Source: Syntrophorhabdaceae bacterium PtaU1.Bin034 (lineage in GTDB: Bacteria; Desulfobacterota_G; Syntrophorhabdia; Syntrophorhabdales; WCHB1-27). Taken from it: a stretch of DNA of 61,944 nucleotides. The DNA is taken from assembly GCA_002067405.1 (NCBI GenBank), contig MVRP01000005.1, positions 1-61,944 of the forward strand, given 5' to 3'. The notes beneath the pieces are model-generated. The model was not told the DNA's origin. It saw nothing but the letters and a program-made list of their open reading frames with translations, and did no database searches. Positions 1-61,944 of the stretch are shown piece after piece; the first letter of the stretch is position 1, and every line of letters begins with the position of its first letter. Position numbers and translations under genes: made by a program.

Positions 1-374
1 GGCATCGAGGATTACCGAATTCTTTGGGGCTCCGAGCGCGTTTTGAACGAACCGGAAGGCGAGAGCGAAAAAACGGCTGTTATCGGAAGTTCTGTAAGCA
101 TTGCTCCAGATTCGATGAATATCTGCATCCCTGATGCATTCTTCCACACTTTTGGTGACGCCATCCAAATACGCTTGTCCTGATTCCATTCTTCATACTT
201 TTCCCTGAAAGCAACATAAGGCATACGTAATCATGCGAAAATTCATTGTCAATACTCCGCCCCATTACTTCCCAGGCTATCCCACCGTGCCCGGGAATTG
301 CGGAAGGTCTTTGAAATAGTGTATTATTATGACCGGGAAACCGGTCAATCCATCGCACGATTGTGACGATCTAA
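1..374. other. No confident gene; possible decayed coding remnant
   Basis: No frame here looks convincingly coding. A plus-strand frame open from the first base ends at 183, and minus-strand frames at 12-224 and 80-358 overlap it, but none has a ribosome binding site or a recognisable motif. The stretch could be the tail of a gene entering from the left or a decayed remnant. A perfect hairpin, gaccgg-gaaa-ccggtc (331-346), with a GNRA-type loop sits 29 bases before the next gene. Confidence 0.4.
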
Positions 375-1070
375 ATGAACGATATAACAGACAAAGAAGC
401 AAAATACTCTCTCTGGTTCGTGTTGGTTGTCGCGATCTTCACGACCTGCCTGATCACCTCCAATATTATAGCGGTGAAACTGGTGCGTGTTTTCGGCCTT
501 GTCATGCCGGCCGGTGTCATCATCTTTCCTCTCAGCTATATTTTTGGAGATGTGCTCACTGAAGTTTATGGCTATCGCCAGGCGAGGCGGGTCATCTGGC
601 TCGCGTTTTTCTGCAACCTGCTTACAGTAGTGGCCATCTGGGCGGCGCAGATGCTGCCTTCCGCGCCCTTCTGGGATGCCCAGGCTTCTTACGAGCGTAT
701 ACTTGGTTATACGCCCCGCTTGCTTGCCGCCTCTTTTCTTGCCTATCTGGTGGGAGAGTTCACAAATTCCTTTGTTCTGGCAAAGATGAAAATTGCCACC
801 AAAGGCCGTTGGCTCTGGACCCGGACTGTAGGATCAACCCTCGTCGGTCAGGCGCTCGATTCCGGGGTCTTCGTGGCACTCGCCTTTTACGGCAGCATAC
901 CGGGAAATGTCCTGCTCTCTGCAATGGTTACCCAGTGGCTTACTAAATCAGCGTATGAAGCCGTTGTGACGCCGTTTACCTATCTGGCCGTGAACTTCCT
1001 GAAGAAACGGGAGGGAATCGATGTGTATGACAGGGACACACGCTTCAACCCCTTGTCGCTTAACGATTAG
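375..1070 (+). CDS. Queuosine precursor transporter, YhhQ/QueT (VUT) family
   Basis: This 231-residue integral membrane protein matches the VUT/YhhQ family, which imports queuosine precursors (preQ0/preQ1) for tRNA modification. About six hydrophobic segments are visible. The family-typical stretch TSNIIAVKL lies near residue 28, followed by a segment containing GDVLTEVYGY and, in the second half, STLVGQALDSGVF. Length is normal for the family. The start has no strong ribosome binding site. A small GNRA-capped hairpin lies just upstream, but I could not match it to a preQ1 riboswitch. The gene stands alone and converges on the next gene. The transport role rests on family membership. Confidence 0.88.
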   Translation: MNDITDKEAKYSLWFVLVVAIFTTCLITSNIIAVKLVRVFGLVMPAGVIIFPLSYIFGDVLTEVYGYRQARRVIWLAFFCNLLTVVAIWAAQMLPSAPFWDAQASYERILGYTPRLLAASFLAYLVGEFTNSFVLAKMKIATKGRWLWTRTVGSTLVGQALDSGVFVALAFYGSIPGNVLLSAMVTQWLTKSAYEAVVTPFTYLAVNFLKKREGIDVYDRDTRFNPLSLND

Positions 1071-1090
1071 CCTCCTCCTGTAAGATGCTT

Positions 1091-1453
1091 TCACCTATCC
1101 AGGATCATTTTGATTGCGATGAGAATCATAATGATCCCGAACGCGCGCTTGAGCAGCGTTCCCGACATATGCTTGGCTGCTTCCGCTCCGATTAGACCGC
1201 CAAAAAAGAAGCCGATGCAGATGAGCCCCGCAATTTTGAAGTTGACATCGCCCTGTTTGTAATAAGACCAGGCAGCGAGAAAACCGATAGGCGGAATGAA
1301 GAGTGCAAGGGTGGTGCCTTGTGCCTGGTGCTGACTCAGGCCAAGAATCAGTACCAAGGCCGGAATAATGATAATCCCGCCTCCGATGCCGAAAAGTCCG
1401 CTCAAAATCCCGGCAGCGAGACCCAATCCCAAAAGAAATGCTACTTCGACCAT
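1091..1453 (-). CDS. Half-length TauE/SafE-family membrane permease
   Basis: This is a 120-residue protein of the TauE/SafE (DUF81) family of putative anion or sulfur-compound exporters. It starts with a hydrophobic glycine-rich segment (GLFGIGGGIIIIPAL) typical of the first TauE repeat. Full-length members have two such repeats and about 250 residues; this has only one, so it would have to act as a dimer if functional. I chose the ATG at 1453 because GGGAGGAAG sits seven bases upstream; a longer frame reaches 1504 without such a site. Substrate unknown. Confidence 0.8.
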   Translation of the reverse strand: MVEVAFLLGLGLAAGILSGLFGIGGGIIIIPALVLILGLSQHQAQGTTLALFIPPIGFLAAWSYYKQGDVNFKIAGLICIGFFFGGLIGAEAAKHMSGTLLKRAFGIIMILIAIKMILDR

Positions 1454-1583
1454 ATCCGCTTCCTCCCTTATTCCTTGGTCTTGCTTTTCTATATTACCAT
1501 ACAATTGAAAAAGCCTACCCGGATCGTACTCTTGATGCGTCGTTTGCCCGGCACTATATTTTTAAAATCAACAGGGCGGCGCT

Positions 1584-2096
1584 ATGCGGGGCATGACAGG
1601 ACTTGATTGGCAATCTATGTTCATTCCCGATCTGCCGGTCGCAGAAATGATTCTGCGGGGCACTGTAGTCTATCTGGCACTCTTTGTAATGCTGAGGATC
1701 ATCAGAAAACGGCAGGCCAGCCAGGTTGGTGTAACAGACCTCCTCGTTCTGGTGCTCATCGCCGATGCTGCACAGAATGCCATGGCGTCGGAGTACAGGT
1801 CGATCACGGACGGGCTTATTCTGGTGGCGACGATCATATTGTGGAGCTATATTCTCGACTGGCTCGGCTTCCTGCTGCCGTCCGTAGGCCGGTTCGTTCA
1901 TCCCCCTCCCTTGCTTCTTATCGATAAAGGAAAAATGATGATACGAAATATGCGCCGGGAACAGATCACCAAAGAGGAGCTGTTGTCCCAATTGCGCGAA
2001 CAGGGTGTCGACAATGTAGCGGATGTCAAGGCTGCGTACATGGAGGGTGATGGCCAGGTGAGCATTATACCATATCAAAAGAGAAGCGAAAGCTGA
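1584..2096 (+). CDS. DUF421 / YetF-like membrane protein
   Basis: The 170-residue protein has three N-terminal hydrophobic segments (about residues 20-90) followed by a soluble domain with the family signature LLIDKGKMM and RREQITKEELLSQLREQG. This is the DUF421 (YetF, YcaP) architecture. Function is not established for the family. The start is uncertain: ATGs at 1584 and 1593 both lack a good ribosome binding site. It is divergent from the TauE-like gene and precedes a ferritin-like gene on the same strand after 46 bases, so the two may be co-transcribed. Confidence 0.8.
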   Translation: MRGMTGLDWQSMFIPDLPVAEMILRGTVVYLALFVMLRIIRKRQASQVGVTDLLVLVLIADAAQNAMASEYRSITDGLILVATIILWSYILDWLGFLLPSVGRFVHPPPLLLIDKGKMMIRNMRREQITKEELLSQLREQGVDNVADVKAAYMEGDGQVSIIPYQKRSES

Positions 2097-2142
2097 AGAG
2101 AGGAATATCTCAGAATAGAGACGTAAACAACAGGGGGAGACG

Positions 2143-2628
2143 ATGAACGTATATGATTATGCAATGCAGCTGGAAAAGGACGGTGAGAATTATTACAGGG
2201 AAGGGGCGGCCAGTTCTGCCAACAAAGGCTTGCGCGCCATTCTTACCATGCTGGCGGACGCCGAGGTCGTTCACTTCAATATCTTTAAGAAGATGAAAGA
2301 GAATGAACCGTGGCATCTAGAGGAAGCTCCGATACTTCAAAACGTCAAGAATGTTTTTGTCAAAATGAGGGAGGAGGGGGATCTCGAGGGCATCGCGGTA
2401 TCCGAACTGGAGTTGTATAGAAAAGCCCAGAACATAGAGAAAATGACGGAAAACTTCTACCTGGAGAAAGCTTCACAGGTAGAGAACCGCCAGCAGCGGG
2501 AGACATTCCTGCGGGTGGCGGGAGAAGAGAACAAGCACTATTTCATCCTGCAGCAGATTATCGACTTTGTTTCGAGGCCGTACCATTGGCTGGAAAACGC
2601 CGAATGGTATCACCTGGACGAATACTGA
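2143..2628 (+). CDS. Ferritin-like / rubrerythrin-family di-iron protein
   Basis: This 161-residue, mostly helical protein carries the spaced carboxylate and histidine motifs of ferritin-like di-iron proteins: EKDGENYY near residue 11, DAEVVH near 46, TENFYLEKA near 106 and EENKHYF near 131. No rubredoxin-type cysteine pairs are present, so it is not a full rubrerythrin. A strong ribosome binding site (GGGGGAG) precedes the ATG. In anaerobes such proteins are linked to peroxide reduction or iron handling, but the substrate cannot be read from the sequence. It converges with the PFOR gene. Confidence 0.82.
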   Translation: MNVYDYAMQLEKDGENYYREGAASSANKGLRAILTMLADAEVVHFNIFKKMKENEPWHLEEAPILQNVKNVFVKMREEGDLEGIAVSELELYRKAQNIEKMTENFYLEKASQVENRQQRETFLRVAGEENKHYFILQQIIDFVSRPYHWLENAEWYHLDEY

Positions 2629-2690
2629 CGTCATGAGAGGGAGCGGCGGCGCTTAGGGTCCATGTGCCTTGTTGTACCGGCGGGAAGCAT

Positions 2691-5600
2691 TTACCCCGCA
2701 GCAGGTTTCCACGCAGCCAGGTGCTTGAGATAGCTCCACCGCCTGGTTACATCTTCCTGCGCCCGCTTCATCAACTCCGCTGCCAGTCCGGGATCGCTCA
2801 TCCTCAGTGCCCGGAAACGATTTTCCCGATACGCATACTCCTCAAAAGAGATGGACGGTTCCTGGCTGTCTATCACGAGGGGGCTCTTTCCCTCCTTCGC
2901 GAGATCCGGGTTGTAGCGAAAAAGCGGCCAATGACCGCAGGCAACCGCATTCCTCATCTCCTGTATGCCTTTGCTCATGTCGATTCCCTGCCCGATGCAG
3001 GTGGCGTACGCGACCACGAGCGAGGGACCCTTGTAGGCTTCTGCCTCGGTCATGGCCTTCAGCGTCTGGGCGGGGTTCGCTCCGTAACACACCTGGGCCA
3101 CGTAAATATATCCATAGGTCGACATAATGACCCCAATGCCCTTCTTCGGTGTCCTTTTCCCTGCCGCCGCGAACTGGACACTCGCGCCGATCGGGGTTGA
3201 CTTCGACATTTGCCCTCCTGTATTGGAATAGATCTCAGTATCGAGGATCAGGATATTGATATCCTCTCCCGACGCGAGCACATGATCGACCCCTCCGTAC
3301 CCGATGTCGTACGCCCAGCCGTCGCCGCCTATGGCCCAGACGGTCTTTCTCACGAGGTAATCCGCGAGCGACAGGAGTTGCCTTGCGTCCGGGGATCCGT
3401 CACGGGCGAGGATTTGCTTCAGTTCCTCCACCCGTTTCCGCTGCTCCTCGATTCCCTGCCGGGATGACTGGTCAGCGTCCCTGATAGATGCAACAAGCTC
3501 CTTCCCTCTCGGATCCTGCGTGGCCGAGATTTTATCAAGCAGCCGAAGCGCCTCCTGGCTGAATTTCGCGACCGTTTGCCGCATGCCGAACCCGAACTCG
3601 GCATTATCCTCGAAAAGCGAGTTGGACCATGCGGGCCCGCGGCCGTCGAGCCTCTTGGTGTAAGGAATGGTGGGCAGGTTGCCGCCGTAGATGGAACTGC
3701 AGCCCGTTGCATCGGCGATGAAAAGCCGATCCCCGAATAGCTGCGTGAGCAGCCTGATGTAGGGCGTTTCTCCGCATCCGGCGCACGCGCTGTGGTATTC
3801 GAACAGGTCAGGCGCAAACTGGCTTCCCTTGACGGTCCGCACGTTGTAGCGGGAGATGTCGAGGGGCGGAATGGACAGGAAGAAAGCATAGTTCTCTGTT
3901 TCCTTCTCATTTATCGGCTCGTTCAGGAACATGTTGATTGCTTTGAAATCGGGCATCTTCTTTCCTTCTGCATCTTTCTTGTTCGCGGGGCACATGAAGA
4001 CACACGCCCCGCACCCGGTGCAGTCTTCCGGCGCAACCTGGACCGTGAATTTCATTCCCTGAAGTTCTTTTCCCGTCGCGTCAATCGATTTGAATGAAGG
4101 GGGCGCGTCTTTCAAACAGCCCGGGTCATAAGCCTTCATCCTGATGGTCGCATGGGGGCACACAAAGGAACAGAGGCCGCACTGAATGCAAATCTCCGGC
4201 TCCCAGACAGGGATATGGACCGCAATATTGCGCTTCTCATATTGCGTCGTGCCTGTCGGCCAGGTGCCGTCCACCGGCATTACGGACACGGGTAGCGAAT
4301 TTCCCTTCATGGCGATCATGGGTGCCAGCACATTTTTCACAAAGGGCGGGGCATCCGGGACGACAGGACCGCGCATCGGCTTGCCCGTCACCCTGTCCGG
4401 TATCGGCACCTTGACGATATTCTGAAGGGCCTTGTCCACCGACGCGTAGTTCATGTTGATTACCTGCTCGCCCTTTTTCATGTAGGTCTTCTTGATCTGC
4501 TCCTTGATCGACCTTATTGCGTCCTCCTTTGGAATGATACCGGAAATGACAAAAAAGGCAGTCTGCATGATCATGTTTATCCTGCTTCCAAGCCCGAGCT
4601 CGTCCGCAAGAGAGACGGCGTCGATAATGTAGAAATGCATCTTTTTCGAGATAAGGTGCTGCTGGATTTCAAGGGGCAGGGTGTCCCATACATCTTCTTT
4701 CGAATGAGAGGTGGTGAGCAGGAATATGGCGCCTTCGGCAGCGTTTTCGAGCATGTCATAGGTTTTCAGGAATGAGGGGTGGTGGCAGGCGATGAAGTTC
4801 GCGCTCGAGAGAAGGTATGGCTTGTTGATGGGCTCTTCCCCGAAGCGGAGGTGGGAAACGGTCATGGCGCCCGACTTCTTGGAATCGTATACAAAATAGC
4901 CCTGTGCGAAATTGTCTGTCTCGCCCCCGATGATCTTGATGGTGTTCTTATTGGCTCCCACGGTGCCGTCAGCCCCGAGGCCGTAGAACATCCCTCTGAA
5001 AACACCGGCTCCCTCGATGGTAAAGGCTTCGTCTACCGTAAGGCTGGTGTGGGTCACGTCGTCGTTGATGCCCACGGTGAAATGGTTTTTGGGCCTTTCC
5101 TCCGACATGTTGTCGAAGACGGCCTTTGCCATTGCCGGAGAGAAATCTTTCGATCCGATCCCGTATCGTCCGCCGATTACTTTCGGGTAGACGGAGAATT
5201 GCGTCAACCCTGCCTCCATTGCTTCGCCGATCGCGGTCCGCACGTCGAGATAGAGCGGCTCCCCCAGCGCTCCCGGTTCTTTGGTCCGGTCAAGGACCGC
5301 AATCGATCGTACGCTCGTGGGCAAGGCCTGGACAAATGCGTCGACAGAGAAAGGGCGAAAGAGCCGGACTTGTACAAGGCCCATCTTTTCGCCTTTTTTG
5401 TTCAGGAAGTCGATGGTGCTCTGTGCTGTCTCGCCTGCGGATCCCATCACCACAACTACCCTTTCTGCATCGGGGACGCCGAAGTAATCGAAGAGCTTGT
5501 AACGACGGCCGACAAGAGCGCCGAAACGGTCCATTGCCCGTTGCGTAATGGCCGGCGCCTCCTGGTGGAATCTGTTGACCGTCTCCCTTCCCTGGAAGTA

Positions 5601-6272
5601 AACGTCAGGGTTTTGCGCGGTGCCGCGAATGGCCGGATTGTCGGGGGTCAAACCCCTTTTCCTGTGGGCGAATACCAGTTCGTCATCAATCATTGCCCGC
5701 ATGTCGTCGAACGTCAGCTCTTCGATCTTCTGGATTTCGTGGGACGTCCTGAAGCCGTCGAAGAAATGCATGAAAGGGACGCGGGATTCGAGTGTTGCCG
5801 CCTGAGCGATGAGGGCAAAATCCATCGCCTCCTGGACGCTCCTTGCGCAGAGCATGGCAAAGCCGACAGAACGGGCGGCCATCACATCCGAATGATCGCC
5901 AAATATACAGAGCGCCTGGGCCGCGACAGAGCGGGCCGTGATATGGAAGACCGTCGGGGTAAGCTCGCCCGCTATCTTGTACATGTCGGGTATCATGAGC
6001 AGCAGGCCCTGAGAAGCGGAAATCGTGGCCGTGAGGGCACCGGTCGTGAGCGAGCCGTGAACCGCACCGGCAACGCCTGCCTCTGACTGCATCTGGGTCA
6101 CCGTGGGGACCGAACCCCAAATGTTCACCTGTCCGGCGGCGGTTTTGGCGTCGCATATCTCGGCAACGGGAGAGGACGGGGTGATCGGATAGATCGTAAT
6201 GATCTCATTTGTGGCGTGTACCACGTGGGCGCATGCGGTGCACCCGTCCACCGTTATCATTCTTCTGCTCAT
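2691..6272 (-). CDS. nifJ: Pyruvate:ferredoxin (flavodoxin) oxidoreductase, single-chain
   Basis: This 1193-residue enzyme is a single-chain PFOR that oxidatively decarboxylates pyruvate to acetyl-CoA, CO2 and reduced ferredoxin in the cytoplasm. Domain order is canonical: the N-terminal pyrimidine-binding domain (TIYPITPSSPVAE), a second domain, the gamma domain (about 415-620), two 4Fe-4S clusters (CIQCGLCSFVCP and CTGCGACVFMCP, about 690-760), and the C-terminal thiamine diphosphate domain with CAGCGET, the GDGWAYDIGYGG turn and SNTGGQMSKSTP. Length fits the family. The ATG at 6272 follows an AGGAGG site. It stands alone; a TTGACA hexamer at 6370-6375 (minus) could be its -35 box, though no good -10 follows. 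It is the central catabolic enzyme seen in the window. Confidence 0.97.
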   Translation of the reverse strand: MSRRMITVDGCTACAHVVHATNEIITIYPITPSSPVAEICDAKTAAGQVNIWGSVPTVTQMQSEAGVAGAVHGSLTTGALTATISASQGLLLMIPDMYKIAGELTPTVFHITARSVAAQALCIFGDHSDVMAARSVGFAMLCARSVQEAMDFALIAQAATLESRVPFMHFFDGFRTSHEIQKIEELTFDDMRAMIDDELVFAHRKRGLTPDNPAIRGTAQNPDVYFQGRETVNRFHQEAPAITQRAMDRFGALVGRRYKLFDYFGVPDAERVVVVMGSAGETAQSTIDFLNKKGEKMGLVQVRLFRPFSVDAFVQALPTSVRSIAVLDRTKEPGALGEPLYLDVRTAIGEAMEAGLTQFSVYPKVIGGRYGIGSKDFSPAMAKAVFDNMSEERPKNHFTVGINDDVTHTSLTVDEAFTIEGAGVFRGMFYGLGADGTVGANKNTIKIIGGETDNFAQGYFVYDSKKSGAMTVSHLRFGEEPINKPYLLSSANFIACHHPSFLKTYDMLENAAEGAIFLLTTSHSKEDVWDTLPLEIQQHLISKKMHFYIIDAVSLADELGLGSRINMIMQTAFFVISGIIPKEDAIRSIKEQIKKTYMKKGEQVINMNYASVDKALQNIVKVPIPDRVTGKPMRGPVVPDAPPFVKNVLAPMIAMKGNSLPVSVMPVDGTWPTGTTQYEKRNIAVHIPVWEPEICIQCGLCSFVCPHATIRMKAYDPGCLKDAPPSFKSIDATGKELQGMKFTVQVAPEDCTGCGACVFMCPANKKDAEGKKMPDFKAINMFLNEPINEKETENYAFFLSIPPLDISRYNVRTVKGSQFAPDLFEYHSACAGCGETPYIRLLTQLFGDRLFIADATGCSSIYGGNLPTIPYTKRLDGRGPAWSNSLFEDNAEFGFGMRQTVAKFSQEALRLLDKISATQDPRGKELVASIRDADQSSRQGIEEQRKRVEELKQILARDGSPDARQLLSLADYLVRKTVWAIGGDGWAYDIGYGGVDHVLASGEDINILILDTEIYSNTGGQMSKSTPIGASVQFAAAGKRTPKKGIGVIMSTYGYIYVAQVCYGANPAQTLKAMTEAEAYKGPSLVVAYATCIGQGIDMSKGIQEMRNAVACGHWPLFRYNPDLAKEGKSPLVIDSQEPSISFEEYAYRENRFRALRMSDPGLAAELMKRAQEDVTRRWSYLKHLAAWKPAAG

Positions 6273-6551
6273 AATCCCTCCTGTTCTGTTTTTATGTGAG
6301 GATAAGGCGTTCCCCTCCCTTTCCTTTGGCGGACCGCATCTATTTGAATGTTTTACCCGTGTCCTAAGTTGTCAAGAGTAGCCTGAAAGACAAGGGAAAA
6401 CGAGCTTCATGTTTTTTCTTGACAGCGGGGACGCTGCGAAGTAAAGATTTCCCGGCCTCTGACAGATCTTCCTTTTGTCCTTCAGCAGCAGGCTGTCCAA
6501 TAACGCACGGACATTTTCTGTTTGCGTGGAATCGACCATCAGGAGGAAAAA
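6273..6551. other. Divergent intergenic region between PFOR and a lipoprotein
   Basis: I see no gene in this 279-base stretch. It carries a minus-strand TTGACA (6370-6375) pointing towards PFOR. On the plus strand there is a TTGACA (6419-6424) with a weak TAAAGA 17 bases later (6442-6447), which could serve the lipoprotein gene. No Rex-type inverted repeat is apparent. Confidence 0.5.
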
Positions 6552-7442
6552 GTGAAATCTACCCGTCATGACCGGACGCCAAATGCCGTTTCTCTATTCT
6601 TTTTGCTGTTTTTCATCAGTTTTTTTCTGGTTAACCTTCCCGGTTGCAGTCGGACTTCATCGGCGCAGACCGATCCCCAGGCAGATTACAGCGCAGCAGT
6701 CAACGATGCGAGAACGATGTCCGCTGCAAAGATAACGAAGAACCTGACAGCCATTACAGCGGGGAATACGAACCTCAAGTGGGAAAACGACGTGCCGGGA
6801 TCGCGCGTGCTTGTTGCCACCTATATCAACTACCAGCCGGCGTGTGAAGGCTATACGAGTCCGGACGGTACGGGCTGCAAGGTGGGGCAGGAATGCAAAA
6901 ATTACGGATACAGTTCCTGGGTGACCGTCGTCCCTGAACTAAAAAACCTGCTCGGCACTGCTCCTGCGCTCCTTCGGGTCATACAGGCGCTTGGCTTGCC
7001 GCCGCCTTCAAACACTCAGACCCTCGACAATACCTGTATTCTGGAGCTTTACGTTTCCCCGGGAGATCTTTTCCGTCCTTCCCCCGACCCGGAGATCACC
7101 GATCAGGAAGCAGAGCTGAGTTTTCCCTTGGACGGGTTTCGGAAATTCGACGATACGAGACTGGTGTGGTCGGAGATGCCCTGCGACACGAGCCGCTGCC
7201 CCAGTTGCCAGTCGGGAAAATGCGGTTTTACCACGTACAAGAACTGGTTCGACAACAGGAAGGCCCATGTCTATGACCTGAGCACGCCTTATCCATGGAC
7301 GGCGCTCGGCTACACCTATGACTGGGGGAATCCGACCGCCCCGCATATCGGGCTGAGCGAATTCGTCATTAACCCCGGATCGGGCGGCGTCCCGGTTTTC
7401 ATTAAATCAGTCAACTGGACACGGGATTACTTTACGAATTAA
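6552..7442 (+). CDS. Uncharacterised lipoprotein
   Basis: I do not recognise this 296-residue protein. It begins with a long signal peptide ending in a clear lipobox (LPGC near residue 32), so the mature protein should be anchored in the cell envelope. I chose the GTG at 6552 because AGGAGG lies five bases upstream. The mature part contains about eight further cysteines, clustered around residues 95-115, 165 and 210-222 (CDTSRCPSCQSGKCG), which suggests disulfides or metal binding, and aromatic-rich stretches near the C terminus. There is no cytochrome CxxCH motif. Its neighbours give no functional clue. Confidence 0.75.
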   Translation: MKSTRHDRTPNAVSLFFLLFFISFFLVNLPGCSRTSSAQTDPQADYSAAVNDARTMSAAKITKNLTAITAGNTNLKWENDVPGSRVLVATYINYQPACEGYTSPDGTGCKVGQECKNYGYSSWVTVVPELKNLLGTAPALLRVIQALGLPPPSNTQTLDNTCILELYVSPGDLFRPSPDPEITDQEAELSFPLDGFRKFDDTRLVWSEMPCDTSRCPSCQSGKCGFTTYKNWFDNRKAHVYDLSTPYPWTALGYTYDWGNPTAPHIGLSEFVINPGSGGVPVFIKSVNWTRDYFTN

Positions 7443-7743
7443 GCCGGGATGTGTATGGAATAACCGGGAAGTCCCCGCGTAAAACAAAAGAAACGGGGCG
7501 GGCTCGCGAGAGAGAAAACTTGGGAGCGCTCGCATGATGAACTCTCTCGCAACTGCCCGCCCACAATTTTAAACTAGTGGCCCACCCTCAACAATGTCAA
7601 GAGATCGAAAATAAAAAGAATATCGTTCCGTTGTCCCGGAATGGCGCAAATAGACGTAAGAACGGTTGACATCGGGGGCAAATATTGTATACATTTTAGT
7701 AAGCAATTTCCACACAATTCACATATATTTCAGGAGGTGCAGC
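7443..7743. other. Intergenic region with long hairpin and gap promoter
   Basis: No gene is visible. A long imperfect hairpin spans 7496-7562: GGGCGGGC pairs with GCCCGCCC and GCGAGAGAG with CTCTCTCGC, with a small internal loop. It is followed by ATTTT and may end the lipoprotein transcript. The GAPDH promoter lies further down at 7666-7693. Confidence 0.55.
7666..7693 (+). promoter_or_regulatory. Sigma-70-type promoter of the GAPDH-like gene
   Basis: TTGACA (7666-7671) is followed after 16 bases by TATACA (7688-7693). The start codon is 51 bases further on. The -10 box overlaps the palindrome TGTATACA. Confidence 0.7.
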
Positions 7744-9018
7744 ATGGCAAAGGTAGAGGTCTTTGAGAATCGTCCTCCAGTACTCGGGATTAACAGCCTG
7801 GGAAGAATAGGAAAGCTTACACTCTGGCATCACGTGGGGCGGAAGTACTTCAAGGAGATCGTGGTGAACCAGGGACGTGAGGTCGGAAGAAGCCTGCATG
7901 ATATCGCGCAGTTGATTGAAAAAGATGCAACCTACGGACTCCTCCACAAGTTTTTATATGGGGTGAAGTCAAAACGACTCATTGAGGTAGTAGACGAGAA
8001 AGCGGGCAAACTCCTGATCGACGGTATTCCCGTGACGATTCTTCGCGAATCGAGGAACCCGGCAGGAATCCCCTGGCGGGATTACGGGGTCGATGTTGTG
8101 GTGGAGTGTACCGGCAAGTTCCAGGACCCGACAGTGTCTGCGGAAGATCCGAAAGGATCGATCCGGGGTCACCTGGCAGGAGGCGCAAAGGTTGCCATTA
8201 ATTCCTCGGCTTTCAAAATCAAGAACAAGGCACTGGCAGTGCCCGACGATGCCGTTACGGCGATCTACGGCATAAATCATCCGTCTTTTGACGTGAAGAA
8301 ACATCGTCTCCTTTCTGCGGCGTCCTGCACTACTACGGGGCTTGCACACATGGTAAAGCCGCTTCTTGATAATGAGCTGACCAACAGGATCCTTACCGCT
8401 TCCATGTCTACCGTGCACGCGGTAACGAATACCCAGGCCATACTCGACTCTATGCCGAAGGCCGGGGAGAAGGACCTGAGAAAGAAAAGGAGCATTCTCA
8501 ACAACATTATCCTTACCTCGACGAATGCGGCTGACGCGCTGGTGCAGGTAATACCGCAGGTAAAGAGCATCGGCTTTATGGCAGACTCTATCCGGGTACC
8601 CACCACCACGGAATCGCTTATCGTCCTTAACGTGACCTTTCAGGCAACTGCAGACGGCAACGGGAATTCACCCATCAATACCAAGTTGATCAACAGCATT
8701 TACAAGGAGAAGGCAGAGAACGATCCGGAACACCTCGTGATTTTCAGCGAGGAGCAGAATGTATCGACTGATTTGATAGGCGTCGATGCAGCGGTGGTGA
8801 TCGAGGGGCAGTTCAACCATACAAGGACGGCCTTTATAGACGTTGATCTTACCCAGATCCCTGGCCTTCCCGATGCAGTGCTTCAGTCCGTGCCTTCAAA
8901 AAGGATGCAGGTACCGGTTGTCCATGCGAAGATCTTCGGCTGGTACGACAACGAATACGGAAGCTACACCAACAGAATGGCCGATCTGACGGTCTACGTG
9001 CACAAGCAGTTGACGTAA
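7744..9018 (+). CDS. Glyceraldehyde-3-phosphate dehydrogenase-like protein, long divergent form
   Basis: The 424-residue protein belongs to the GAPDH family: an NAD-binding N-terminal segment (GINSLGRIGKLTLW), VVVECTGKF near residue 120, the catalytic cysteine in AASCTTTGLAH near 196, a likely catalytic His in STVHAVTNTQ and the C-terminal WYDNEYGSYTNR. It is roughly 90 residues longer than ordinary GapA, with extra sequence in the first half, and the usual SCTTNCLAP block reads SCTTTGLAH, so the second conserved Cys is absent. It may be a second GAPDH or use a different substrate or cofactor. The ATG at 7744 follows AGGAGG. A terminator follows at once, so it is monocistronic. Confidence 0.85.
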   Translation: MAKVEVFENRPPVLGINSLGRIGKLTLWHHVGRKYFKEIVVNQGREVGRSLHDIAQLIEKDATYGLLHKFLYGVKSKRLIEVVDEKAGKLLIDGIPVTILRESRNPAGIPWRDYGVDVVVECTGKFQDPTVSAEDPKGSIRGHLAGGAKVAINSSAFKIKNKALAVPDDAVTAIYGINHPSFDVKKHRLLSAASCTTTGLAHMVKPLLDNELTNRILTASMSTVHAVTNTQAILDSMPKAGEKDLRKKRSILNNIILTSTNAADALVQVIPQVKSIGFMADSIRVPTTTESLIVLNVTFQATADGNGNSPINTKLINSIYKEKAENDPEHLVIFSEEQNVSTDLIGVDAAVVIEGQFNHTRTAFIDVDLTQIPGLPDAVLQSVPSKRMQVPVVHAKIFGWYDNEYGSYTNRMADLTVYVHKQLT

Positions 9019-9102
9019 GAGCGCATTGAGTGAGTTGCGCGGTTGAGTAACTTGAGTGGTTGAGCGTACGGCCACTCGACAGTTTGACCGCTCGGTTGTT
9101 TC

Positions 9103-9137
9103 CCGGCCCGTGTGATCTCACGGGCCGGTCTTATTTT
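9103..9137 (+). terminator. Rho-independent terminator after the GAPDH-like gene
   Basis: CCGGCCCGTG pairs perfectly with CACGGGCCGG across a six-base loop and is followed by TCTTATTTT. It lies in the convergent gap between the GAPDH-like gene and the dikinase gene. Confidence 0.88.
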
Positions 9138-12100
9138 ACCGTTCTATCTCGTGCTTCCCGAAATAGACGGCACCGCTCCATCCGTCTATCCCGATAAAAT
9201 CACCTGATCTTATGGCGCATCCTTCAACCGTGCTGTGGCCTTCCGATTCGTACACCTTAAGCTGGCTGAAACCGACTACGCCCACCTTGTTCAGCTGAGG
9301 TATGGTGACGGCCGCGTGGGAGGTGCTTCCTCCCCTTGCAGTGAGGAGACCATCCACCTGGAGGAGTATGCCCACGTCGTCGGGAACGGTGTCGGGCCGT
9401 ATCAATATGAGGGGCGTGTCCGGTTCCGTTGCCCTGAAGCGCCTGATATCATCCTCGGAATAGACTGACCTGCCGCACAGGGCGCCCCCGCTCACACCTA
9501 TTCCGGTGCCTATCATCGACTCTCTTAGCTGCTCCGTATCCTCGAAGGTTTCCAATTTTCTGGTCTCCATCTGGACCATATCGCGGGTCTGGAGGATGTA
9601 AAGACCGTCCGCGGTCGGCCGTTCGAAAGTGAATTCGATTTCCTGGTGATTAAATCTCTTTTCGTATATCAACATTTCGGACAGGCGGACAAGATCGCCG
9701 TAAATCACGGGGAACCTGGATTCAAGGGAGATATGTGATCTTCTCTTTTCGATCATCCTCTGCTTTTCCGAAATGGGGTAGGTCTCAACGAGGCCGGACA
9801 CGATGTCGTCACCCTGGACCCCGAAGATGAAGTCGCCGTAGAGGGTGACTTCCGCGGACTGGCCCTTCGGGTTGCGGGTGAAGACGACGCCCGAGCCCGA
9901 CTGTGCATCGAGGTTGCCGAAGACCATGGCCTGCACAATGACGGCCGTGCCCCATTCGTCGGAGAGCCTCATCTGCCGCCGGTATATGCGAGCCTGCTCG
10001 GAATCCCAGGATGCAAACACCCGCAATATGGTTTCACGGAGTTGGTCATTGGGGTTTTCCGCCACTTCGATGCCCCGGTCCTTCATGGCCTTCTTGTAGG
10101 CAAGCGCAACCTGCCGCATCTGCCCCGGATTGAACTGTATTTTTCGGGTGATTCCGTAGCTTACCTTGTATTTGTCGATTATGCTGTCAAAGAAGTTCCG
10201 ATCCAAACCGTGAAACATGCCCCAGACCTGAAGGAACCGCCGGTAGGAGTCCCAGGCGGCCCATCCGAAGTCATCCCTCCGGGACAGTCCCTCGGCGATC
10301 GCCTCGTTGATACCCACGTTGAGGAAGGAATGCATCATGCCCGGGAGCGAGACTGTGGCCCCGCTCCGGACCGAGAGAAGGAGCGGGTTCTTCGGGTCTC
10401 CGAACTTACGGCCCGTCAACTTCTCGAGTTTCGCGATTTCCCGCGATACCCTCACGGTCATGTCCTTGAAAATGTACTTGTAGCCGATCACCGCGTCATA
10501 GCTGCGAAAGACCTCGGTAGTGATAATGAAGCCCGGAGGAATGCGAAATCCTTGAAAAGTCAGCTGTTTGAGAAAATAGCCCTTGTTCCCGATGAGGATT
10601 TGGTTGTCCATCATCCTGTCGGGCTTGCAGAGCGAGGTAACCGTCAGCTCGGGTTCGTACGCCATAACCATATTCAGGATCTGCTTGTTGTCCTTGAACC
10701 GCTCCAGTTCTGCACTGAGGGTCCCGATGATGCTGTTTATGAAGTTATCGGCCACCTGGAGCCCGAAAGCCGAGGAGATCATGGACCGTATGAAGTTTTC
10801 GGAAAGCTGGTAGACCGTTTCTTCGTCTTGCGGCTTCAAAGCTTTATTATTGCCGTTGCCCTGGTCGTACCCGTTGCCGTGGAGGATCTGGCCGATGATT
10901 AACGGGAGCCCGGGGCGATGCATGTCGATATAGTGGTCCCTGATGATGTCCTGGATACCCTTGGAGATGAATCTGAAGATATCCAGATACTGGTCAGCGG
11001 AAAACTGTTTGATCTTCAGGGCAGAGGTGATGTATTTGACCCTCACCACAAGCCCTTCGGTTGCGAGGCCTTCCAGGTCGAGAGCCTTGATATAAAGCCA
11101 AAGGCAATCGTGGATCTTGCTGATGGTGCTCCGTGTAATGAATTTGAGATTGAGCGATTCCATTAATCGTTCGAACAGGACCGTGGCGAGGCTCTCAAGC
11201 CGTAAAGACAGGCCCACAGCCTCGAATTTTTCCTCTCTGTAGGTCCCGTACATCGAAGGGATCCCTGCGGCTATGTGCCTCTTGCGGTATATGTTCTCGG
11301 AATAGGCGGTCTTCTCCGGCGACAGGATTCTCTGCTTCAGCAAAGAGAGAAACCCGAGAATGATCTCCAGGGCCCTGCGGTGATTTTTTGTTCTGAGGGA
11401 CCGGTCGAGCGAGTGAATCTGGGCGGGATCGAACAGGTAGGTCTTCTCCAGGTCCCTTAATAGGTCGACATGCTGGGGGTTGTATTTCTTGTAGAGAAGT
11501 TGATACAAACGCAGCGCCAGGGCGCCCCGTTCCCTGTCTCTTTCGGGGGCCTTTTTAATCGCGTTGATTTCGCGATATATCTTCTGTTTGTCCCATTCAA
11601 GGAACGCTTCGGGCCGTTGACCGGCCTTTTGAAGTATCACCTTGAATATCCGGTGCAAGCCGTCGAAATACTCGCCCCTGGCCGGGATTTCGCGGTACAC
11701 CTCCGCCGGCAAATGCTGCTGCAGCGGTTCCTTGTTGGAGGAATACCAGTATCGGAAGATGTCTTCCATAAAGGTTACGAGCCTGCTGTTGCTCTCTACG
11801 TGTGACTGTTTCCTAAGGAAGTGAACAAGCGGGTCGTTCCTGAAAGAGAGCTCGTCCACCTTTGTCGATATCTCTCTCAGCTCGCCTTCCGCGCCTATTT
11901 CGTTAAAATAAATAGGAAAGATGCGAAGGAGCTGCTTAACGAGGTTGTACGCAGGCTCTATATCCGAATTCAGGAGGCCTGAGACATCCTTCTGGAGGAG
12001 GTCCGTATCACGCACAAATACGCCTCCTATCTGAAGGTTGATGATAAGAGCGGAGAGCAGTCTTTTTGTCCAGCGCGGCTTCATGCCGATTATCCTGAGC

Positions 12101-13338
12101 CAGGAACGGATATTTTCTATATGCGCGGGATTCACCTCTATCTGCCACTCTGCTGTCGATCCTTTAACGTCGGGATGCTCGAAACCGAAGCGAATCAGCT
12201 CCGTGACAAAGGCTTCGGCAAGAGGATGATTATTCTGCTTGAACACCTCGCGCCCGATAGTGGTGACGCAGGCTATGATCGTGTTCCGGTAGGTGTAGCG
12301 GGTCGCGCCTCTCTTGAGCAGGCTGAAGACCTTATGAAGGAAATCGATCAACCGCTCGGGCGGCTCCTCCCGGAATACCATGCTCAGGCAGCGGTTGATC
12401 TCGATGAAGGCGGTGCCGTGAATGTCGGAAAGGGCAGGGGTGTTGATAACATTGAAGAGAAAATCGAGCTTCACCAGGTGTTCCCGGCCTGAGAACACTT
12501 CCGACCTCTCAAGTTCGTCCGCGATGAGGAGGTAGCCGTTGACGATCTGAAAGTAATCCGGCATATCGATGTAGGATCCGGCTTTATCCCCGTTGCCTTC
12601 GGCTACCGCATCATCCGGTGGCTCCAACCGTTCCAGAAGCGCTTGCAGATTGCGATGTTCCAGGGGGTGGATAAGCTGTTTATAAGCCACTGCCATCTCC
12701 TCACTAAGCCCATCCGTGTTGGACCATTCGGCAGGATCAGGCTGGGAGAGCCAGAACAGATAGGTTGCCTTGAAGACCCGGTAGAGGAGGGCATGGAACG
12801 TTTTTGTCACGGGAAGCCGCTGATCGAAATAGAACCGGAGAATATCCTTGATATAAGTAGAGCTTTTTTTAAGCACTCCGTCACTCTCGGGAGGAAGAGC
12901 TGCAAGGGAGTCTATGATCGAAGGAAAGAGGGGCAAATTGCGGGGCAGGAATTCGTTGCTTTTGGCGATAATGGTATCGAGAAAATCGAACAGGCAACGC
13001 AGGCCTTTCTCCCTGATCTCCTCGCTCGGGCTTGACTTGATAATGTCAAGATACACTTCGAGGATGGCATTGAGGGCGGAAAAACCATCCGGGTGCCCGT
13101 TGAACTCGTAGAAATCACCGATGGAGAGTGTTTTTAGCTGAGTGATGACGTATTCCCAGTTCACGTAGGGATGGTTCAGCTCGATCAAGAGTTCCCTGGT
13201 CCTTTTCAGTACGCCGTAGTGCGCCTCTACTACTTTCATAAGGCTGCGATATCTTTCCGGTATCTCGACCGTTGCCGCAGTTCTCTCCAGGTTCACCTGC
13301 AGCGCAGATGAGGTAAAAGTCTTTTCTTGGCCGTCCAT
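9136..13338 (-). CDS. PPDK-like dikinase with PEP-utilising mobile domain, no TIM barrel, large novel N-terminus
   Basis: This 1400-residue protein has about 900 N-terminal residues that I do not recognise, mostly predicted helical and rich in charged repeats. They are followed by a pyruvate phosphate dikinase-type ATP-grasp region (about 905-1300: GNKGYFLKQL, SVRSGATVSLPGMM, GVVFTRNP) and a C-terminal phosphohistidine swivelling domain (about 1300-1395) with GGSTSHAAV, whose His would carry the phosphate. The chain ends there, so the PEP/pyruvate-binding barrel of PPDK and PEP synthase is missing. It should therefore pass phosphate from ATP to an unknown acceptor, perhaps bound by the N-terminal part. 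The ATG at 13338 follows GGAGG; an upstream extension to 13797 looks non-coding. Confidence 0.85.
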   Translation of the reverse strand: MDGQEKTFTSSALQVNLERTAATVEIPERYRSLMKVVEAHYGVLKRTRELLIELNHPYVNWEYVITQLKTLSIGDFYEFNGHPDGFSALNAILEVYLDIIKSSPSEEIREKGLRCLFDFLDTIIAKSNEFLPRNLPLFPSIIDSLAALPPESDGVLKKSSTYIKDILRFYFDQRLPVTKTFHALLYRVFKATYLFWLSQPDPAEWSNTDGLSEEMAVAYKQLIHPLEHRNLQALLERLEPPDDAVAEGNGDKAGSYIDMPDYFQIVNGYLLIADELERSEVFSGREHLVKLDFLFNVINTPALSDIHGTAFIEINRCLSMVFREEPPERLIDFLHKVFSLLKRGATRYTYRNTIIACVTTIGREVFKQNNHPLAEAFVTELIRFGFEHPDVKGSTAEWQIEVNPAHIENIRSWLRIIGMKPRWTKRLLSALIINLQIGGVFVRDTDLLQKDVSGLLNSDIEPAYNLVKQLLRIFPIYFNEIGAEGELREISTKVDELSFRNDPLVHFLRKQSHVESNSRLVTFMEDIFRYWYSSNKEPLQQHLPAEVYREIPARGEYFDGLHRIFKVILQKAGQRPEAFLEWDKQKIYREINAIKKAPERDRERGALALRLYQLLYKKYNPQHVDLLRDLEKTYLFDPAQIHSLDRSLRTKNHRRALEIILGFLSLLKQRILSPEKTAYSENIYRKRHIAAGIPSMYGTYREEKFEAVGLSLRLESLATVLFERLMESLNLKFITRSTISKIHDCLWLYIKALDLEGLATEGLVVRVKYITSALKIKQFSADQYLDIFRFISKGIQDIIRDHYIDMHRPGLPLIIGQILHGNGYDQGNGNNKALKPQDEETVYQLSENFIRSMISSAFGLQVADNFINSIIGTLSAELERFKDNKQILNMVMAYEPELTVTSLCKPDRMMDNQILIGNKGYFLKQLTFQGFRIPPGFIITTEVFRSYDAVIGYKYIFKDMTVRVSREIAKLEKLTGRKFGDPKNPLLLSVRSGATVSLPGMMHSFLNVGINEAIAEGLSRRDDFGWAAWDSYRRFLQVWGMFHGLDRNFFDSIIDKYKVSYGITRKIQFNPGQMRQVALAYKKAMKDRGIEVAENPNDQLRETILRVFASWDSEQARIYRRQMRLSDEWGTAVIVQAMVFGNLDAQSGSGVVFTRNPKGQSAEVTLYGDFIFGVQGDDIVSGLVETYPISEKQRMIEKRRSHISLESRFPVIYGDLVRLSEMLIYEKRFNHQEIEFTFERPTADGLYILQTRDMVQMETRKLETFEDTEQLRESMIGTGIGVSGGALCGRSVYSEDDIRRFRATEPDTPLILIRPDTVPDDVGILLQVDGLLTARGGSTSHAAVTIPQLNKVGVVGFSQLKVYESEGHSTVEGCAIRSGDFIGIDGWSGAVYFGKHEIER

Positions 13339-13362
13339 CGAATTATCCTCCGGGCAATTATT

Positions 13363-13389
13363 GGGGCTCGCGTCGCCCCCTGCTATGCA
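13363..13389 (-). repeat. Dispersed intergenic repeat, copy 1
   Basis: On the minus strand it reads a small CTGC-ATA-GCAG hairpin running into GGGGGCGACGCGAGCC. The 16-base core is identical to two copies at 56959-56974 and 57034-57049. The similarity to the third copy continues as CC, two variable bases, then TAATTGC. Confidence 0.6.
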
Positions 13390-13608
13390 GAGGAGCGGAG
13401 GAGATAGGGAGCAGAGGAGAAAATGCCAGTTCGCCGTCGCTCCTCTGCGCCGTTGCCACCCCCTCTCAGCAAAAGGAAGAGGCGTTTGAACCACCGGAGA
13501 CATATCCCCGAGACTTTCAGTGTAGCACAAAGCTGCTTTCTCTTGCACTAAGCAGACGGATAAGAGGCAGTAATACAAGCGGATTATGGGAAATGAAGCC
13601 GGGCGAAT

Positions 13609-13698
13609 ATCATCAGACAGGTATGAGAGCCGAGGTCGGGGACCAGCCGCCTCACGGTGAATCCGTGAGGGCCTGCAATCGGTATTCCTTCTGATGAT
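13609..13698 (+). ncRNA. Candidate structured RNA / leader element (unclassified)
   Basis: Complementary segments nest into a branched fold. The closing stem is ATCATCAGA (13609-13617) with TCTGATGAT (13690-13698), extended inward by AGG/CCT. GCCGA (13629-13633) pairs with TCGGT (13679-13683). Inside are two hairpins, GGTC-ggg-GACC (13634-13644) and CCTCACGG-tgaat-CCGTGAGG (13650-13670). The G-U pairs fit a plus-strand transcript better than a minus-strand one. I could not match it to tRNA, 6S, SRP, tmRNA, RNase P or a known riboswitch. Confidence 0.4.
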
Positions 13699-13978
13699 GT
13701 GGAAAAAGAAACGGGTGGGTCGAGGCGTGGATGAAGCACCCTGGGGATCGGCGTGCTCATCGTATTTCAGTGAGAAGATTTGCGGCCCGATCTGCACTGC
13801 CCCTTGTCCGAAAATCGGATCCTCTCGCTTACTCTACCCTGTTCCCACCAAAACAGATTGTAAGACAGGAAAAAGAAATATCAAGGGGCGGCCGGACAGC
13901 ACCCTCCCGTGGTTTCGGGATGAAGGCCATGAGAGGGATATCCGCCGATGCCTTATGTAAGTTAGGTAATGACGCATT

Positions 13979-14006
13979 GCCGAAGGTTCTTCGGCCTTGT
14001 TTTTTC
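13979..14006 (+). terminator. Terminator-like hairpin before the YchF-like gene
   Basis: GCCGAAG pairs with CTTCGGC over a three-base loop and is followed by CTTGTTTTTT. It lies 55 bases before the start codon at 14062, so it would end an upstream plus-strand RNA or act as an attenuator. Confidence 0.65.
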
Positions 14007-14061
14007 AGGGGACTTCGGATATCCTATCAACTCTCGAAATCCCCACCATTAAGGAGACAGG

Positions 14062-15117
14062 ATGTATCTCTCGATTATCGGCAGCTCGGGCTGCGGCAAA
14101 ACAACACTCTTCCGGGCATTTAGCGGCATTACAGCGGGAGCAGGAAACAGCGGCTCGAACATAGCGATCGTTGAGGTGCCTGACGAGCGACTCGATAAGC
14201 TGACCGGCATTTTCAACCCCAGGAAAACGGTATACGGCCGTATCGAAGTTTCCGATATGCCCGGCATCAAGGAAGGTGACATGAAAAATGAATCTGTGCC
14301 CGCGAAGCTATTACAGCAGATGCGGCAGAGCGATGCTTTCCTTCTTGTGCTCAGGAATTTCGACGACAGTGCCCCTGTGGATCCTGTCCGTGATTTTCAT
14401 ACGATGCTCTCAGAGTTAGTTATTTCCGACATCGGCCAGATAGAGAACCGGCTGGAGCGGATCAAAAAACAGGCTGGAAAGAAAGAGAATACGGCCCTGG
14501 AGCAGGAAAAGGCTTTGATGGAGCAGTGCCTTGCTCACCTGGAAGATGGAAAACCGCTCAGGAGCCTGCCGCTCTCCGATGGCGACCGGAAAAGCCTCAG
14601 GAGCTTTCAGTTCCTTTCTCAGAAGCCCCTTATGATAGTCGTCAACTGCGCGGAAAACATGATGGGGCAGGGGAAAGTCATTGCGGCCGGGATCAAGGAC
14701 AAGTTATCCGAGGGGGTTCCGGTGGTCGCGGTCTGTGCCAGGCTGGAAGCGGAACTTTCGTCCATGGACCCCGAAGATCAAGCGCTGTTTATGGAAGAGT
14801 ACGGTCTTCGGGAATCGCTGAGAGGGCGCTTGATACGACTTGCATACCAGACGCTCGGCCTCATCTCCTTTCTGACCGTGGGCGATGATGAATGCCGTGC
14901 ATGGCCGATCCGAAGCGGCATCTCCGCCCAAGAGGCAGCCGGTGTCATCCATACAGACCTGTCCGACAAATTCATCCGTGCCGAAACGGTCGCGTACGAA
15001 GACTTCATCACGCACGGAGATTTCGCGGCATGCAAGAAAGCCGGGGTCTGGCGGCTTGAAGGGAAGCAGTACATCGTCAAGGACGGAGATATACTCTCAA
15101 TAAGAGGCGGGAACTAG
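14062..15117 (+). CDS. Divergent YchF/Obg-family GTPase or ATPase with TGS domain
   Basis: The 351-residue protein has the YchF layout: a P-loop (GSSGCGKTT, residues 7-15), a switch region SDMPGIKEGD, a helical insertion rich in E and K (about 130-180), an NCAE motif in the G4 position near residue 194, and a C-terminal TGS-like region with VIHTDLSDKFIRAETVAYEDF and KQYIVKDGDIL. Normal YchF has GLPNVGKST at the P-loop and is translation- or stress-linked. This copy keeps the fold but is diverged, so it may be a paralogue with a different partner. A strong AAGGAGAC site precedes the ATG. It is preceded by a terminator-like hairpin and converges with a permease gene. Confidence 0.8.
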   Translation: MYLSIIGSSGCGKTTLFRAFSGITAGAGNSGSNIAIVEVPDERLDKLTGIFNPRKTVYGRIEVSDMPGIKEGDMKNESVPAKLLQQMRQSDAFLLVLRNFDDSAPVDPVRDFHTMLSELVISDIGQIENRLERIKKQAGKKENTALEQEKALMEQCLAHLEDGKPLRSLPLSDGDRKSLRSFQFLSQKPLMIVVNCAENMMGQGKVIAAGIKDKLSEGVPVVAVCARLEAELSSMDPEDQALFMEEYGLRESLRGRLIRLAYQTLGLISFLTVGDDECRAWPIRSGISAQEAAGVIHTDLSDKFIRAETVAYEDFITHGDFAACKKAGVWRLEGKQYIVKDGDILSIRGGN

Positions 15118-15174
15118 CCCGTTTTTGCAAAACGAAGCACTTGTCCGGCCCTCAGCCTTCAAGACCTGTCCGGC

Positions 15175-16149
15175 CTAACCTATCCTTATCCTCGGATCCG
15201 CAACGGCATAGGAGATGTCGGCGAGGAGGTTGCCGAGGAGCGTGAGGAATCCTCCCATAACGAGAACACCCATAATCGTGGGATAGTCCCGGGACATGAC
15301 ACTCATGTAGAAGAGCTGACCCATTCCCGGTATCCCGAAAATACTTTCGAAAATTACACTGCCGCCTATGAGGCCCGGAACGGCCAGGCCGAGGATGGTA
15401 ATGACCGGGAGCAGGGCATTTCTCAGGGCGTGCTTCCTGAGGATCATCTTCTCCGGAAGGCCCTTTGCGTACGCCGTTGTTATGTAATCCTGCCTGAGGA
15501 CCTCGACCAGGCTGCTTTTCATGTAACGGGAGATGCCGGCCAAGCCGCCGGTAGCCGCGATAAACACGGGCAACACCAGGTGGCTCGTCACGTCAAGCAC
15601 TTTCTGAGGAGCTGATAATTCTTCAAAATTAAAAGACTTTATTCCCGATATGGGGAGAATGTCGAGCTGCACGCCGAAAAGGAGCATGAAGAGCAGGGCT
15701 ATCCAGAAGGTAGGCACCGCGTATCCGGCAAGCACAAAGGCAGTCAATGATTTGTCCACCCATGTGTCCCTGTACCGTGCGCCATAAATGCCTATCGGTA
15801 TGCCGACCGCGAGAATGACCACCATCGAAAGAATGTTGAGCGAGATGGTGATGGGAAGGCGCTCTTTGATCTTATCGACTACGGGACGCGAATCCGAGGA
15901 AAAGGACCGGCCGAAGTCGAGCTTGGCCATACGCTTGGCCCATTCGTAGTATTGTACGTAGAGGGGCTTGTCGAGACCGTAAAAGCTGCGAATGCGTTCC
16001 CGGGCCTCTTTCGTCATTTTCGGGTTCATCTCTGTAGCCAGTGCTCCCGGTTCGCCCGGCGTCAGGTGGATGACCACAAATGAGATGAGGCTGATACCGA
16101 CAAGCATCGGTATCATGAGGCCCAGACGCTTAAGGATGTACAGCAACAT
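15175..16149 (-). CDS. Peptide/nickel-type ABC transporter permease (DppB/OppB family)
   Basis: This 324-residue permease has six hydrophobic segments, starting with LLYILKRLGLMIPMLVGISL, as in DppB/OppB, and the cytoplasmic EAA-type loop near residue 230 (DYITTAYAKGLPEKMILRKHALRNAL cut here for length: key residues AKGL and RHALRNAL-like). It would form half of the membrane channel for imported di- or oligopeptides. It starts 20 bases inside the end of the substrate-binding gene, preceded by GAGGT, so the two are translationally coupled. No DppC-type permease or ATPase genes follow: the next gene downstream is convergent. Confidence 0.9.
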   Translation of the reverse strand: MLLYILKRLGLMIPMLVGISLISFVVIHLTPGEPGALATEMNPKMTKEARERIRSFYGLDKPLYVQYYEWAKRMAKLDFGRSFSSDSRPVVDKIKERLPITISLNILSMVVILAVGIPIGIYGARYRDTWVDKSLTAFVLAGYAVPTFWIALLFMLLFGVQLDILPISGIKSFNFEELSAPQKVLDVTSHLVLPVFIAATGGLAGISRYMKSSLVEVLRQDYITTAYAKGLPEKMILRKHALRNALLPVITILGLAVPGLIGGSVIFESIFGIPGMGQLFYMSVMSRDYPTIMGVLVMGGFLTLLGNLLADISYAVADPRIRIG

Positions 16150-17758
16150 TTTTGTACCTCATCTGTTCTTCAGGAACGTACCATTTTATGATGTTATGCG
16201 TGAGTCCGGCTGGTCCCGGATCAATCCCCTTGAACCGCTTGTGGATAGCTACCGTGGCGTACGGGATGAAGAGGAATGTGTAAGGCTGTTCCTCGGCCAG
16301 GATTTCCTGAATGCGCCAGTAGCAGCGTTTGCGCTCCTCTTGATCGTAGGTATGGCGGGCCTTCAGGATGAGCTCATCCACCTCTTTATTCTCGTATCCG
16401 ATAAAATTGAGCTCCTTCGGGCCTTGCTTGGATGAGTGCCATACATCAAAAGGGTCCGGATCAGGGACCATGGTCCAGCCGAGGATGGTGGCGTCGAAAT
16501 TCCGCTTGTCGATGAACTGGGTCACAAAGGCGGCCCATTCGAGGACCCTGATCTTCACGGTAATGCCGAGCTCGCCGAGCCTGCGCTGTATCAACTCGGC
16601 CGCCCGGATGCGCACGTCGTTTCCCTGGTTCGTGATGATAGTGAATTCGAAGGGTGTGCCGTTCCGGTAGAGGCGGCCATCCTTTCCCTTCACGAAGCCT
16701 GCTTCCTGAAGCAAGGCAGCAGCCTTCTTCGGGTCAAAAGGATATTTCTTCACATCAGCGTTGTAAGCCCACATGTCGGGTTTATATGGTCCCTCGGCCG
16801 GAACTGCGAGGCCCATCACTATGCCGTCGATAATTTCCTGTTTATCGATTGCGTACGTGAGCGCCTGGCGCACCCTCTTGTCCTTGAAGAATGGGTGCCG
16901 GAGGTTGTAGCCGAGATAAACATACGTAAACGAAAGATACTTGTACTTGTTGTAATTTCTTCGGAACTTTTCGTAGTCTGTCTGCCGCATATATTGTAGC
17001 GGTGAGAGCCCGGCCATGTCGATATTGAAATTCTTGAGTTCAAGGAAGGTCGTTGCGCTGTCCGGGATCACCCGGAAAACCCTTCGGCTGATGTACGGTC
17101 GTCCCTCAAAGTAATCGTCGTTCGCGGTGAGCACGATCCGGTCCCCCGGTATCCATTCTTTAAACTTGTAGGGACCTGTGCCGATGGGATGACGCGCCAA
17201 CGCCGATTTCGTGATGTCCTTGCCTTTCAGGAGGTGGCTCGGCAGGATTGCACTACCCCAACTTGGAAGCGCAGGAGCAAAGGGCTTGTCGTAGGTGACG
17301 CGGAACGTGTAGTCGTCGATTATCTCAGCGCGTTTTACTTGCTGGAAATCCCCCGCGTAGGCGGTAGGTGTTTTCGGATCTACCGTTGCCTGGTAGGTGA
17401 ACAGGACGTCTCGAGCGGTAAACGGCTGCCCGTCGTGCCACCTCACGTTCTTTCTCAAATGGAAGGTAATGGCCAGTTTGTCCGTGGAGAAGTCCCAGGA
17501 TTCAGCGAGATCCCCGACGATATTCAGGTTCTTGTCGTATTTGACGAGTCCATTGAAGACGTAGCTGGCGATTTCATGAGAAGCACTGTCACTGGCAAGA
17601 ACGGGGATCAGGTTCGATGCCTCTCCTATGGAACTCGTGATCATCGTGTCGCCGTACGCAGGTTTTCCCTGATTGTCGTACGATTTTACATGTTCTTTTT
17701 TCCCACAGGAGAAAAGCAGCGCAACCAAAATCAGACTTATGAACGTTTTTTTAAGCAT
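16130..17758 (-). CDS. ABC transporter substrate-binding lipoprotein, family 5 (peptide type)
   Basis: The 542-residue protein is a family 5 solute-binding lipoprotein that captures peptides or similar ligands for an ABC importer. The signal peptide ends in the lipobox LFSC (Cys near residue 17). Family motifs include LAESWDFSTD, VRWHDGQPFTARDVLFTYQ and RVRQALTYAIDKQEI. I chose the ATG at 17758; a promoter (TTTACA-N17-TACAAT) ends only 12 bases before it and there is no ribosome binding site, so translation may begin almost at the 5' end of the mRNA. It is followed directly by a single permease gene. The ligand cannot be deduced. Confidence 0.9.
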   Translation of the reverse strand: MLKKTFISLILVALLFSCGKKEHVKSYDNQGKPAYGDTMITSSIGEASNLIPVLASDSASHEIASYVFNGLVKYDKNLNIVGDLAESWDFSTDKLAITFHLRKNVRWHDGQPFTARDVLFTYQATVDPKTPTAYAGDFQQVKRAEIIDDYTFRVTYDKPFAPALPSWGSAILPSHLLKGKDITKSALARHPIGTGPYKFKEWIPGDRIVLTANDDYFEGRPYISRRVFRVIPDSATTFLELKNFNIDMAGLSPLQYMRQTDYEKFRRNYNKYKYLSFTYVYLGYNLRHPFFKDKRVRQALTYAIDKQEIIDGIVMGLAVPAEGPYKPDMWAYNADVKKYPFDPKKAAALLQEAGFVKGKDGRLYRNGTPFEFTIITNQGNDVRIRAAELIQRRLGELGITVKIRVLEWAAFVTQFIDKRNFDATILGWTMVPDPDPFDVWHSSKQGPKELNFIGYENKEVDELILKARHTYDQEERKRCYWRIQEILAEEQPYTFLFIPYATVAIHKRFKGIDPGPAGLTHNIIKWYVPEEQMRYKNVAVHP

Positions 17759-17770
17759 TTTCAGCTGACT

Positions 17771-17799
17771 ATTGTAACAAAGGCGGTTCTCGTTGTAAA
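17771..17799 (-). promoter_or_regulatory. Sigma-70-type promoter of the peptide-binding protein
   Basis: On the minus strand TTTACA (17794-17799) is followed after 17 bases by TACAAT (17771-17776). The start codon begins 12 bases after the -10 box, leaving a 5' leader of about six bases. Confidence 0.6.
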
Positions 17800-17889
17800 G
17801 GCGGGGGGAGTTGCCATGGACCGCTGTGAAGACAGCACGTCCGGCCCGAAATGCTGATCGGGTGGGCAAAACCGCTACCCGGGGCTTAG

Positions 17890-18567
17890 CTACGGAAATG
17901 TTTCTCTAAACCGGGACTCACGTTCGATTTCCCGGATCTTTCTCGAAAGTGCGTGCTCGAGAGGTCTGCTCACGTTTACAAACTCAACCGATGCAAATCC
18001 AAGCTCACTCCTAAAACGTTCGTTGTCTCCTTCCCATGTTCTCAGGAGCATGGACTCGATTTGGTAGGTCGTTTCGTCGATTTCGATTCGGACCATCAGC
18101 GCGGAATCCGGTTGAAGCCGAAGGGTTCCGGGATAGCTGAATTTTGCCCCTCCAAGTGAGATATCCAGGACATTCACCCTTTGTCCCTGAACGTACATCT
18201 CGAGACCGCTTTTGCCCGTCGGCGCCACACGGTAAAACATTCTGATGCTATAAGGCGCAGGCAGGGCCTTTCCGGAAGCTACAAGCGCCTTTACCTGTTG
18301 TCCGGAAGCCAGGTTGTAGTCGATAAGCTCTTTCAGCTTTGCGGGAAACCCGTAACGAACCATTTCATCTTTCTGTTTCACCAGATAGGTGATGATAATT
18401 TCCTTGTCAATCATCGATTTCGAAATAGGTGGCTCCGTTTGAGCGAGGATTATAGTGTCATCGACCACATCATAAACCATTGAATTCTTGACGCGGATCT
18501 TTTCTCTTACCAGGTCTATTTCCGTAACGATCTTCGCGGTGAGTCCGGGCCTAATGTTCTTCATCAT
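17890..18567 (-). CDS. PilZ-domain protein (probable c-di-GMP receptor, YcgR-like)
   Basis: The 225-residue protein has an N-terminal beta-rich domain (about 1-90) resembling the YcgR N-domain and a C-terminal PilZ domain (about 105-215). In the PilZ part, SIRMFYRV supplies the arginine region and NVLDISLGGAKF matches the D/NxSxxG c-di-GMP-binding motif. The canonical RxxxR pair is only approximate (R-MFY-R), so binding is likely but not certain. It may modulate pili, adhesion or motility, and the window also carries pilB- and pilC-like genes. It stands alone between the peptide-binding protein and coaX, with a weak start region. Confidence 0.8.
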   Translation of the reverse strand: MMKNIRPGLTAKIVTEIDLVREKIRVKNSMVYDVVDDTIILAQTEPPISKSMIDKEIIITYLVKQKDEMVRYGFPAKLKELIDYNLASGQQVKALVASGKALPAPYSIRMFYRVAPTGKSGLEMYVQGQRVNVLDISLGGAKFSYPGTLRLQPDSALMVRIEIDETTYQIESMLLRTWEGDNERFRSELGFASVEFVNVSRPLEHALSRKIREIERESRFRETFP

Positions 18568-18650
18568 AATAATATGTCATCGGCAGAAAGGAAGCTGAAA
18601 TTAAGAAGAGGTTTCAAACGCTAAACCTGGGCGCGTCTTCCGGGACCGGG

Positions 18651-19433
18651 CTATCTGAGTTTGTGATGATCCCTGTTCTTCTCGTGCAGTATTTTCAGCC
18701 CCTTCAGCGTGAGGAACTCGTCCACTTCGTCGAGTGTCTGCGATTCGGCATAGACAAGGTTCGCGAGACCGCCTGTGGCTATTACATGGGGATCTGTTTT
18801 GACCGCCTCCTTCATCCTTGCGACGATGCCGTCCACGAGACTGACATAGCCGAATATGATCCCTGATTGCATGGCGTTAATGGTGTTTTTGCCGATGATC
18901 TCTTTCGGCTTTACCAGTTCAACGCGAGGGAGCTTTGACGCCCGTTCGAAGAGCGCTTCAAGAGAGATCATCATGCCGGGAGCGATCGCTCCTCCCACGT
19001 ATTCACCTTTGGGCGTCACGTAGTCGAATGTCGTTGCGGTTCCGAAATCCACAATGATGAGGGCTTTCTTGTGTTTCTCGTATCCCGCGACTGCGTTCAC
19101 GATGCGGTCCGCTCCGACCTCCTGGGGGTTTTCGTACAAGATGGGCATGCCCGTCTTGATACCGGGCTCGACGACCAGCGCCTCGATACCGACGTGTTTG
19201 CGGCAAATCCTCTCAAATGGAAAAAGAAGGGGCGGCACTACACAGGATATTATGGCGCTTTTTATGTCCGACAGCCTTATCTTTTCAAAATGGAGAAGGC
19301 TGTTGAGCAGGATTGCGTATTCATCGGCCGTCTTGTTGAGAACGCTGCTCAGCCGCCAGTGATTGACCAGGATATCGTTCCTGTAAACACCGAAAACTAT
19401 ATTCGTATTTCCTATATCGATAACCAGTAACAT
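18651..19433 (-). CDS. coaX: Type III pantothenate kinase
   Basis: CoaX phosphorylates pantothenate, the first committed step of coenzyme A synthesis. The 260-residue protein shows the ASKHA-type phosphate motif DIGNTN (residues 5-10), the pantothenate-site region [15 protein letters not shown] near 100, [10 protein letters not shown] near 123 and GGAIAPG near 142. Length is typical. I chose the ATG at 19433 because the sequence [11 protein letters not shown] fits the family start. A start at 19448 is possible but would overlap birA and sit too close to its ribosome binding site. It follows birA by one base, as in many bacteria, and forms a fusA-birA-coaX operon. Confidence 0.94.
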
Positions 19434-19434
19434 A

Positions 19435-20397
19435 TCAGACACTCGCATCTCCCGCGATTACCCGCGCAACCTTTCCGTTCTCTTCGAGCAATACGGCCCC
19501 ATCCTCGTCGATGCCGTGCGAAATGCCTCTATAGGTCCTGTCTGTCTGTACGATTTCCATATAAGTGCCCTTCGTTCTCGCCCGCTCTTCCCACAGGCGG
19601 CAGATTTCGCTCATTCCCTCTTGCCTCCCAATCTCGTAATATCTTTCAAGATTGCCCAATAGGATGCCACAAATCCGTGTCCTTTCAAAGCGCTTTTTCG
19701 TTTCCATGAGAAGAGAGGTTGCTCTGTCCGCTATCTCCGGGTCCATGTCCTCTTTTTCCATGTTCACATTCAAGCCTATTCCTATTACGACGAACCTGAC
19801 CCGGTCGGCCTCAGTGGAGAGTTCGATAAGGGTGCCGCAGATCTTTTTCCCCTGGATCAATACATCGTTGGGCCACTTGAGCCGTGGCTCTGCGCCTGCT
19901 GCCTTGACGGTGTCGAAAGCGGCAAGAGAGGATATAAAGGTGAGGGGGTAAACCCGTGACGGATGCAGTTCCGGTCTCAGAACGACCGAAAGGTAAAGGT
20001 TCCTGGCGTAAGGGGAATGCCATTTCCTTTGCAGCCTGCCCCGTCCGGCACTTTGTGTCTCTGCAATCACGCACGTCCCCTCCTTGCAGCCGCCGAGGGC
20101 GAGCTTGAAAGCAAGGACATTGGTCGAATCGACAGAATCCTTGTATACGATCTCTCTTCCGATGAACCGGGTGCTCAGGATGGGCTCTATTTGCCACGGA
20201 AAAAGCCGGTCAGGCGTGAATCTGAGCCGGTAGCCCTTGCCTTTCAGCTTGTCGAAAACATATCCCATTTCCTCCAGTTGCTTGAGGTACTTCCATACTG
20301 CCGTGCGTGTAATCTGCAACTGCGAAGCAATAGAGGTGCCTGAGACGTATCCGGACCGGTCCTGCAGGAACCCGAGGATCTCCCTGGTCCTATTCAT
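19435..20397 (-). CDS. birA: Biotin-protein ligase and biotin operon repressor
   Basis: BirA attaches biotin to carboxylase carrier proteins and, with its N-terminal helix-turn-helix, can repress biotin genes. The 320-residue protein has the winged-helix domain (about 1-60, [18 protein letters not shown]), the biotin/ATP loop GRGRLQRKW near residue 125, and [18 protein letters not shown] near 185. The ATG at 20397 overlaps the end of fusA by eight bases (ATGAATAG), indicating coupled translation. A longer frame upstream is only the shadow of fusA. BioD, which makes the biotin precursor, is encoded in this window at 43.5 kb. Confidence 0.93.
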
Positions 20398-22432
20398 TCT
20401 CGACTCTGTCATAGTGCGAGAAGTACATCGTGAAGGATCCCCGGCCTTGCGAAAGGGATCGAATATCCGTTGAATAGCCGAACATCTTCGTGAGGGGGGC
20501 GTGTGCCTGTATCTCGGTGATCCTGTCCTTTGCCGAGATATTGACGATCTGGCATTTTCTTGAATGAAGATCGGCAATAATCTCTCCCAGGAATTCGTTG
20601 GGGACCGTGACGGTGAGCGACATGATCGGGACCAGAAGGACCGGGCCCGCATCCTGGCATGCCTTCTTGAAGCCGTCGTAGGCCGCCATTTTCAACGTGA
20701 GCCTTGCGAAGTCGGGGTTGTTGAAGCTTGCCTTGAGAATCTCCACCCGAACGTCCGTGAGAGGAAAACCTTTGATGGCACCGATCTGACCTGCTTCACG
20801 GATACCCTCTTCAATAGGCGCAACAAAGGGGAATTCGGGCTCGGTTTCCAGGATTCGTGGAATAATTGCAATGCCTTCCCCCCTCTTGTTCGGAGAAAGG
20901 GCGAGGGCTACGGATCCTTTATAGGTTATGTTGTTGATCACTTTCTCGAATACATGCTCCACAGAGGCAGCGTGGTCGATGGTTTCCTTGTATACCACCT
21001 GGGGTTTGCCGACGTGGAGATCGATGCCGAATTCTTCCTTGATGCGCCGCGAAATAACATCCAGATGAAGCTCACCCATGCCGGAGATTACCGTCTGATA
21101 CGAATCTTCATCCGTTTTTACGACAAAAGTGGGATCTTCCTCAGTGATCCGTTGAAGCACCTGAAGGAGCTTCTCCTGGTCCACGTTGCGCCTTGGCTCA
21201 ACAGCAATGGAGATCACAGGCTGGTACATTCCGATAGGCTCGAGGACAATCGGTTTTGTCCTGACAAGTGTGTGCCCCGTAGACGTCTCCTTTAGCCCCA
21301 CGACACCCACGATCGCGCCTACTCTGGCTTCCTCGATCCTGTCCTTGTGGTTTGCGTGGATCCTGTAGATCCTTGATACTTTTTCCTTCTTGCCGAGATT
21401 GACGTTGTAAATTTCTTCCCCGACCGCAAGCTTCCCTGAATAAACCCGGATATAGACAAGTTTACGCCCTTCCTCCATGACCACCTTGAAGGCGAGGGCG
21501 CAAAGGTCCTCGTCGACACGGGCTTCCCTGTGCTCCGCCATTTCGGTTGCCGGGTTAATGCCTTCGACCGGAGGGACTTCGAGTGGAGAGGGAAGATAAT
21601 TGACGATGGCATCGAGGAGGGGCTGAATGCCCTTGTTCCTCAAAGCAGAGCCGCAGACTACGGGCACGCACTTGAGGGCAATGGTACCCTTCCTGATGGT
21701 CGCATGCACGAAGGCCTCGTCAATGGTGTCTCCTTCGAGATAGCGCTCCATGAAATCATCGTCCAGCAGCGAAAGCTTTTCCAGCAGCTTCTCGCGGTAT
21801 TCCCTGGCCACTTCTTCCGCTTCATGAGGGAGAGAAACGTCATGGAAGGTCGCACCGAGAGATTCCTCATCCCACACGATCCCCTTCATGGTGATCAGAT
21901 CCACTACACCGTAAAAGCCGTCCTCGATGCCGAGGGGTATCTGAAGCGGTATGGGATTAGTGCCCAGCTTGTCCGCCATCATCTCGACCACCCGGAAGAA
22001 GTCGGCGCCAAGCCTGTCCAGTTTGTTTATAAAAGCGAGTCGGGGAACACGATACTTGTCGGCCTGATGCCACACGGTCTCCGATTGGGGTTCCACTCCC
22101 TCGACCCCCGAGAACACCTCCACCATGCCATCAAGCACTCTCAGTGACCTCTCGACCTCGATGGTAAAGTCCACATGCCCCGGCGTGTCGATGATCTGTA
22201 TTTCGTGCTCGTTCCAATAGGAAGTGGTGACAGCCGAGGTGATAGTGATGCCACGCTCCTGCTCCTGGCGCAGATAATCCATCGTGGCAGTGCCTTCGTG
22301 TACCTCGCCCATTTTGTAGGTCTTACCGGTATAGTAAAGGATGCGCTCGGTGACGGTCGTCTTGCCCGCATCGATATGGGCTGCTATCCCGATATTCCTT
22401 ATACGCGATAATCGTTGGGTCTCCCGTTTCAT
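20390..22432 (-). CDS. fusA: Elongation factor G
   Basis: EF-G is the GTPase that drives ribosomal translocation (or recycling). All GTPase motifs are present: [27 protein letters not shown] and FINKLDRLG, followed by domains II to V. At 680 residues it is slightly short. It is away from any str operon (no rpsL, rpsG or tuf nearby) and sits with birA and coaX, so it may be a second EF-G copy; that is inference. A promoter (TTGACT-N17-CATATT) ends eight bases before the ATG and there is no ribosome binding site, so the mRNA may be leaderless. Confidence 0.93.
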
Positions 22433-22440
22433 CGGTAAAG

Positions 22441-22469
22441 AATATGACCAATAATAGGCGAAAAGTCAA
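22441..22469 (-). promoter_or_regulatory. Promoter of fusA-birA-coaX
   Basis: On the minus strand TTGACT (22464-22469) is followed after 17 bases by CATATT (22441-22446). The start codon of fusA begins eight bases after the -10 box, so the predicted 5' leader is one or two bases. Confidence 0.6.
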
Positions 22470-22512
22470 TAACTAACGGACAAATCGGGCATTTTCGCGG
22501 TATGGAGGGACG

Positions 22513-22548
22513 GCTTTTGCCCCTTCCGGACTCGGAAGGAACAAAAGC
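22513..22548. promoter_or_regulatory. Inverted repeat in the divergent fusA/moxR region
   Basis: GCTTTTG (22513-22519) pairs with CAAAAGC (22542-22548), and inside CCTTCCG (22522-22528) pairs with CGGAAGG (22533-22539) around a GACT loop. The two arms are separated by a symmetrical two-base internal loop. No U-tract follows, so it looks more like an operator or a structural dyad than a terminator. Confidence 0.4.
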
Positions 22549-22619
22549 GATTGTATCCAAAATCAGAGAGCAGCGGCCCTGGGGAAAGTGACTAAAATCA
22601 TTGATGGTTTGGCCTTGAG

Positions 22620-22648
22620 TTGACAAGGGATGGGTCCAGAAATATAAT
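22620..22648 (+). promoter_or_regulatory. Exact-consensus sigma-70 promoter
   Basis: TTGACA (22620-22625), a 17-base spacer and TATAAT (22643-22648) match the consensus at all twelve positions. It drives the MoxR/VWA pair, whose first codon is 40 bases downstream. Confidence 0.88.
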
Positions 22649-22688
22649 AGTAGTGAATTTTTCCCAATAAAGAAGGGGGTTCACGGAA

Positions 22689-23540
22689 ATGAACAAGATG
22701 AAACTGGGATATCAGGGCAGTAGTGATTATATAGCTTCAAAACCTTTGATGGAGATTGTCAATGTTTCAATTATACTCGGCAAGCCGCTTGTAATAAAAG
22801 GCGAGCCGGGAACAGGGAAAACCCTTCTTGCTCACAGCATTGCAACGGCATTAAACAAGAAGCTGCTTATCTGGCACATCAAGTCGACTACAAAGGCAAA
22901 AGACGGTCTTTATGTATACGATACCGTACAGAGATTGAACGACGCCCGCTTTAAGGACAGGGATATTTCGGATATCAGGCAGTATATTAAACTTGGTAAA
23001 CTGGGCCAGGCTTTCACGTCGGACGAACAGGTAGTGCTCCTCATTGATGAGATCGACAAGGCGGACATCGAGTTCCCGAACGACCTTCTTAACGAACTTG
23101 ACGAAATGTCCTTTCATATTCATGAGCTCGACGAAGAGGTCAAAACAAAACACCGGCCGATTGTCGTCATTACCAGCAACTCCGAAAAAGAGCTCCCGGA
23201 CGCCTTCCTGCGACGTTGTGTGTTCTACTACATCGAATTCCCTGACGAAGAGATGATGGCAAGGATTGTGGACGTGCATTATCCGGACATCGAGGAGAAG
23301 CTCGTGCGGGAGGCGATCAAAAAGTTTTACTGGATCAGGGAGATTGACGGTCTGCGCAAAAGGCCGTCGACAAGCGAACTGCTCGATTGGATAAAAGCCC
23401 TCACCATGGGAGGACTTGACCTCGAGAAAATTACCTCGGAAGTGCCTTTCCTCGGCACGCTCATCAAAAGTGAACAGGATACGGAGAGGGTCGCGAAAGT
23501 GTCGCAATCTCACGGGCCATTCGGTTTTCGGAGAAGGTAA
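22689..23540 (+). CDS. MoxR-type AAA+ ATPase
   Basis: The 283-residue protein is a MoxR-family AAA+ ATPase with Walker A GEPGTGKT (residues 38-45), Walker B LLIDEIDKAD near 118 and the sensor region SNSEKELPDAFLRRC near 163. MoxR proteins act as chaperones that assemble or activate protein complexes together with VWA-domain partners. Here the next gene, six bases downstream, is exactly such a VWA partner. It is driven by a full-consensus promoter. Its target complex is not visible: no coxL-, nor- or methanol dehydrogenase-type gene is nearby. A second ATG at codon 4 is an alternative start. Confidence 0.9.
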   Translation: MNKMKLGYQGSSDYIASKPLMEIVNVSIILGKPLVIKGEPGTGKTLLAHSIATALNKKLLIWHIKSTTKAKDGLYVYDTVQRLNDARFKDRDISDIRQYIKLGKLGQAFTSDEQVVLLIDEIDKADIEFPNDLLNELDEMSFHIHELDEEVKTKHRPIVVITSNSEKELPDAFLRRCVFYYIEFPDEEMMARIVDVHYPDIEEKLVREAIKKFYWIREIDGLRKRPSTSELLDWIKALTMGGLDLEKITSEVPFLGTLIKSEQDTERVAKVSQSHGPFGFRRR

Positions 23541-23546
23541 TCCCCG

Positions 23547-24761
23547 ATGTTCATCGATTTTTTCTTTCTTCTGCGCAGAAAGGGCGTCCCCGTGTCCGTC
23601 ACGGAATGGATGGCGTTCACGGAGGCCCTTTACGGCGGCTTCATGGAATCGAGTCTCAATCATCTTTACTATATCGGACGCGCGTTTCTCGTAAAAAGTG
23701 AAGCGTACTACGATATGTTCGACCTCGCATTTCAGGAGTATTTCGGGGGCATCGCTACCGAACCCCTGGAACTGGAAAAAGTGATGGAGTGGCTGAAGAA
23801 CCCGATCAATAAACTCCCCAGTCTCACCCCCGAGGAGCTGGAAGAGCTGAAAAAGCAATTGGAGGAGATGAAGCAGAAATACGACCTCGAAGAGATGATG
23901 CGCATGTTCCGCGAGCGCCTGAAAGAGCAGAAGGAGAGACATGACGGCGGAAGCAAGTGGATAGGCACGGGAGGCAGGTCGCCTTTCGGGGCATACGGAT
24001 ACTATCCCGGAGGTATCAGGGTTGGCGGCGAAGGATGGATGGGTTCCGCGGCGAAGGTGGCTGAAGAGAGGAGATTCAAAAGTTACCGGAACGATATCAT
24101 TCTCGACGTGAGACAAACCAAGGTGGCCCTCAAGAAGCTCAGGGAGTTGAAACGGGAGGGCGTGAGCGAAGAGCTCGATGTTGATATGACAATCGATAAG
24201 ACCGCAAAGGAAGGCGGGGAAATAGAACTTGTCTTTGCGCCTTCGAGGGAGAACAGCATCAGGCTTCTCCTGCTCATGGATACGGGCGGTTCCATGTCCC
24301 CCTATGCGCACCTTTGCAACAGGCTCTTCTCAGCGGCGACCCAGGTAGAGCACTTCAAGGATTTTCAGCACTTTTTTTTCCACAACTGCATCTATCAGGA
24401 TGTGTACCAGGACATGTGGAACGTGAAGGCTGTCCCCACGGAAAAGCTCTTCTCCAACTATCATCGCGGCTACAAGGTGATCCTTGTGGGCGATGCACGG
24501 ATGGCTTACTCGGAACTGTTTGAGAAATATGGATGCATCGATTACTATTACTCGAACGAGATTCCGGGCATAGAGTGGATGCAGAGGATAAGGGACAATT
24601 ACCCCTTCTCTGTGTGGCTCAATCCCACACCCAAAGAATACTGGCGGCATGGCACGGTTGACGCGATTCGCAAAATCTTTCCTATGTTTGAGCTCACGCT
24701 GGATGGATTGAAAGATGCCATAAAGGCCCTTACGCGCAAAGTCCAGCGGCCTGCAGCATAA
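23547..24761 (+). CDS. VWA-domain protein, CoxE-like partner of MoxR
   Basis: This 404-residue protein has an N-terminal helical domain, a glutamate/lysine-rich coiled-coil-like stretch (about 90-135) and a C-terminal von Willebrand A domain. The metal-site motif reads MDTGGSMS (near residue 248) in place of the usual DxSxS, with Gly in the middle. A glycine-rich GTGGRSPFGAYGYYPGG segment lies in the linker near residue 140. The CoxE/YehL-like layout and the tight spacing behind the AAA+ gene support a MoxR/VWA chaperone pair. The substrate is unknown. Confidence 0.87.
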   Translation: MFIDFFFLLRRKGVPVSVTEWMAFTEALYGGFMESSLNHLYYIGRAFLVKSEAYYDMFDLAFQEYFGGIATEPLELEKVMEWLKNPINKLPSLTPEELEELKKQLEEMKQKYDLEEMMRMFRERLKEQKERHDGGSKWIGTGGRSPFGAYGYYPGGIRVGGEGWMGSAAKVAEERRFKSYRNDIILDVRQTKVALKKLRELKREGVSEELDVDMTIDKTAKEGGEIELVFAPSRENSIRLLLLMDTGGSMSPYAHLCNRLFSAATQVEHFKDFQHFFFHNCIYQDVYQDMWNVKAVPTEKLFSNYHRGYKVILVGDARMAYSELFEKYGCIDYYYSNEIPGIEWMQRIRDNYPFSVWLNPTPKEYWRHGTVDAIRKIFPMFELTLDGLKDAIKALTRKVQRPAA

Positions 24762-24842
24762 GCAACAAGAAAACCCCGACAGCCATACCTTTCTCTTCAT
24801 GGCCTTTTAAGCTTTTGCGCGCCGGAATTACCATTTCCTTTT

Positions 24843-25643
24843 TTGGCCGATATAAATTATAATGTGCTTGCTTTGATTCAGAAAGTCCTTTATTACCTTT
24901 ACGAAAGACGTCTTTCCCGCAAAATCAAGAAGGGCTTCATACCTACGCACCTTGGTCTGATTCTTGACGGAAACAGGAGATATGCCAGGGAAATGGGTTT
25001 TGACGACGTGGCCGTCGGGCACCGTGAAGGAGCGCGGAGGCTTGACGACGTTCTCCAGTGGTGCGCGGAGCTGAACATCAGGATAGTCACTGTCTGGGTT
25101 TTATCCCCGGACAATTGTCAGAGAAACAGGCAGGAAGTGGAAGCCTTGTTTGACGTCATCCAGGACAAGATGGAGGATCTTCCCCGCAACCAGGTGGTGG
25201 TGAAGAACAAGTTCAGAATAACGGCTTTTGGCAATCTCGACATCCTGCCTCCCGGCCTTCGGGAGGCAATAAGGCAGTGCGAGGAATCGACACGCGGCTA
25301 CGACCGACACATGCTCAACATTGCTGTCGGCTATGGAGGCAGGGAGGAGATCGTGGAAGCGGCAAAGAAGGCGCTCGGGGAAAAGAAAGCGTCTTCTGTT
25401 GAAGAATTGATAAACTCCCTCACAGTAGATGATATTGCAAACCATCTCTATACCTGCGGTATTCCCGATCCCGATCTTATCATCAGGACAAGCGGTGAGG
25501 TTCGGTTAAGTGGGTTCCTGCTCTGGCAAAGCGCGTATAGCGAATTCTATTTCTGCGACGCTTTGTGGCCTTTGTTCAGAAAAGTGGACTTCCTGAGGGC
25601 GATTCGCAGCTACCAGCACAGAAATCGGAGGTTTGGGAAATGA
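24843..25643 (+). CDS. cis-Prenyltransferase, undecaprenyl diphosphate synthase family
   Basis: The 266-residue frame carries the cis-prenyltransferase signatures: GLILDGNRRYAREMG (catalytic Asp) near residue 40, TVWVLSPDN near 87, and the C-terminal RTSGEVRLSGFLLWQSAYSEFYF region, cited here by its key residues R-TSGE-R and WQ-YSE. These enzymes chain isoprenyl units into polyprenyl diphosphates for envelope synthesis. It is not beside frr, cdsA or dxr, so it may be a second isoform. The start is unclear: the TTG at 24843 has no ribosome binding site, and TATAAT at 24858-24863 suggests transcription from about 24870 and a later start. It overlaps the next gene by four bases. Confidence 0.85.
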   Translation: MADINYNVLALIQKVLYYLYERRLSRKIKKGFIPTHLGLILDGNRRYAREMGFDDVAVGHREGARRLDDVLQWCAELNIRIVTVWVLSPDNCQRNRQEVEALFDVIQDKMEDLPRNQVVVKNKFRITAFGNLDILPPGLREAIRQCEESTRGYDRHMLNIAVGYGGREEIVEAAKKALGEKKASSVEELINSLTVDDIANHLYTCGIPDPDLIIRTSGEVRLSGFLLWQSAYSEFYFCDALWPLFRKVDFLRAIRSYQHRNRRFGK

Positions 25644-27904
25644 ATTCTGCTGGCGGAGTCGGTGGCACAGATCTCCACGGTAAGACAGGAAGAATGAATT
25701 CTCTCGAAGCGGAAATCAGGCACTTGAAGCGGACAAGCCATTTCGGGGAACTGAGCCACGAGGATTTGATGGCGCTTGCTGCGAGGTTACAAAAGAAAAC
25801 ATACCCGGCGAATACGTTTATATTCAGGGAAGGCGCTCCTGCCGACCTTGTGCTTGTGATTAAAGAGGGCGAGGTCGAGATAAGGAAAAAGATGCAGTCG
25901 ACTGACGGGGAACAGACACTTACCGTACTGCGAGAGGGCGGCTGCTTCTGTGAAACACCCCTTTTGACCAGAAGACCGGCCTGTGCGGTAACAGCGGTCG
26001 CCACCTCGGCAACAGAAGCCTACATACTGGAGAAGAAGGACATACAGGACCTTATGAAGGAAAGTATGTCCATTTCGATTTCTCTTGGCAGGCTTGCCAA
26101 TCGTCCCATCGAAGCAGGCAAGCCGAACGGGGCTCCGATGGAAACGGTTTCGGCTTCCCGGCAGGCTTCGAGCCTTGAGACGGAATTGAAGAAGACCGCT
26201 GACCTCCTCTCTCTGCAAGATCTCGATCTGCAGACCGATTTGCTTGCCCTTATCCCCCGGCGCGTCATCATGGAACACAAGATGCTTCCCATCGCCCTTT
26301 CCAATCATCGCCTTACCCTCGCGATGGTCAATCCGCGCAATCTGCTGGCCTTTGACGAGGTAAAGAAGTACATCAAAGGGGCGGCTATCGATACGGTACT
26401 CATGACGGAAGACGACTTTGAGATGTTCATGAAGAACACCTATCCCAAGCTCATGCTGCTGCCGGAGAGCGAAAGCAAGGGTGTCACCCCATCGCACGCC
26501 CAGCCAAAGGGCAAAAGCCCCTTTGCGAGCAAAGACTCAATGGGGGGCAAAGACCCCTTTCGCAGCAAAGATCCCCTTGCCATGAAGGATCCTTTCGCCA
26601 ACAAAGATCCTTTAATGGGCAAAGACTCCTTCGGAACAAAAGACACGTCCGGTATGATGGATCCTTCTTTGGACCTCATGAAGGATATTGAATTGATTGA
26701 GGAAAGGGACGACGGAAGCGGGATAACCGAGCTTGAAAAGGAAGCGGGCAACGCGCCCATAATCCGGCTTGCGAACAATATTATTGCCCTTGCGTTGAAA
26801 AGGGAAGCGAGTGATATCCATCTCGAACCCGGGGAAAAAGGGTTGAGAGTCCGTTATCGAGTTGATGGTATGCTCCGGGTGGAGCAGGTTTTGCCCAAGA
26901 AAGTGCTTCTTCCTCTAGTCAGCAGGTTCAAGATTATCTCCCGCCTGGACATCACGGAGCGGAGGGTGCCTCAAGATGGAAGGATCAGTCTCAAAGTAGC
27001 GGGTAGGACCATTGATTTCAGAGTTTCAACCATTCCTTCAAAATACGGGGAAAAGATAGTTGTCAGGATTCTCGATAAGGAAGCTCAGGTGTTCGGGCTA
27101 GACAGGTTGATCACAAACCAATCGATTTTGGCCCTTATGCGGCAGATGATCAAGAAGCCCTACGGCATAATTTACGTAACAGGGCCGACAGGATCGGGAA
27201 AGACAACGACCCTCTATAGCGCATTGGCAGAGTTGAATAAACCGGATGTGAACATATCGACCGTTGAAGACCCGATTGAATATGACCTTGCCGGTGTCAA
27301 TCAGGTTCAGGTAAATCCCGACATCGGCCTTGATTTTGCCCGGGTCCTCCGGGCATTTCTTCGGCAAGACCCCGACATCATACTTGTCGGCGAAACGAGG
27401 GATAGGGAAACGGCAAAGATCGCCGTCGAGGCCGCCCTTACAGGTCACCTCGTTTTCACTACTCTCCACACAAATGACGCCCCCTCGACCTTCATCAGGC
27501 TGACCGAAATGGGTATTGAACCGTTCCTCATCTCAACATCAATAATCGGCATTGTGGCTCAACGGCTTGTTCGCAAAATCTGTCCTAAATGCCGTGAGGC
27601 GTACGAACTTGACGAAGAGGCGGGTCGTTATCTGGGGTTGGGGGCGGGCACGACCGTTTACAGGGGTACCGGCTGTGATGCGTGCAATCAGTCGGGATAC
27701 AAGGGCAGGGTAGGCGTGTACGAGGTTCTCCTGGCGAACGAGGAACTTAGACACATGATAGCCCACGGCACAAGTGCAGAGCAAATCAGGGAAAAGGCGA
27801 TAAAATCGGGAATGATAACGCTCAAGGACTATGCCCTGATGCTTTTGAGAGATGGCGCTACTTCCGTCGATGAGGTGCTCCGGACGGTCACCATCGAAGT
27901 GTAA
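25640..27904 (+). CDS. PilB/GspE-type secretion ATPase with N-terminal cNMP-like domain
   Basis: The 754-residue ATPase would power type IV pilus or type II secretion assembly at the inner membrane. It begins with a cyclic-nucleotide-binding-like domain (about 25-150), then a GspE N-domain (about 180-265), then seven hexapeptide repeats of the type KDPFxx/KDPLxx (298-339), then the ATPase core. That core has Walker A GPTGSGKTTT near 514, the Walker B-side motif LVGETRDRETA near 581, and a tetracysteine zinc site (CPKC near 648, CDAC near 678). The ATG at 25640 overlaps the preceding stop (ATGA) and follows GGAGG. A GspF/PilC-type partner lies at 35.7 kb, separated from it. The cNMP fusion and the repeat linker are unusual. 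Confidence 0.9.
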   Translation: MNSAGGVGGTDLHGKTGRMNSLEAEIRHLKRTSHFGELSHEDLMALAARLQKKTYPANTFIFREGAPADLVLVIKEGEVEIRKKMQSTDGEQTLTVLREGGCFCETPLLTRRPACAVTAVATSATEAYILEKKDIQDLMKESMSISISLGRLANRPIEAGKPNGAPMETVSASRQASSLETELKKTADLLSLQDLDLQTDLLALIPRRVIMEHKMLPIALSNHRLTLAMVNPRNLLAFDEVKKYIKGAAIDTVLMTEDDFEMFMKNTYPKLMLLPESESKGVTPSHAQPKGKSPFASKDSMGGKDPFRSKDPLAMKDPFANKDPLMGKDSFGTKDTSGMMDPSLDLMKDIELIEERDDGSGITELEKEAGNAPIIRLANNIIALALKREASDIHLEPGEKGLRVRYRVDGMLRVEQVLPKKVLLPLVSRFKIISRLDITERRVPQDGRISLKVAGRTIDFRVSTIPSKYGEKIVVRILDKEAQVFGLDRLITNQSILALMRQMIKKPYGIIYVTGPTGSGKTTTLYSALAELNKPDVNISTVEDPIEYDLAGVNQVQVNPDIGLDFARVLRAFLRQDPDIILVGETRDRETAKIAVEAALTGHLVFTTLHTNDAPSTFIRLTEMGIEPFLISTSIIGIVAQRLVRKICPKCREAYELDEEAGRYLGLGAGTTVYRGTGCDACNQSGYKGRVGVYEVLLANEELRHMIAHGTSAEQIREKAIKSGMITLKDYALMLLRDGATSVDEVLRTVTIEV

Positions 27905-27985
27905 TGCATATTGCTTATTGGATATCGAGAGAGAAAAGCGCCTTGCGGAATAGCTCGATGCTTTTATCTCTTTTCGAAAGCGCTG

Positions 27986-28780
27986 TTATCTGATAGCGCC
28001 TTGCGGCGGGTGAAAATTGAAACCGATATCGATGGAATCGGTATTCAGGGAAGCAGGTATTGGCGGGAAGCTGTCGATAGACCTCAGGACCCGGAGCACG
28101 GATTCATCATAGACCCTGTTGCCCGATCGCTGTTCGACGTCCACGTCGACGATTCGTCCATCCTTGCGTATCCTTATCGATACCACGGTTTCAAGGTTTT
28201 TCTTAAAGGCGAGCCCCGGTGTATGCCAGGCTTCCTGGATTCTTTCCCACACTGCAAGCATGTACTTTTGGACCGCAGGGTCGAGAGGCCTTGATCCACC
28301 TCCGGAGGAGGTCGGCAAACCTGAAGAACTATCACCCTTGCCGCTTGAACCCTTTCCTGCCACATCCATATACTGATGCTGGTTACGTTTCTTTAACTCC
28401 CTGATCCTCTGGTCCAGGCTTTTGACCTCGTCCTTCGTCGTCGTTTCGGGTACATTCTTTTTCACGGGAACAAGTGATTTCTCCTTTGTAGAAGAGACTG
28501 CTCGTTCCTTCTCTTTTACCGGGACAGGCTTTGCCTTCTTAGGCTCTTCCTTCTTCTGGGGGGCAGGAACTGAAGGCTTTTTCGCTTCGGCAGGAGTGGC
28601 GGGAGCGGCCATTTTGCCTGCCTGCCCGGCGCTACCACCCATATCACCAACGAGGTTGATGGAATAATAATGGTCGATCTTTTTGCCGGATTTCTTGATT
28701 GGAACACTGAAGACCCCGATGATGAGGATGTGCAGCAGCACCGAGATAACGACCATTTTGTACCAGTTCGCTTCGCTCAT
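27986..28780 (-). CDS. TolA/TonB-type energy-transducing protein
   Basis: The 264-residue protein has one N-terminal membrane anchor (VVISVLLHILIIGVF), a Pro/Lys/Glu-rich spacer (about 55-135) and a C-terminal TonB/TolA domain (about 170-260) with the RIRKDGRIVDVDV region. It would transmit proton-motive-force energy from TolQ/TolR to the outer membrane. Its ATG overlaps the end of the TolR gene by four bases. No tolB or pal follows within the window; the next gene is convergent. TolA or TonB cannot be decided from sequence alone, but the neighbours favour TolA. Confidence 0.85.
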   Translation of the reverse strand: MSEANWYKMVVISVLLHILIIGVFSVPIKKSGKKIDHYYSINLVGDMGGSAGQAGKMAAPATPAEAKKPSVPAPQKKEEPKKAKPVPVKEKERAVSSTKEKSLVPVKKNVPETTTKDEVKSLDQRIRELKKRNQHQYMDVAGKGSSGKGDSSSGLPTSSGGGSRPLDPAVQKYMLAVWERIQEAWHTPGLAFKKNLETVVSIRIRKDGRIVDVDVEQRSGNRVYDESVLRVLRSIDSFPPIPASLNTDSIDIGFNFHPPQGAIR

Positions 28781-29187
28781 CTCTCGTCGGGCGGCTTTGT
28801 GACTATGTTGACCTTCTCGACGCCCGCCTCTCTTATGGCGCCCATGCAGCTAACCACAACGCCATACGGCACTGAACTGTCGGCTTTAAGAAAAATCTCC
28901 TTATTGGTTTTGTTGGCGAAGAGAAACTGAATTGCAGGCTTCAAATCCTGAAGTTCAAGCCTTTTCTCGTTGAGTATCAACCCTCTGTCCTTGGTGATGG
29001 AAAGGACTTGTATGTCGTCCTTTGAAGGCAGGGGTTTGGTCGTAACCTTGGGAAGGTCGATGGGAAGTCCCTGCTGCATCATGGGCGCGGCGATCATGAA
29101 TATGATCAGGAGCACCAGCATGACATCCACTAAAGGAATGATGTTTATCTCTGAGAGCGGCCCTTTTGACTGCTTTGATGCATTCAT
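28777..29187 (-). CDS. TolR/ExbD-family biopolymer transport protein
   Basis: This 136-residue protein has the family layout: a short cytoplasmic start, one membrane segment (INIIPLVDVMLVLLIIFM) that contains the conserved proton-pathway Asp (Asp in PLVDVML, near residue 21), and a periplasmic domain. It forms the proton channel with the TolQ/ExbB protein. It overlaps both neighbours by four bases, so the three genes are translationally coupled. Confidence 0.92.
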   Translation of the reverse strand: MNASKQSKGPLSEINIIPLVDVMLVLLIIFMIAAPMMQQGLPIDLPKVTTKPLPSKDDIQVLSITKDRGLILNEKRLELQDLKPAIQFLFANKTNKEIFLKADSSVPYGVVVSCMGAIREAGVEKVNIVTKPPDER

Positions 29188-29858
29188 CGATTGATGAGGT
29201 TGACTATGCGAGCTGAAGCATGCTCCATCTTCGTGGAAACACTCTTAAGCCTGTTAATCAGATAGTTGTAAGCCAGAACCGCCGGAATGGCTGTGGCAAG
29301 GCCAAGAGCGGTGGTGATAAGGGCTTCGCTGATGCCGGGTGCAACGACCGCAAGACTTGTGGTGCCCCTGAGACCTATCTCTCTAAAGGAATCCATGATC
29401 CCCCAGACCGTTCCGAAGAGCCCGATAAAAGGAGCCGTATTTGCTGTGGTAGCGAGAAAGGATAATCTTCTTTCGAGTCTTTCGGTCTCTTCCGATACCG
29501 CTACCTTCAATACGCTCTCGACGGCCGGTATGGCTTCGACGCCGAGATTCTGATTCTCCTTTTGCCTGATTGTCAGTTCTTTATATGAGGTGATGAGGAG
29601 TCTGTAGAACGGGCTGTCAGGGTTATCGGCATACATGGTCGTGAGTCTCTTGAACGATTCGCTGTCCCCTGCCACTTTAAGGAATCTCATACCATCCTTG
29701 TCGACTGCACTCAGTTGCTTCCACTTAAAGAATACGATCGTCCAAGACAGAATTGAGAATAAGAGAAGGATGAAGACAACTGCCTTCGCCACAGGCCCCG
29801 AGGAATAAATGAGCCCGACCAAACCACCTGAATAAATATTAAGATCTGCAACGCCCAT
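29184..29858 (-). CDS. TolQ/ExbB-family proton channel protein
   Basis: The 224-residue protein shows three membrane segments and the MotA/TolQ/ExbB signature, including TTANTAPFIGLFGTVWGIM near residue 138 and GISEALITTALGLATAIPAVL near 173. It is the scaffold of the energy-transducing motor. It is the first gene of the tolQRA-like operon. There is no ribosome binding site at the ATG. A TATATT box lies ten bases upstream and a terminator 35 bases upstream, so the operon probably has its own promoter overlapping the terminator's U-tract. Confidence 0.92.
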   Translation of the reverse strand: MGVADLNIYSGGLVGLIYSSGPVAKAVVFILLLFSILSWTIVFFKWKQLSAVDKDGMRFLKVAGDSESFKRLTTMYADNPDSPFYRLLITSYKELTIRQKENQNLGVEAIPAVESVLKVAVSEETERLERRLSFLATTANTAPFIGLFGTVWGIMDSFREIGLRGTTSLAVVAPGISEALITTALGLATAIPAVLAYNYLINRLKSVSTKMEHASARIVNLINR

Positions 29859-29892
29859 GGGAAACTAGAATATATGAACAGCGCTCCGTTGT

Positions 29893-29926
29893 AAAGAAAA
29901 AAACCCCCTGGGGAGCGCCCAGGGGG
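29893..29926 (-). terminator. Rho-independent terminator, minus strand, before tolQ
   Basis: CCCCCTGGG (29904-29912) pairs perfectly with CCCAGGGGG (29918-29926) around a five-base loop. On the minus strand it is followed by TTTTTTTCTTT. It would end transcripts arriving from the spermidine-synthase-like gene or from a promoter near 30120-30150, just before tolQ. Confidence 0.85.
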
Positions 29927-29985
29927 AAAGGGGAGTAATTATGAGAAGTTACGGGGTAATTCCGTAAACACTTGATATTCCGTGA

Positions 29986-30003
29986 TTGTGATATATTGCA
30001 CAA
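29986..30003. promoter_or_regulatory. Candidate Rex operator upstream of tolQ
   Basis: TTGTGATATATTGCACAA has perfect TTGTG/CACAA arms with an eight-base AT-rich centre. It matches the generally accepted Rex consensus TTGTGAAWWWWTTCACAA at 16 of 18 positions. Rex is encoded in this window (44451-45092). A CRP/FNR-type regulator is an alternative reader. Confidence 0.45.
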
Positions 30004-30343
30004 AGTCTACTTTCATAACATATTGAATTTGTTGCACTAATCATAGCACTTTCCCGAAAAAAATCTTTATTCTCGATGCCGTTGTCTATATGTTGTGAAT
30101 TATGTAACATAACTATTGTATACATTATTACATCGGCAGCCGCTTGTCAATAGAAATGTGCTCGTTTGGAAAAATATTTTATGACATCAGGCAGAAAGAG
30201 GATTTCGGCCGTGTATCGGTGGCGGTCCTCCTGCTAGTCGCGTGGTACACTGCTGATTTCATGACGTAAAAGCGAGAGGTATCATGCTGCTCACCTGGAT
30301 CCGCACCCGGATGTTCTCTAAAAGAAGAACTTCACCCCCCCCG

Positions 30344-31894
30344 CTAACTTTTTCTGTTATAGCCGAACCTTTCCTCGAAGATGGGGGCGATCAAATTGTC
30401 TACAGGCGCATATTCGTCCGTCAAGGTGATTGATTTCCGTTTCGTCAATAATTCGTCGACAAGCCTGTCGGACACGAGAACCGATTTTGCCTGACCGTGC
30501 ATCTTGTTCTTGAGCCAGGCATCGAAATGATTCATGTCGAGATTGCCTTTGCTGGCTACCACGATGAAGGTGCTGATTCGAAGGTTCTTGAAATCAGGGC
30601 TGATCGAGATGAGGTAAACATGCTTCTCACCGAAGACTTGTTGTAAAGTGCGCATGTAGGACGGAAGAAACGCGCCTTTCTGAAAGTTATCTATAATGTT
30701 GGACATGAGGATACCGTGAGCGGTCAAAATAGAGTGCAGCTGCTGGACGAACTCCTTGGTAGTCAGGTGGTAGGGTATGGAAAGATCATTAAAAGCATCC
30801 GTGAATATGACATCATACTTTTCCTTACAGTTCATCACGAACCAGCGCCCGTCCGTATTTGTTGTTCGTATCCTCGTATTTCTGGGTAGCCCGAAAAAGC
30901 GATAGACAATCTCTGTTACCTGAGGGTCAATTTCAACCACTTCGATATCCGCCTTTGGAAAAGACAGCTCCATATATCGGGGGAAGGTGTAACCGCCTCC
31001 ACCAATAGAGAGGGTCTTGAAGGGACTCTCCGGTTGGTAAAGCCATTTCAGGACCTCTGCATAGATCCTCTCGTATTCATATTCAATATGGAGAGGATTA
31101 TCGAGGCTGACATAAGAATGTATGAGGTTGTCGAGGACCAATGCGTGAAGTGGTGTCTTCCGATCAGCACTGGTTGTTTTTGTCAGTTTGATATTGTAAT
31201 AGTCACTCTCCTTTTGATAGTAAATGCGGTCTGTGAGGGGAATCTTAAACGCCCAGTTGTATAGCGGAACGAGGCAGATCGTGCAAACGACAAGAAGGAT
31301 TGCGACAGAAGACTTTTTTCTGAAAAGATCACCCGAGAGGAGGGAGGTGAGGATCAGGATTATACCCATGATGAAAATGATGTTTCTCGTGCCGAGCCAG
31401 GAGATGAGCACAAATCCGGTAGCAAAGGTGCCCAAGATCGCCCCCAATGTGGAAAATGCGTATATCTTTCCTATGACGTTCCCTGCCCTGTGTAAGCTCT
31501 GCAACGTGAGTCTCACGACCACAGGAGAGATGGTGCCGAGAATGCAGCCCGGGATAAAGAATATGATAGAAGTTACCGTGAAGATCCTCCACATCAGGGA
31601 GAAGGGAAAACGGTATGCAGCGACGAGGTTGGTGAGAGGAATGATGGCAAGTGCCGCGACGCCGGAGAAAAACAGAAGTATGCCGAGGGTCCTCCTGTGA
31701 GGGAAACGGTCAACCAGTCTTCCTCCTATATAGGCTCCAATGCTTATTCCGGCAAGTATTACTCCGATAATGCTGGTCCAGGTGTAGAGCGACACACCGA
31801 CAAAAGGCGCGAGAATGCGGCCTGCGACCATCTCGATGACAAGTGAACAGAAGCTTGCAATAAAAGTAATAATATATGCTTCGATGAGAGTCAT
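30344..31894 (-). CDS. Membrane protein fused to spermidine-synthase-like domain
   Basis: The 516-residue protein has about seven N-terminal membrane segments (1-205) and a C-terminal Rossmann domain of the spermidine synthase family (about 250-500) with LSIGGGGYTFPRYME near 293, EVVEIDPQVTEIV near 316 and FTDAFNDLSIPYHLTTKEF near 360 (key residues D-A-FND). Such fused proteins are common, but their substrate is not established; the polyamine site is only partly conserved. A minus-strand promoter (TTGACA-N17-TACAAA) lies about 47 bases upstream. It is divergent from the two-component system. Confidence 0.87.
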   Translation of the reverse strand: MTLIEAYIITFIASFCSLVIEMVAGRILAPFVGVSLYTWTSIIGVILAGISIGAYIGGRLVDRFPHRRTLGILLFFSGVAALAIIPLTNLVAAYRFPFSLMWRIFTVTSIIFFIPGCILGTISPVVVRLTLQSLHRAGNVIGKIYAFSTLGAILGTFATGFVLISWLGTRNIIFIMGIILILTSLLSGDLFRKKSSVAILLVVCTICLVPLYNWAFKIPLTDRIYYQKESDYYNIKLTKTTSADRKTPLHALVLDNLIHSYVSLDNPLHIEYEYERIYAEVLKWLYQPESPFKTLSIGGGGYTFPRYMELSFPKADIEVVEIDPQVTEIVYRFFGLPRNTRIRTTNTDGRWFVMNCKEKYDVIFTDAFNDLSIPYHLTTKEFVQQLHSILTAHGILMSNIIDNFQKGAFLPSYMRTLQQVFGEKHVYLISISPDFKNLRISTFIVVASKGNLDMNHFDAWLKNKMHGQAKSVLVSDRLVDELLTKRKSITLTDEYAPVDNLIAPIFEERFGYNRKS

Positions 31895-31940
31895 ATTTTG
31901 CCCGCCTTAAAGGAGGATTCAGGGACTTTGTAAAATCTTA

Positions 31941-31969
31941 TTTGTAGTCAATTTGTCTGTTATTGTCAA
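31941..31969 (-). promoter_or_regulatory. Promoter of the spermidine-synthase-like gene
   Basis: On the minus strand TTGACA (31964-31969) is followed after 17 bases by TACAAA (31941-31946). The start codon is 46 bases downstream. Confidence 0.65.
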
Positions 31970-32104
31970 ACAGTATTGAACTCCTCCTGCATTCTTTAGA
32001 CAGAAGAGAATGATATGGATACCGTTTCTTCAACGATTTCATATGACAAGATAGGCAAAAGGTTCTGTGAAAGACACAATTTTTGTACTATAATATTTGC
32101 TGCC

Positions 32105-32788
32105 ATGGAAGTGCTCCTCGTAGAAGACGAATCGAAGGTTGTTGATTTTATCAGTAAGGGCCTCGAAGAAGAAGGTTATACGGTGTCGGTAGCGTATAAC
32201 GGAAGACAGGGGCTCGACATGCTGAGAATGCATAAATACGACATCGTGCTTCTTGACCTCATGATACCGGAAATAGACGGATTGGAGGTGTTGAGAAACG
32301 TCAGGGCGTGGGGCATTAATACACCCGTTCTCATCATCACTGCCAAGAATTCGAAGGAGGACGTAGTACTCGGGCTTGATACGGGAAGCGATGACTATCT
32401 TACCAAACCTTTCTCCTTTGAAGAGCTTCTGGCAAGGATACGGGCTTTGCTGAGGCGAAGCGTTGCGAGAGACACCCGCATCCTGAAATATCTCGATTTG
32501 ACGCTTGATCCATATACAAGGGTACTTTCGTCGGCTTCCAAGGAAGTCGAGTTGACCGAAAAGGAATTCCTTATCATGGAACTCCTTATCAAGAACAACG
32601 AGAGACCTCTTACCCGCAAAGAGATTGCCGAATACGTCTGGCAAAGCGCAACGGATTCTACCAATATAGTCGATGTCTATATTAACTTCCTGAGAAAAAA
32701 GATAGAATCGGTTGCGTCAAGGAAATACATACAGACGGTCAGAGGAATCGGTTACATCCTGAAAGAAGAAGATGAGAAGGCTGTCTAA
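32105..32788 (+). CDS. OmpR-family response regulator
   Basis: The 227-residue regulator has a receiver domain (1-115) with the acidic pair EDE near the start, the phosphorylated Asp in VLLDLMIPEIDG (near residue 51), Thr in IITAKNS and Lys in LTKPFSFEELL. It is followed by an OmpR-type winged helix (about 130-225; KEFLIMELLIKNNERPLTRKEI cut to its key part RPLTRKEI). It acts with the adjacent sensor kinase, whose gene overlaps by 17 bases. I chose the ATG at 32105, where the conserved receiver domain begins. TATAAT at 32089-32094 lies only ten bases upstream and there is no ribosome binding site. Confidence 0.93.
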   Translation: MEVLLVEDESKVVDFISKGLEEEGYTVSVAYNGRQGLDMLRMHKYDIVLLDLMIPEIDGLEVLRNVRAWGINTPVLIITAKNSKEDVVLGLDTGSDDYLTKPFSFEELLARIRALLRRSVARDTRILKYLDLTLDPYTRVLSSASKEVELTEKEFLIMELLIKNNERPLTRKEIAEYVWQSATDSTNIVDVYINFLRKKIESVASRKYIQTVRGIGYILKEEDEKAV

Positions 32789-34190
32789 TCTACCTATAAG
32801 GTGGAGACTGACCATCCTGAACGGCGTCATTCTCTCCCTTATCCTTGTGGTGTTTTCCGGCGGTGTTTACATCTACTTTAGAAACAGCCTTCAAAAGAGC
32901 ATCGACGCCAAGATAAAATCGATGGGAGATGTCATATCTTCTTCCATGACGGATGTTCACGATCCAAGCCTTTTTGGCAATTTCGAGCGGTACCTGGAAA
33001 ATGTGCTGGGAAGAAAGCCTAAGGGGAGACTTATCCAGATTATGGACAGTTCAGGGAGGATCGGGGCAAAGAGCAACGATATTGAGACCGAGAATATGGT
33101 TACGAGCTTTGCGACCATAGAGCAGGCAAAATCGGGCGAAATAGTATACGAGACCCTGGAAAGAACACGTCCCCGCCTTCGGGTGATCACCATCCCCATT
33201 CTGGAGAACAAGAAGGTGACCAGCATCGTACAGGTAGGAACCTCTCTCGAGGATTTCGACGAAACGACGAGACGTCTTCTCATGATACTCATAATCGGGA
33301 TCCCCACATCGATAAGTGTCATTATAGGCGTGGGGTACTACATGGCAAAAAAATCACTCAAACCGGTAGATCAGATAAGGAAAACAGCCATAAAAATATC
33401 TTCCCGCAACCTCGATGAGTATATTGACATTGGTCCACGGAAAGACGAACTGGGGAAGCTGGCTGAAACGTTCAATGATATGATCTCCAGGCTGAGGGAT
33501 GCTTTTCAGAGGATCAACCAGTTCAGTATCGACGTATCTCATGAGCTGAAGACTCCTCTTACCATACTGAAGGGCGGTACCGAGGTTGCGCTCAGGAAGG
33601 ACCGGGAGAGCCGGGAATACAAGGTCCTGTTGGCGAGCCACCTTGAAGAGATCGATAGAATGTCCACTATTATCGATGATCTGCTCCTGCTTTCAAAGGC
33701 CGATACCGGAAAGATGCAGCTTAGCCTGGAAGAGGTGGAGATAAAGGACCTGATCATGGAAGTCTATATGGACATGAAGATCTTTGCCGAGAAAAAGGAT
33801 GTAGATCTCGTGGTTGGTGATCTCAACGATACAAAGCTAAAAGGCGATGATCTGAAGCTTAGAAGAATGTTGTGGAACATTGTGGACAACGGCATAAAGT
33901 ATACACAGACAGGCGGAAAGGTTGAAATATCGACGGCGATCGATGACGGGTACATAAGGATAAACGTGAGGGATACGGGTGTAGGAATAGCGGATGCCGA
34001 TATAAAGTATATATTCGACAGGTTCTATCGAGCAGACAGGGCGCGGACCCGGGAAAGCGGGACCGGGCTGGGATTGTCCATCAGCAAATGGATCGCAGAG
34101 GCCCATAAAGGAACTATAGAGGTCGAGAGTGCGGCCTCCATCGGGACCGTCTTTTCGGTTAAATTACCTGTTACTGGAGGAAGTGCATGA
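32772..34190 (+). CDS. Sensor histidine kinase with HAMP domain
   Basis: The 472-residue inner-membrane kinase has two membrane segments (about 12-35 and 167-190) enclosing a periplasmic sensor region of about 130 residues. These are followed by HAMP, the dimerisation/phosphoacceptor helix with FSIDVSHELKTPLTIL (phosphorylated His near 259), and the ATPase domain with N-box NIVDNGIKYT, G1 DTGVGIAD and G2 GTGLGLSI. It pairs with the upstream response regulator. Its stop overlaps the start of the HtrA gene (ATGA), which suggests an envelope-stress type module like CpxAR or MprAB with its protease; that link is inference. Confidence 0.93.
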   Translation: MRRLSNLPIRWRLTILNGVILSLILVVFSGGVYIYFRNSLQKSIDAKIKSMGDVISSSMTDVHDPSLFGNFERYLENVLGRKPKGRLIQIMDSSGRIGAKSNDIETENMVTSFATIEQAKSGEIVYETLERTRPRLRVITIPILENKKVTSIVQVGTSLEDFDETTRRLLMILIIGIPTSISVIIGVGYYMAKKSLKPVDQIRKTAIKISSRNLDEYIDIGPRKDELGKLAETFNDMISRLRDAFQRINQFSIDVSHELKTPLTILKGGTEVALRKDRESREYKVLLASHLEEIDRMSTIIDDLLLLSKADTGKMQLSLEEVEIKDLIMEVYMDMKIFAEKKDVDLVVGDLNDTKLKGDDLKLRRMLWNIVDNGIKYTQTGGKVEISTAIDDGYIRINVRDTGVGIADADIKYIFDRFYRADRARTRESGTGLGLSISKWIAEAHKGTIEVESAASIGTVFSVKLPVTGGSA

Positions 34191-35653
34191 AGAACAAGAA
34201 ATGGTACATGATGCTGATGATCCTTATCCTGACGGCTCTCGCATCGCTCTATGCGAAGGGAAGGCTCATCGGCGGGGAGGTGACTGTTGTTCCGGTGAGT
34301 GACAGCCCTCGGCGGGTGGTTTCCGAGAAAGGGCTCCCCAGCCTGAGCGGGCTTGTAAAAGACACAAAACCAAGCGTGGTGAATATAAGTACTACGACCC
34401 TAGTCAAAGGTATCGACATGCCTGCACGGTTCGGCAACCCCTTCAAGGATTTCTTTGGCGATGATTTCTTTGACAAGTTTTTCGGTGGAGATGCCCCGAC
34501 CAGGGAGTTCAAGCAGAAGAGCCTGGGTTCCGGTTTTGTGATAGACAAGGAGGGATATATCCTTACCAATAATCACGTGGTGGAAAAGGCATCGAGCATC
34601 AAGGTAAAACTAAGCGACGGCAAGGAATACGATGCCAAGGTGATGGGCAAAGACGCAAAAACGGACATCGCCCTTATCAAAGTGAACGCCAAGAACAGCC
34701 TCCCCGTAGCAGTCCTGGGAGACTCAGGAAAGCTTGAAGTCGGAGACTGGGTAGTAGCCGTAGGCAATCCCTTTGGTCTCGATCACACCGTTACCGCAGG
34801 CATTGTGAGCGCAAAGGGTCGTGTTATCGGCCAGGGTCCTTACGACGACTTCATTCAAACTGATGCTTCCATAAACCCGGGGAATAGCGGCGGCCCCCTC
34901 TTCAATTTAAAAGGGGAGGTGGTCGGGATAAACACGGCCATCGTCTCCGGCGGGCAAGGCATAGGTTTTGCTATTCCTATCAATATTGCGAGGGTGTTAC
35001 TGCCGCAGCTCAAGAGCAAGGGCAAGGTGGTGAGAGGATGGCTCGGCGTTGTAATTCAGAAGGTGACGCCGGAGCTGGCGAAAAGCTTCGAACTCAAAGA
35101 GTCGGAGGGGGCCCTTGTTTCGGACGTGATGGATAACAGCCCGGCAAGTAAGGCGGATATAAGAAGAGGGGACGTGATTATATCGTTCGACGGGAAGCCC
35201 ATTAAGGAGATGGACCAGTTGCCGAGGATTGTCGCGGGCACGGAAATCGGAAAGAAGGTGAGAATCGGTCTGATAAGGGACGGAAAGCCGAAGAATGTTG
35301 AAGTTGCGATTACCGAGGGCACGGATGAGACGGTGCAGGAGCAAAACACGCCAGAAGTTGAGAAAAATTTTGGGCTGGTGGTCCAAAATATCACACCCGA
35401 AATCGCACGCCACCTCAATCTGAAGGATAAAAGAGGGGTTATCGTCACGGATATTCAAAACGGCAGCGCTGCAGAGGAAGCGGATATTAGAGCAGGGGAC
35501 ATTATAAAGGAGATAAATAAAAAAATCGTGAAGAATGTAGATGATTTCAAGGAAATACTGAAAAAGGCGCGGCCGAGGGAAGGAATAGTCATGCTGGTGA
35601 AGAGAGAGAACATGACTTTTTATGCTGTCGTAAGAGAGGGAAAGAGCCAATGA
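34187..35653 (+). CDS. Periplasmic serine protease, Do/HtrA (DegP/DegQ) family
   Basis: The 488-residue protein begins with an N-terminal hydrophobic segment (about 6-22; signal peptide or anchor) and a trypsin-like protease domain with a complete triad: His in LTNNHVVE (near 128), Asp in DAKTDIALIKV (near 158) and Ser in INPGNSGGPLF (near 235). Two PDZ domains follow (about 280-370 and 390-480). It degrades or refolds damaged envelope proteins. It is the third gene of the regulator-kinase-protease operon and overlaps the kinase by four bases. Confidence 0.94.
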   Translation: MKNKKWYMMLMILILTALASLYAKGRLIGGEVTVVPVSDSPRRVVSEKGLPSLSGLVKDTKPSVVNISTTTLVKGIDMPARFGNPFKDFFGDDFFDKFFGGDAPTREFKQKSLGSGFVIDKEGYILTNNHVVEKASSIKVKLSDGKEYDAKVMGKDAKTDIALIKVNAKNSLPVAVLGDSGKLEVGDWVVAVGNPFGLDHTVTAGIVSAKGRVIGQGPYDDFIQTDASINPGNSGGPLFNLKGEVVGINTAIVSGGQGIGFAIPINIARVLLPQLKSKGKVVRGWLGVVIQKVTPELAKSFELKESEGALVSDVMDNSPASKADIRRGDVIISFDGKPIKEMDQLPRIVAGTEIGKKVRIGLIRDGKPKNVEVAITEGTDETVQEQNTPEVEKNFGLVVQNITPEIARHLNLKDKRGVIVTDIQNGSAAEEADIRAGDIIKEINKKIVKNVDDFKEILKKARPREGIVMLVKRENMTFYAVVREGKSQ

Positions 35654-35688
35654 GGAAAGAAGCCAATCACAGGAGGTAGCAGGTAATT

Positions 35689-36897
35689 ATGCCGGTATAC
35701 GAATGGGAAGGCAGGAGTCCGAACGGTGAGTTCAAGAAAGGTACCTCGAGCGCAGACTCCCCCGAACAACTGAGGGCGATGCTAAGAAGGGACGGAACTA
35801 TCCTTACCAAGACAACTGAAAAAAGGGAAAAAAAGAAGCTCGGCGGCGGCAGTCTGCAAAAGAAGGTCAAAAAGGCGCAGGTAGGCATTTTCACGAGGCA
35901 GCTCGCGACAATGATCAACTCAGGGCTACCCCTTGTGCAGTCCCTGGACATCCTCTCGAACCAGCTCGATAACCCGACCCTGAGAGGAATAACGGCTGCG
36001 ATGAAGGAAAAGATAGAGGGCGGCTCCCGGTTCGCGGAGGCGCTGCGCGACTATCCCAAGTGTTTTGACGAGCTTTATGTGAGTCTGGTCGTTGCCGGCG
36101 AGGAAGGAGGCATGCTGGATACCGTCCTTGGCCGGCTCTCTGCCTATATCGAAAAGACGGAGAAACTGAAGAAGAAGGTGAAGACTGCCCTTATCTATCC
36201 CTCAAGTATTGTCGTTGTGGCGATCATAGTAGTGCTCGTGCTGCTGCTTTTCGTGATTCCGGTGTTTGAAGGTATGTTCTCGAGTTTCGGAAAAGCGCTT
36301 CCGGCGCCGACTCAGATAGTAATAAATCTGAGCAAGTTTGTAAAGGCGACCATTTATTATATCGCTGCGGCCTTAATCGTCGGAATTTTCCTCCTCAGGA
36401 GGTATTACAGAACGTATAACGGGAAGAAGGTAATCGACAAGCTCGCCCTGAAAATACCGGTTATAGGCATGTTGCTCCAGAAGGCGTCACTTGCGAGGGT
36501 TACAAGAACACTTTCGACGCTTCTCTCCAGCGGCGTTTCAATCCTTGAAAGTCTTTCCATAGTGGCAAAGACCGCGGGCAACCGGGTCATCGAAGAGGCC
36601 CTGTTCAAAGCTCGCGTAGATATCAGTGAAGGTAGGAGCATTTCTGAGCCATTAAAGGAAAGCGGCGTCTTTCCTCCCATGACGGTTCAAATGATCCAGG
36701 TAGGCGAGTCGACCGGCGCGTTGGATAGCATGCTCAACAAGGTAGCAGATTTTTACGAAGACGATGTAGACAACACCGTGGGAAACCTTACTTCCCTGCT
36801 CGAACCGGTGCTCATGGTATTCCTTGGTGTCGTCCTCGGCGGGCTGATCATTGCCATGTACCTGCCGATCTTTCAGTTGGGAAGCGTCGTGGGATAG
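35689..36897 (+). CDS. PilC/GspF-type inner-membrane platform protein
   Basis: The 402-residue protein has the duplicated T2SSF domain of PilC/GspF: the first copy about 70-190 (FTRQLATMINSGLPL, VVAGEEGGML) and the second about 270-395 (RVTRTLSTLLSSGVSI, MIQVGESTGALDSML), each followed by membrane segments, three in all. The start MPVYEWEGRSPNGE is typical of PilC. It forms the inner-membrane platform that works with a PilB-type ATPase such as the one at 25.6 kb. A strong AGGAGG site precedes the ATG. It sits 35 bases after the protease gene, while pilT, pilin and pilMNOPQ genes are absent from the window. Confidence 0.92.
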   Translation: MPVYEWEGRSPNGEFKKGTSSADSPEQLRAMLRRDGTILTKTTEKREKKKLGGGSLQKKVKKAQVGIFTRQLATMINSGLPLVQSLDILSNQLDNPTLRGITAAMKEKIEGGSRFAEALRDYPKCFDELYVSLVVAGEEGGMLDTVLGRLSAYIEKTEKLKKKVKTALIYPSSIVVVAIIVVLVLLLFVIPVFEGMFSSFGKALPAPTQIVINLSKFVKATIYYIAAALIVGIFLLRRYYRTYNGKKVIDKLALKIPVIGMLLQKASLARVTRTLSTLLSSGVSILESLSIVAKTAGNRVIEEALFKARVDISEGRSISEPLKESGVFPPMTVQMIQVGESTGALDSMLNKVADFYEDDVDNTVGNLTSLLEPVLMVFLGVVLGGLIIAMYLPIFQLGSVVG

Positions 36898-36910
36898 GTC
36901 AAAACGTGTC

Positions 36911-36939
36911 TTGACAATGGCACGAAATTCCCGTAAATT
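36911..36939 (+). promoter_or_regulatory. Promoter of the aromatic-leader attenuator
   Basis: TTGACA (36911-36916) is followed after 17 bases by TAAATT (36934-36939). The expected transcription start is about 36946, which is the first base of the leader-peptide ATG. Confidence 0.78.
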
Positions 36940-36945
36940 ACAGTC

Positions 36946-37017
36946 ATGAACTGTATGAAGGCCAATTTCTATTTTTATTGCTTTTTTAGCACGCACCTGT
37001 GTACCTTGGTGCTCTGA
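36946..37017 (+). CDS. Phe/Tyr-rich leader peptide of an attenuator
   Basis: A 23-codon frame starts at ATG 36946 (or the in-frame ATG at 36955) and stops at TGA 37015-37017. Codons 8-14 read NFYFYCFF in part: six of seven residues from codon 8 to 14 are Phe or Tyr, the classic signature of a leader peptide that senses charged aromatic tRNA. There is no ribosome binding site, and the predicted transcription start falls at the first codon, so translation would be leaderless. It is followed by alternative stems and a terminator, then by two aminotransferase genes. It has too little sequence for homology support. Confidence 0.7.
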   Translation: MNCMKANFYFYCFFSTHLCTLVL

Positions 37018-37107
37018 GAGGGGCATAAAGGGCCATGGGTGCAAACCGAACCCATGGCCCTTAAGTTTTCGTAAGGGCCGTGGAGATTTCACGGCCCTTA
37101 TTTTTTT
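37001..37107 (+). promoter_or_regulatory. Transcription attenuator with mutually exclusive stems
   Basis: Five segments can pair in competing ways. A (gtaccttgg, 37001-37009) pairs with B (37033-37042) with one bulge. B (37030-37040, GGGCCATGGGT) pairs perfectly with C (37050-37060, ACCCATGGCCC). C (ggccctta, 37056-37063) pairs with D (taagggcc, 37072-37079). D (37072-37082) pairs with E (37090-37100) and is followed by seven T (37101-37107), a rho-independent terminator. The leader stop codon lies between A and B. A ribosome stalled at the Phe/Tyr codons would leave A free, favouring A:B and C:D (read-through). One that reaches the stop would cover A, favouring B:C and D:E (termination). Confidence 0.78.
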
Positions 37108-37116
37108 GGAGGACTC

Positions 37117-38307
37117 ATGATCTTGTCAAGCGGCATAAAAAAGTTGGTTATGGATCAGGAAGGCTGGACCAGAAAGATGTTCGAAGCAGGCATCCAGATG
37201 AAGAAAGACTATGGAGTGGAGAATGTTTATGATTTCTCTCTCGGAAATCCAGAAATAGAACCTCCGCCGGAACTGAAAGATAGGCTTGTCGAGTCTCTCA
37301 ACAACCCGGTTCCTGGAATGCATAGATACATGCCGAACAACGGATACGAACAGGTAAGAGAAGAAATTGCTGAATTCCTGAGAGAACGTTTTGGCCTTCC
37401 TTTTACCTCCTTGCACATCTTTATGACAGTCGGATGTGCCGGGGGTCTCAATATGCTCTTCAAAGCAATGCTGAACAGGGGTGACGAGGTGATTGTGCCG
37501 AACCCGTTCTTCTGGGAGTTTAAGAATTACATAGAGAACTTCGGGGGAATCCCGAAAATGGTGGACACCAAAGAGGATTTCCAACTAGACATAGCGGGCA
37601 TTCAGCGGGCGGTGACGGCAAAAACCAAAGCGGTTCTCATCAACAGTCCCAATAACCCGACCGGTGTGGTCTATACCGAGGAGAGCCTGAAAGAACTGGC
37701 CGACCTGCTTTACGGGGAAAGAAAGAAGGGGAGGGAGATTTACATTCTTGCCGATGAGGCATACCGGAAACTCGTTTACGAAGATCGCCCTTTGCCGAAC
37801 CTGTTCAGTATTTACGACCTCGCCATTTCCGTCACATCTCATTCCAAAGATCTTGCCCTTCCTGGGGAGAGGATTGGGTATATCGCCATTTCTCCCCGGA
37901 TACCTGAAACCGAGCTTCTTGTTTCCGGCCTTATGATAGCGATCCGAGCCCTTGGTTTTGTGAATGCCCCGGCGTTGTTTCAGCGAGTGGTCGGAGAGTT
38001 CCAGAGAAATTCGGTTAGTATAGCAAATTATCAGCAGAAGAGGGATGTCCTTTACGAAACCTTGATGGAAGCAGGATTCGAGTGTGTGAAACCAACCGGG
38101 GCATTCTATATGTTTCCGAAGTCGCCGGTCGAGGACGAGGTGGAATTCGTGTTCAAGATGCAGCAAGAGGAGCGAATACTGGTTGTTCCGGGACGTGGCT
38201 TCGGCAAGAAGGGTTATTTTAGGATTGCTTACTGTGTCCCCATGGACACCATAATGAAGGCGAGACCCGGTTTCCTGAGGGCGGGCAAACGATATTTGGG
38301 GAGGTAG
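37117..38307 (+). CDS. Class I PLP-dependent aminotransferase, probably aromatic-specific
   Basis: The 396-residue enzyme is a fold-type I aminotransferase. It has the substrate-side segment FSLGNPEIEPP near residue 41, NNPTG (residues 176-180), DEAYRKLVYE near 209, the PLP-binding Lys in SHSKDLALPGERIGY (near 243) and the C-terminal substrate Arg in FRIAYCV. The ATG at 37117 follows GGAGG, which lies directly after the attenuator's U-tract. The Phe/Tyr-rich leader upstream suggests that it works on phenylalanine or tyrosine and their keto acids; that is inference from regulation, since sequence alone does not fix the substrate. A close paralogue follows after two bases. Confidence 0.9.
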   Translation: MILSSGIKKLVMDQEGWTRKMFEAGIQMKKDYGVENVYDFSLGNPEIEPPPELKDRLVESLNNPVPGMHRYMPNNGYEQVREEIAEFLRERFGLPFTSLHIFMTVGCAGGLNMLFKAMLNRGDEVIVPNPFFWEFKNYIENFGGIPKMVDTKEDFQLDIAGIQRAVTAKTKAVLINSPNNPTGVVYTEESLKELADLLYGERKKGREIYILADEAYRKLVYEDRPLPNLFSIYDLAISVTSHSKDLALPGERIGYIAISPRIPETELLVSGLMIAIRALGFVNAPALFQRVVGEFQRNSVSIANYQQKRDVLYETLMEAGFECVKPTGAFYMFPKSPVEDEVEFVFKMQQEERILVVPGRGFGKKGYFRIAYCVPMDTIMKARPGFLRAGKRYLGR

Positions 38308-38309
38308 AC

Positions 38310-39494
38310 ATGTCGACATCAAACAGAATCCTGAAGCTGATGGAAAATTCATCTTGGATTAGGGCCATGTTCGAAGAGGGTGAAAGATTGAAGAAGATAC
38401 ATGGGCCTGAGAACATCTTTGAATTTACTTTGGGGAACCCTATTGCCGAGCCTCCCGCCGAGCTTAAAGAAGAGCTTCGCGAGATAGTATCAAGAGAAGC
38501 CGCCGGCATGTACAGATACATGTCCAACAACGGGTACGAGCAGGTCCGTGAAGAGATAGCTGCTTTCCACAGGGAAAATTCTCATCTCCCCTTCACAAGC
38601 AATCATATTATTATGACCGTGGGGTCTGCGGGAGGGATAAATGTAACCCTGAAGTCGATACTTGATCCCGGTGACGAAGTAATAGTTCTTTCGCCGTTTT
38701 TCGTCGAATTTATGTTTTACATTGACAATCATGACGGGATCATGAAACTCGTTGAGACAACAGAGGATTTTCATCTTGATATAGAGGCGATAGAGCGGGC
38801 GATCAACAAAAGGACCAAGGCCATCATTATAAACTCGCCCAACAACCCCACGGGAGCTGTTTACCATGAGAAAGAGCTGAAGCAACTTGCCGCCCTGTTC
38901 AAGAAGAAGAAGGAAGAGGGACAGCGTATGTTTATCATCTCCGATGAGGCATACCGAAAAATCCTTTATGATGGGATGAGGTTGCCCGACGTCTTCAATC
39001 TTTACGATGACACTATCGCCGTCTATTCGCATTCGAAGGATCTCGGGCTTGCCGGAGAGCGAATCGGCTATATTGCAGTTTCACCGCTGATCGAGAATGA
39101 TGCGACTTTGATCAACGCAATGATCTTCGCTAACAGGACGCTCGGCTTTATCAATGCTCCGGGCCTGATGCAGCGTGTTGTGGGCAGGTTTCAAAAGAAC
39201 AGCGTGGATGTTTCCAGTTACCAGGAGAAACGGGATATGATGTACAACATCCTCGTTGAGTCAGGTTTCGAAGTGAATCTGCCCCAGGGTACTTTCTATA
39301 TCTTTCCGAAATCCCCTATCGAGGACGATATTGAATTCATCAGGATTATGCAGCAACATCGAATCCTTGCAGTCCCGGGTATCGGATTCGGAAGAAGGGG
39401 GTATTTCCGCATAGCCTACTGTGTAGAGAAGGATTTGATCGAAAGGTCGAGGGAGGCTTTTCTGGAGGTAGGAAACCTGTTCTTCGGGAAATAG
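38310..39494 (+). CDS. Class I PLP-dependent aminotransferase, paralogue of the preceding gene
   Basis: This 394-residue protein is clearly related along its whole length to the preceding gene (for example MYRYMSNNGYEQVREEI against MHRYMPNNGYEQVREEI). It keeps NSPNNPTG, DEAYRKILYD, the PLP Lys in SHSKDLGLAGERIGY and the Arg in FRIAYCV. It begins two bases after its neighbour's stop with GGGGAGG overlapping that stop, so the pair is one transcript under the attenuator. A tandem duplication with later divergence is the likely origin. Substrate ranges may differ, for instance aromatic against another amino acid. Confidence 0.9.
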   Translation: MSTSNRILKLMENSSWIRAMFEEGERLKKIHGPENIFEFTLGNPIAEPPAELKEELREIVSREAAGMYRYMSNNGYEQVREEIAAFHRENSHLPFTSNHIIMTVGSAGGINVTLKSILDPGDEVIVLSPFFVEFMFYIDNHDGIMKLVETTEDFHLDIEAIERAINKRTKAIIINSPNNPTGAVYHEKELKQLAALFKKKKEEGQRMFIISDEAYRKILYDGMRLPDVFNLYDDTIAVYSHSKDLGLAGERIGYIAVSPLIENDATLINAMIFANRTLGFINAPGLMQRVVGRFQKNSVDVSSYQEKRDMMYNILVESGFEVNLPQGTFYIFPKSPIEDDIEFIRIMQQHRILAVPGIGFGRRGYFRIAYCVEKDLIERSREAFLEVGNLFFGK

Positions 39495-39509
39495 CTATAC
39501 CTCGCAGAA

Positions 39510-39710
39510 TTACTGCTGCTTGAGCTCCTGCTTCAGCCTTTCCACCATGTCTTTGAAGTAAAGCTTCTTTTTCTTGAGTAGCTTTACTTCTAGTTCTTCG
39601 TCCTCGGTGAGGTACGGTTTTTCCTGAAGCATCTGCAGCTTCTCGTCCAGAGATTTATGGAGGATTCTTGCCTCGTTGTACAGTTCCTCCTTGCTCTTGT
39701 CTTCGCTCAT
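39510..39710 (-). CDS. Small DUF465 / YdcH-family protein
   Basis: The 66-residue protein is almost entirely a charged coiled coil with the DUF465 (YdcH) pattern of a helical hairpin: EARILHKSLDEKLQML, a turn at PYLTEDEE, then a LKKKKLYFKDMVERL-type helix. The function of the family is unknown. GAGGAGG lies about 15 bases upstream of the ATG, further than usual. It converges with the aminotransferase pair and lies downstream of the HDOD gene on the same strand, with a gap of 116 bases. Confidence 0.75.
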   Translation of the reverse strand: MSEDKSKEELYNEARILHKSLDEKLQMLQEKPYLTEDEELEVKLLKKKKLYFKDMVERLKQELKQQ

Positions 39711-39826
39711 TGCCTGTTGTCTGTTCCTCCTCTCTGTTCTTTGTTTTTCCCTATGTGATAGAGCAGTCGGGGTAAAATGTCAAATCGGCACCGTAAGGAA
39801 GGTGAAGTCCAGCCGGGCCTTCTTAA

Positions 39827-40708
39827 TTAGTGCTTCAGCATCTTCTCTATTTCGCCGATCTCTTCATTTGCACTATCAAGATCCCATACCAGTTTGACGA
39901 CATCCAGGTTTGCCAGGTCCCGGTTCTTCTTTTGCAGCACCTTGAACGCGTCCGTATCCGAGACTATTACTCCGTTCATGTTGCCGTCGAAACCGTGCTG
40001 GGTCAATCTGGCAAAGTGATCGGAGAGGGAAATGATGGATACTATTATTCTGTTTTGTTCAGGGGCATTTATTACCGAGTGGTGGTAAGTTGCAACGTCC
40101 ACGAACACCTGAGGCAATTTCCATTTTTGCATAAGCCATCCGCCAACTTCATCATGGGAAGCGCCCATAAGACATTGCTCGGCCTCCAGGACTGATATAT
40201 TTTCCCTGTGGGTCAGATCCAGAATTTCCTTGTACACATCATGTTTAAACCGGTCAAGAACTACCGCACCGACATCGTGGATAAGGCCAGCAAGGTAGAG
40301 GTTGTCCCAGCGTCCGACATTCAACTTGCTGGACACTATTTTTGCGATCACCCCTGTCGCAACGGAATGGCGCCAAAACCGTTTCAGGTCCACCGTCTCC
40401 ACGCCCTTAGGAGGCCGCAGTGACTCTGTTGCGCTGCAGGAAATGCAGAGGGAAGCAATTTCGTTCACGCCCAGCATACGCACTGCTTGTTCGATCGTTG
40501 TAACCTTGTTCGGAAGGCCATAAAAGACCGAATTGGCAATTTTAAGGACGTTCATGGCCATTGACGGATCTCTTGATATGATTCTTCCGAGGAGTCTGAA
40601 GTCGGCATTGTCATTGTTGAGGGCGTCAATGAGATCCATTGCTATAGCTGGTATGGCGGGCAGAAAGTTGATTGTCTGTTCAACCTTTTCCCTGAAGTTA
40701 TCGATCAC
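39827..40708 (-). CDS. HDOD-domain signalling protein
   Basis: The 293-residue protein consists of an HDOD domain (about 15-215) with the typical LPAIPAIAMDLIDALN start, ISRDPSMAMNVLKIANS near 43, a VAGLIHDVG-like segment (YLAGLIHDVGAVVLD near 140) and SHDEVGGWLMQKWKLP near 185. HDOD proteins are degenerate HD phosphohydrolase relatives used in signal transduction and motility or stress control; most lack hydrolase activity. It starts with GTG at 40708, preceded by GGAGG at nine bases. Nothing adjacent reveals its partner. Confidence 0.88.
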   Translation of the reverse strand: MIDNFREKVEQTINFLPAIPAIAMDLIDALNNDNADFRLLGRIISRDPSMAMNVLKIANSVFYGLPNKVTTIEQAVRMLGVNEIASLCISCSATESLRPPKGVETVDLKRFWRHSVATGVIAKIVSSKLNVGRWDNLYLAGLIHDVGAVVLDRFKHDVYKEILDLTHRENISVLEAEQCLMGASHDEVGGWLMQKWKLPQVFVDVATYHHSVINAPEQNRIIVSIISLSDHFARLTQHGFDGNMNGVIVSDTDAFKVLQKKNRDLANLDVVKLVWDLDSANEEIGEIEKMLKH

Positions 40709-40997
40709 GCAAATTATCCTCCGGAACGATTAATAACACATGCTCCCGAAAAAAACCATCCTCTTCACTATTTTATTATCGTTGACGGCGAGGAAGTCTT
40801 TAGATTTTTTTTTAAATGGACCAAAATATGAATAATGAGGTTGTACAGATACTACCTTGCTTCTGTCTGGAATTCAGAGCATGCAGTGTTCGTGCGAGAA
40901 AGAAGATAATCTCCAGAACCACCACGTCTTCAGGATAAGACAATGCGTTACGCGACGCGGCTTTTTGAATAACAATGCGGCTGTCAGAATTTTTTGG

Positions 40998-41026
40998 TTG
41001 ACAAATATTGTGCGATGGAAAATAAT
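40998..41026 (+). promoter_or_regulatory. Promoter of the secreted repeat protein
   Basis: TTGACA (40998-41003) is followed after 17 bases by AATAAT (41021-41026), eleven of twelve consensus positions. The predicted start near 41033 leaves a 5' leader of about 185 bases. Confidence 0.78.
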
Positions 41027-41123
41027 TTTCATATTCAGGCCAATCTTTAAAGACTAATCAAAGAAAAAGAAATCCGGGAAATAAGCCGAGGGGATCGTTC
41101 CCTCCAGACCCCACAATTTGCTC

Positions 41124-41204
41124 TCGATAATCAGCAAAACCGGTTGGGACGCAAGGGGTGGGGAAGCTCGATGAAAGGTCCGGCAGGAACCGCAAAGTCA
41201 TCGA
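41124..41204 (+). promoter_or_regulatory. Candidate structured 5' leader element (riboswitch-like)
   Basis: Nested pairings are TCGAT (41124-41128) with ATCGA (41200-41204), CGGTT (41141-41145) with AACCG (41188-41192), and GGAC (41147-41150) with GTCC (41178-41181). The outer stem ends directly before the AGGGGG ribosome binding site. GCAAAACC and GGGACGCAAGG recall two conserved strings of c-di-GMP-I riboswitches, but the expected stems are not in place. Confidence 0.35.
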
Positions 41205-41217
41205 AAAGGGGGAAAAT

Positions 41218-43428
41218 ATGAAGTCTTTGGCAAGAAGCCTGATCGCGTTTGCTTTACTGCTCGCAGGGGCCTTCGCTTTTCTTACGGGGGCCTTTGCTTC
41301 CGCCGATCCACTCGATACATGGTACTGGCGGAATCCGCTGCCCCAGGGGAACCAATTAAACGGTGTTGATTTTGTCAACGGCAACTTCATCGCTTCCGGA
41401 GCGGTCGGAACAATTATGACGTCAAAAAACGGAATCGATTGGACGATAAGGAACTCGGGGACCAGAGCGGCACTTTACTCTGCGACGTTTGGAAAAGGTC
41501 TTTACGTGATGGTGGGTGACAAGGGGACCATCCTTACTTCGCCGGATTTGCTAACGTGGACCGCGCGGGTCTCGGGCACGTCTAACCGTCTCTATAAGGT
41601 AATTTTCAACAGCGGTATGTTTGTCGCGGTTGGCGAGAATGTGCGGACCCTCGTGTCCTCCGACGGAATGTCCTGGACACCACTGGGCGCTCCTAATACC
41701 TTCTACGGGATCGCATACGGGAATGAGATTTTCGTGGCTGCAGGCTTGTCCGGCATATACACCTCTCCTGACGGCGTTGTATGGACAAGGCGTTTCAGCA
41801 ACGAAGAAATAGTGTTTTATGATGTCGAATTCCTGAACGGCATTTTTGTGGCAACGGGAGGGTGGGCGGATGCTGTAGGATCGGTTTATGTCTCGTCAGA
41901 CGGCTTGACCTGGACCAACGGGGCGAACCCGGGCATTGCTGACGAATTCCTGTATGGTGCCGCCTTCGGCAATGGCATATTCGTTACTGCAGGATCGAAG
42001 GGAGGGCTCTACTACGCGTCCTGTCTTCCCGGTCCGTGGACGTCCACAGGATCACAGACCGACCGGCATCCCCTGTACGGAATCGCTTTCGGCAACGGTA
42101 CCTTCGTTGGTGTCGGCTCCTACGGGTGCATCCTGACCTCATCCGATGGTCAGACGTGGACGAGGCAGACGAAAGGGTTCGGGGGACCAGGGGCGAGTTG
42201 TGGAAACTCGGTTTTTGGAAACGGTCTTTTTGTCATCAGCTGCTGGCCGTCATTCCTCACTTCCCCCGATGGAGCTGCCTGGACGGAAAGACTATCGGGC
42301 ATTAATAAAGCCTTGTCGAGTGTGACCATAGGAAAAGGTCTGTTCGTGGCGGTTGGGTACGAAGGTACCGTAGCAACCTCCACGGACGGCCTCACGTGGG
42401 CCAATAGACCGACAAGCGCTTCCAACGGCTTTCTTGACGTAGCCTTTGGCAATGATGTCTTTGTAGCGGTCGGTCGATCAGGCCTTGTCGCTGTTTCTAC
42501 AAGCGGAACGGATTGGTCTGTATCCGCTGCCGGCACTTCAGCCGATCTGAATGGAGTTGCCTTCGGAAACGATACGTGGGCGGCGGTAGGGTCATCAGGG
42601 ACGATCACCACATCGACAAACGGCCAAATCTGGAATTCAAGAATATCGGGCACTTCAGAGATACTGCTTGATGTGGCGTACGGGAAAGGGACATTCGTGG
42701 CAGTAGGTTCCAAAGGCGCGGTGCTGACGTCACCGGATGGAATTGTCTGGACAGCGCAATCATCTGGGGTTGATACTGCCTTGTATACGGCAACATTCAG
42801 TAATGAGACTTTTCTTGCTGCCGGAATAGGCGGCGTCATTCTTACCTCGTCGGACGGTATCACGTGGAGCCCCAGGCTATCGCCCACAACCAATGCTATT
42901 ACCGCATCTTGTTTTGGGAACAGCACCTTCCTTCTGACTGGTCCCGGACTCAGTATAGTTCAGTCTGAGGTCGTTCCCGGCGGCGGCAACGGCGGCAACG
43001 GCGACGGTGGCGACGGTGAAGGCGACGGGAATGGCGGCGGGAGCGGAGGCGGCGGCACTGATTCTCCTGTTGCCGGAAACACCGACCCGAATGTGACAGA
43101 GGGCGGAGGCGGCGGCGGGAGCGGAGGCCGGTGTTTTATTGCAACCGCTGCTTATGGCAGCTATCTAGCCCCTGAAGTAAGGATTTTGCGGAAGTTCAGA
43201 GACAAATACCTTATGACCACCTGCATAGGAAGGTGGTTTGTCCGCCACTACTATTCATTCTCTCCTCCCTTTGCACGACATATTGAGGAAAACAGGGCGC
43301 TTTCGTTTTTCGTGCGTCTCTGTCTCACGCCTGTAGTCTACGGTGTTAAATATCCTTGGCTTGTGTTGTCGGTCCTCGCTTTGACTTTCACGGCCGTTCT
43401 TTTTCGTAGGAGGCGGCAAAAAGGCTGA
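41218..43428 (+). CDS. Secreted beta-propeller-like repeat protein with CFI-box C-terminal anchor
   Basis: The 736-residue protein starts with a signal peptide (cleavage probably after GAFASA near 28). It then carries about 13 repeats of roughly 40-45 residues of the form FGNGxFVAVGxxGxIxTSxDGxxWTxRxSGT (about 35-585), as in beta-propeller repeat proteins. A Gly/Asp-rich linker (about 590-640) leads to a C-terminal module that begins with [10 protein letters not shown], continues with LRKFRDKYL and YYSFSPP, and ends in a membrane helix plus RRRR. This matches the CFI-box C-terminal sorting-like domain, so the protein should be exported and anchored. The ATG at 41218 follows AGGGGG; upstream codons are not coding. 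Its ligand is unknown. Confidence 0.85.
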
Positions 43429-43494
43429 GCTGAAAGCGTATTTCTTTTCTATCTTATTGAGGGATTGGTCGTAAAGAGTGTGGGGATAGGGAGG

Positions 43495-43530
43495 CCGGGT
43501 CTTGCTCTTACGAGCACCCGGTCTTTCTTT
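43495..43530 (+). terminator. Rho-independent terminator after the repeat protein
   Basis: CCGGGT pairs with ACCCGG and, inside, GCTC with GAGC around TTAC, with a three-base bulge on the left arm. TCTTTCTTT follows. It overlaps the end of bioD on the other strand. Confidence 0.75.
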
Positions 43531-44239
43531 ATGCCGTCAGTATGGGGTTCATGTCCAGGTTTTTTTTGACAATTTCTACCAGGCCCTTACGATCCATCGT
43601 CTCCTCCCGGCGTATATGAGGAAAAATGCCCATGAGGGGTACATCCAGGTAGCGGGACAATATGTCGGGATTTGTCTTTGTGGCCGCATCCGTTTTTCCT
43701 TCCGTGTCATTGAGGATGACTCCGGCTACACGAATGCCCTCGATCTTGAGAAAACGGCAGGTAAGCAGGGTGTGGTTTATCGTGCCAAGTCCAAGCCGGG
43801 AAATAACTATTACGGATGTTTTCCATCGCTTCATCAGGTCACAGAAGAAGAAATTCTTTTTTATCGGCACCAGTATGCCGCCGGCCCCCTCAATAAAAAC
43901 AACCTCGTGCTCTTTTTTGAGTCGGCCATAGATCATGTCCAGGTTCTCAAGGTCGATCTGGACATGCTCGAGCTCTGAAGCTGCTTGAGGGGCAACAGGC
44001 GTTTCAAAGGCATAGGGATTGATCAGAGCCAGGTCATCCTGACTGCCTGATGCCTCTTTTAACGATATTGCGTCCCAGGGGAGGCTGTCTTTTCCGTACA
44101 AGGACAAGCCGCTTTCAAACGGTTTCATTACGCCGACATTCAACCCTTTTTCTATCGAACAGTAAGCGCACAGGGCTGACGTGACGGTCGTCTTGCCTAC
44201 CCCTGTATCCGTTCCGGTGACAAAAAAGCTTTTCATCAC
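43529..44239 (-). CDS. bioD: ATP-dependent dethiobiotin synthetase
   Basis: BioD closes the ureido ring of 7,8-diaminopelargonate with CO2 and ATP to give dethiobiotin, the penultimate biotin step. The 236-residue protein has the P-loop GTDTGVGKT (residues 8-16), the substrate Lys in VMKPFESG near 38, FIEGAGGILVP near 115 and SRLGLGTINHTLLT near 145. Length is typical. Its ATG overlaps the stop of a small membrane protein gene by four bases, and rex lies just upstream, so these three form an operon. Other bio genes are absent from the window. Confidence 0.93.
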   Translation of the reverse strand: MMKSFFVTGTDTGVGKTTVTSALCAYCSIEKGLNVGVMKPFESGLSLYGKDSLPWDAISLKEASGSQDDLALINPYAFETPVAPQAASELEHVQIDLENLDMIYGRLKKEHEVVFIEGAGGILVPIKKNFFFCDLMKRWKTSVIVISRLGLGTINHTLLTCRFLKIEGIRVAGVILNDTEGKTDAATKTNPDILSRYLDVPLMGIFPHIRREETMDRKGLVEIVKKNLDMNPILTA

Positions 44240-44442
44240 CTTATCACTGCCGAAAGAAGGAGGGCCATGCCAATGAAGAGAGAAGCAAAAATCAACGCGT
44301 AGGCAATACCGCTCTCAGATGTCTGTTTTTCTGACTCTGGCGGTAATCCTGCGGTCACTATTCTCATTGCTACCATAGCGATGATCATATAGACAGACGC
44401 ATAAACAAACATTTCTACGATGTTTCCGAGTATCTTCCACAT
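44236..44442 (-). CDS. Small two-helix membrane protein, unknown
   Basis: I do not recognise this 68-residue protein. It has two hydrophobic helices (about 10-30 and 46-66) joined by a short polar loop (PPESEKQTSES). It lies eight bases after rex and overlaps bioD by four bases, so it is very probably translated as part of that operon. Its tight placement between a redox sensor and a biotin gene is the only functional hint. Similar small proteins occur in many genomes as uncharacterised membrane proteins. Confidence 0.65.
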   Translation of the reverse strand: MWKILGNIVEMFVYASVYMIIAMVAMRIVTAGLPPESEKQTSESGIAYALIFASLFIGMALLLSAVIR

Positions 44443-44450
44443 GACAGACT

Positions 44451-45092
44451 TCAGTTTGACAGATAGTAGACGAGATTGTCAAGGGCGGAGGTGAAGAAGA
44501 CGTTCCGAAGGACAACATTTGAGGGCACCCTGATCTGGGTAGGCGCAAAATTCATGATGCCTTTGATGTTGGCTTCTACAAAGAGATTTGCAACCTTTTG
44601 GGCTTCGGAAGGAGGGGTCGTGATAATTCCTATCTCGATATTTCTCGCCTTAACCACTTCTTTAAACCGATCTATGTGAAGGATCTCGATCGGTTTTCCC
44701 ATCTTTTCGGAGATATGACCGATAACTTTCACCGGTTCTTGATCAAAGGCAGCCACAATCTTGTAACTCTGCTTGAGGAAGCCTTTGTACATGAGAAGCG
44801 CACTTCCCAAATTACCTATGCCGACTACCGCAATTCTCCACTCACGGTTCGTACCCAGGATTTCTTTAATGTGGAACCTGAGTTCCTTCACATTATAACC
44901 CATGCCCCGTATTCCAAACTCGCCGAAATAGGCAAAGTCCTTCCTCACCTGTGCAGCATTCACATTGCAGATCATTGCAATGAGAGCGCTCGACGCCACC
45001 TTTTCTCCCTTCAATTCCAGGTCCTCAAGGCATTTGAGGTAGTTGGACAGCCTTCTTATCGTCGCTTCCGGGATCTTTGAGTACTTGGCCAT
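44451..45092 (-). CDS. rex: Redox-sensing transcriptional repressor Rex
   Basis: Rex binds DNA when NAD+ is high and releases it when NADH rises, controlling fermentation and energy genes. The 213-residue protein has the N-terminal winged helix (about 1-80, with IPEATIRRLSNYLKCLEDL cut to its key IPEATIRRL, and NAAQVRKDFAYFGEFG) and a Rossmann domain with VVGIGNLGSALL near 91. Length is typical. I prefer the ATG at 45092; a GTG three codons upstream is possible. It has its own promoter (45136-45164) and leads the rex-small protein-bioD operon. A candidate operator lies upstream of tolQ. Confidence 0.95.
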   Translation of the reverse strand: MAKYSKIPEATIRRLSNYLKCLEDLELKGEKVASSALIAMICNVNAAQVRKDFAYFGEFGIRGMGYNVKELRFHIKEILGTNREWRIAVVGIGNLGSALLMYKGFLKQSYKIVAAFDQEPVKVIGHISEKMGKPIEILHIDRFKEVVKARNIEIGIITTPPSEAQKVANLFVEANIKGIMNFAPTQIRVPSNVVLRNVFFTSALDNLVYYLSN

Positions 45093-45135
45093 TTTTTGCA
45101 CCCGCTATGATTTTTGTAAACTTTCTGAAATTTTA

Positions 45136-45164
45136 AGTATAAATCCAAGGGAAAAATTTATCAA
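45136..45164 (-). promoter_or_regulatory. Promoter of rex
   Basis: On the minus strand TTGATA (45159-45164) is followed after 17 bases by TATACT (45136-45141). The 5' leader would be about 37 bases. The -35 region is part of a direct repeat, gaaaaatttatcaa, present at 45151-45164 and 45214-45227 on the plus strand. Confidence 0.7.
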
Positions 45165-45180
45165 GCTTAAAAAGAGTTCT

Positions 45181-45381
45181 ATGGTCTATTGCCTTAGTGA
45201 GGGATGTGAAAGAGAAAAATTTATCAAAGCACTTGGTTCTGAAACCGGCCAGCTTACTGGGTTTGCTTTCCGCAACGAACAGCGTGAGCATTCCTGGCGG
45301 GACCAATGCCTGTTCATTATTGAAAACGAGATAAAAAAGGAAAAAGGTGTGAGAATTCTACACTCTCTGGTTGAGACCTAA
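45181..45381 (+). CDS. Possible small protein (weak)
   Basis: A 66-codon frame on the plus strand fills the gap between rex and dapB and runs 24 bases into dapB. Its composition (many Glu, Lys and Arg, for example EREKFIKALGSE) is protein-like, but I recognise no motif and the start has only a weak AAGAG upstream. Both neighbours are on the other strand. It may be chance coding potential of the rex promoter region. Confidence 0.2.
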   Translation: MVYCLSEGCEREKFIKALGSETGQLTGFAFRNEQREHSWRDQCLFIIENEIKKEKGVRILHSLVET

Positions 45382-46161
45382 TACATCGTTCATATCGAAG
45401 ATGCCACGCTCTTGTTTCACGATCCATTTGGCTGCCGCAAGGGCGCCCCGGGCAAAGTTGTCCCTGGAGTAGGCCCTATGAGTGATTTCAACCCTTTCGC
45501 CGATACCTGCGAAAAACACGGTATGTTCACCCACTGTATCCCCGCCTCTTACTGCGAAAACGCCTATTTCATCAAACTTTCGTTCACCTGTCATGCCGTT
45601 CCTGCCCGTAACTTCGGTCCAATTCCTCCCGGGATCGGCGTTCTCAATGACATCTCTCAGTCTTACCGCGGTCCCGCTCGGTGCATCCTTCTTCCATTTG
45701 TGATGAAGCTCGACGATTTCCGCGTCGTAGTCTGTTCCCAGAACCCGGGCGGCCCTTTCAACCAGGTTAAAGAGGAGGTTTACCCCTATGCTCATATTGG
45801 GTGATATTACCGCTCTCGCCTGCGCGGTATTCCTCATCTCCGCAAGCGCTTCAGAGGAGAAACCGGTCGTCCCGATAACTATCGCTTTACGTTTCGTTGC
45901 GGCAAGCCTGAAATTGCGCAAAGACGAGTTTGTCTCTGTAAAATCCACCACAACATCCGCATCGTCAATGGCGCTCTCCATATCGTCCTCTACGGGGAAG
46001 GACAGGCCCGGCCGGCCCTGGACGTCGAGCCTCTTACCTACAAGAGGGTGGTTCGCGGCTTCTATCACGTGAGTTATCCTGAATTCAGTGTCAAGGCTCG
46101 CAAGTTTGAGGATCGCCCCTCCCATTCGTCCGCATACCCCTGTTATAACCAACCGTACCAT
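45358..46161 (-). CDS. dapB: 4-hydroxy-tetrahydrodipicolinate reductase
   Basis: DapB reduces hydroxy-tetrahydrodipicolinate with NAD(P)H, the second step of the diaminopimelate/lysine pathway. The 267-residue protein has the nucleotide-binding start VITGVCGRMGGAILK, VVDFTETNSS near 70, GTTGFS near 97, NMSIGVNLL near 121 and the substrate signature HHKWKKDAPSGTA near 154. Length is normal. It is the last gene of the long minus-strand biosynthetic operon and follows dapA after 69 bases. Confidence 0.95.
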   Translation of the reverse strand: MVRLVITGVCGRMGGAILKLASLDTEFRITHVIEAANHPLVGKRLDVQGRPGLSFPVEDDMESAIDDADVVVDFTETNSSLRNFRLAATKRKAIVIGTTGFSSEALAEMRNTAQARAVISPNMSIGVNLLFNLVERAARVLGTDYDAEIVELHHKWKKDAPSGTAVRLRDVIENADPGRNWTEVTGRNGMTGERKFDEIGVFAVRGGDTVGEHTVFFAGIGERVEITHRAYSRDNFARGALAAAKWIVKQERGIFDMNDVLGLNQRV

Positions 46162-46230
46162 GTTACCTCCACGAGAGTGCGAAAGCCGTTATTGACTGCC
46201 TCTCTGTTCCTTGTCCAGCCTTGCTTGCTG

Positions 46231-47118
46231 CTATTCTCGCTTAAGCAGTCCGAAGTCCTTGAGAAGTCCCTTCAAATAATCTCTGTTGTTAGCCGCAAGA
46301 CCACACAGGGGGAGCCGGACCTCTTTCTCTATCATGTCCATGAAGTAAAGTGCTTCCTTAACCGGAACGGGATTTGTTTCGATGAACATGCCGTGAAAGA
46401 GAGGCATTAGTTCCACATGAAGGTTACGAGCTTTTTCAATGTCCTTCTCCTCAAGGAATGCGATGCCTAATGCCTTTACCTTGGCGGGCAAAATGTTTGA
46501 AACGACCGAAATCACTCCCGTCGCTCCAACCGTCATCATCGGCAGAAACAGGTTATCATCTCCGGAAAGGATGGTGAACCGGCCTTTGGTTAACTTGAAG
46601 ATGTCAGCCACCTGCTGCACCGATCCCGACGCCTCCTTAATTGCAACGATGTTCGGCACCTCGGAAAGCCTCGCCACAAGCTCCGGCAGCATGTTGATGC
46701 CTGTTCTCCCCGGCACGTTGTAGAGGACTAAGGGCAGATCCACATCTTCTGCCACTTTCTTGAAGTGCTGGTACATCCCTTCCTGACTGGGTTTGTTGTA
46801 ATAAGGGGCAACGACAAGGGCCGCATCCGCCCCAAGATTCTTCGCGATCTCCGTAAGCTCTATCGTTTCCTTGGTGCTGTTCGATCCCGTTCCCGCAATT
46901 ACGGGTATCCTTTTGCGAGCCCACTTAACCGTAAGCTCTATCACCCTTTCGTGTTCTTCGTAGGACAGGGTCGCAGCTTCTCCGGTGCTTCCACATGGGA
47001 TCAAACCGTCGATGCCTTCTTCGATCTGAAATTCCACAAGCCTCTTCAGCGCATCCTCATCTATAGCCCCATCCTTAAAAGGCGTAGCGAGCGCCGTATG
47101 TGTCCCTTGCAGCTTCAT
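46231..47118 (-). CDS. dapA: 4-hydroxy-tetrahydrodipicolinate synthase
   Basis: DapA condenses pyruvate with aspartate semialdehyde, the committed step of diaminopimelate synthesis. The 295-residue protein shows TALATPFKDGAID at the start, PCGSTGEAATLS near 41, the catalytic Tyr in LYNVPGRTG near 133 and the Schiff-base Lys in VAIKEASG near 161. I chose the ATG at 47118 because GGAGAG lies just upstream and the family start is MxxxGTHTALATPF. It is 16 bases after dapF in the operon. Confidence 0.96.
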   Translation of the reverse strand: MKLQGTHTALATPFKDGAIDEDALKRLVEFQIEEGIDGLIPCGSTGEAATLSYEEHERVIELTVKWARKRIPVIAGTGSNSTKETIELTEIAKNLGADAALVVAPYYNKPSQEGMYQHFKKVAEDVDLPLVLYNVPGRTGINMLPELVARLSEVPNIVAIKEASGSVQQVADIFKLTKGRFTILSGDDNLFLPMMTVGATGVISVVSNILPAKVKALGIAFLEEKDIEKARNLHVELMPLFHGMFIETNPVPVKEALYFMDMIEKEVRLPLCGLAANNRDYLKGLLKDFGLLKRE

Positions 47119-47134
47119 AGTCTCTCCTTTTCTT

Positions 47135-47956
47135 TCACCCTTCTTTCCATTCAAGTGCTTCCGGCCAGAGAGTGCCCGAATAGATGATGCGGGCGCTTCC
47201 TTCCAGGTAAACCTCTTCGTTTATGTAGACGCGAATGATTTCGCCGCCTCTCGTCCAGATATTGACGACATCTCCGGTGAGCCCTTTCTCTTTGAGCACC
47301 ACGCCGGTCGCCACGGCCCCGGTCCCGCACGCATACGTCTCTCCTTCAACGCCGCGCTCGTACGTCCTGATCTTGATATTCTCCCTATCCATTATTTCCA
47401 CAAAATCGACGTTCGTTCCCTTGGGAAAGGACTTGTGGTATCGCACCATTCTTCCCAGTTCCTCCACGGGGGCCCTGTCAACGTGGTCGGTAATGAGAAT
47501 GGCGTGAGGCACGCCGGTATTTACACTGCTTACGGACAGTTCCCTGTTGTCCAGGCGTATCGGATAGTCGAGCTTCAGCTCGGTTGGTCTCGTGAGCTGA
47601 AGTTTTACCTTTCCGCCGGGATCTACCTCGGCTTTCATGGTGCCTGCAAGGGTGCCAAAGGCCATATGCTGCCCTGCAATACCCTTTACATGGGCGAATC
47701 GCGCCGCACATCTCCCGCCATTCCCGCACATCTCGGCTTCCGATCCGTCGGCATTATAGAAGCGCCACGTAAAATCAAGGGATTCCGACTTCTCTATAAG
47801 AATCACCCCGTCTGCCCCGACCGAGTGTCTTCTCTCGCATACCCTGGTGACAAAACTTTTGATATCAGGGAAGAGACCGTCGACCGTCTTCTCTCTGTTA
47901 TCGATCATGATAAAATCGTTGCCGCTTGCGCTCATTTTAAGAAAATGAAGATCCAT
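47135..47956 (-). CDS. dapF: Diaminopimelate epimerase
   Basis: DapF converts LL- to meso-diaminopimelate for peptidoglycan and lysine. The 273-residue enzyme keeps both catalytic cysteines, in EMCGNGGRCAARF near residue 76 and YACGTGAVATG near 217, and the start FLKMSASGNDFIMID. The ATG at 47956 follows GGAGGTA. It begins one base after lysA, its functional neighbour, which uses the meso product. Confidence 0.95.
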   Translation of the reverse strand: MDLHFLKMSASGNDFIMIDNREKTVDGLFPDIKSFVTRVCERRHSVGADGVILIEKSESLDFTWRFYNADGSEAEMCGNGGRCAARFAHVKGIAGQHMAFGTLAGTMKAEVDPGGKVKLQLTRPTELKLDYPIRLDNRELSVSSVNTGVPHAILITDHVDRAPVEELGRMVRYHKSFPKGTNVDFVEIMDRENIKIRTYERGVEGETYACGTGAVATGVVLKEKGLTGDVVNIWTRGGEIIRVYINEEVYLEGSARIIYSGTLWPEALEWKEG

Positions 47957-47957
47957 G

Positions 47958-49217
47958 CTATACCTCCAGGAACCCCGGGATCGTTTCGCCTCTGACAAGG
48001 TCCCTGTGGGTCTCTCTCTTTCTGATTACGAAGAAATCTTCTCCTTTGACAAGGACTTCGGGCACGCGGGGTCGAGAATTATAGTTGGATGACATGGTGA
48101 AGCCGTATGCCCCGGCGCCCATGACAGCAAGAAGCGCCCCGGGCTCGACATTCGCGAGTTTCCTGTCCTTGGCGAAAAAATCCCCTGATTCGCATATGGG
48201 GCCAACCACGTCAACCTTGATCTTTTTCTTCTTTCCCGGCACTACCGGCAGGATCTCATGGTAGGCATCGTAAAAAGCGGGGCGCACAAGGTCGTTCATT
48301 GCACCGTCGACCACGTAGAAGGTCTTTTCAGGAGTTTTTTTGACATACAGCAGCTTGGTGACAAAAATGCCGCTATTCCCGACTATCACTCTGCCCGGTT
48401 CCAGGATCAGGGTAAGCCCTGTTCCTTCGAGCTCTTTCTCTATGGCCCCGGCATACTCCTCCGGGTGAGGCGGCAATTCATCTCTATAGGTGATTCCCAG
48501 GCCTCCGCCGATATCCATATAGTGGAGAGCAATGCCGCTAGATGCGAGCTCCGAAACCATCTTTTTCAGTGACCGCACAGCTTCGATAAAGGGCGGTATC
48601 TCAGTAATCTGAGAGCCGATATGGGAAGATATGCCAACGGGGGTGAGATATTCCGACTTCTTTATCTCGTCGTAAAGCCTGCGGGCATCGGCCCACAGGA
48701 TACCGAATTTGTTCCTTCTGAGGCCTGTCGTGATGTAGGGGTGCGTTTTTGCGTCGATCTCGGGATTTACCCTGATCGACACGGGAACAGCTTTCCGCAT
48801 CTTCTTCCCTATTGCTGCGATCAGCTGGAGCTCGCCCTCGGATTCTATATTGATCATGGCGATGCCGGTCTTGACCGCGTAGCTGATCTCTTCCTCTGTC
48901 TTGCCCACACCGGAGTAGACTATTCTCTCCGGCGGTACGGATGCGCGAAGGGCTGCGAATAATTCACCGCCCGACACGATGTCCGCCCCGCCGCCCAGCC
49001 CGGCCATCAGCCTCAGAAGGGCGATATTCGTGTTTGCCTTGCAGGAATAACAGGTGATGTGCGGAATGCGTGCAAAGGCACGGTCAAACACCAGAAAGTG
49101 ACGCTTGAGGGTAGCATAGCTGTAGACATAGAGCGGCGTGCCGGCCGTCTTTGCTATCTTCTCGATGGAAATATCCTCTGCGTGTAGCGTGCCGTCTTTG
49201 TAAGTGAAATCGTTCAT
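47958..49217 (-). CDS. lysA: Diaminopimelate decarboxylase
   Basis: LysA is the PLP enzyme that decarboxylates meso-diaminopimelate to L-lysine. The 419-residue protein has the PLP Lys in YSCKANTN near residue 58, HIGSQI near 203, GGGLGI near 237, EPGRVIVGNSG near 281 and the active-site Cys in CESGDFF near 347. Length is standard. It follows a lipoprotein gene by two bases and precedes dapF by one base, well inside the operon. Confidence 0.96.
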   Translation of the reverse strand: MNDFTYKDGTLHAEDISIEKIAKTAGTPLYVYSYATLKRHFLVFDRAFARIPHITCYSCKANTNIALLRLMAGLGGGADIVSGGELFAALRASVPPERIVYSGVGKTEEEISYAVKTGIAMINIESEGELQLIAAIGKKMRKAVPVSIRVNPEIDAKTHPYITTGLRRNKFGILWADARRLYDEIKKSEYLTPVGISSHIGSQITEIPPFIEAVRSLKKMVSELASSGIALHYMDIGGGLGITYRDELPPHPEEYAGAIEKELEGTGLTLILEPGRVIVGNSGIFVTKLLYVKKTPEKTFYVVDGAMNDLVRPAFYDAYHEILPVVPGKKKKIKVDVVGPICESGDFFAKDRKLANVEPGALLAVMGAGAYGFTMSSNYNSRPRVPEVLVKGEDFFVIRKRETHRDLVRGETIPGFLEV

Positions 49218-49219
49218 GC

Positions 49220-50212
49220 CTATTCCTTCAGTATGATAATCTGCTCCCGTGAGGGACCACTCTCGTTTCCTGATTTATCGACCGCTGTTATATGGTAAGA
49301 CACGTACCGCAGCCCTGCCCCCGGTTTCGCATCCAGGAAATGCGTATCCAATACCGGGCTTTGATTGGCCTTTTCCGGCTTTCCGGCAACAATCCGGTAG
49401 ACATTGTATCCGGCAACGTCGTTCTCGTCGTTTGCTGTCCAGGACAGGAAAACGCCTCCGTCTTTTTTGCTTAGAACAAGGCCTCTGGGTGGCTCGGGGG
49501 GTGTCATATCCCGTGGTGTTGCCGAAGCGGCTGTCCCCTCTCCTTCGTACGGAATATTGTTTTCAATCCGTACAGCCCTCACCTCGTACTTGTATTGCGT
49601 TCCGTTCCGCAGGTTCCCGTCGGTAAAACTCGATGAGGAAAGGGGAGACGGATTGGCCGGGGAGAGGGGGTAGATGTCGTTTTCCCACCGGTAGATATTG
49701 TAAACAAGCTCGTTCTCTTTTTCCCAGGATATGGTGATCTTCGAATCTTCGCCTTTTGCGGTAACGTTTTTCGGCGGATCCGGCGTCCTTAGCCACCTGA
49801 TGGAAAAGACATTTGACCCATCAGTCTGAATACCACGGCTGTTGAACGGAAAAACGCGGTATCCGTACTCAAAACCTTCTCGAAGATCGTTGTCGTACGT
49901 GTAAAGCCTCCCGTTCCGTATCGTGTAGCCCCGGTTATCGGTCAGCCGAATGTCCTTCCAGCGCTCAAACCCACCCGCGCAGCCCCCGCAGTTTTTCATG
50001 ATGGTGAATCCCGCCAGGTCCTTCACGTCCGTACCGTCCATGTTTTTCGTGGGTATCGTGAAAGAAATGAGCAGAACCCTGTCCCGTACGTCTCCCCTCA
50101 GGTCGTTGACAGGGGTCGGCGTAGGCAGTCCTTTTGGCATGGGATCGCCTTTTTTCCCGCACCCAACGAGCGCAAGGAGTACAAGACTAAAGACCAAGAT
50201 ATGCTTTTTCAT
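49220..50212 (-). CDS. Fibronectin type III lipoprotein of the lysine operon
   Basis: The 330-residue protein has a lipoprotein signal peptide (LALVGC, Cys near residue 17) followed by two fibronectin type III-like domains (about 130-230 and 235-328), with paired PPxNVTAKGEDSKITISW-type and PPRGLVLSKKDGGVFLSW-type starts. It is a surface or periplasmic scaffold or binding protein of unknown ligand. Its ATG lies 26 bases inside the end of argH and its stop is two bases before lysA, so it is co-translated with amino-acid genes although it has no metabolic motif. The same arrangement occurs in related genomes as far as I recall, but I cannot verify this here. Confidence 0.8.
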   Translation of the reverse strand: MKKHILVFSLVLLALVGCGKKGDPMPKGLPTPTPVNDLRGDVRDRVLLISFTIPTKNMDGTDVKDLAGFTIMKNCGGCAGGFERWKDIRLTDNRGYTIRNGRLYTYDNDLREGFEYGYRVFPFNSRGIQTDGSNVFSIRWLRTPDPPKNVTAKGEDSKITISWEKENELVYNIYRWENDIYPLSPANPSPLSSSSFTDGNLRNGTQYKYEVRAVRIENNIPYEGEGTAASATPRDMTPPEPPRGLVLSKKDGGVFLSWTANDENDVAGYNVYRIVAGKPEKANQSPVLDTHFLDAKPGAGLRYVSYHITAVDKSGNESGPSREQIIILKE

Positions 50213-51560
50213 TTTTAATCTGTTTCTCGACCTCGGCGAAGCTTGCTCCGCCCGGAGTCTTCCGATTGTTGACCACATTGTGAGGGTTTATGTAATCGAA
50301 AACCGTGTTGTCGAAAACGTCCGAATAATTCTGCATCTCGTCCGGACTCATCTGCCAGAGATACTTCTTTTCTCCCTCACATGCCTTCACCATCGCCCCT
50401 ACGATGTGGTGTGCTTCCCTAAAGGGCACGCCCTTTGCCGAAAGGTATTCGGCCATCTCCACGGCGGGCATGAAGCTTCTCGTCACCGCCCTTTCCATAT
50501 TATCCTTGTTAATGGAAAGCCCTTGGACAGCCAGGGTCATCACCTCCAATGCATCCTGTGCCGTAGCAATGCCTTGAAAGAGCGGTTCTTTATCTTCCTG
50601 CAAATCCCTGTTATACGTTGAGGGCAAACCCTTCATCAGAGAGAACATGCCGAAGAGGCCGCCTATCGACCGGGACGCCTTGCCCCTGATCAATTCGAGG
50701 GCATCAGGGTTCTTCTTATGTGGCATGAGGCTGCTTCCGGTGCAGAGGCCGTCGGGCAGGTCCAGGAACGAATATTCTTCTGTCGAAAAGAGGATCAGGT
50801 CCTCAGAGAGCTTGCTCAAATGTATCATGATCATGCTTGTGCAGTACAGGGTATCGAGAACGAAATCGCGATCCGATGCGGCGTCCATGCTGTTTTCCGA
50901 TATCCTCGAAAAACCGAGCCGTTCCCGCAAGAATTCCCGGTCTATGGGGAGGGTCGAGCCGGCCAATGCCCCGCTCCCGAGCGGCATTGCATCCATTCTC
51001 GAGCGGGCCTCAGAGATCCTCTCCCGGTCCCTCTTGAAGGTGTAGTAGTAAGAAAGAAGATAATGGGCAAAAGGTACTACCTGGGCCCTTCTGGTATGGG
51101 TATATCCGGCCATGATCGCCGATTTTTCCGCCTCGGCCTTTGTCAACACGGCTTCAAGAAAGGTTTTTAGGAGACTGTCGAGGCGGGCCAACTCTTCTTT
51201 CGCGTACATCCTGGTGTCGAGCGAAACCTGTTCGTTCCTGCTGCGGCCCGTGTGCAGCTTTTTCCCCAGCTCTCCGATCTTCTCGATGAGCCGATGTTCT
51301 ACGTGCATGTGGATGTCTTCGAGGTCATCCCGGAATTCCAGTTCGCCGTTCTCTATCTCCGCCTCTATTTCCCGAAGCGCCCCGATTATCAGCACATTCT
51401 CGTCCCTGCTCAAAATTCCTATCCGGGCCAACATTTCGGCATAGGCGATGCTTCCTTCTATATCGTAACGAAAAAGACGCCAGTCAACTCGTATAGAGGA
51501 GCTGAACCGCTCCATGACCGGCTCGGTCGTGCCGCTGAACCTCCCGCTCCATGCCTTCAT
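50187..51560 (-). CDS. argH: Argininosuccinate lyase
   Basis: ArgH splits argininosuccinate into arginine and fumarate, the last arginine step. The 457-residue protein has the fumarase/lyase superfamily regions SRNEQVSLDTRMY near 108, TRRAQVVPFAHYLLSY near 157 and the signature GSSLMPHKKNPDALEL near 275 with its catalytic Ser. Length is typical. Its start overlaps the yggS stop by four bases, placing arginine and lysine synthesis in one transcript. argG is not in the window. Confidence 0.95.
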   Translation of the reverse strand: MKAWSGRFSGTTEPVMERFSSSIRVDWRLFRYDIEGSIAYAEMLARIGILSRDENVLIIGALREIEAEIENGELEFRDDLEDIHMHVEHRLIEKIGELGKKLHTGRSRNEQVSLDTRMYAKEELARLDSLLKTFLEAVLTKAEAEKSAIMAGYTHTRRAQVVPFAHYLLSYYYTFKRDRERISEARSRMDAMPLGSGALAGSTLPIDREFLRERLGFSRISENSMDAASDRDFVLDTLYCTSMIMIHLSKLSEDLILFSTEEYSFLDLPDGLCTGSSLMPHKKNPDALELIRGKASRSIGGLFGMFSLMKGLPSTYNRDLQEDKEPLFQGIATAQDALEVMTLAVQGLSINKDNMERAVTRSFMPAVEMAEYLSAKGVPFREAHHIVGAMVKACEGEKKYLWQMSPDEMQNYSDVFDNTVFDYINPHNVVNNRKTPGGASFAEVEKQIKNEKAYLGL

Positions 51561-52228
51561 GATCGCTCACCGAATATGGCAGTGCCGATGCGGACCATCG
51601 TAGCTCCTTCCTCAATAGCCACCTGGAAGTCGGAGGACATCCCCATGGATAATTCATTCATTTTCAGGCCGAACTCCTTGTTCATAGCTTCAAGGAACTC
51701 TCGAAGGGCCTTAAAGTAGGGACGTGCCTCTTCCGGGTCTTCAGCAAGAGGCGGCACGGTCATCAGTCCGAGTGGTTTCAGGTGCTTCAGCCTGTCCATT
51801 TTTTCCAGCATATATCTCAGGCCGTCTTTTGTTGCCCCGTGCTTCTGAGACTCACCTGAGACGTTAACCTCGAAGAGTATCGAGAGTTCTCGTTCATACC
51901 GGTCGAGACTTTCGAGAAGCTCCCAACGATCGATAGAGTGAACATAATCGAATAACTTCACGATGTATTTGATCTTGTTCGCCTGCACGTGGCCGATCAT
52001 GTGCCAGGTCAGCCCCGGTTCCATCGTCTCTATTTTCTTGCGTGCTTCCTGCACGTAGTTTTCGCCGAAATCCTTTATACCCAAAGCTGCGGCCTCGCGT
52101 ATCCTTCCTGCATCGACCCTTTTTGTCACTGCCACGAGTCGCACCTGTTCTGCCGGTCGACCTACTTTTTGGCAGGCGGCGAGTATCTTATCCTGTATTT
52201 CGCTGATCGACGTCTTTATATTGTTCAC
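51557..52228 (-). CDS. PLP homeostasis protein, YggS/PLPBP family
   Basis: The 223-residue protein is a YggS-type PLP-binding protein that buffers pyridoxal phosphate and influences amino-acid metabolism. It keeps the PLP Lys in LVAVTKRVDAG near residue 34, FGENYVQEA near 53, HMIGHVQANKI near 75 and the C-terminal MVRIGTAIFG. Its start overlaps maf and its end overlaps argH, each by four bases. Its place beside a PLP decarboxylase gene in the same operon fits the role. Confidence 0.92.
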   Translation of the reverse strand: MNNIKTSISEIQDKILAACQKVGRPAEQVRLVAVTKRVDAGRIREAAALGIKDFGENYVQEARKKIETMEPGLTWHMIGHVQANKIKYIVKLFDYVHSIDRWELLESLDRYERELSILFEVNVSGESQKHGATKDGLRYMLEKMDRLKHLKPLGLMTVPPLAEDPEEARPYFKALREFLEAMNKEFGLKMNELSMGMSSDFQVAIEEGATMVRIGTAIFGERS

Positions 52229-52815
52229 GAAAGGATGCCCAGGGATAGAAGGACTTCTGTGATTTCGCAGATGGGAAGGCCGACCACATTGGTGTAGGAA
52301 CCCTTTATTTCCTTCACCATATAACCGCCCTTTCCCTGTACTGCATAGGACCCGGCCTTGTCAAAAGGCTCGGAGGTCTTGATATACTTTGCTATCTCCT
52401 CGTCCGTCAGATCTTTGATAAACACTTTTGTCTCGGCAACATCCTGATAAATGACCTGCTTCGACATATTGAGCACGCAGTACCCGGTGTACACCTTGTG
52501 CCAGTTGCCTCTGAGCCTCTTCAGCATCGAGACTGCGTCCTTCTCCGTCTTCGGCTTGCCCAACACTTTTCCTTTCAGGACAACGATCGTGTCCGCCCCG
52601 ATGATCCATTTATCCGGAAAAAGGTTCCCTACCTTTTGTGCCTTTTCGTAGGCAACCCTCAGCGCATAATCCTTGGGCGATTCATAAGGTTTTCTGCTTT
52701 CGTCAATGTCGGGCGGGATAATGGAGAAAGATACGCCGAGAGTTCTCATGATATCTATTCTTCTTGTCGACTCGCTTGCGAGGACGATAGCATTCTCATC
52801 TTTTACTTGAAACAT
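52225..52815 (-). CDS. maf: Maf-family nucleotide pyrophosphatase
   Basis: The 196-residue protein carries the Maf motifs LASESTRRIDIM near residue 12, ESRKPYESPKDYALRVAYEKA near 40 (key residues E-S-R-P), GADTIVV near 75 and DKAGSYAVQGKGG near 152. Maf proteins hydrolyse nucleoside triphosphates, often modified ones, and have been linked to septum formation. It is the first gene of the operon maf-yggS-argH-lipoprotein-lysA-dapF-dapA-dapB and is divergent from cutA. Confidence 0.92.
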   Translation of the reverse strand: MFQVKDENAIVLASESTRRIDIMRTLGVSFSIIPPDIDESRKPYESPKDYALRVAYEKAQKVGNLFPDKWIIGADTIVVLKGKVLGKPKTEKDAVSMLKRLRGNWHKVYTGYCVLNMSKQVIYQDVAETKVFIKDLTDEEIAKYIKTSEPFDKAGSYAVQGKGGYMVKEIKGSYTNVVGLPICEITEVLLSLGILS

Positions 52816-53061
52816 CTTAAAAAAATAATATGAAATCTCTTGTATTTCAAGTTAAATATGAGAAGGGCGACATGAGAAGCGGAAGGGAGTGCACAATAAG
52901 ATACGCTGTTGCGTGCCGTTCCCGGTTCACTTTTTGGAAGAATCCTTCTGCTGACACAATGCGCTGAGGCCTTGTGGGTCTTATAATAATTTCAATCGGA
53001 AGGAGAGGAGAATAGAGCTGCCGGGGCTGCCCGTCGGTGCTCAGGCAGGTCATCCAGAACG

Positions 53062-53382
53062 ATGACGATGATCAATATCATAACTACCGTTGACCGCAGA
53101 GAAACCCTGGAGAGCATAGGAAGAGTGCTTTTGGAGAAAAGGCTTGTCGCATGCCTTCAGATTGTCGGGCCGATCAAAAGCGTGTATTGGTGGAAAGGAC
53201 GCCTTGAAGAGGCCGAGGAATGGATGGGAGTACTGAAGACAAGGACGGAGCTGTATAAAGACGTTGAAAAGGCAATAAAGGCGCTTCATCCGTATGAGGT
53301 GCCCGAGATAGAAGCGGTAGAGGGGGATAAAGTGCTGCCTGCTTACCACAAATGGGTTATCGACGAGACAACTTCCGAGTAA
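53062..53382 (+). CDS. cutA: Divalent-cation tolerance protein CutA
   Basis: The 106-residue protein matches CutA1 along its length: ITTVDRRETLESIGR, the Cys-containing RLVACLQIVGPIKSVYWWKG near residue 35 (key residues C and WW), LKTRTELY near 62 and HPYEVPEI near 79. CutA forms very stable trimers and is associated with metal tolerance; its exact role is unclear. Two ATGs (53062 and 53068) are possible. It stands 62 bases ahead of the flavodiiron gene. Confidence 0.92.
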   Translation: MTMINIITTVDRRETLESIGRVLLEKRLVACLQIVGPIKSVYWWKGRLEEAEEWMGVLKTRTELYKDVEKAIKALHPYEVPEIEAVEGDKVLPAYHKWVIDETTSE

Positions 53383-53444
53383 CAGCGCTATCAAACAAAC
53401 AATAGTGACGTTAAAACTCTGGTAAGGCGGAAAGGAGAATGACA

Positions 53445-54659
53445 ATGAAAGCGATTGAGGTAAAAAGCGGCATTTACTGGGTGGGAGCCGTGGATTGGGC
53501 GATCAGGGACTTTCACGGCTACGAAACGCCGCGAGGAACGAGCTACAACAACTACCTGATAACCGACGAGGAGCCGACCCTTGTTGACACGGTCAAACAT
53601 GACTTTTCGGACATCACGATCAAGAACATCCGTGGTGTTGTTGATCCGGCCGCCATAAAGCACGTTATCGTCAACCATATTGAAAACGACCATGTGACGA
53701 GTCTCGACCGTGTCATGCAGCTTTGCCCGCAGGCAACGATCTATCTCACCGACCGTGGCAAAAAGGGTCTGGCGAGGTTTTTTGATCTTTCAAACTGGAA
53801 TATCAAGACGGTCAAGACGGGGGATACGCTCAAGATCGGGAAGAGAACGCTCCTATTCCTGGAGACGCCGATGCTCCATTGGCCCGACTCAATGGTAACC
53901 TATGTCCGCGAGGACAGGACACTGTTCAGCCAGGATGCTTTTGGCCAGCACATCGCCTCATCGGCCCGGTTTGATGACGACTATGTCGCATGTGCCTCAG
54001 CGGCTGAGCTTGAGGATGCAGTGATCGACTACTATGCGAATATTCTGATGCCCTTCGGTCAGCTCATCAGGACAAAGATCGCCGAGGTGCAAAAGCTTAA
54101 CCTGGAGCTCGAGGTTATCGCTCCCGACCACGGGATCATCTGGAGACAGGATCCGGGAAAGATACTTCGCATGTATCTCGATATGGCCGAGGGCAAATCG
54201 ACCCTTGGTGCTGCAATAGTCTATGACACGATGTGGCATGCTACCGAGCACATGACCCAGTCCATAGCCCGAGGCGTCAAGGATGCGGGACTTGAATGCA
54301 AGGTGATCAAGCTCCGGGCTACGCCTCAGAGTGTGGCGATAAAAGAATTCTGGAAGGCACGGGGCACGCTTATCGGCTCCCCCACGCTGAACAACATCGT
54401 ATTTCCCACGATCGCCCAGTTCCTGACATACTTGCGGGGGCTGAGGCCGAAGAACCGGATAGTGGGTGCCTTTGGCAGTTACGGCTGGGGCGGAGGAGCT
54501 GTCAAAGAGATATACGAAACAGTGAAACAGATCGGTCTGGAAGTCCACGAGCCGGGATGCGATTCGTTCTACCGGCCATCCATGGAAGACGAGGAGAAGT
54601 GTTACGAATTCGGATATGGTTTTGCGGAAAAGGTGAAAGAATACCACCTAAAATTCTAA
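53445..54659 (+). CDS. Flavodiiron protein (FprA/ROO type)
   Basis: The 404-residue protein reduces O2 to water or NO to N2O using electrons from rubredoxin or related carriers. It has a beta-lactamase-type di-iron domain (about 1-250) with the ligand motif NHIENDHVTS near 82, SQDAFGQHI near 165 and APDHGIIWR near 228. A flavodoxin domain follows (about 255-400) with VYDTMWHATEHM and AFGSYGWGGGAVKEI. I prefer the ATG at 53445 over 53439 because AAAGGAG is then seven bases upstream. A rubrerythrin gene follows 17 bases later, forming an oxygen-defence pair. Confidence 0.92.
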   Translation: MKAIEVKSGIYWVGAVDWAIRDFHGYETPRGTSYNNYLITDEEPTLVDTVKHDFSDITIKNIRGVVDPAAIKHVIVNHIENDHVTSLDRVMQLCPQATIYLTDRGKKGLARFFDLSNWNIKTVKTGDTLKIGKRTLLFLETPMLHWPDSMVTYVREDRTLFSQDAFGQHIASSARFDDDYVACASAAELEDAVIDYYANILMPFGQLIRTKIAEVQKLNLELEVIAPDHGIIWRQDPGKILRMYLDMAEGKSTLGAAIVYDTMWHATEHMTQSIARGVKDAGLECKVIKLRATPQSVAIKEFWKARGTLIGSPTLNNIVFPTIAQFLTYLRGLRPKNRIVGAFGSYGWGGGAVKEIYETVKQIGLEVHEPGCDSFYRPSMEDEEKCYEFGYGFAEKVKEYHLKF

Positions 54660-54676
54660 AAGCAAGGAGGATGAAA

Positions 54677-55171
54677 ATGTCGAAAACAGAAGAAAACCTC
54701 AAAGAAGCATTTGCGGGCGAGTCTCAGGCGAATAGAAAGTATCTCGCCTTTGCGAAAAAAGCAGACCAGGAAGGATACAAACAGGTAGCAAAGCTTTTCC
54801 GCGCGGCTGCGGAGGCCGAGACCGTTCATGCGCATGCCCATCTTCGTGTTCTGGGCGGCATAAGGAGCACCAAAGAGAACCTTGAAGAAGCAATCAGTGG
54901 CGAGACCCATGAGTTCACGAAGATGTACCCTGATATGATAACGGCGGCGAAAAGTGAAGGGAAAAAAGCGGCGGAGATGAGCTTTGACTACGCCAATCAG
55001 GTTGAGAAGGTACATGCGACGCTTTATCAAAAAGCCATGGACGATTTGGGGAAAAACGTTGAAACGGATTACTACGTCTGCCAGGTATGCGGGAACACCG
55101 TAGAAGGCGAGGCACCGGAAAAATGCCCGATCTGCGGCGCTCCAAAGGTGTCTTTCAAGAAAATGGATTGA
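54677..55171 (+). CDS. Rubrerythrin
   Basis: The 164-residue protein has the di-iron four-helix domain (about 1-130) with GESQANRKYLAFA near 13, AEAETVHAHAH near 44, SGETHEFTKMYP near 72 and ANQVEKVHA near 105. A rubredoxin-like C-terminal domain follows with Cys pairs VCQVCG and KCPICGAP. Rubrerythrins reduce hydrogen peroxide in anaerobes. The start at 54677 follows AAGGAGG at six bases; an ATG two codons earlier is too close to it. It is coupled to the flavodiiron gene. Confidence 0.94.
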   Translation: MSKTEENLKEAFAGESQANRKYLAFAKKADQEGYKQVAKLFRAAAEAETVHAHAHLRVLGGIRSTKENLEEAISGETHEFTKMYPDMITAAKSEGKKAAEMSFDYANQVEKVHATLYQKAMDDLGKNVETDYYVCQVCGNTVEGEAPEKCPICGAPKVSFKKMD

Positions 55172-55334
55172 GGGGCGGACACGAGTTTCAGTTAATGGGG
55201 GCCGGGAGTTGTACGTTGTGAGCCGTGAGTTGACCGGCTGTCAACGGGCAGCTTCCCGCTCCGGCTGCGGTTTGCAGTTCGTTGCCTGACGGGGAGTTCC
55301 TGTTCTTGTTTCTCTGATATTTTCAAGTTGTTTG

Positions 55335-55363
55335 TTGACTTTTTGGTCCCGTTCGACTAATAT
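55335..55363 (+). promoter_or_regulatory. Promoter of rplU-rpmA-obgE
   Basis: TTGACT (55335-55340) is followed after 17 bases by TAATAT (55358-55363). The rplU start codon is 39 bases downstream. Confidence 0.7.
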
Positions 55364-55402
55364 TATTGTTTCAAAATTCACCGTACAGGATAGGAGAACG
55401 TT

Positions 55403-55720
55403 ATGTATGCCATTATCGAGAGTGGCGGCAAGCAGTATCGGGTTTCGGAAGGGGAAAAAGTAAGGATCGAGAAATTGCCGGGCAGCGCCGATGAACAGGT
55501 AGCGCTCGGAGAGGTGTTGGTTATCAGTGACGGAGAACAGACCCGAGTCGGAAGTCCTTATCTCCAGGGTGCTTCGGTAACAGGAAAGATCGTGGCCCAG
55601 GGGAAAGCAAGAAAAGTGACTGTTTTCAAATATAAACGGAGGAAGGATTCCAAGAAAAAGAAGGGTCACCGTCAGTTATTTACGGAACTATTCATAGAAA
55701 AGATCCAGATGGAGGCATAA
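55403..55720 (+). CDS. rplU: 50S ribosomal protein L21
   Basis: The 105-residue protein is bacterial L21, starting [14 protein letters not shown] and ending with the basic stretch [17 protein letters not shown]. It contacts 23S rRNA in the large subunit. AGGAGA precedes the ATG. It is followed one base later by rpmA, the usual partner. Confidence 0.98.
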
Positions 55721-55721
55721 A

Positions 55722-55976
55722 ATGGCGCATAAGAAGGCCGGAGGAAGCTCAAGAAACGGCAGAGATTCAAGCGGCCAGAGGCTTGGTGTGAAGCTTTTCG
55801 GCGGTCAGTTTGCGAAAGCAGGAAGCATTATAGTAAGACAGCATGGAACGAAGATATGGCCCGGCAGCAATGTGGGTATCGGCCGGGACAACACCCTTTT
55901 CGCGTTGGTTGACGGAAATGTGAAGTTCGAAGCCAAGGGAGAGAAGAAAAAGGTGAGTGTTTATCCTGTGGAATGA
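55722..55976 (+). CDS. rpmA: 50S ribosomal protein L27
   Basis: The 84-residue protein has the canonical L27 sequence [28 protein letters not shown] and IVRQHGTKI. There is no N-terminal extension of the type that needs processing in Firmicutes. Its N terminus reaches the peptidyl transferase centre. Its stop overlaps the obgE start (ATGA). Confidence 0.98.
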
Positions 55977-56950
55977 AGTTCATCGATGAAGCTTCTCTTT
56001 ACGTAAAGGCGGGGGATGGCGGTCGAGGATGTGTTAGTTTTAGAAGAGAAAAGTATATACCCAAAGGCGGACCCGACGGAGGCGATGGGGGAAAAGGGGG
56101 CGATGTCGTCATAGTCGGCCGGAAAAGCCTTATCAGTCTCTTAGACTTCAAGTATAAAAGAAACTACCAAGCAGAAAACGGGAAAATAGGCGGCGGAAAG
56201 AACAAGACCGGGAGGAACGGGATGGACCTTTACATCTACGTTCCTGTCGGCACCGAGGTGCGCGACGGAGAAACGAATGTGCTTCTTGCCGACATCGTCC
56301 AAGACAACCAAACATACGTTGCTGCCCGGGGCGGCCGGGGCGGAAGAGGTAATGCGCGGTTTGTCAGCTCGGTCCACCGGGTACCGACCGAGTATGACGA
56401 AGGCGAAAAAGGCGAAGAGCGGTCGCTCAAACTGGAACTGAAGCTTCTGGCAACCATCGGAATCATAGGTCTCCCGAACGCCGGCAAATCAACCCTTCTT
56501 TCCCGTCTTACCGGCGCCACCCCTGAAGTTGGTGATTATCCTTTCACAACCCTTACGCCTTCACTCGGTGTTCTGATGGAAGACGAGCAAAGCCTCGTCC
56601 TTGCCGATATCCCCGGTATCATAAAAGGGGCTTCGGACGGGAAGGGTCTCGGGCTTAAGTTCCTTCGCCATATCGAACGGACTGCAATGCTCATCTGGGT
56701 GATCGATGTATCATCTCCTGATGTATTGCAGGACTACCTGACGCTTCAGAATGAGCTTTTCCTCTACAAAAAGGAGTTGGCCGACCGGCAGAGGATAATC
56801 GTGCTGAACAAAATAGACCTGTTAGGGCGGGAGGGACTTGCAGAGAGGGAAGCAAACTTCCGTGAGAGGGGAGAGAAAGTTGTCTCGGTCAGTGCAGCCG
56901 AGGGCTGGGGCATCGACCGATTGAAGGAAATGATAAAGGAGAAGGGGTAG
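55973..56950 (+). CDS. obgE: GTPase ObgE/CgtA
   Basis: The 325-residue GTPase assists large-subunit assembly and links it to stress signalling. It has the glycine-rich Obg fold (1-155; [25 protein letters not shown] region, cited by key GDGGRG), then the G domain with GLPNAGKST near 164, the G3 motif [11 protein letters not shown] near 209 and NKIDLL near 280. The C-terminal OCT domain is absent or very short, which is common. It belongs to the rplU-rpmA-obgE operon. Confidence 0.96.
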
Positions 56951-56958
56951 AATGCAGG

Positions 56959-57049
56959 GGGGGCGACGCGAGCCAGCGACTTAATGCCTTTTTCTTTTGT
57001 TGAGGGGGAGTCTCTGCTGGCTTTGCCAGTAGAGGGGGCGACGCGAGCC
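56959..57049 (+). repeat. Dispersed intergenic repeat, copies 2 and 3, with hairpin
   Basis: GGGGGCGACGCGAGCC occurs at 56959-56974 and again at 57034-57049, between obgE and proB. The second copy is preceded by a hairpin, CTCTgCTGGC-TTT-GCCAGtAGAG (57012-57034), with one G-T wobble. A third copy lies inverted at 13363-13389. Confidence 0.65.
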
Positions 57050-57077
57050 CCGGTAATTGCGCGCCTAAGGAGACAAA

Positions 57078-58181
57078 ATGGGTGATGTTCGAAGGGTGGT
57101 GCTGAAAATCGGGACCTCTGTCCTGCTTGATGATGAAAAGAAAATAAGCGCGGCCAAGTTTGCCGACTTTGCTCGTCAGATCAGAGCGGTAAAGGATCAG
57201 GGAGTGGATGTGATCATGGTTTCCAGCGGGGCAGTAGCGTGCGGGATGGAAACGGTCGGGCTGAAAAGAAAACCGAAGGAAATGGCGAAAAAGCAGGCTT
57301 TGGCTTCGATAGGCCAGATTGTCCTCATGCGGTTGTATATGGACGCCTTCGCACGCGTCGGTCTCACGGCAAGCCAGATACTCCTCACCCATGAAGATAC
57401 CAAGTCGCGTAGCAGGTGCATCAACCTGATGAACACTATCGACACACTCCTTGCAATGGATATGGTCCCCGTCATCAACGAGAACGATACCCTCTCCTTT
57501 AAAGAGATCATGTTCGGCGATAACGATAACCTCTCAGCGCTGATCGCGCAAATCACCAATGCCGACCTTCTCGTGCTGCTTTCCGATGTGGAGGGCCTCT
57601 ACGAAAAGGACCCGAATCGTCATCCGGATGCACGGATGATCAAGCTGGTCAAGAAGATCGATGAAGACATCGAGGCACTTGCTCAGGGGACGAACAGTGA
57701 GAAAAGTGTCGGGGGGATGACGAGCAAGCTTGAGGCCGCAAAGAAAGCGGGTAAATACGGCATACCGACAAGGCTCGTCAAGGGCGATGTGAAAGATGTG
57801 GTTTCACGGGTACTCACGGGTGAGGAGATAGGGACCCTTTTTACCGCAAGAAAGCGTTTGACGAGAAAAAAGTGCTGGATCGCCTTTGCGTTCAAATCAA
57901 GAGGAAAGCTTTGGATAGATCAGGGCGCGCAAAAAGCGCTGCTCGATCGGGGGAAAAGCCTGCTTCCGTCCGGCATCGTCAATGTTGAAGGCGCTTTTTC
58001 GAGAGGTGAGTGCGTCGAGGTCACGGATGCTGATAATAAGCTCATTGCCCGCGGCATCGTCAATTACTCTTCCTCGGATATCGAAAGGATAAAAGGCTCG
58101 AAAAGTATTGAGATAGAAAGGAAGCTCGGCTATAAATATACCGAAGAAGTAATTCACAGAGATAACATGGTGATACTATGA
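57078..58181 (+). CDS. proB: Glutamate 5-kinase with PUA domain
   Basis: ProB phosphorylates glutamate in the first step of proline synthesis. The 367-residue protein has the amino-acid kinase domain (about 1-255; LKIGTSVLL, SSGAVACGM, INENDTLSF, FGDNDNLSALIA) and a C-terminal PUA domain (about 275-360). AAGGAGAC precedes the ATG. The stop overlaps proA (ATGA). It follows obgE after a repeat-bearing gap of 127 bases. Confidence 0.95.
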   Translation: MGDVRRVVLKIGTSVLLDDEKKISAAKFADFARQIRAVKDQGVDVIMVSSGAVACGMETVGLKRKPKEMAKKQALASIGQIVLMRLYMDAFARVGLTASQILLTHEDTKSRSRCINLMNTIDTLLAMDMVPVINENDTLSFKEIMFGDNDNLSALIAQITNADLLVLLSDVEGLYEKDPNRHPDARMIKLVKKIDEDIEALAQGTNSEKSVGGMTSKLEAAKKAGKYGIPTRLVKGDVKDVVSRVLTGEEIGTLFTARKRLTRKKCWIAFAFKSRGKLWIDQGAQKALLDRGKSLLPSGIVNVEGAFSRGECVEVTDADNKLIARGIVNYSSSDIERIKGSKSIEIERKLGYKYTEEVIHRDNMVIL

Positions 58182-59422
58182 AGCCAGAAGAGATAGGGAA
58201 GGCGGCAAAGGGTGCATCGAGCATAGCAGCGCACCTTACGACTGAGAAAAAGAACGAAGTGCTTAAAAACCTGGAGTCATTGCTGATCGAGCGGCGGGAC
58301 ACCCTTTTCGCCGAGAACCAGAAGGACATCGAAAAGGCAGAACAGGAGCAAATGCCCGCCAGCCTGATCGAAAGATTGAGGATTAACGGGAAGGTCATTG
58401 ACGAAATGGCTGCCGGCCTGAGAGATGTAATGCAACTGCCCGATCCGGTCGGCGAGATCGTGAAGATGTGGAAAAGACCGAATGGACTGCTTGTGGGCAG
58501 GATGCGGATACCCGTTGGTGTTATCGCCATTATCTACGAGTCGCGGCCCAATGTGACGGTCGACGCATTCGCTCTTTGCCTTAAGAGTGGAAACGTGGTG
58601 ATCCTGAAAGGAGGCAAAGAGGCTTTTCATTCGAACACCGCGCTTTTCGGCCTGATAAGGGAAGCGCTTACCCGTTCGGGTGTTGTTCCGGAAGTAGTCC
58701 AGCTTATCGAAACAAGCGACCGGGAATTCCTGTATGAACTTCTGAAACTGAATGATTATATTGACCTCGTTATCCCAAGAGGAGGGGAGGCGCTTATCAG
58801 GAGCGTTGCCGAGCATTCGAGGATTCCTGTGCTGAAGCACTACAAGGGGGTATGCGCCATCTTTGTCGACGAGCACGCCGACCAGGAGATGGCCCGGCAG
58901 GTCTGCCTTAATGCAAAGGTACAGAAGCCTGCTACCTGTAATGCCATGGAAACCCTCCTTGTCCATGAAGCGGTCGCCGCGGACTTTCTGCCCGGAATGA
59001 TCGCGCTGCTTCAGCAGAACGGCGTGACGGTAAAGGGCTGCACGAGAACCAAATCGATTGTCCCGGGAATCGAGAAGGCCGACGAACAGGATTGGTACGA
59101 GGAGTATCTGGATCTCACGTTGTCGATAAAGGTTGTGGCCGATATGGATTCCGCCATTTCACACATAAGGACATACGGCTCCGAGCACACAGATGCGATT
59201 ATTACGCGGGATTACAATAATGCCTGGCGCTTTCTGAAGGAGGTTAATTCTTCTCTTGTCCTTGTGAATGCGTCTACCCGCCTGAACGACGGGTTCCAGT
59301 TGGGCCTCGGCGCTGAAATGGGCATCAGCACCACGAAGCTTCACGCTTTTGGTCCCATGGGGCTTGAAGAGCTTACGGTGACCAAGTTTATAGGTTTTGG
59401 AGACGGACAGCAGAGGAACTGA
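58178..59422 (+). CDS. proA: Glutamate-5-semialdehyde dehydrogenase (gamma-glutamyl phosphate reductase)
   Basis: ProA reduces gamma-glutamyl phosphate with NADPH to glutamate semialdehyde. The 414-residue protein has IYESRPNVTVDAFALCLKSGN near residue 121 (key ESRPNVT), LVIPRGG near 194 and the catalytic Cys in KPATCNAMETLLVHE near 252. It is coupled to proB on one side and shares one base with nadD on the other (TGATG). Confidence 0.96.
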   Translation: MKPEEIGKAAKGASSIAAHLTTEKKNEVLKNLESLLIERRDTLFAENQKDIEKAEQEQMPASLIERLRINGKVIDEMAAGLRDVMQLPDPVGEIVKMWKRPNGLLVGRMRIPVGVIAIIYESRPNVTVDAFALCLKSGNVVILKGGKEAFHSNTALFGLIREALTRSGVVPEVVQLIETSDREFLYELLKLNDYIDLVIPRGGEALIRSVAEHSRIPVLKHYKGVCAIFVDEHADQEMARQVCLNAKVQKPATCNAMETLLVHEAVAADFLPGMIALLQQNGVTVKGCTRTKSIVPGIEKADEQDWYEEYLDLTLSIKVVADMDSAISHIRTYGSEHTDAIITRDYNNAWRFLKEVNSSLVLVNASTRLNDGFQLGLGAEMGISTTKLHAFGPMGLEELTVTKFIGFGDGQQRN

Positions 59423-60045
59423 TGGGTGTCGGGCTGTTTGGGGGTACTTTTGACCCGGTCCATATGGGTCATCTGAGGATTGCCGAGGAAGTGCGTGAAC
59501 GTTTTTCACTGGAAAAGATCTATTTCATCCCTGCCCGGGTGCAGCCCCTCAAACAACAGGTGCGGACTGCGGGAGCAGATGACAGGGTGCGGATGATCGA
59601 GATGGCCATACGAAACAACAGGTTCTTTCGGACATCGACGGTGGAGATAAAGAGGGGGGGCATTTCATATTCCATTGACACAGTCAAATTGTTCTCGCGC
59701 AGGTTCGACGACATCTATTTCCTGGTCGGGATGGATGCCTTCGCTGATATAGGGCTCTGGAAAGGCTACCGGGAGCTGTTCTTCTATGCCCATTTTATCG
59801 TAATGATGAGGCCCGGGGGAAAGGTGGAGGGCCTTCCCGGAAGCCTGAAGGGCGAAGCGCAGCCGGTAGACGACTCAACCTGGGAGCATGTGTCGGGAAA
59901 AAGGATTTATTTCCACGCGATCACGCAGCTCGACATTTCATCGACCACGATAAGGGAGCTATCGAAAAACGGGAAGTCGATCAAATATCTGGTTCCATAT
60001 TCGGTCGAACGATATATCATGAAAAGAGGATTGTACATAAATTAA
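59422..60045 (+). CDS. nadD: Nicotinate-nucleotide adenylyltransferase
   Basis: NadD adenylates nicotinate mononucleotide in NAD synthesis. The 207-residue protein has the nucleotidyl-transferase motif GGTFDPVHMGHL (residues 6-17), VGMDAFADI near 108 and the C-terminal DISSTTIRE near 172. Length is typical. It overlaps proA by one base and abuts rsfS, a common bacterial gene order. Confidence 0.95.
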   Translation: MGVGLFGGTFDPVHMGHLRIAEEVRERFSLEKIYFIPARVQPLKQQVRTAGADDRVRMIEMAIRNNRFFRTSTVEIKRGGISYSIDTVKLFSRRFDDIYFLVGMDAFADIGLWKGYRELFFYAHFIVMMRPGGKVEGLPGSLKGEAQPVDDSTWEHVSGKRIYFHAITQLDISSTTIRELSKNGKSIKYLVPYSVERYIMKRGLYIN

Positions 60046-60387
60046 GTGGATACACGAGACAAGGCACATGAATGCGGACGGTTGGCATTAGACAAGAAAG
60101 CGAAGGATGTTCTGATACTTGAGCTTTCGGGACTTACGGACATAACCGATTTCTTCGTCCTCGCGAGCGGGACGAGTGAACGGCACGTGAAGACGATCTG
60201 CGACGGAATCGAACAGGGCATGAAAGAAAAAGGTCTCAAAGCGCTGTCGGTGGAGGGTTACGATGAAGGGCGATGGGTCATAATAGACTATGGAGATACG
60301 ATGATCCACGTGTTTCAGGAACCCTTAAGGGAGTTATATGATCTTGAGAACCTCTGGATAGAAGCAAAGAGGGAGACAATGGACTGA
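60046..60387 (+). CDS. rsfS: Ribosome silencing factor RsfS
   Basis: The 113-residue protein binds ribosomal protein L14 and blocks subunit joining when nutrients are short. It shows ITDFFVLASGTSERHVKTI near residue 33, VEGYDEGRWVIIDYGD near 70 (key residues EG-WVIIDYGD) and VHVF-like VFQEPLREFYDLE-type sequence near 95 (here IHVFQEPLRELYDLE). It starts with GTG directly after the nadD stop with no spacer and no separate ribosome binding site, so it depends on coupling. Confidence 0.95.
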   Translation: MDTRDKAHECGRLALDKKAKDVLILELSGLTDITDFFVLASGTSERHVKTICDGIEQGMKEKGLKALSVEGYDEGRWVIIDYGDTMIHVFQEPLRELYDLENLWIEAKRETMD

Positions 60388-60416
60388 AACAGAAACTAAT
60401 GACCTAGGGGTGTGAA

Positions 60417-60770
60417 ATGGAGAAGGAAAAACTCGAATACTTCAAAAAGAAGCTGTTGAAGCAGAGAGAGGCGATTCTCGACAAATCAAAAAAGCTGAAA
60501 GAAGACTCCTACACGTTGGGGACAGACGGGATCCAGGACATGGCGGACGCTGCGAGCAATGCATATAACGCTGATATCCTGATGAGCCTGAGCGACAACG
60601 ATAGGAATATGGTGAAGGAGATTGATTCAACGCTGGATAAAATCGCGCTCGGGACCTTTGGGATCTGCGAGGAGTGTGAGGAGCCGATCAATGAGAAGCG
60701 CCTTGAAGCTAACCCGGTCGCCCGCTACTGCATCACCTGTAAAAGGATGATGGAGGAAAAAGGGGTATAA
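60417..60770 (+). CDS. DksA/TraR-family zinc-finger protein
   Basis: The 117-residue protein has an N-terminal coiled coil (about 1-65) and a C-terminal four-cysteine zinc finger: CEECEEPI near 82 and CITCK near 103, with the GTFGICEECEEPI signature. DksA-family proteins enter the RNA polymerase secondary channel and modulate initiation with ppGpp. The coiled-coil tip reads IQDMADAAS, so the two Asp residues typical of DksA are at least partly kept. It is 29 bases after rsfS. Confidence 0.92.
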   Translation: MEKEKLEYFKKKLLKQREAILDKSKKLKEDSYTLGTDGIQDMADAASNAYNADILMSLSDNDRNMVKEIDSTLDKIALGTFGICEECEEPINEKRLEANPVARYCITCKRMMEEKGV

Positions 60771-60774
60771 CGCG

Positions 60775-61944
60775 ATGAAATACAAGGTCCTGTTTCTGTT
60801 CTTTCTTCTGCTTTTCGTTGGCTATATTTACCTCTCGCTGTTCAACTCGGACAACGTGAAGCTTTATGTAGGCAACGGGAAGTACTACGAGACGACGGTC
60901 GCGAACTACGTGGCCGCCTCTTTTGTCCTTGGCGTCATCATTTCAATCATCGCAAGCTTCTTTACCGATATGAGGCGAGCGGTCGCAAGTTGGCGCAGGG
61001 AGAAGAAAGAAAGAAGGAAGGGCGAGATCAAGGAGCTTTTCGAAAAGGCCAAGCTTTTTGAGATGAAGGGTGAGCCCGAAAAGGCGGCCGATTGCTTTAA
61101 TCGCGTCATAAGAACCTCCCCTGGAATGGAAGAACCTTACCTGCTTTTGGCTGACATGTATATCAACAGGAAGGAGTTTGACAGGGCGGAAGAGACCCTG
61201 AACCTGGCCGAAAAGAGTGTGGGGAGGAGAGAGGCTATCCTTTTCAAAAGGATAAGAATGCACCGGGCTCGGAACGATTTAGAGAGCATGGAGCGTGACC
61301 TGAAGGAGATATTGAAGACGAACGAATCAAACCTTGATGCATTGCGGATGCTGAGAGACATTTATATCGGCCGAAAGAATTGGGACGAAGCGCTCAGCAC
61401 GGAAGACAAGGTGCGAAAGCAGATAAAGACCGAAGGCGAGAATATGCGGCTCGTGGGCCTTCGCTACGAGAGGGCGAAAGAACTCTTCGAAAGACAGGAC
61501 GAAAGGCTTTACGAGCAGATCTCGAAAGATCTGCGGGAAATTACGAGCGAGCACAAGCGTTTTATCCCTGCGTACATACTTTCTGCCGAGGTGTACAAGA
61601 AAATGGGCAGGCTGAATGATGCAGGCAGGGTATACGGCCGGGGTTATTCCAAGACCGGGCATGTGATCTTTCTGCAGAAAATGGAGGACCTTTATGTCGA
61701 TAGAGGAGAACCCGGTGTCATACTGAAGATTTACAGGAGACTTCTCGAACTCGCGCCTAAAAACCAGTTCCTTATCTTTCTTTATGCGAAGCTCTGCCTC
61801 AAGCTGGAGATGATCGACGAAGCCATCGATCTTTTCAATTCGTTGCTGGCTGACGAGAAGGAATTCAGGGGCCTTCATCGGGCGATGGCCGAGGCATACA
61901 TCCATCGGGGGAAGCTGAGAGATGCAGTCGAGGAATTCGGCAAG
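60775..61944 (+). CDS. LapA/LapB-like membrane TPR protein (cut by window end)
   Basis: The frame runs open from ATG 60775 to the last base (390 codons, no stop). The first 75 residues contain two membrane helices in a LapA-like (DUF1049) layout, followed by a basic stretch (WRREKKERRKGE) and then tetratricopeptide-type repeats from about residue 85 (GEPEKAADCFNRVI, EFDRAEETLNLAE, MIDEAIDLF). In gammaproteobacteria LapA and LapB are separate proteins that regulate lipopolysaccharide synthesis; here the two parts look fused. Length beyond the window is unknown. It begins four bases after the DksA-like gene. Confidence 0.85.
   Translation, partial: MKYKVLFLFFLLLFVGYIYLSLFNSDNVKLYVGNGKYYETTVANYVAASFVLGVIISIIASFFTDMRRAVASWRREKKERRKGEIKELFEKAKLFEMKGEPEKAADCFNRVIRTSPGMEEPYLLLADMYINRKEFDRAEETLNLAEKSVGRREAILFKRIRMHRARNDLESMERDLKEILKTNESNLDALRMLRDIYIGRKNWDEALSTEDKVRKQIKTEGENMRLVGLRYERAKELFERQDERLYEQISKDLREITSEHKRFIPAYILSAEVYKKMGRLNDAGRVYGRGYSKTGHVIFLQKMEDLYVDRGEPGVILKIYRRLLELAPKNQFLIFLYAKLCLKLEMIDEAIDLFNSLLADEKEFRGLHRAMAEAYIHRGKLRDAVEEFGK

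Follow-up and report, generated by a model that had tools for sequence, protein, structure and literature searches.

A predicted two-hairpin attenuator reading Phe and Tyr codons ahead of tandem aminotransferase genes, and related switches before other amino-acid genes

The enterobacterial pheA/pheL and pheST systems are leader attenuators, and Rfam includes a Phe leader family. T-box regulation uses a single RNA architecture in front of many amino-acid genes, the specifier codon differing from gene to gene. For the trp and his attenuators of E. coli and Salmonella, the part of the account cited here describes ribosome and polymerase as racing each other, places the regulatory codons in region I and has hairpins that exclude one another (PMC1183508). 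Actinobacterial trp attenuators, in the sections of the report cited here, carry short, absolutely conserved complementary triples in terminator and antiterminator, and one genome has a candidate attenuator at each of two trp operons; in these sections no switch is described that is common to genes of different amino acids (PMC1262725).

The locus compared here with these systems lies in a 61,944-nt stretch of DNA from Syntrophorhabdaceae bacterium PtaU1.Bin034 (contig MVRP01000005.1), hereafter the window, in which a leader precedes two tandem aminotransferase genes. Like pheA/pheL and pheST, it combines a leader ORF with Phe codons, a competing antiterminator and terminator, and a downstream gene predicted to act in Phe metabolism. 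Unlike them, its sensor codons mix Phe and Tyr, its five segments form two hairpins in a chain, and it stands before aminotransferase genes in another bacterial group; a search of 4227 Rfam 15 families, known leader attenuators included, gave no match at gathering score (best sub-threshold match sX14, 29.3 bits versus 80). With the trp and his attenuators it would share the race, the regulatory codons and the mutually exclusive hairpins, but those systems, as presented in the cited part of that account, use four regions (II:III versus III:IV), whereas here A:B plus C:D is set against B:C plus D:E. A further likeness, to the actinobacterial trp attenuators as far as the cited sections describe them, is that terminator and antiterminator have conserved complementary triples in common. 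The mechanism, ribosome-mediated attenuation, is of a known kind; the shared, tandem-hairpin, codon-swappable family of attenuators appears new, no report of it being present among the literature matches listed, and a mention in Vitreschak et al. 2004 on proteobacterial attenuators being possible. In our view the leader very probably controls transcription by ribosome-mediated attenuation and senses the charging of tRNA-Phe and tRNA-Tyr. An attenuator had been proposed earlier in a sequence-only reading of the window, and this proved largely right, as 58 leaders share the codons, the segments and the covarying stems.

The gene at 35689-36897, which we take to encode a pilus/secretion F-like protein, ends just upstream of a sigma-70-type promoter on the plus strand (36911-36939). 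The promoter scan and the comparison of relatives bore out this promoter as first described, with TTGACA at 36911-36916 and TAAATT at 36934-36939 separated by 17 nt and matching the consensus at 10 of 12 positions. Two promoter-like sites were present in 601 bp against 0.6 expected, the second one on the minus strand. The promoter is followed on the same strand by a leader ORF of 23 codons (36946-37017, MNCMKANFYFYCFFSTHLCTLVL), and its codons 8-14 (36967-36987), TTC TAT TTT TAT TGC TTT TTT, encode F Y F Y C F F, so that the earlier count of six Phe or Tyr codons in seven was correct. No other ORF of 8-60 codons in the window reached at least six of seven. Since 3 of 40 first-order Markov surrogates also gave at least one comparable ORF (mean 0.075), the run taken alone is suggestive and not decisive. 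The distance from the -35 hexamer to the leader ATG is 35 nt, which places the ATG at the expected transcription start, as judged from the hexamer spacing, and the ORF is therefore probably translated leaderless. As a point against the attenuator, no Shine-Dalgarno was found in the sequence upstream of this ATG. The first aminotransferase gene is preceded by a Shine-Dalgarno-like GGAGG at 37108-37112 on the plus strand.

Downstream of the sensor codons, five segments on the plus strand can pair with alternative neighbours. Segment A (36993-37001, GCACCTGTG) pairs with 37034-37042 of segment B to give antiterminator 1, and a weakly conserved hairpin, P1 (37009-37026, formed by 37009-37015 and 37020-37026), lies between A and B with the leader stop codon (37015-37017) at its loop. 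Segment B (37028-37042) can pair either with A or, through 37028-37040, with segment C. Segment C (37050-37063) in turn pairs with B through 37050-37062, forming hairpin T1, which is strong and is the counterpart of the first terminator in relatives, or with segment D through 37052-37063, forming the 12-bp antiterminator 2. Segment D (37071-37084) takes C as its partner through 37072-37083, or takes E in the intrinsic terminator T2, which is completed by 37088-37107 (E at 37088-37101, T run at 37101-37107). The stem of T2 (37071-37084/37088-37101) has 14 bp and a three-base loop followed by seven T, and its fold was 6.5 sd better than shuffles. An 11-bp stem had been described previously, and this is the core of the 14-bp stem; the seven T and the nine bases between the T run and the aminotransferase ATG at 37117 stood as described. 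By count alone, terminator-like sites in 601 bp are within chance (one versus 0.7 expected). As judged from the sequence only, then, an intrinsic terminator separates the first structural gene from a leader ORF that has a run of codons for few amino acids.

When charged Phe- and Tyr-tRNA are plentiful, the ribosome on the leader would reach the stop codon and cover P1 and part of A, upon which B:C and then D:E would form and RNA polymerase would halt in vivo at the T run 37101-37107. When starvation makes either charged tRNA scarce, the ribosome would stall in the F/Y run, A would stay free and A:B would form; C, thereby freed, would capture D through C:D, E would be left without a partner, and the tandem aminotransferase genes would be transcribed. 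The predicted switch would thus set A:B followed by C:D, for read-through, against B:C followed by D:E, for termination.

A search for related loci returned 37 of them. L001-L027 were labelled Syntrophorhabdus, Syntrophorhabdales, Syntrophaceae, Deltaproteobacteria and others, once Spirochaetes, and the closest relative, L001, was 82% identical. Among the homologues L028-L037, from Chloroflexi/Dehalococcoidia, one Eubacterium and one Allomuricauda, no such leader was seen by eye in the upstream stretch inspected. Two orders were surveyed, one around G003, the genome of L001 (46 genomes), and one around G008 (17 genomes). The 97 loci with an aminotransferase match, the window included, were reduced to 62 distinct ones (L054 and L070 were too short), and with L016, L023, L088 and L089 lacking a full leader at a contig end, 58 distinct complete leaders remained, again including the window. 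Alignment A1 holds 51 of these 58; L008, L027, L073, L076, L077 and L082, which by eye are near others, and L065, which is without terminator 2, were left out. Sensor and spacing counts cover 57 leaders, as L012 gave no ORF through A. The 58 leaders share the promoter, the aromatic run and the interlocking segments A-E, and in 58/58 a TTGAC -35 element lies 112-140 nt before B. The distance from the -35 element to the leader ATG is 31-46 nt in the window's order, mostly 35-38 nt, which again coincides with the expected transcription start, and 44-54 nt in the G008 group; for the former group, the position of the ATG points to leaderless translation.

The conservation of the aromatic codons among relatives, a check that the sequence-only reading had called for, was borne out. 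With the window included, the run holds at least five F/Y codons in seven in 55/57 leaders and at least six in 50/57, and the remaining two, L019 and L075, have four of seven. Since F/Y content had been the criterion for picking the ORF, the other two frames served as a control, and they averaged 2.4 and 2.2 F/Y against 6.3 in frame. The runs use TTT 206 times, TTC 73, TAT 84 and TAC 71. The last F/Y codon precedes A by 8 nt in 39 of the 57 leaders and by 7 nt in another 14 (53/57 together), the window being an exception with its last Phe codon 5 nt before A, and of the 56 leaders with a stop codon in range, 28 have it at A+22 and 24 within A itself (A+7/8). With usual values for the ribosome footprint, this spacing would let a stalled ribosome leave the antiterminator free and a ribosome at the stop codon block it. 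A ribosome-read switch would require just this kind of almost constant register between sensor codons and stem. A further reading, compatible with attenuation, is a trans-acting product, either the leader peptide or the leader RNA released at the terminator; the part of a study on Sinorhizobium cited here reports action in trans for peTrpL (PMC7298713). The strong sequence conservation of the leaders and this precedent speak for it; outside the F/Y run and the part overlapping A, however, the peptide varies in length and sequence, and we consider such an action unlikely.

In its first version the attenuator had one terminator hairpin and its segment A was placed at 37001-37009; we now regard this version as very unlikely. 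The predicted antiterminator does gain four pairs through pairing of the tetranucleotide CCUU (37004-37007) with 37028-37031, and in the window T2 alone has a good T tract. The conserved segment, however, is GCACC(C/T), found in the window at 36993-37001, so that 37001-37009 is only accessory, and a T tract follows the first hairpin as well in nearly all relatives, the eight bases after the B:C core including five or more T in 48/51 leaders. The stall geometry had to be revised accordingly: a ribosome at the last Phe codon, which had been thought to end just before A, would cover part of the revised segment, and stalls at earlier sensor codons would leave it free, given a usual ribosome footprint. 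Given the T tract in 48/51 leaders, most relatives seem to carry a relay of two terminators. It is missing after B:C in the window (CCTTAAGT), L001 and L017; the window's lineage seems to have lost the T tract of T1 and kept the second terminator, the first hairpin now guarding C. In L065, B:C is the sole terminator hairpin, without a second terminator, and B lies 49 nt before the gene; its aminotransferase match (G038) contains one TAA.

The two states of the proposed attenuator were followed by folding the window RNA at increasing length, with usual values for the ribosome edges. With RNA free from 36989, as for a stalled ribosome, A:B plus P1 gave -30.3 kcal/mol before C emerges, B:C was the optimum for 3' ends from 37058 to 37076, until D appears, and A:B plus C:D was optimal at every tested 3' end between 37080 and 37094, reaching -52.4 kcal/mol at 37086-37094. 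At full length the terminated fold was the optimum (-60.3 kcal/mol) even in the stalled case. Because the terminated fold wins once E is out, read-through must be kinetic. With RNA free from 37028, as for a ribosome at the stop codon, B:C and D:E formed (-48.4 kcal/mol). Across alignment A1, A:B plus C:D was optimal just before E emerges in all 51 leaders, and the at-stop fold was B:C plus D:E in 39/51, with a different optimum in the other 12.

Compensatory changes in the stems, the second check named at the outset, were likewise found among the 51 aligned leaders. In B:C plus D:E, 97.4% of cells are paired and 70 both-side changes were counted against 23.6 in shuffles; for A:B plus P1 plus C:D the corresponding values are 83.6% and 74 against 26.9. 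An antiterminator that excludes the terminator is thus kept by compensatory change, most weakly for C:D alone, which has 92.9% of cells paired, little variation and weak covariation (its outer two pairs gave shuffle p of 0.069 and 0.017 in the window's group). P1 alone is weak, with 61.0% of cells paired. Within the window's group A:B has few compensatory changes, and its clearest change, G-C in 36 rows to U-A in 14, may be a single event because it follows the two groups. For an RNA stem, the core CCATGGG/CCCATGG varies unusually little; near-invariance of B is expected since one segment must pair with two partners, and the cited sections on actinobacterial and proteobacterial attenuators likewise note near-invariant shared segments (PMC1262725). 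The same data bear on the possibility that the hairpins are plain terminators of read-through from the upstream gene, with the F/Y ORF incidental. That the gene 35689-36897 ends just upstream, and that a single terminator-like site is within the 0.7 expected, would suit it, but a promoter sits between that gene and the hairpins, the in-frame F/Y codons are conserved in 55/57 leaders at a nearly fixed spacing to A, and A:B covaries, which leaves it highly improbable.

Both genes behind the predicted attenuator, AT1 (37117-38307, plus strand), a class I/II aminotransferase, and AT2 (38310-39494, plus strand), which starts 2 nt after it, pass the NCBIfam cut-off of PRK06836, so that the tandem aminotransferases were correctly named, and they presumably form one operon. 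PRK06836 is an aminotransferase family without assigned substrate, and the closest solved sequence to AT1, 3ele, is named only 'Amino Transferase'. In the order of G003, AT1 has a match at E <= 1e-100 in 44/46 genomes, with two matches in 43/46; in that of G008 a match is present in 16/17 genomes, with one gene in all but one. Going by the sensor codons, AT1 and AT2 are likely Phe/Tyr aminotransferases. The role in aromatic amino-acid metabolism proposed for them is strengthened, because the same switch, with matching codons, precedes DAHP synthase-aroB, pheA and trpB-like genes.

This wider occurrence was traced with a covariance model, R1, built from the aminotransferase leaders only. At E <= 0.01, R1 matched 46/46 genomes of the G003 order and 16/17 of the G008 order. 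At E <= 1e-6 it matched 61 of 395 genomes of the phylum, labelled Deltaproteobacteria or Thermodesulfobacteriota, with 30 of the 61 in the two orders, and a search repeated from another centre gave the same tally. Antisense matches to the near-palindromic stems reach 2.3e-10, so weak R1 scores alone prove little. One such match, on the minus strand of the window (37010-37142, 33.2 bits), was set aside as a symmetry artefact of these stems. Outside the two orders, 31 of the 33 matches listed at E <= 1e-6, from 31 genomes, have an aromatic (29) or Leu (2) run, and L251 and L262 have no clear run. Of the 91 family loci that were read, those within the two orders being taken from among the matches listed, only these two and L196 are without a clear amino-acid run, L243 having just two Trp codons; loci within the two orders carry Tyr, Trp, Phe or mixed runs.

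In most family cases the leader codons match the downstream gene. Another PLP-dependent aminotransferase, below NCBIfam cut-offs, has a switch with six to eight Tyr codons, and DAHP synthase-aroB operons (L172 and L171 pass NCBIfam cut-offs) have leaders with Phe, Tyr and Trp codons. Prephenate dehydratase (pheA) is also found behind the switch, L178 passing the NCBIfam cut-off. Named by reading alone, trpB-like genes follow leaders with three or four Trp codons, whose A:B pair differs, DAHP synthase-trpE-like operons have leaders with Trp codons, and archaeal-type 2-amino-3,7-dideoxyheptulosonate synthase-like genes and further PRK06836-like aminotransferases also stand behind the switch. When 58 other family loci were checked automatically for an A-to-B duplex, 34 gave shuffle p <= 0.05; the test is noisy, and in many non-passing loci a post-run hairpin or the second terminator had been picked as T1. 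Where the chosen hairpin starts 30-56 nt after the run, 33/40 passed by hand count, and L197, L202, L167, L217, L190, L196 and L198 did not. A sensor other than the ribosome, namely a ligand or a protein acting on the RNA as in a riboswitch, a T-box or a complex with an RNA-binding protein, could draw on the unusually invariant CCATGGG/CCCATGG core, but that invariance is expected if each segment pairs with two neighbours, no Rfam family reaches gathering score, and the sensor codons follow the downstream gene, whereas the RNA itself remains similar, which makes this reading barely credible.

For the ribosome-read attenuator, we give about even chances to the proposal that one ancestral A-E two-hairpin cassette was copied through the amino-acid genes of the phylum and acquired new sensor codons on the way (Phe/Tyr, Tyr, Trp, Phe/Tyr/Trp, Phe or Leu); it would then play the part of a T-box, read by the ribosome, and would predict substrates for uncharacterised aminotransferases and transporters. 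Like T-box regulons, the family would place one architecture before many genes with the codon swapped; a T-box binds tRNA directly, whereas the sensor here would be the translating ribosome. If so, this would be a sequence-defined attenuator family in a large group of mostly uncultured anaerobes, a doubled terminator could yield a relay of antiterminators, and the leader codons would hint at the substrates of genes whose sequence does not reveal their function, namely of PRK06836 aminotransferases, of a metallo-beta-lactamase-like protein and of TRAP and ABC transporters.

Several further genes behind such leaders were assigned by reading. A metallo-beta-lactamase-like protein stands behind a nearly pure Phe run in L176, L204 and L227, which suggests a role in Phe metabolism; the L176 protein had no NCBIfam match at 1e-40. 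TRAP-type solute-binding genes follow a Trp-type leader in L201, L239, L242 and L243, and uptake of Trp or a related compound is predicted for them. Branched-chain-type ABC transporter substrate-binding genes follow Phe/Tyr leaders in L211 and L228, with a predicted function in aromatic amino-acid uptake. In L217 and L253, leuA-like genes have Leu-rich leaders with the same hairpin style, and from these two loci the switch family may extend beyond aromatic amino acids. An unnamed 527 aa protein was found behind Phe/Tyr leaders in L197, L202 and L226, and in L197 it is followed by an apparent NDP-forming acyl-CoA synthetase.
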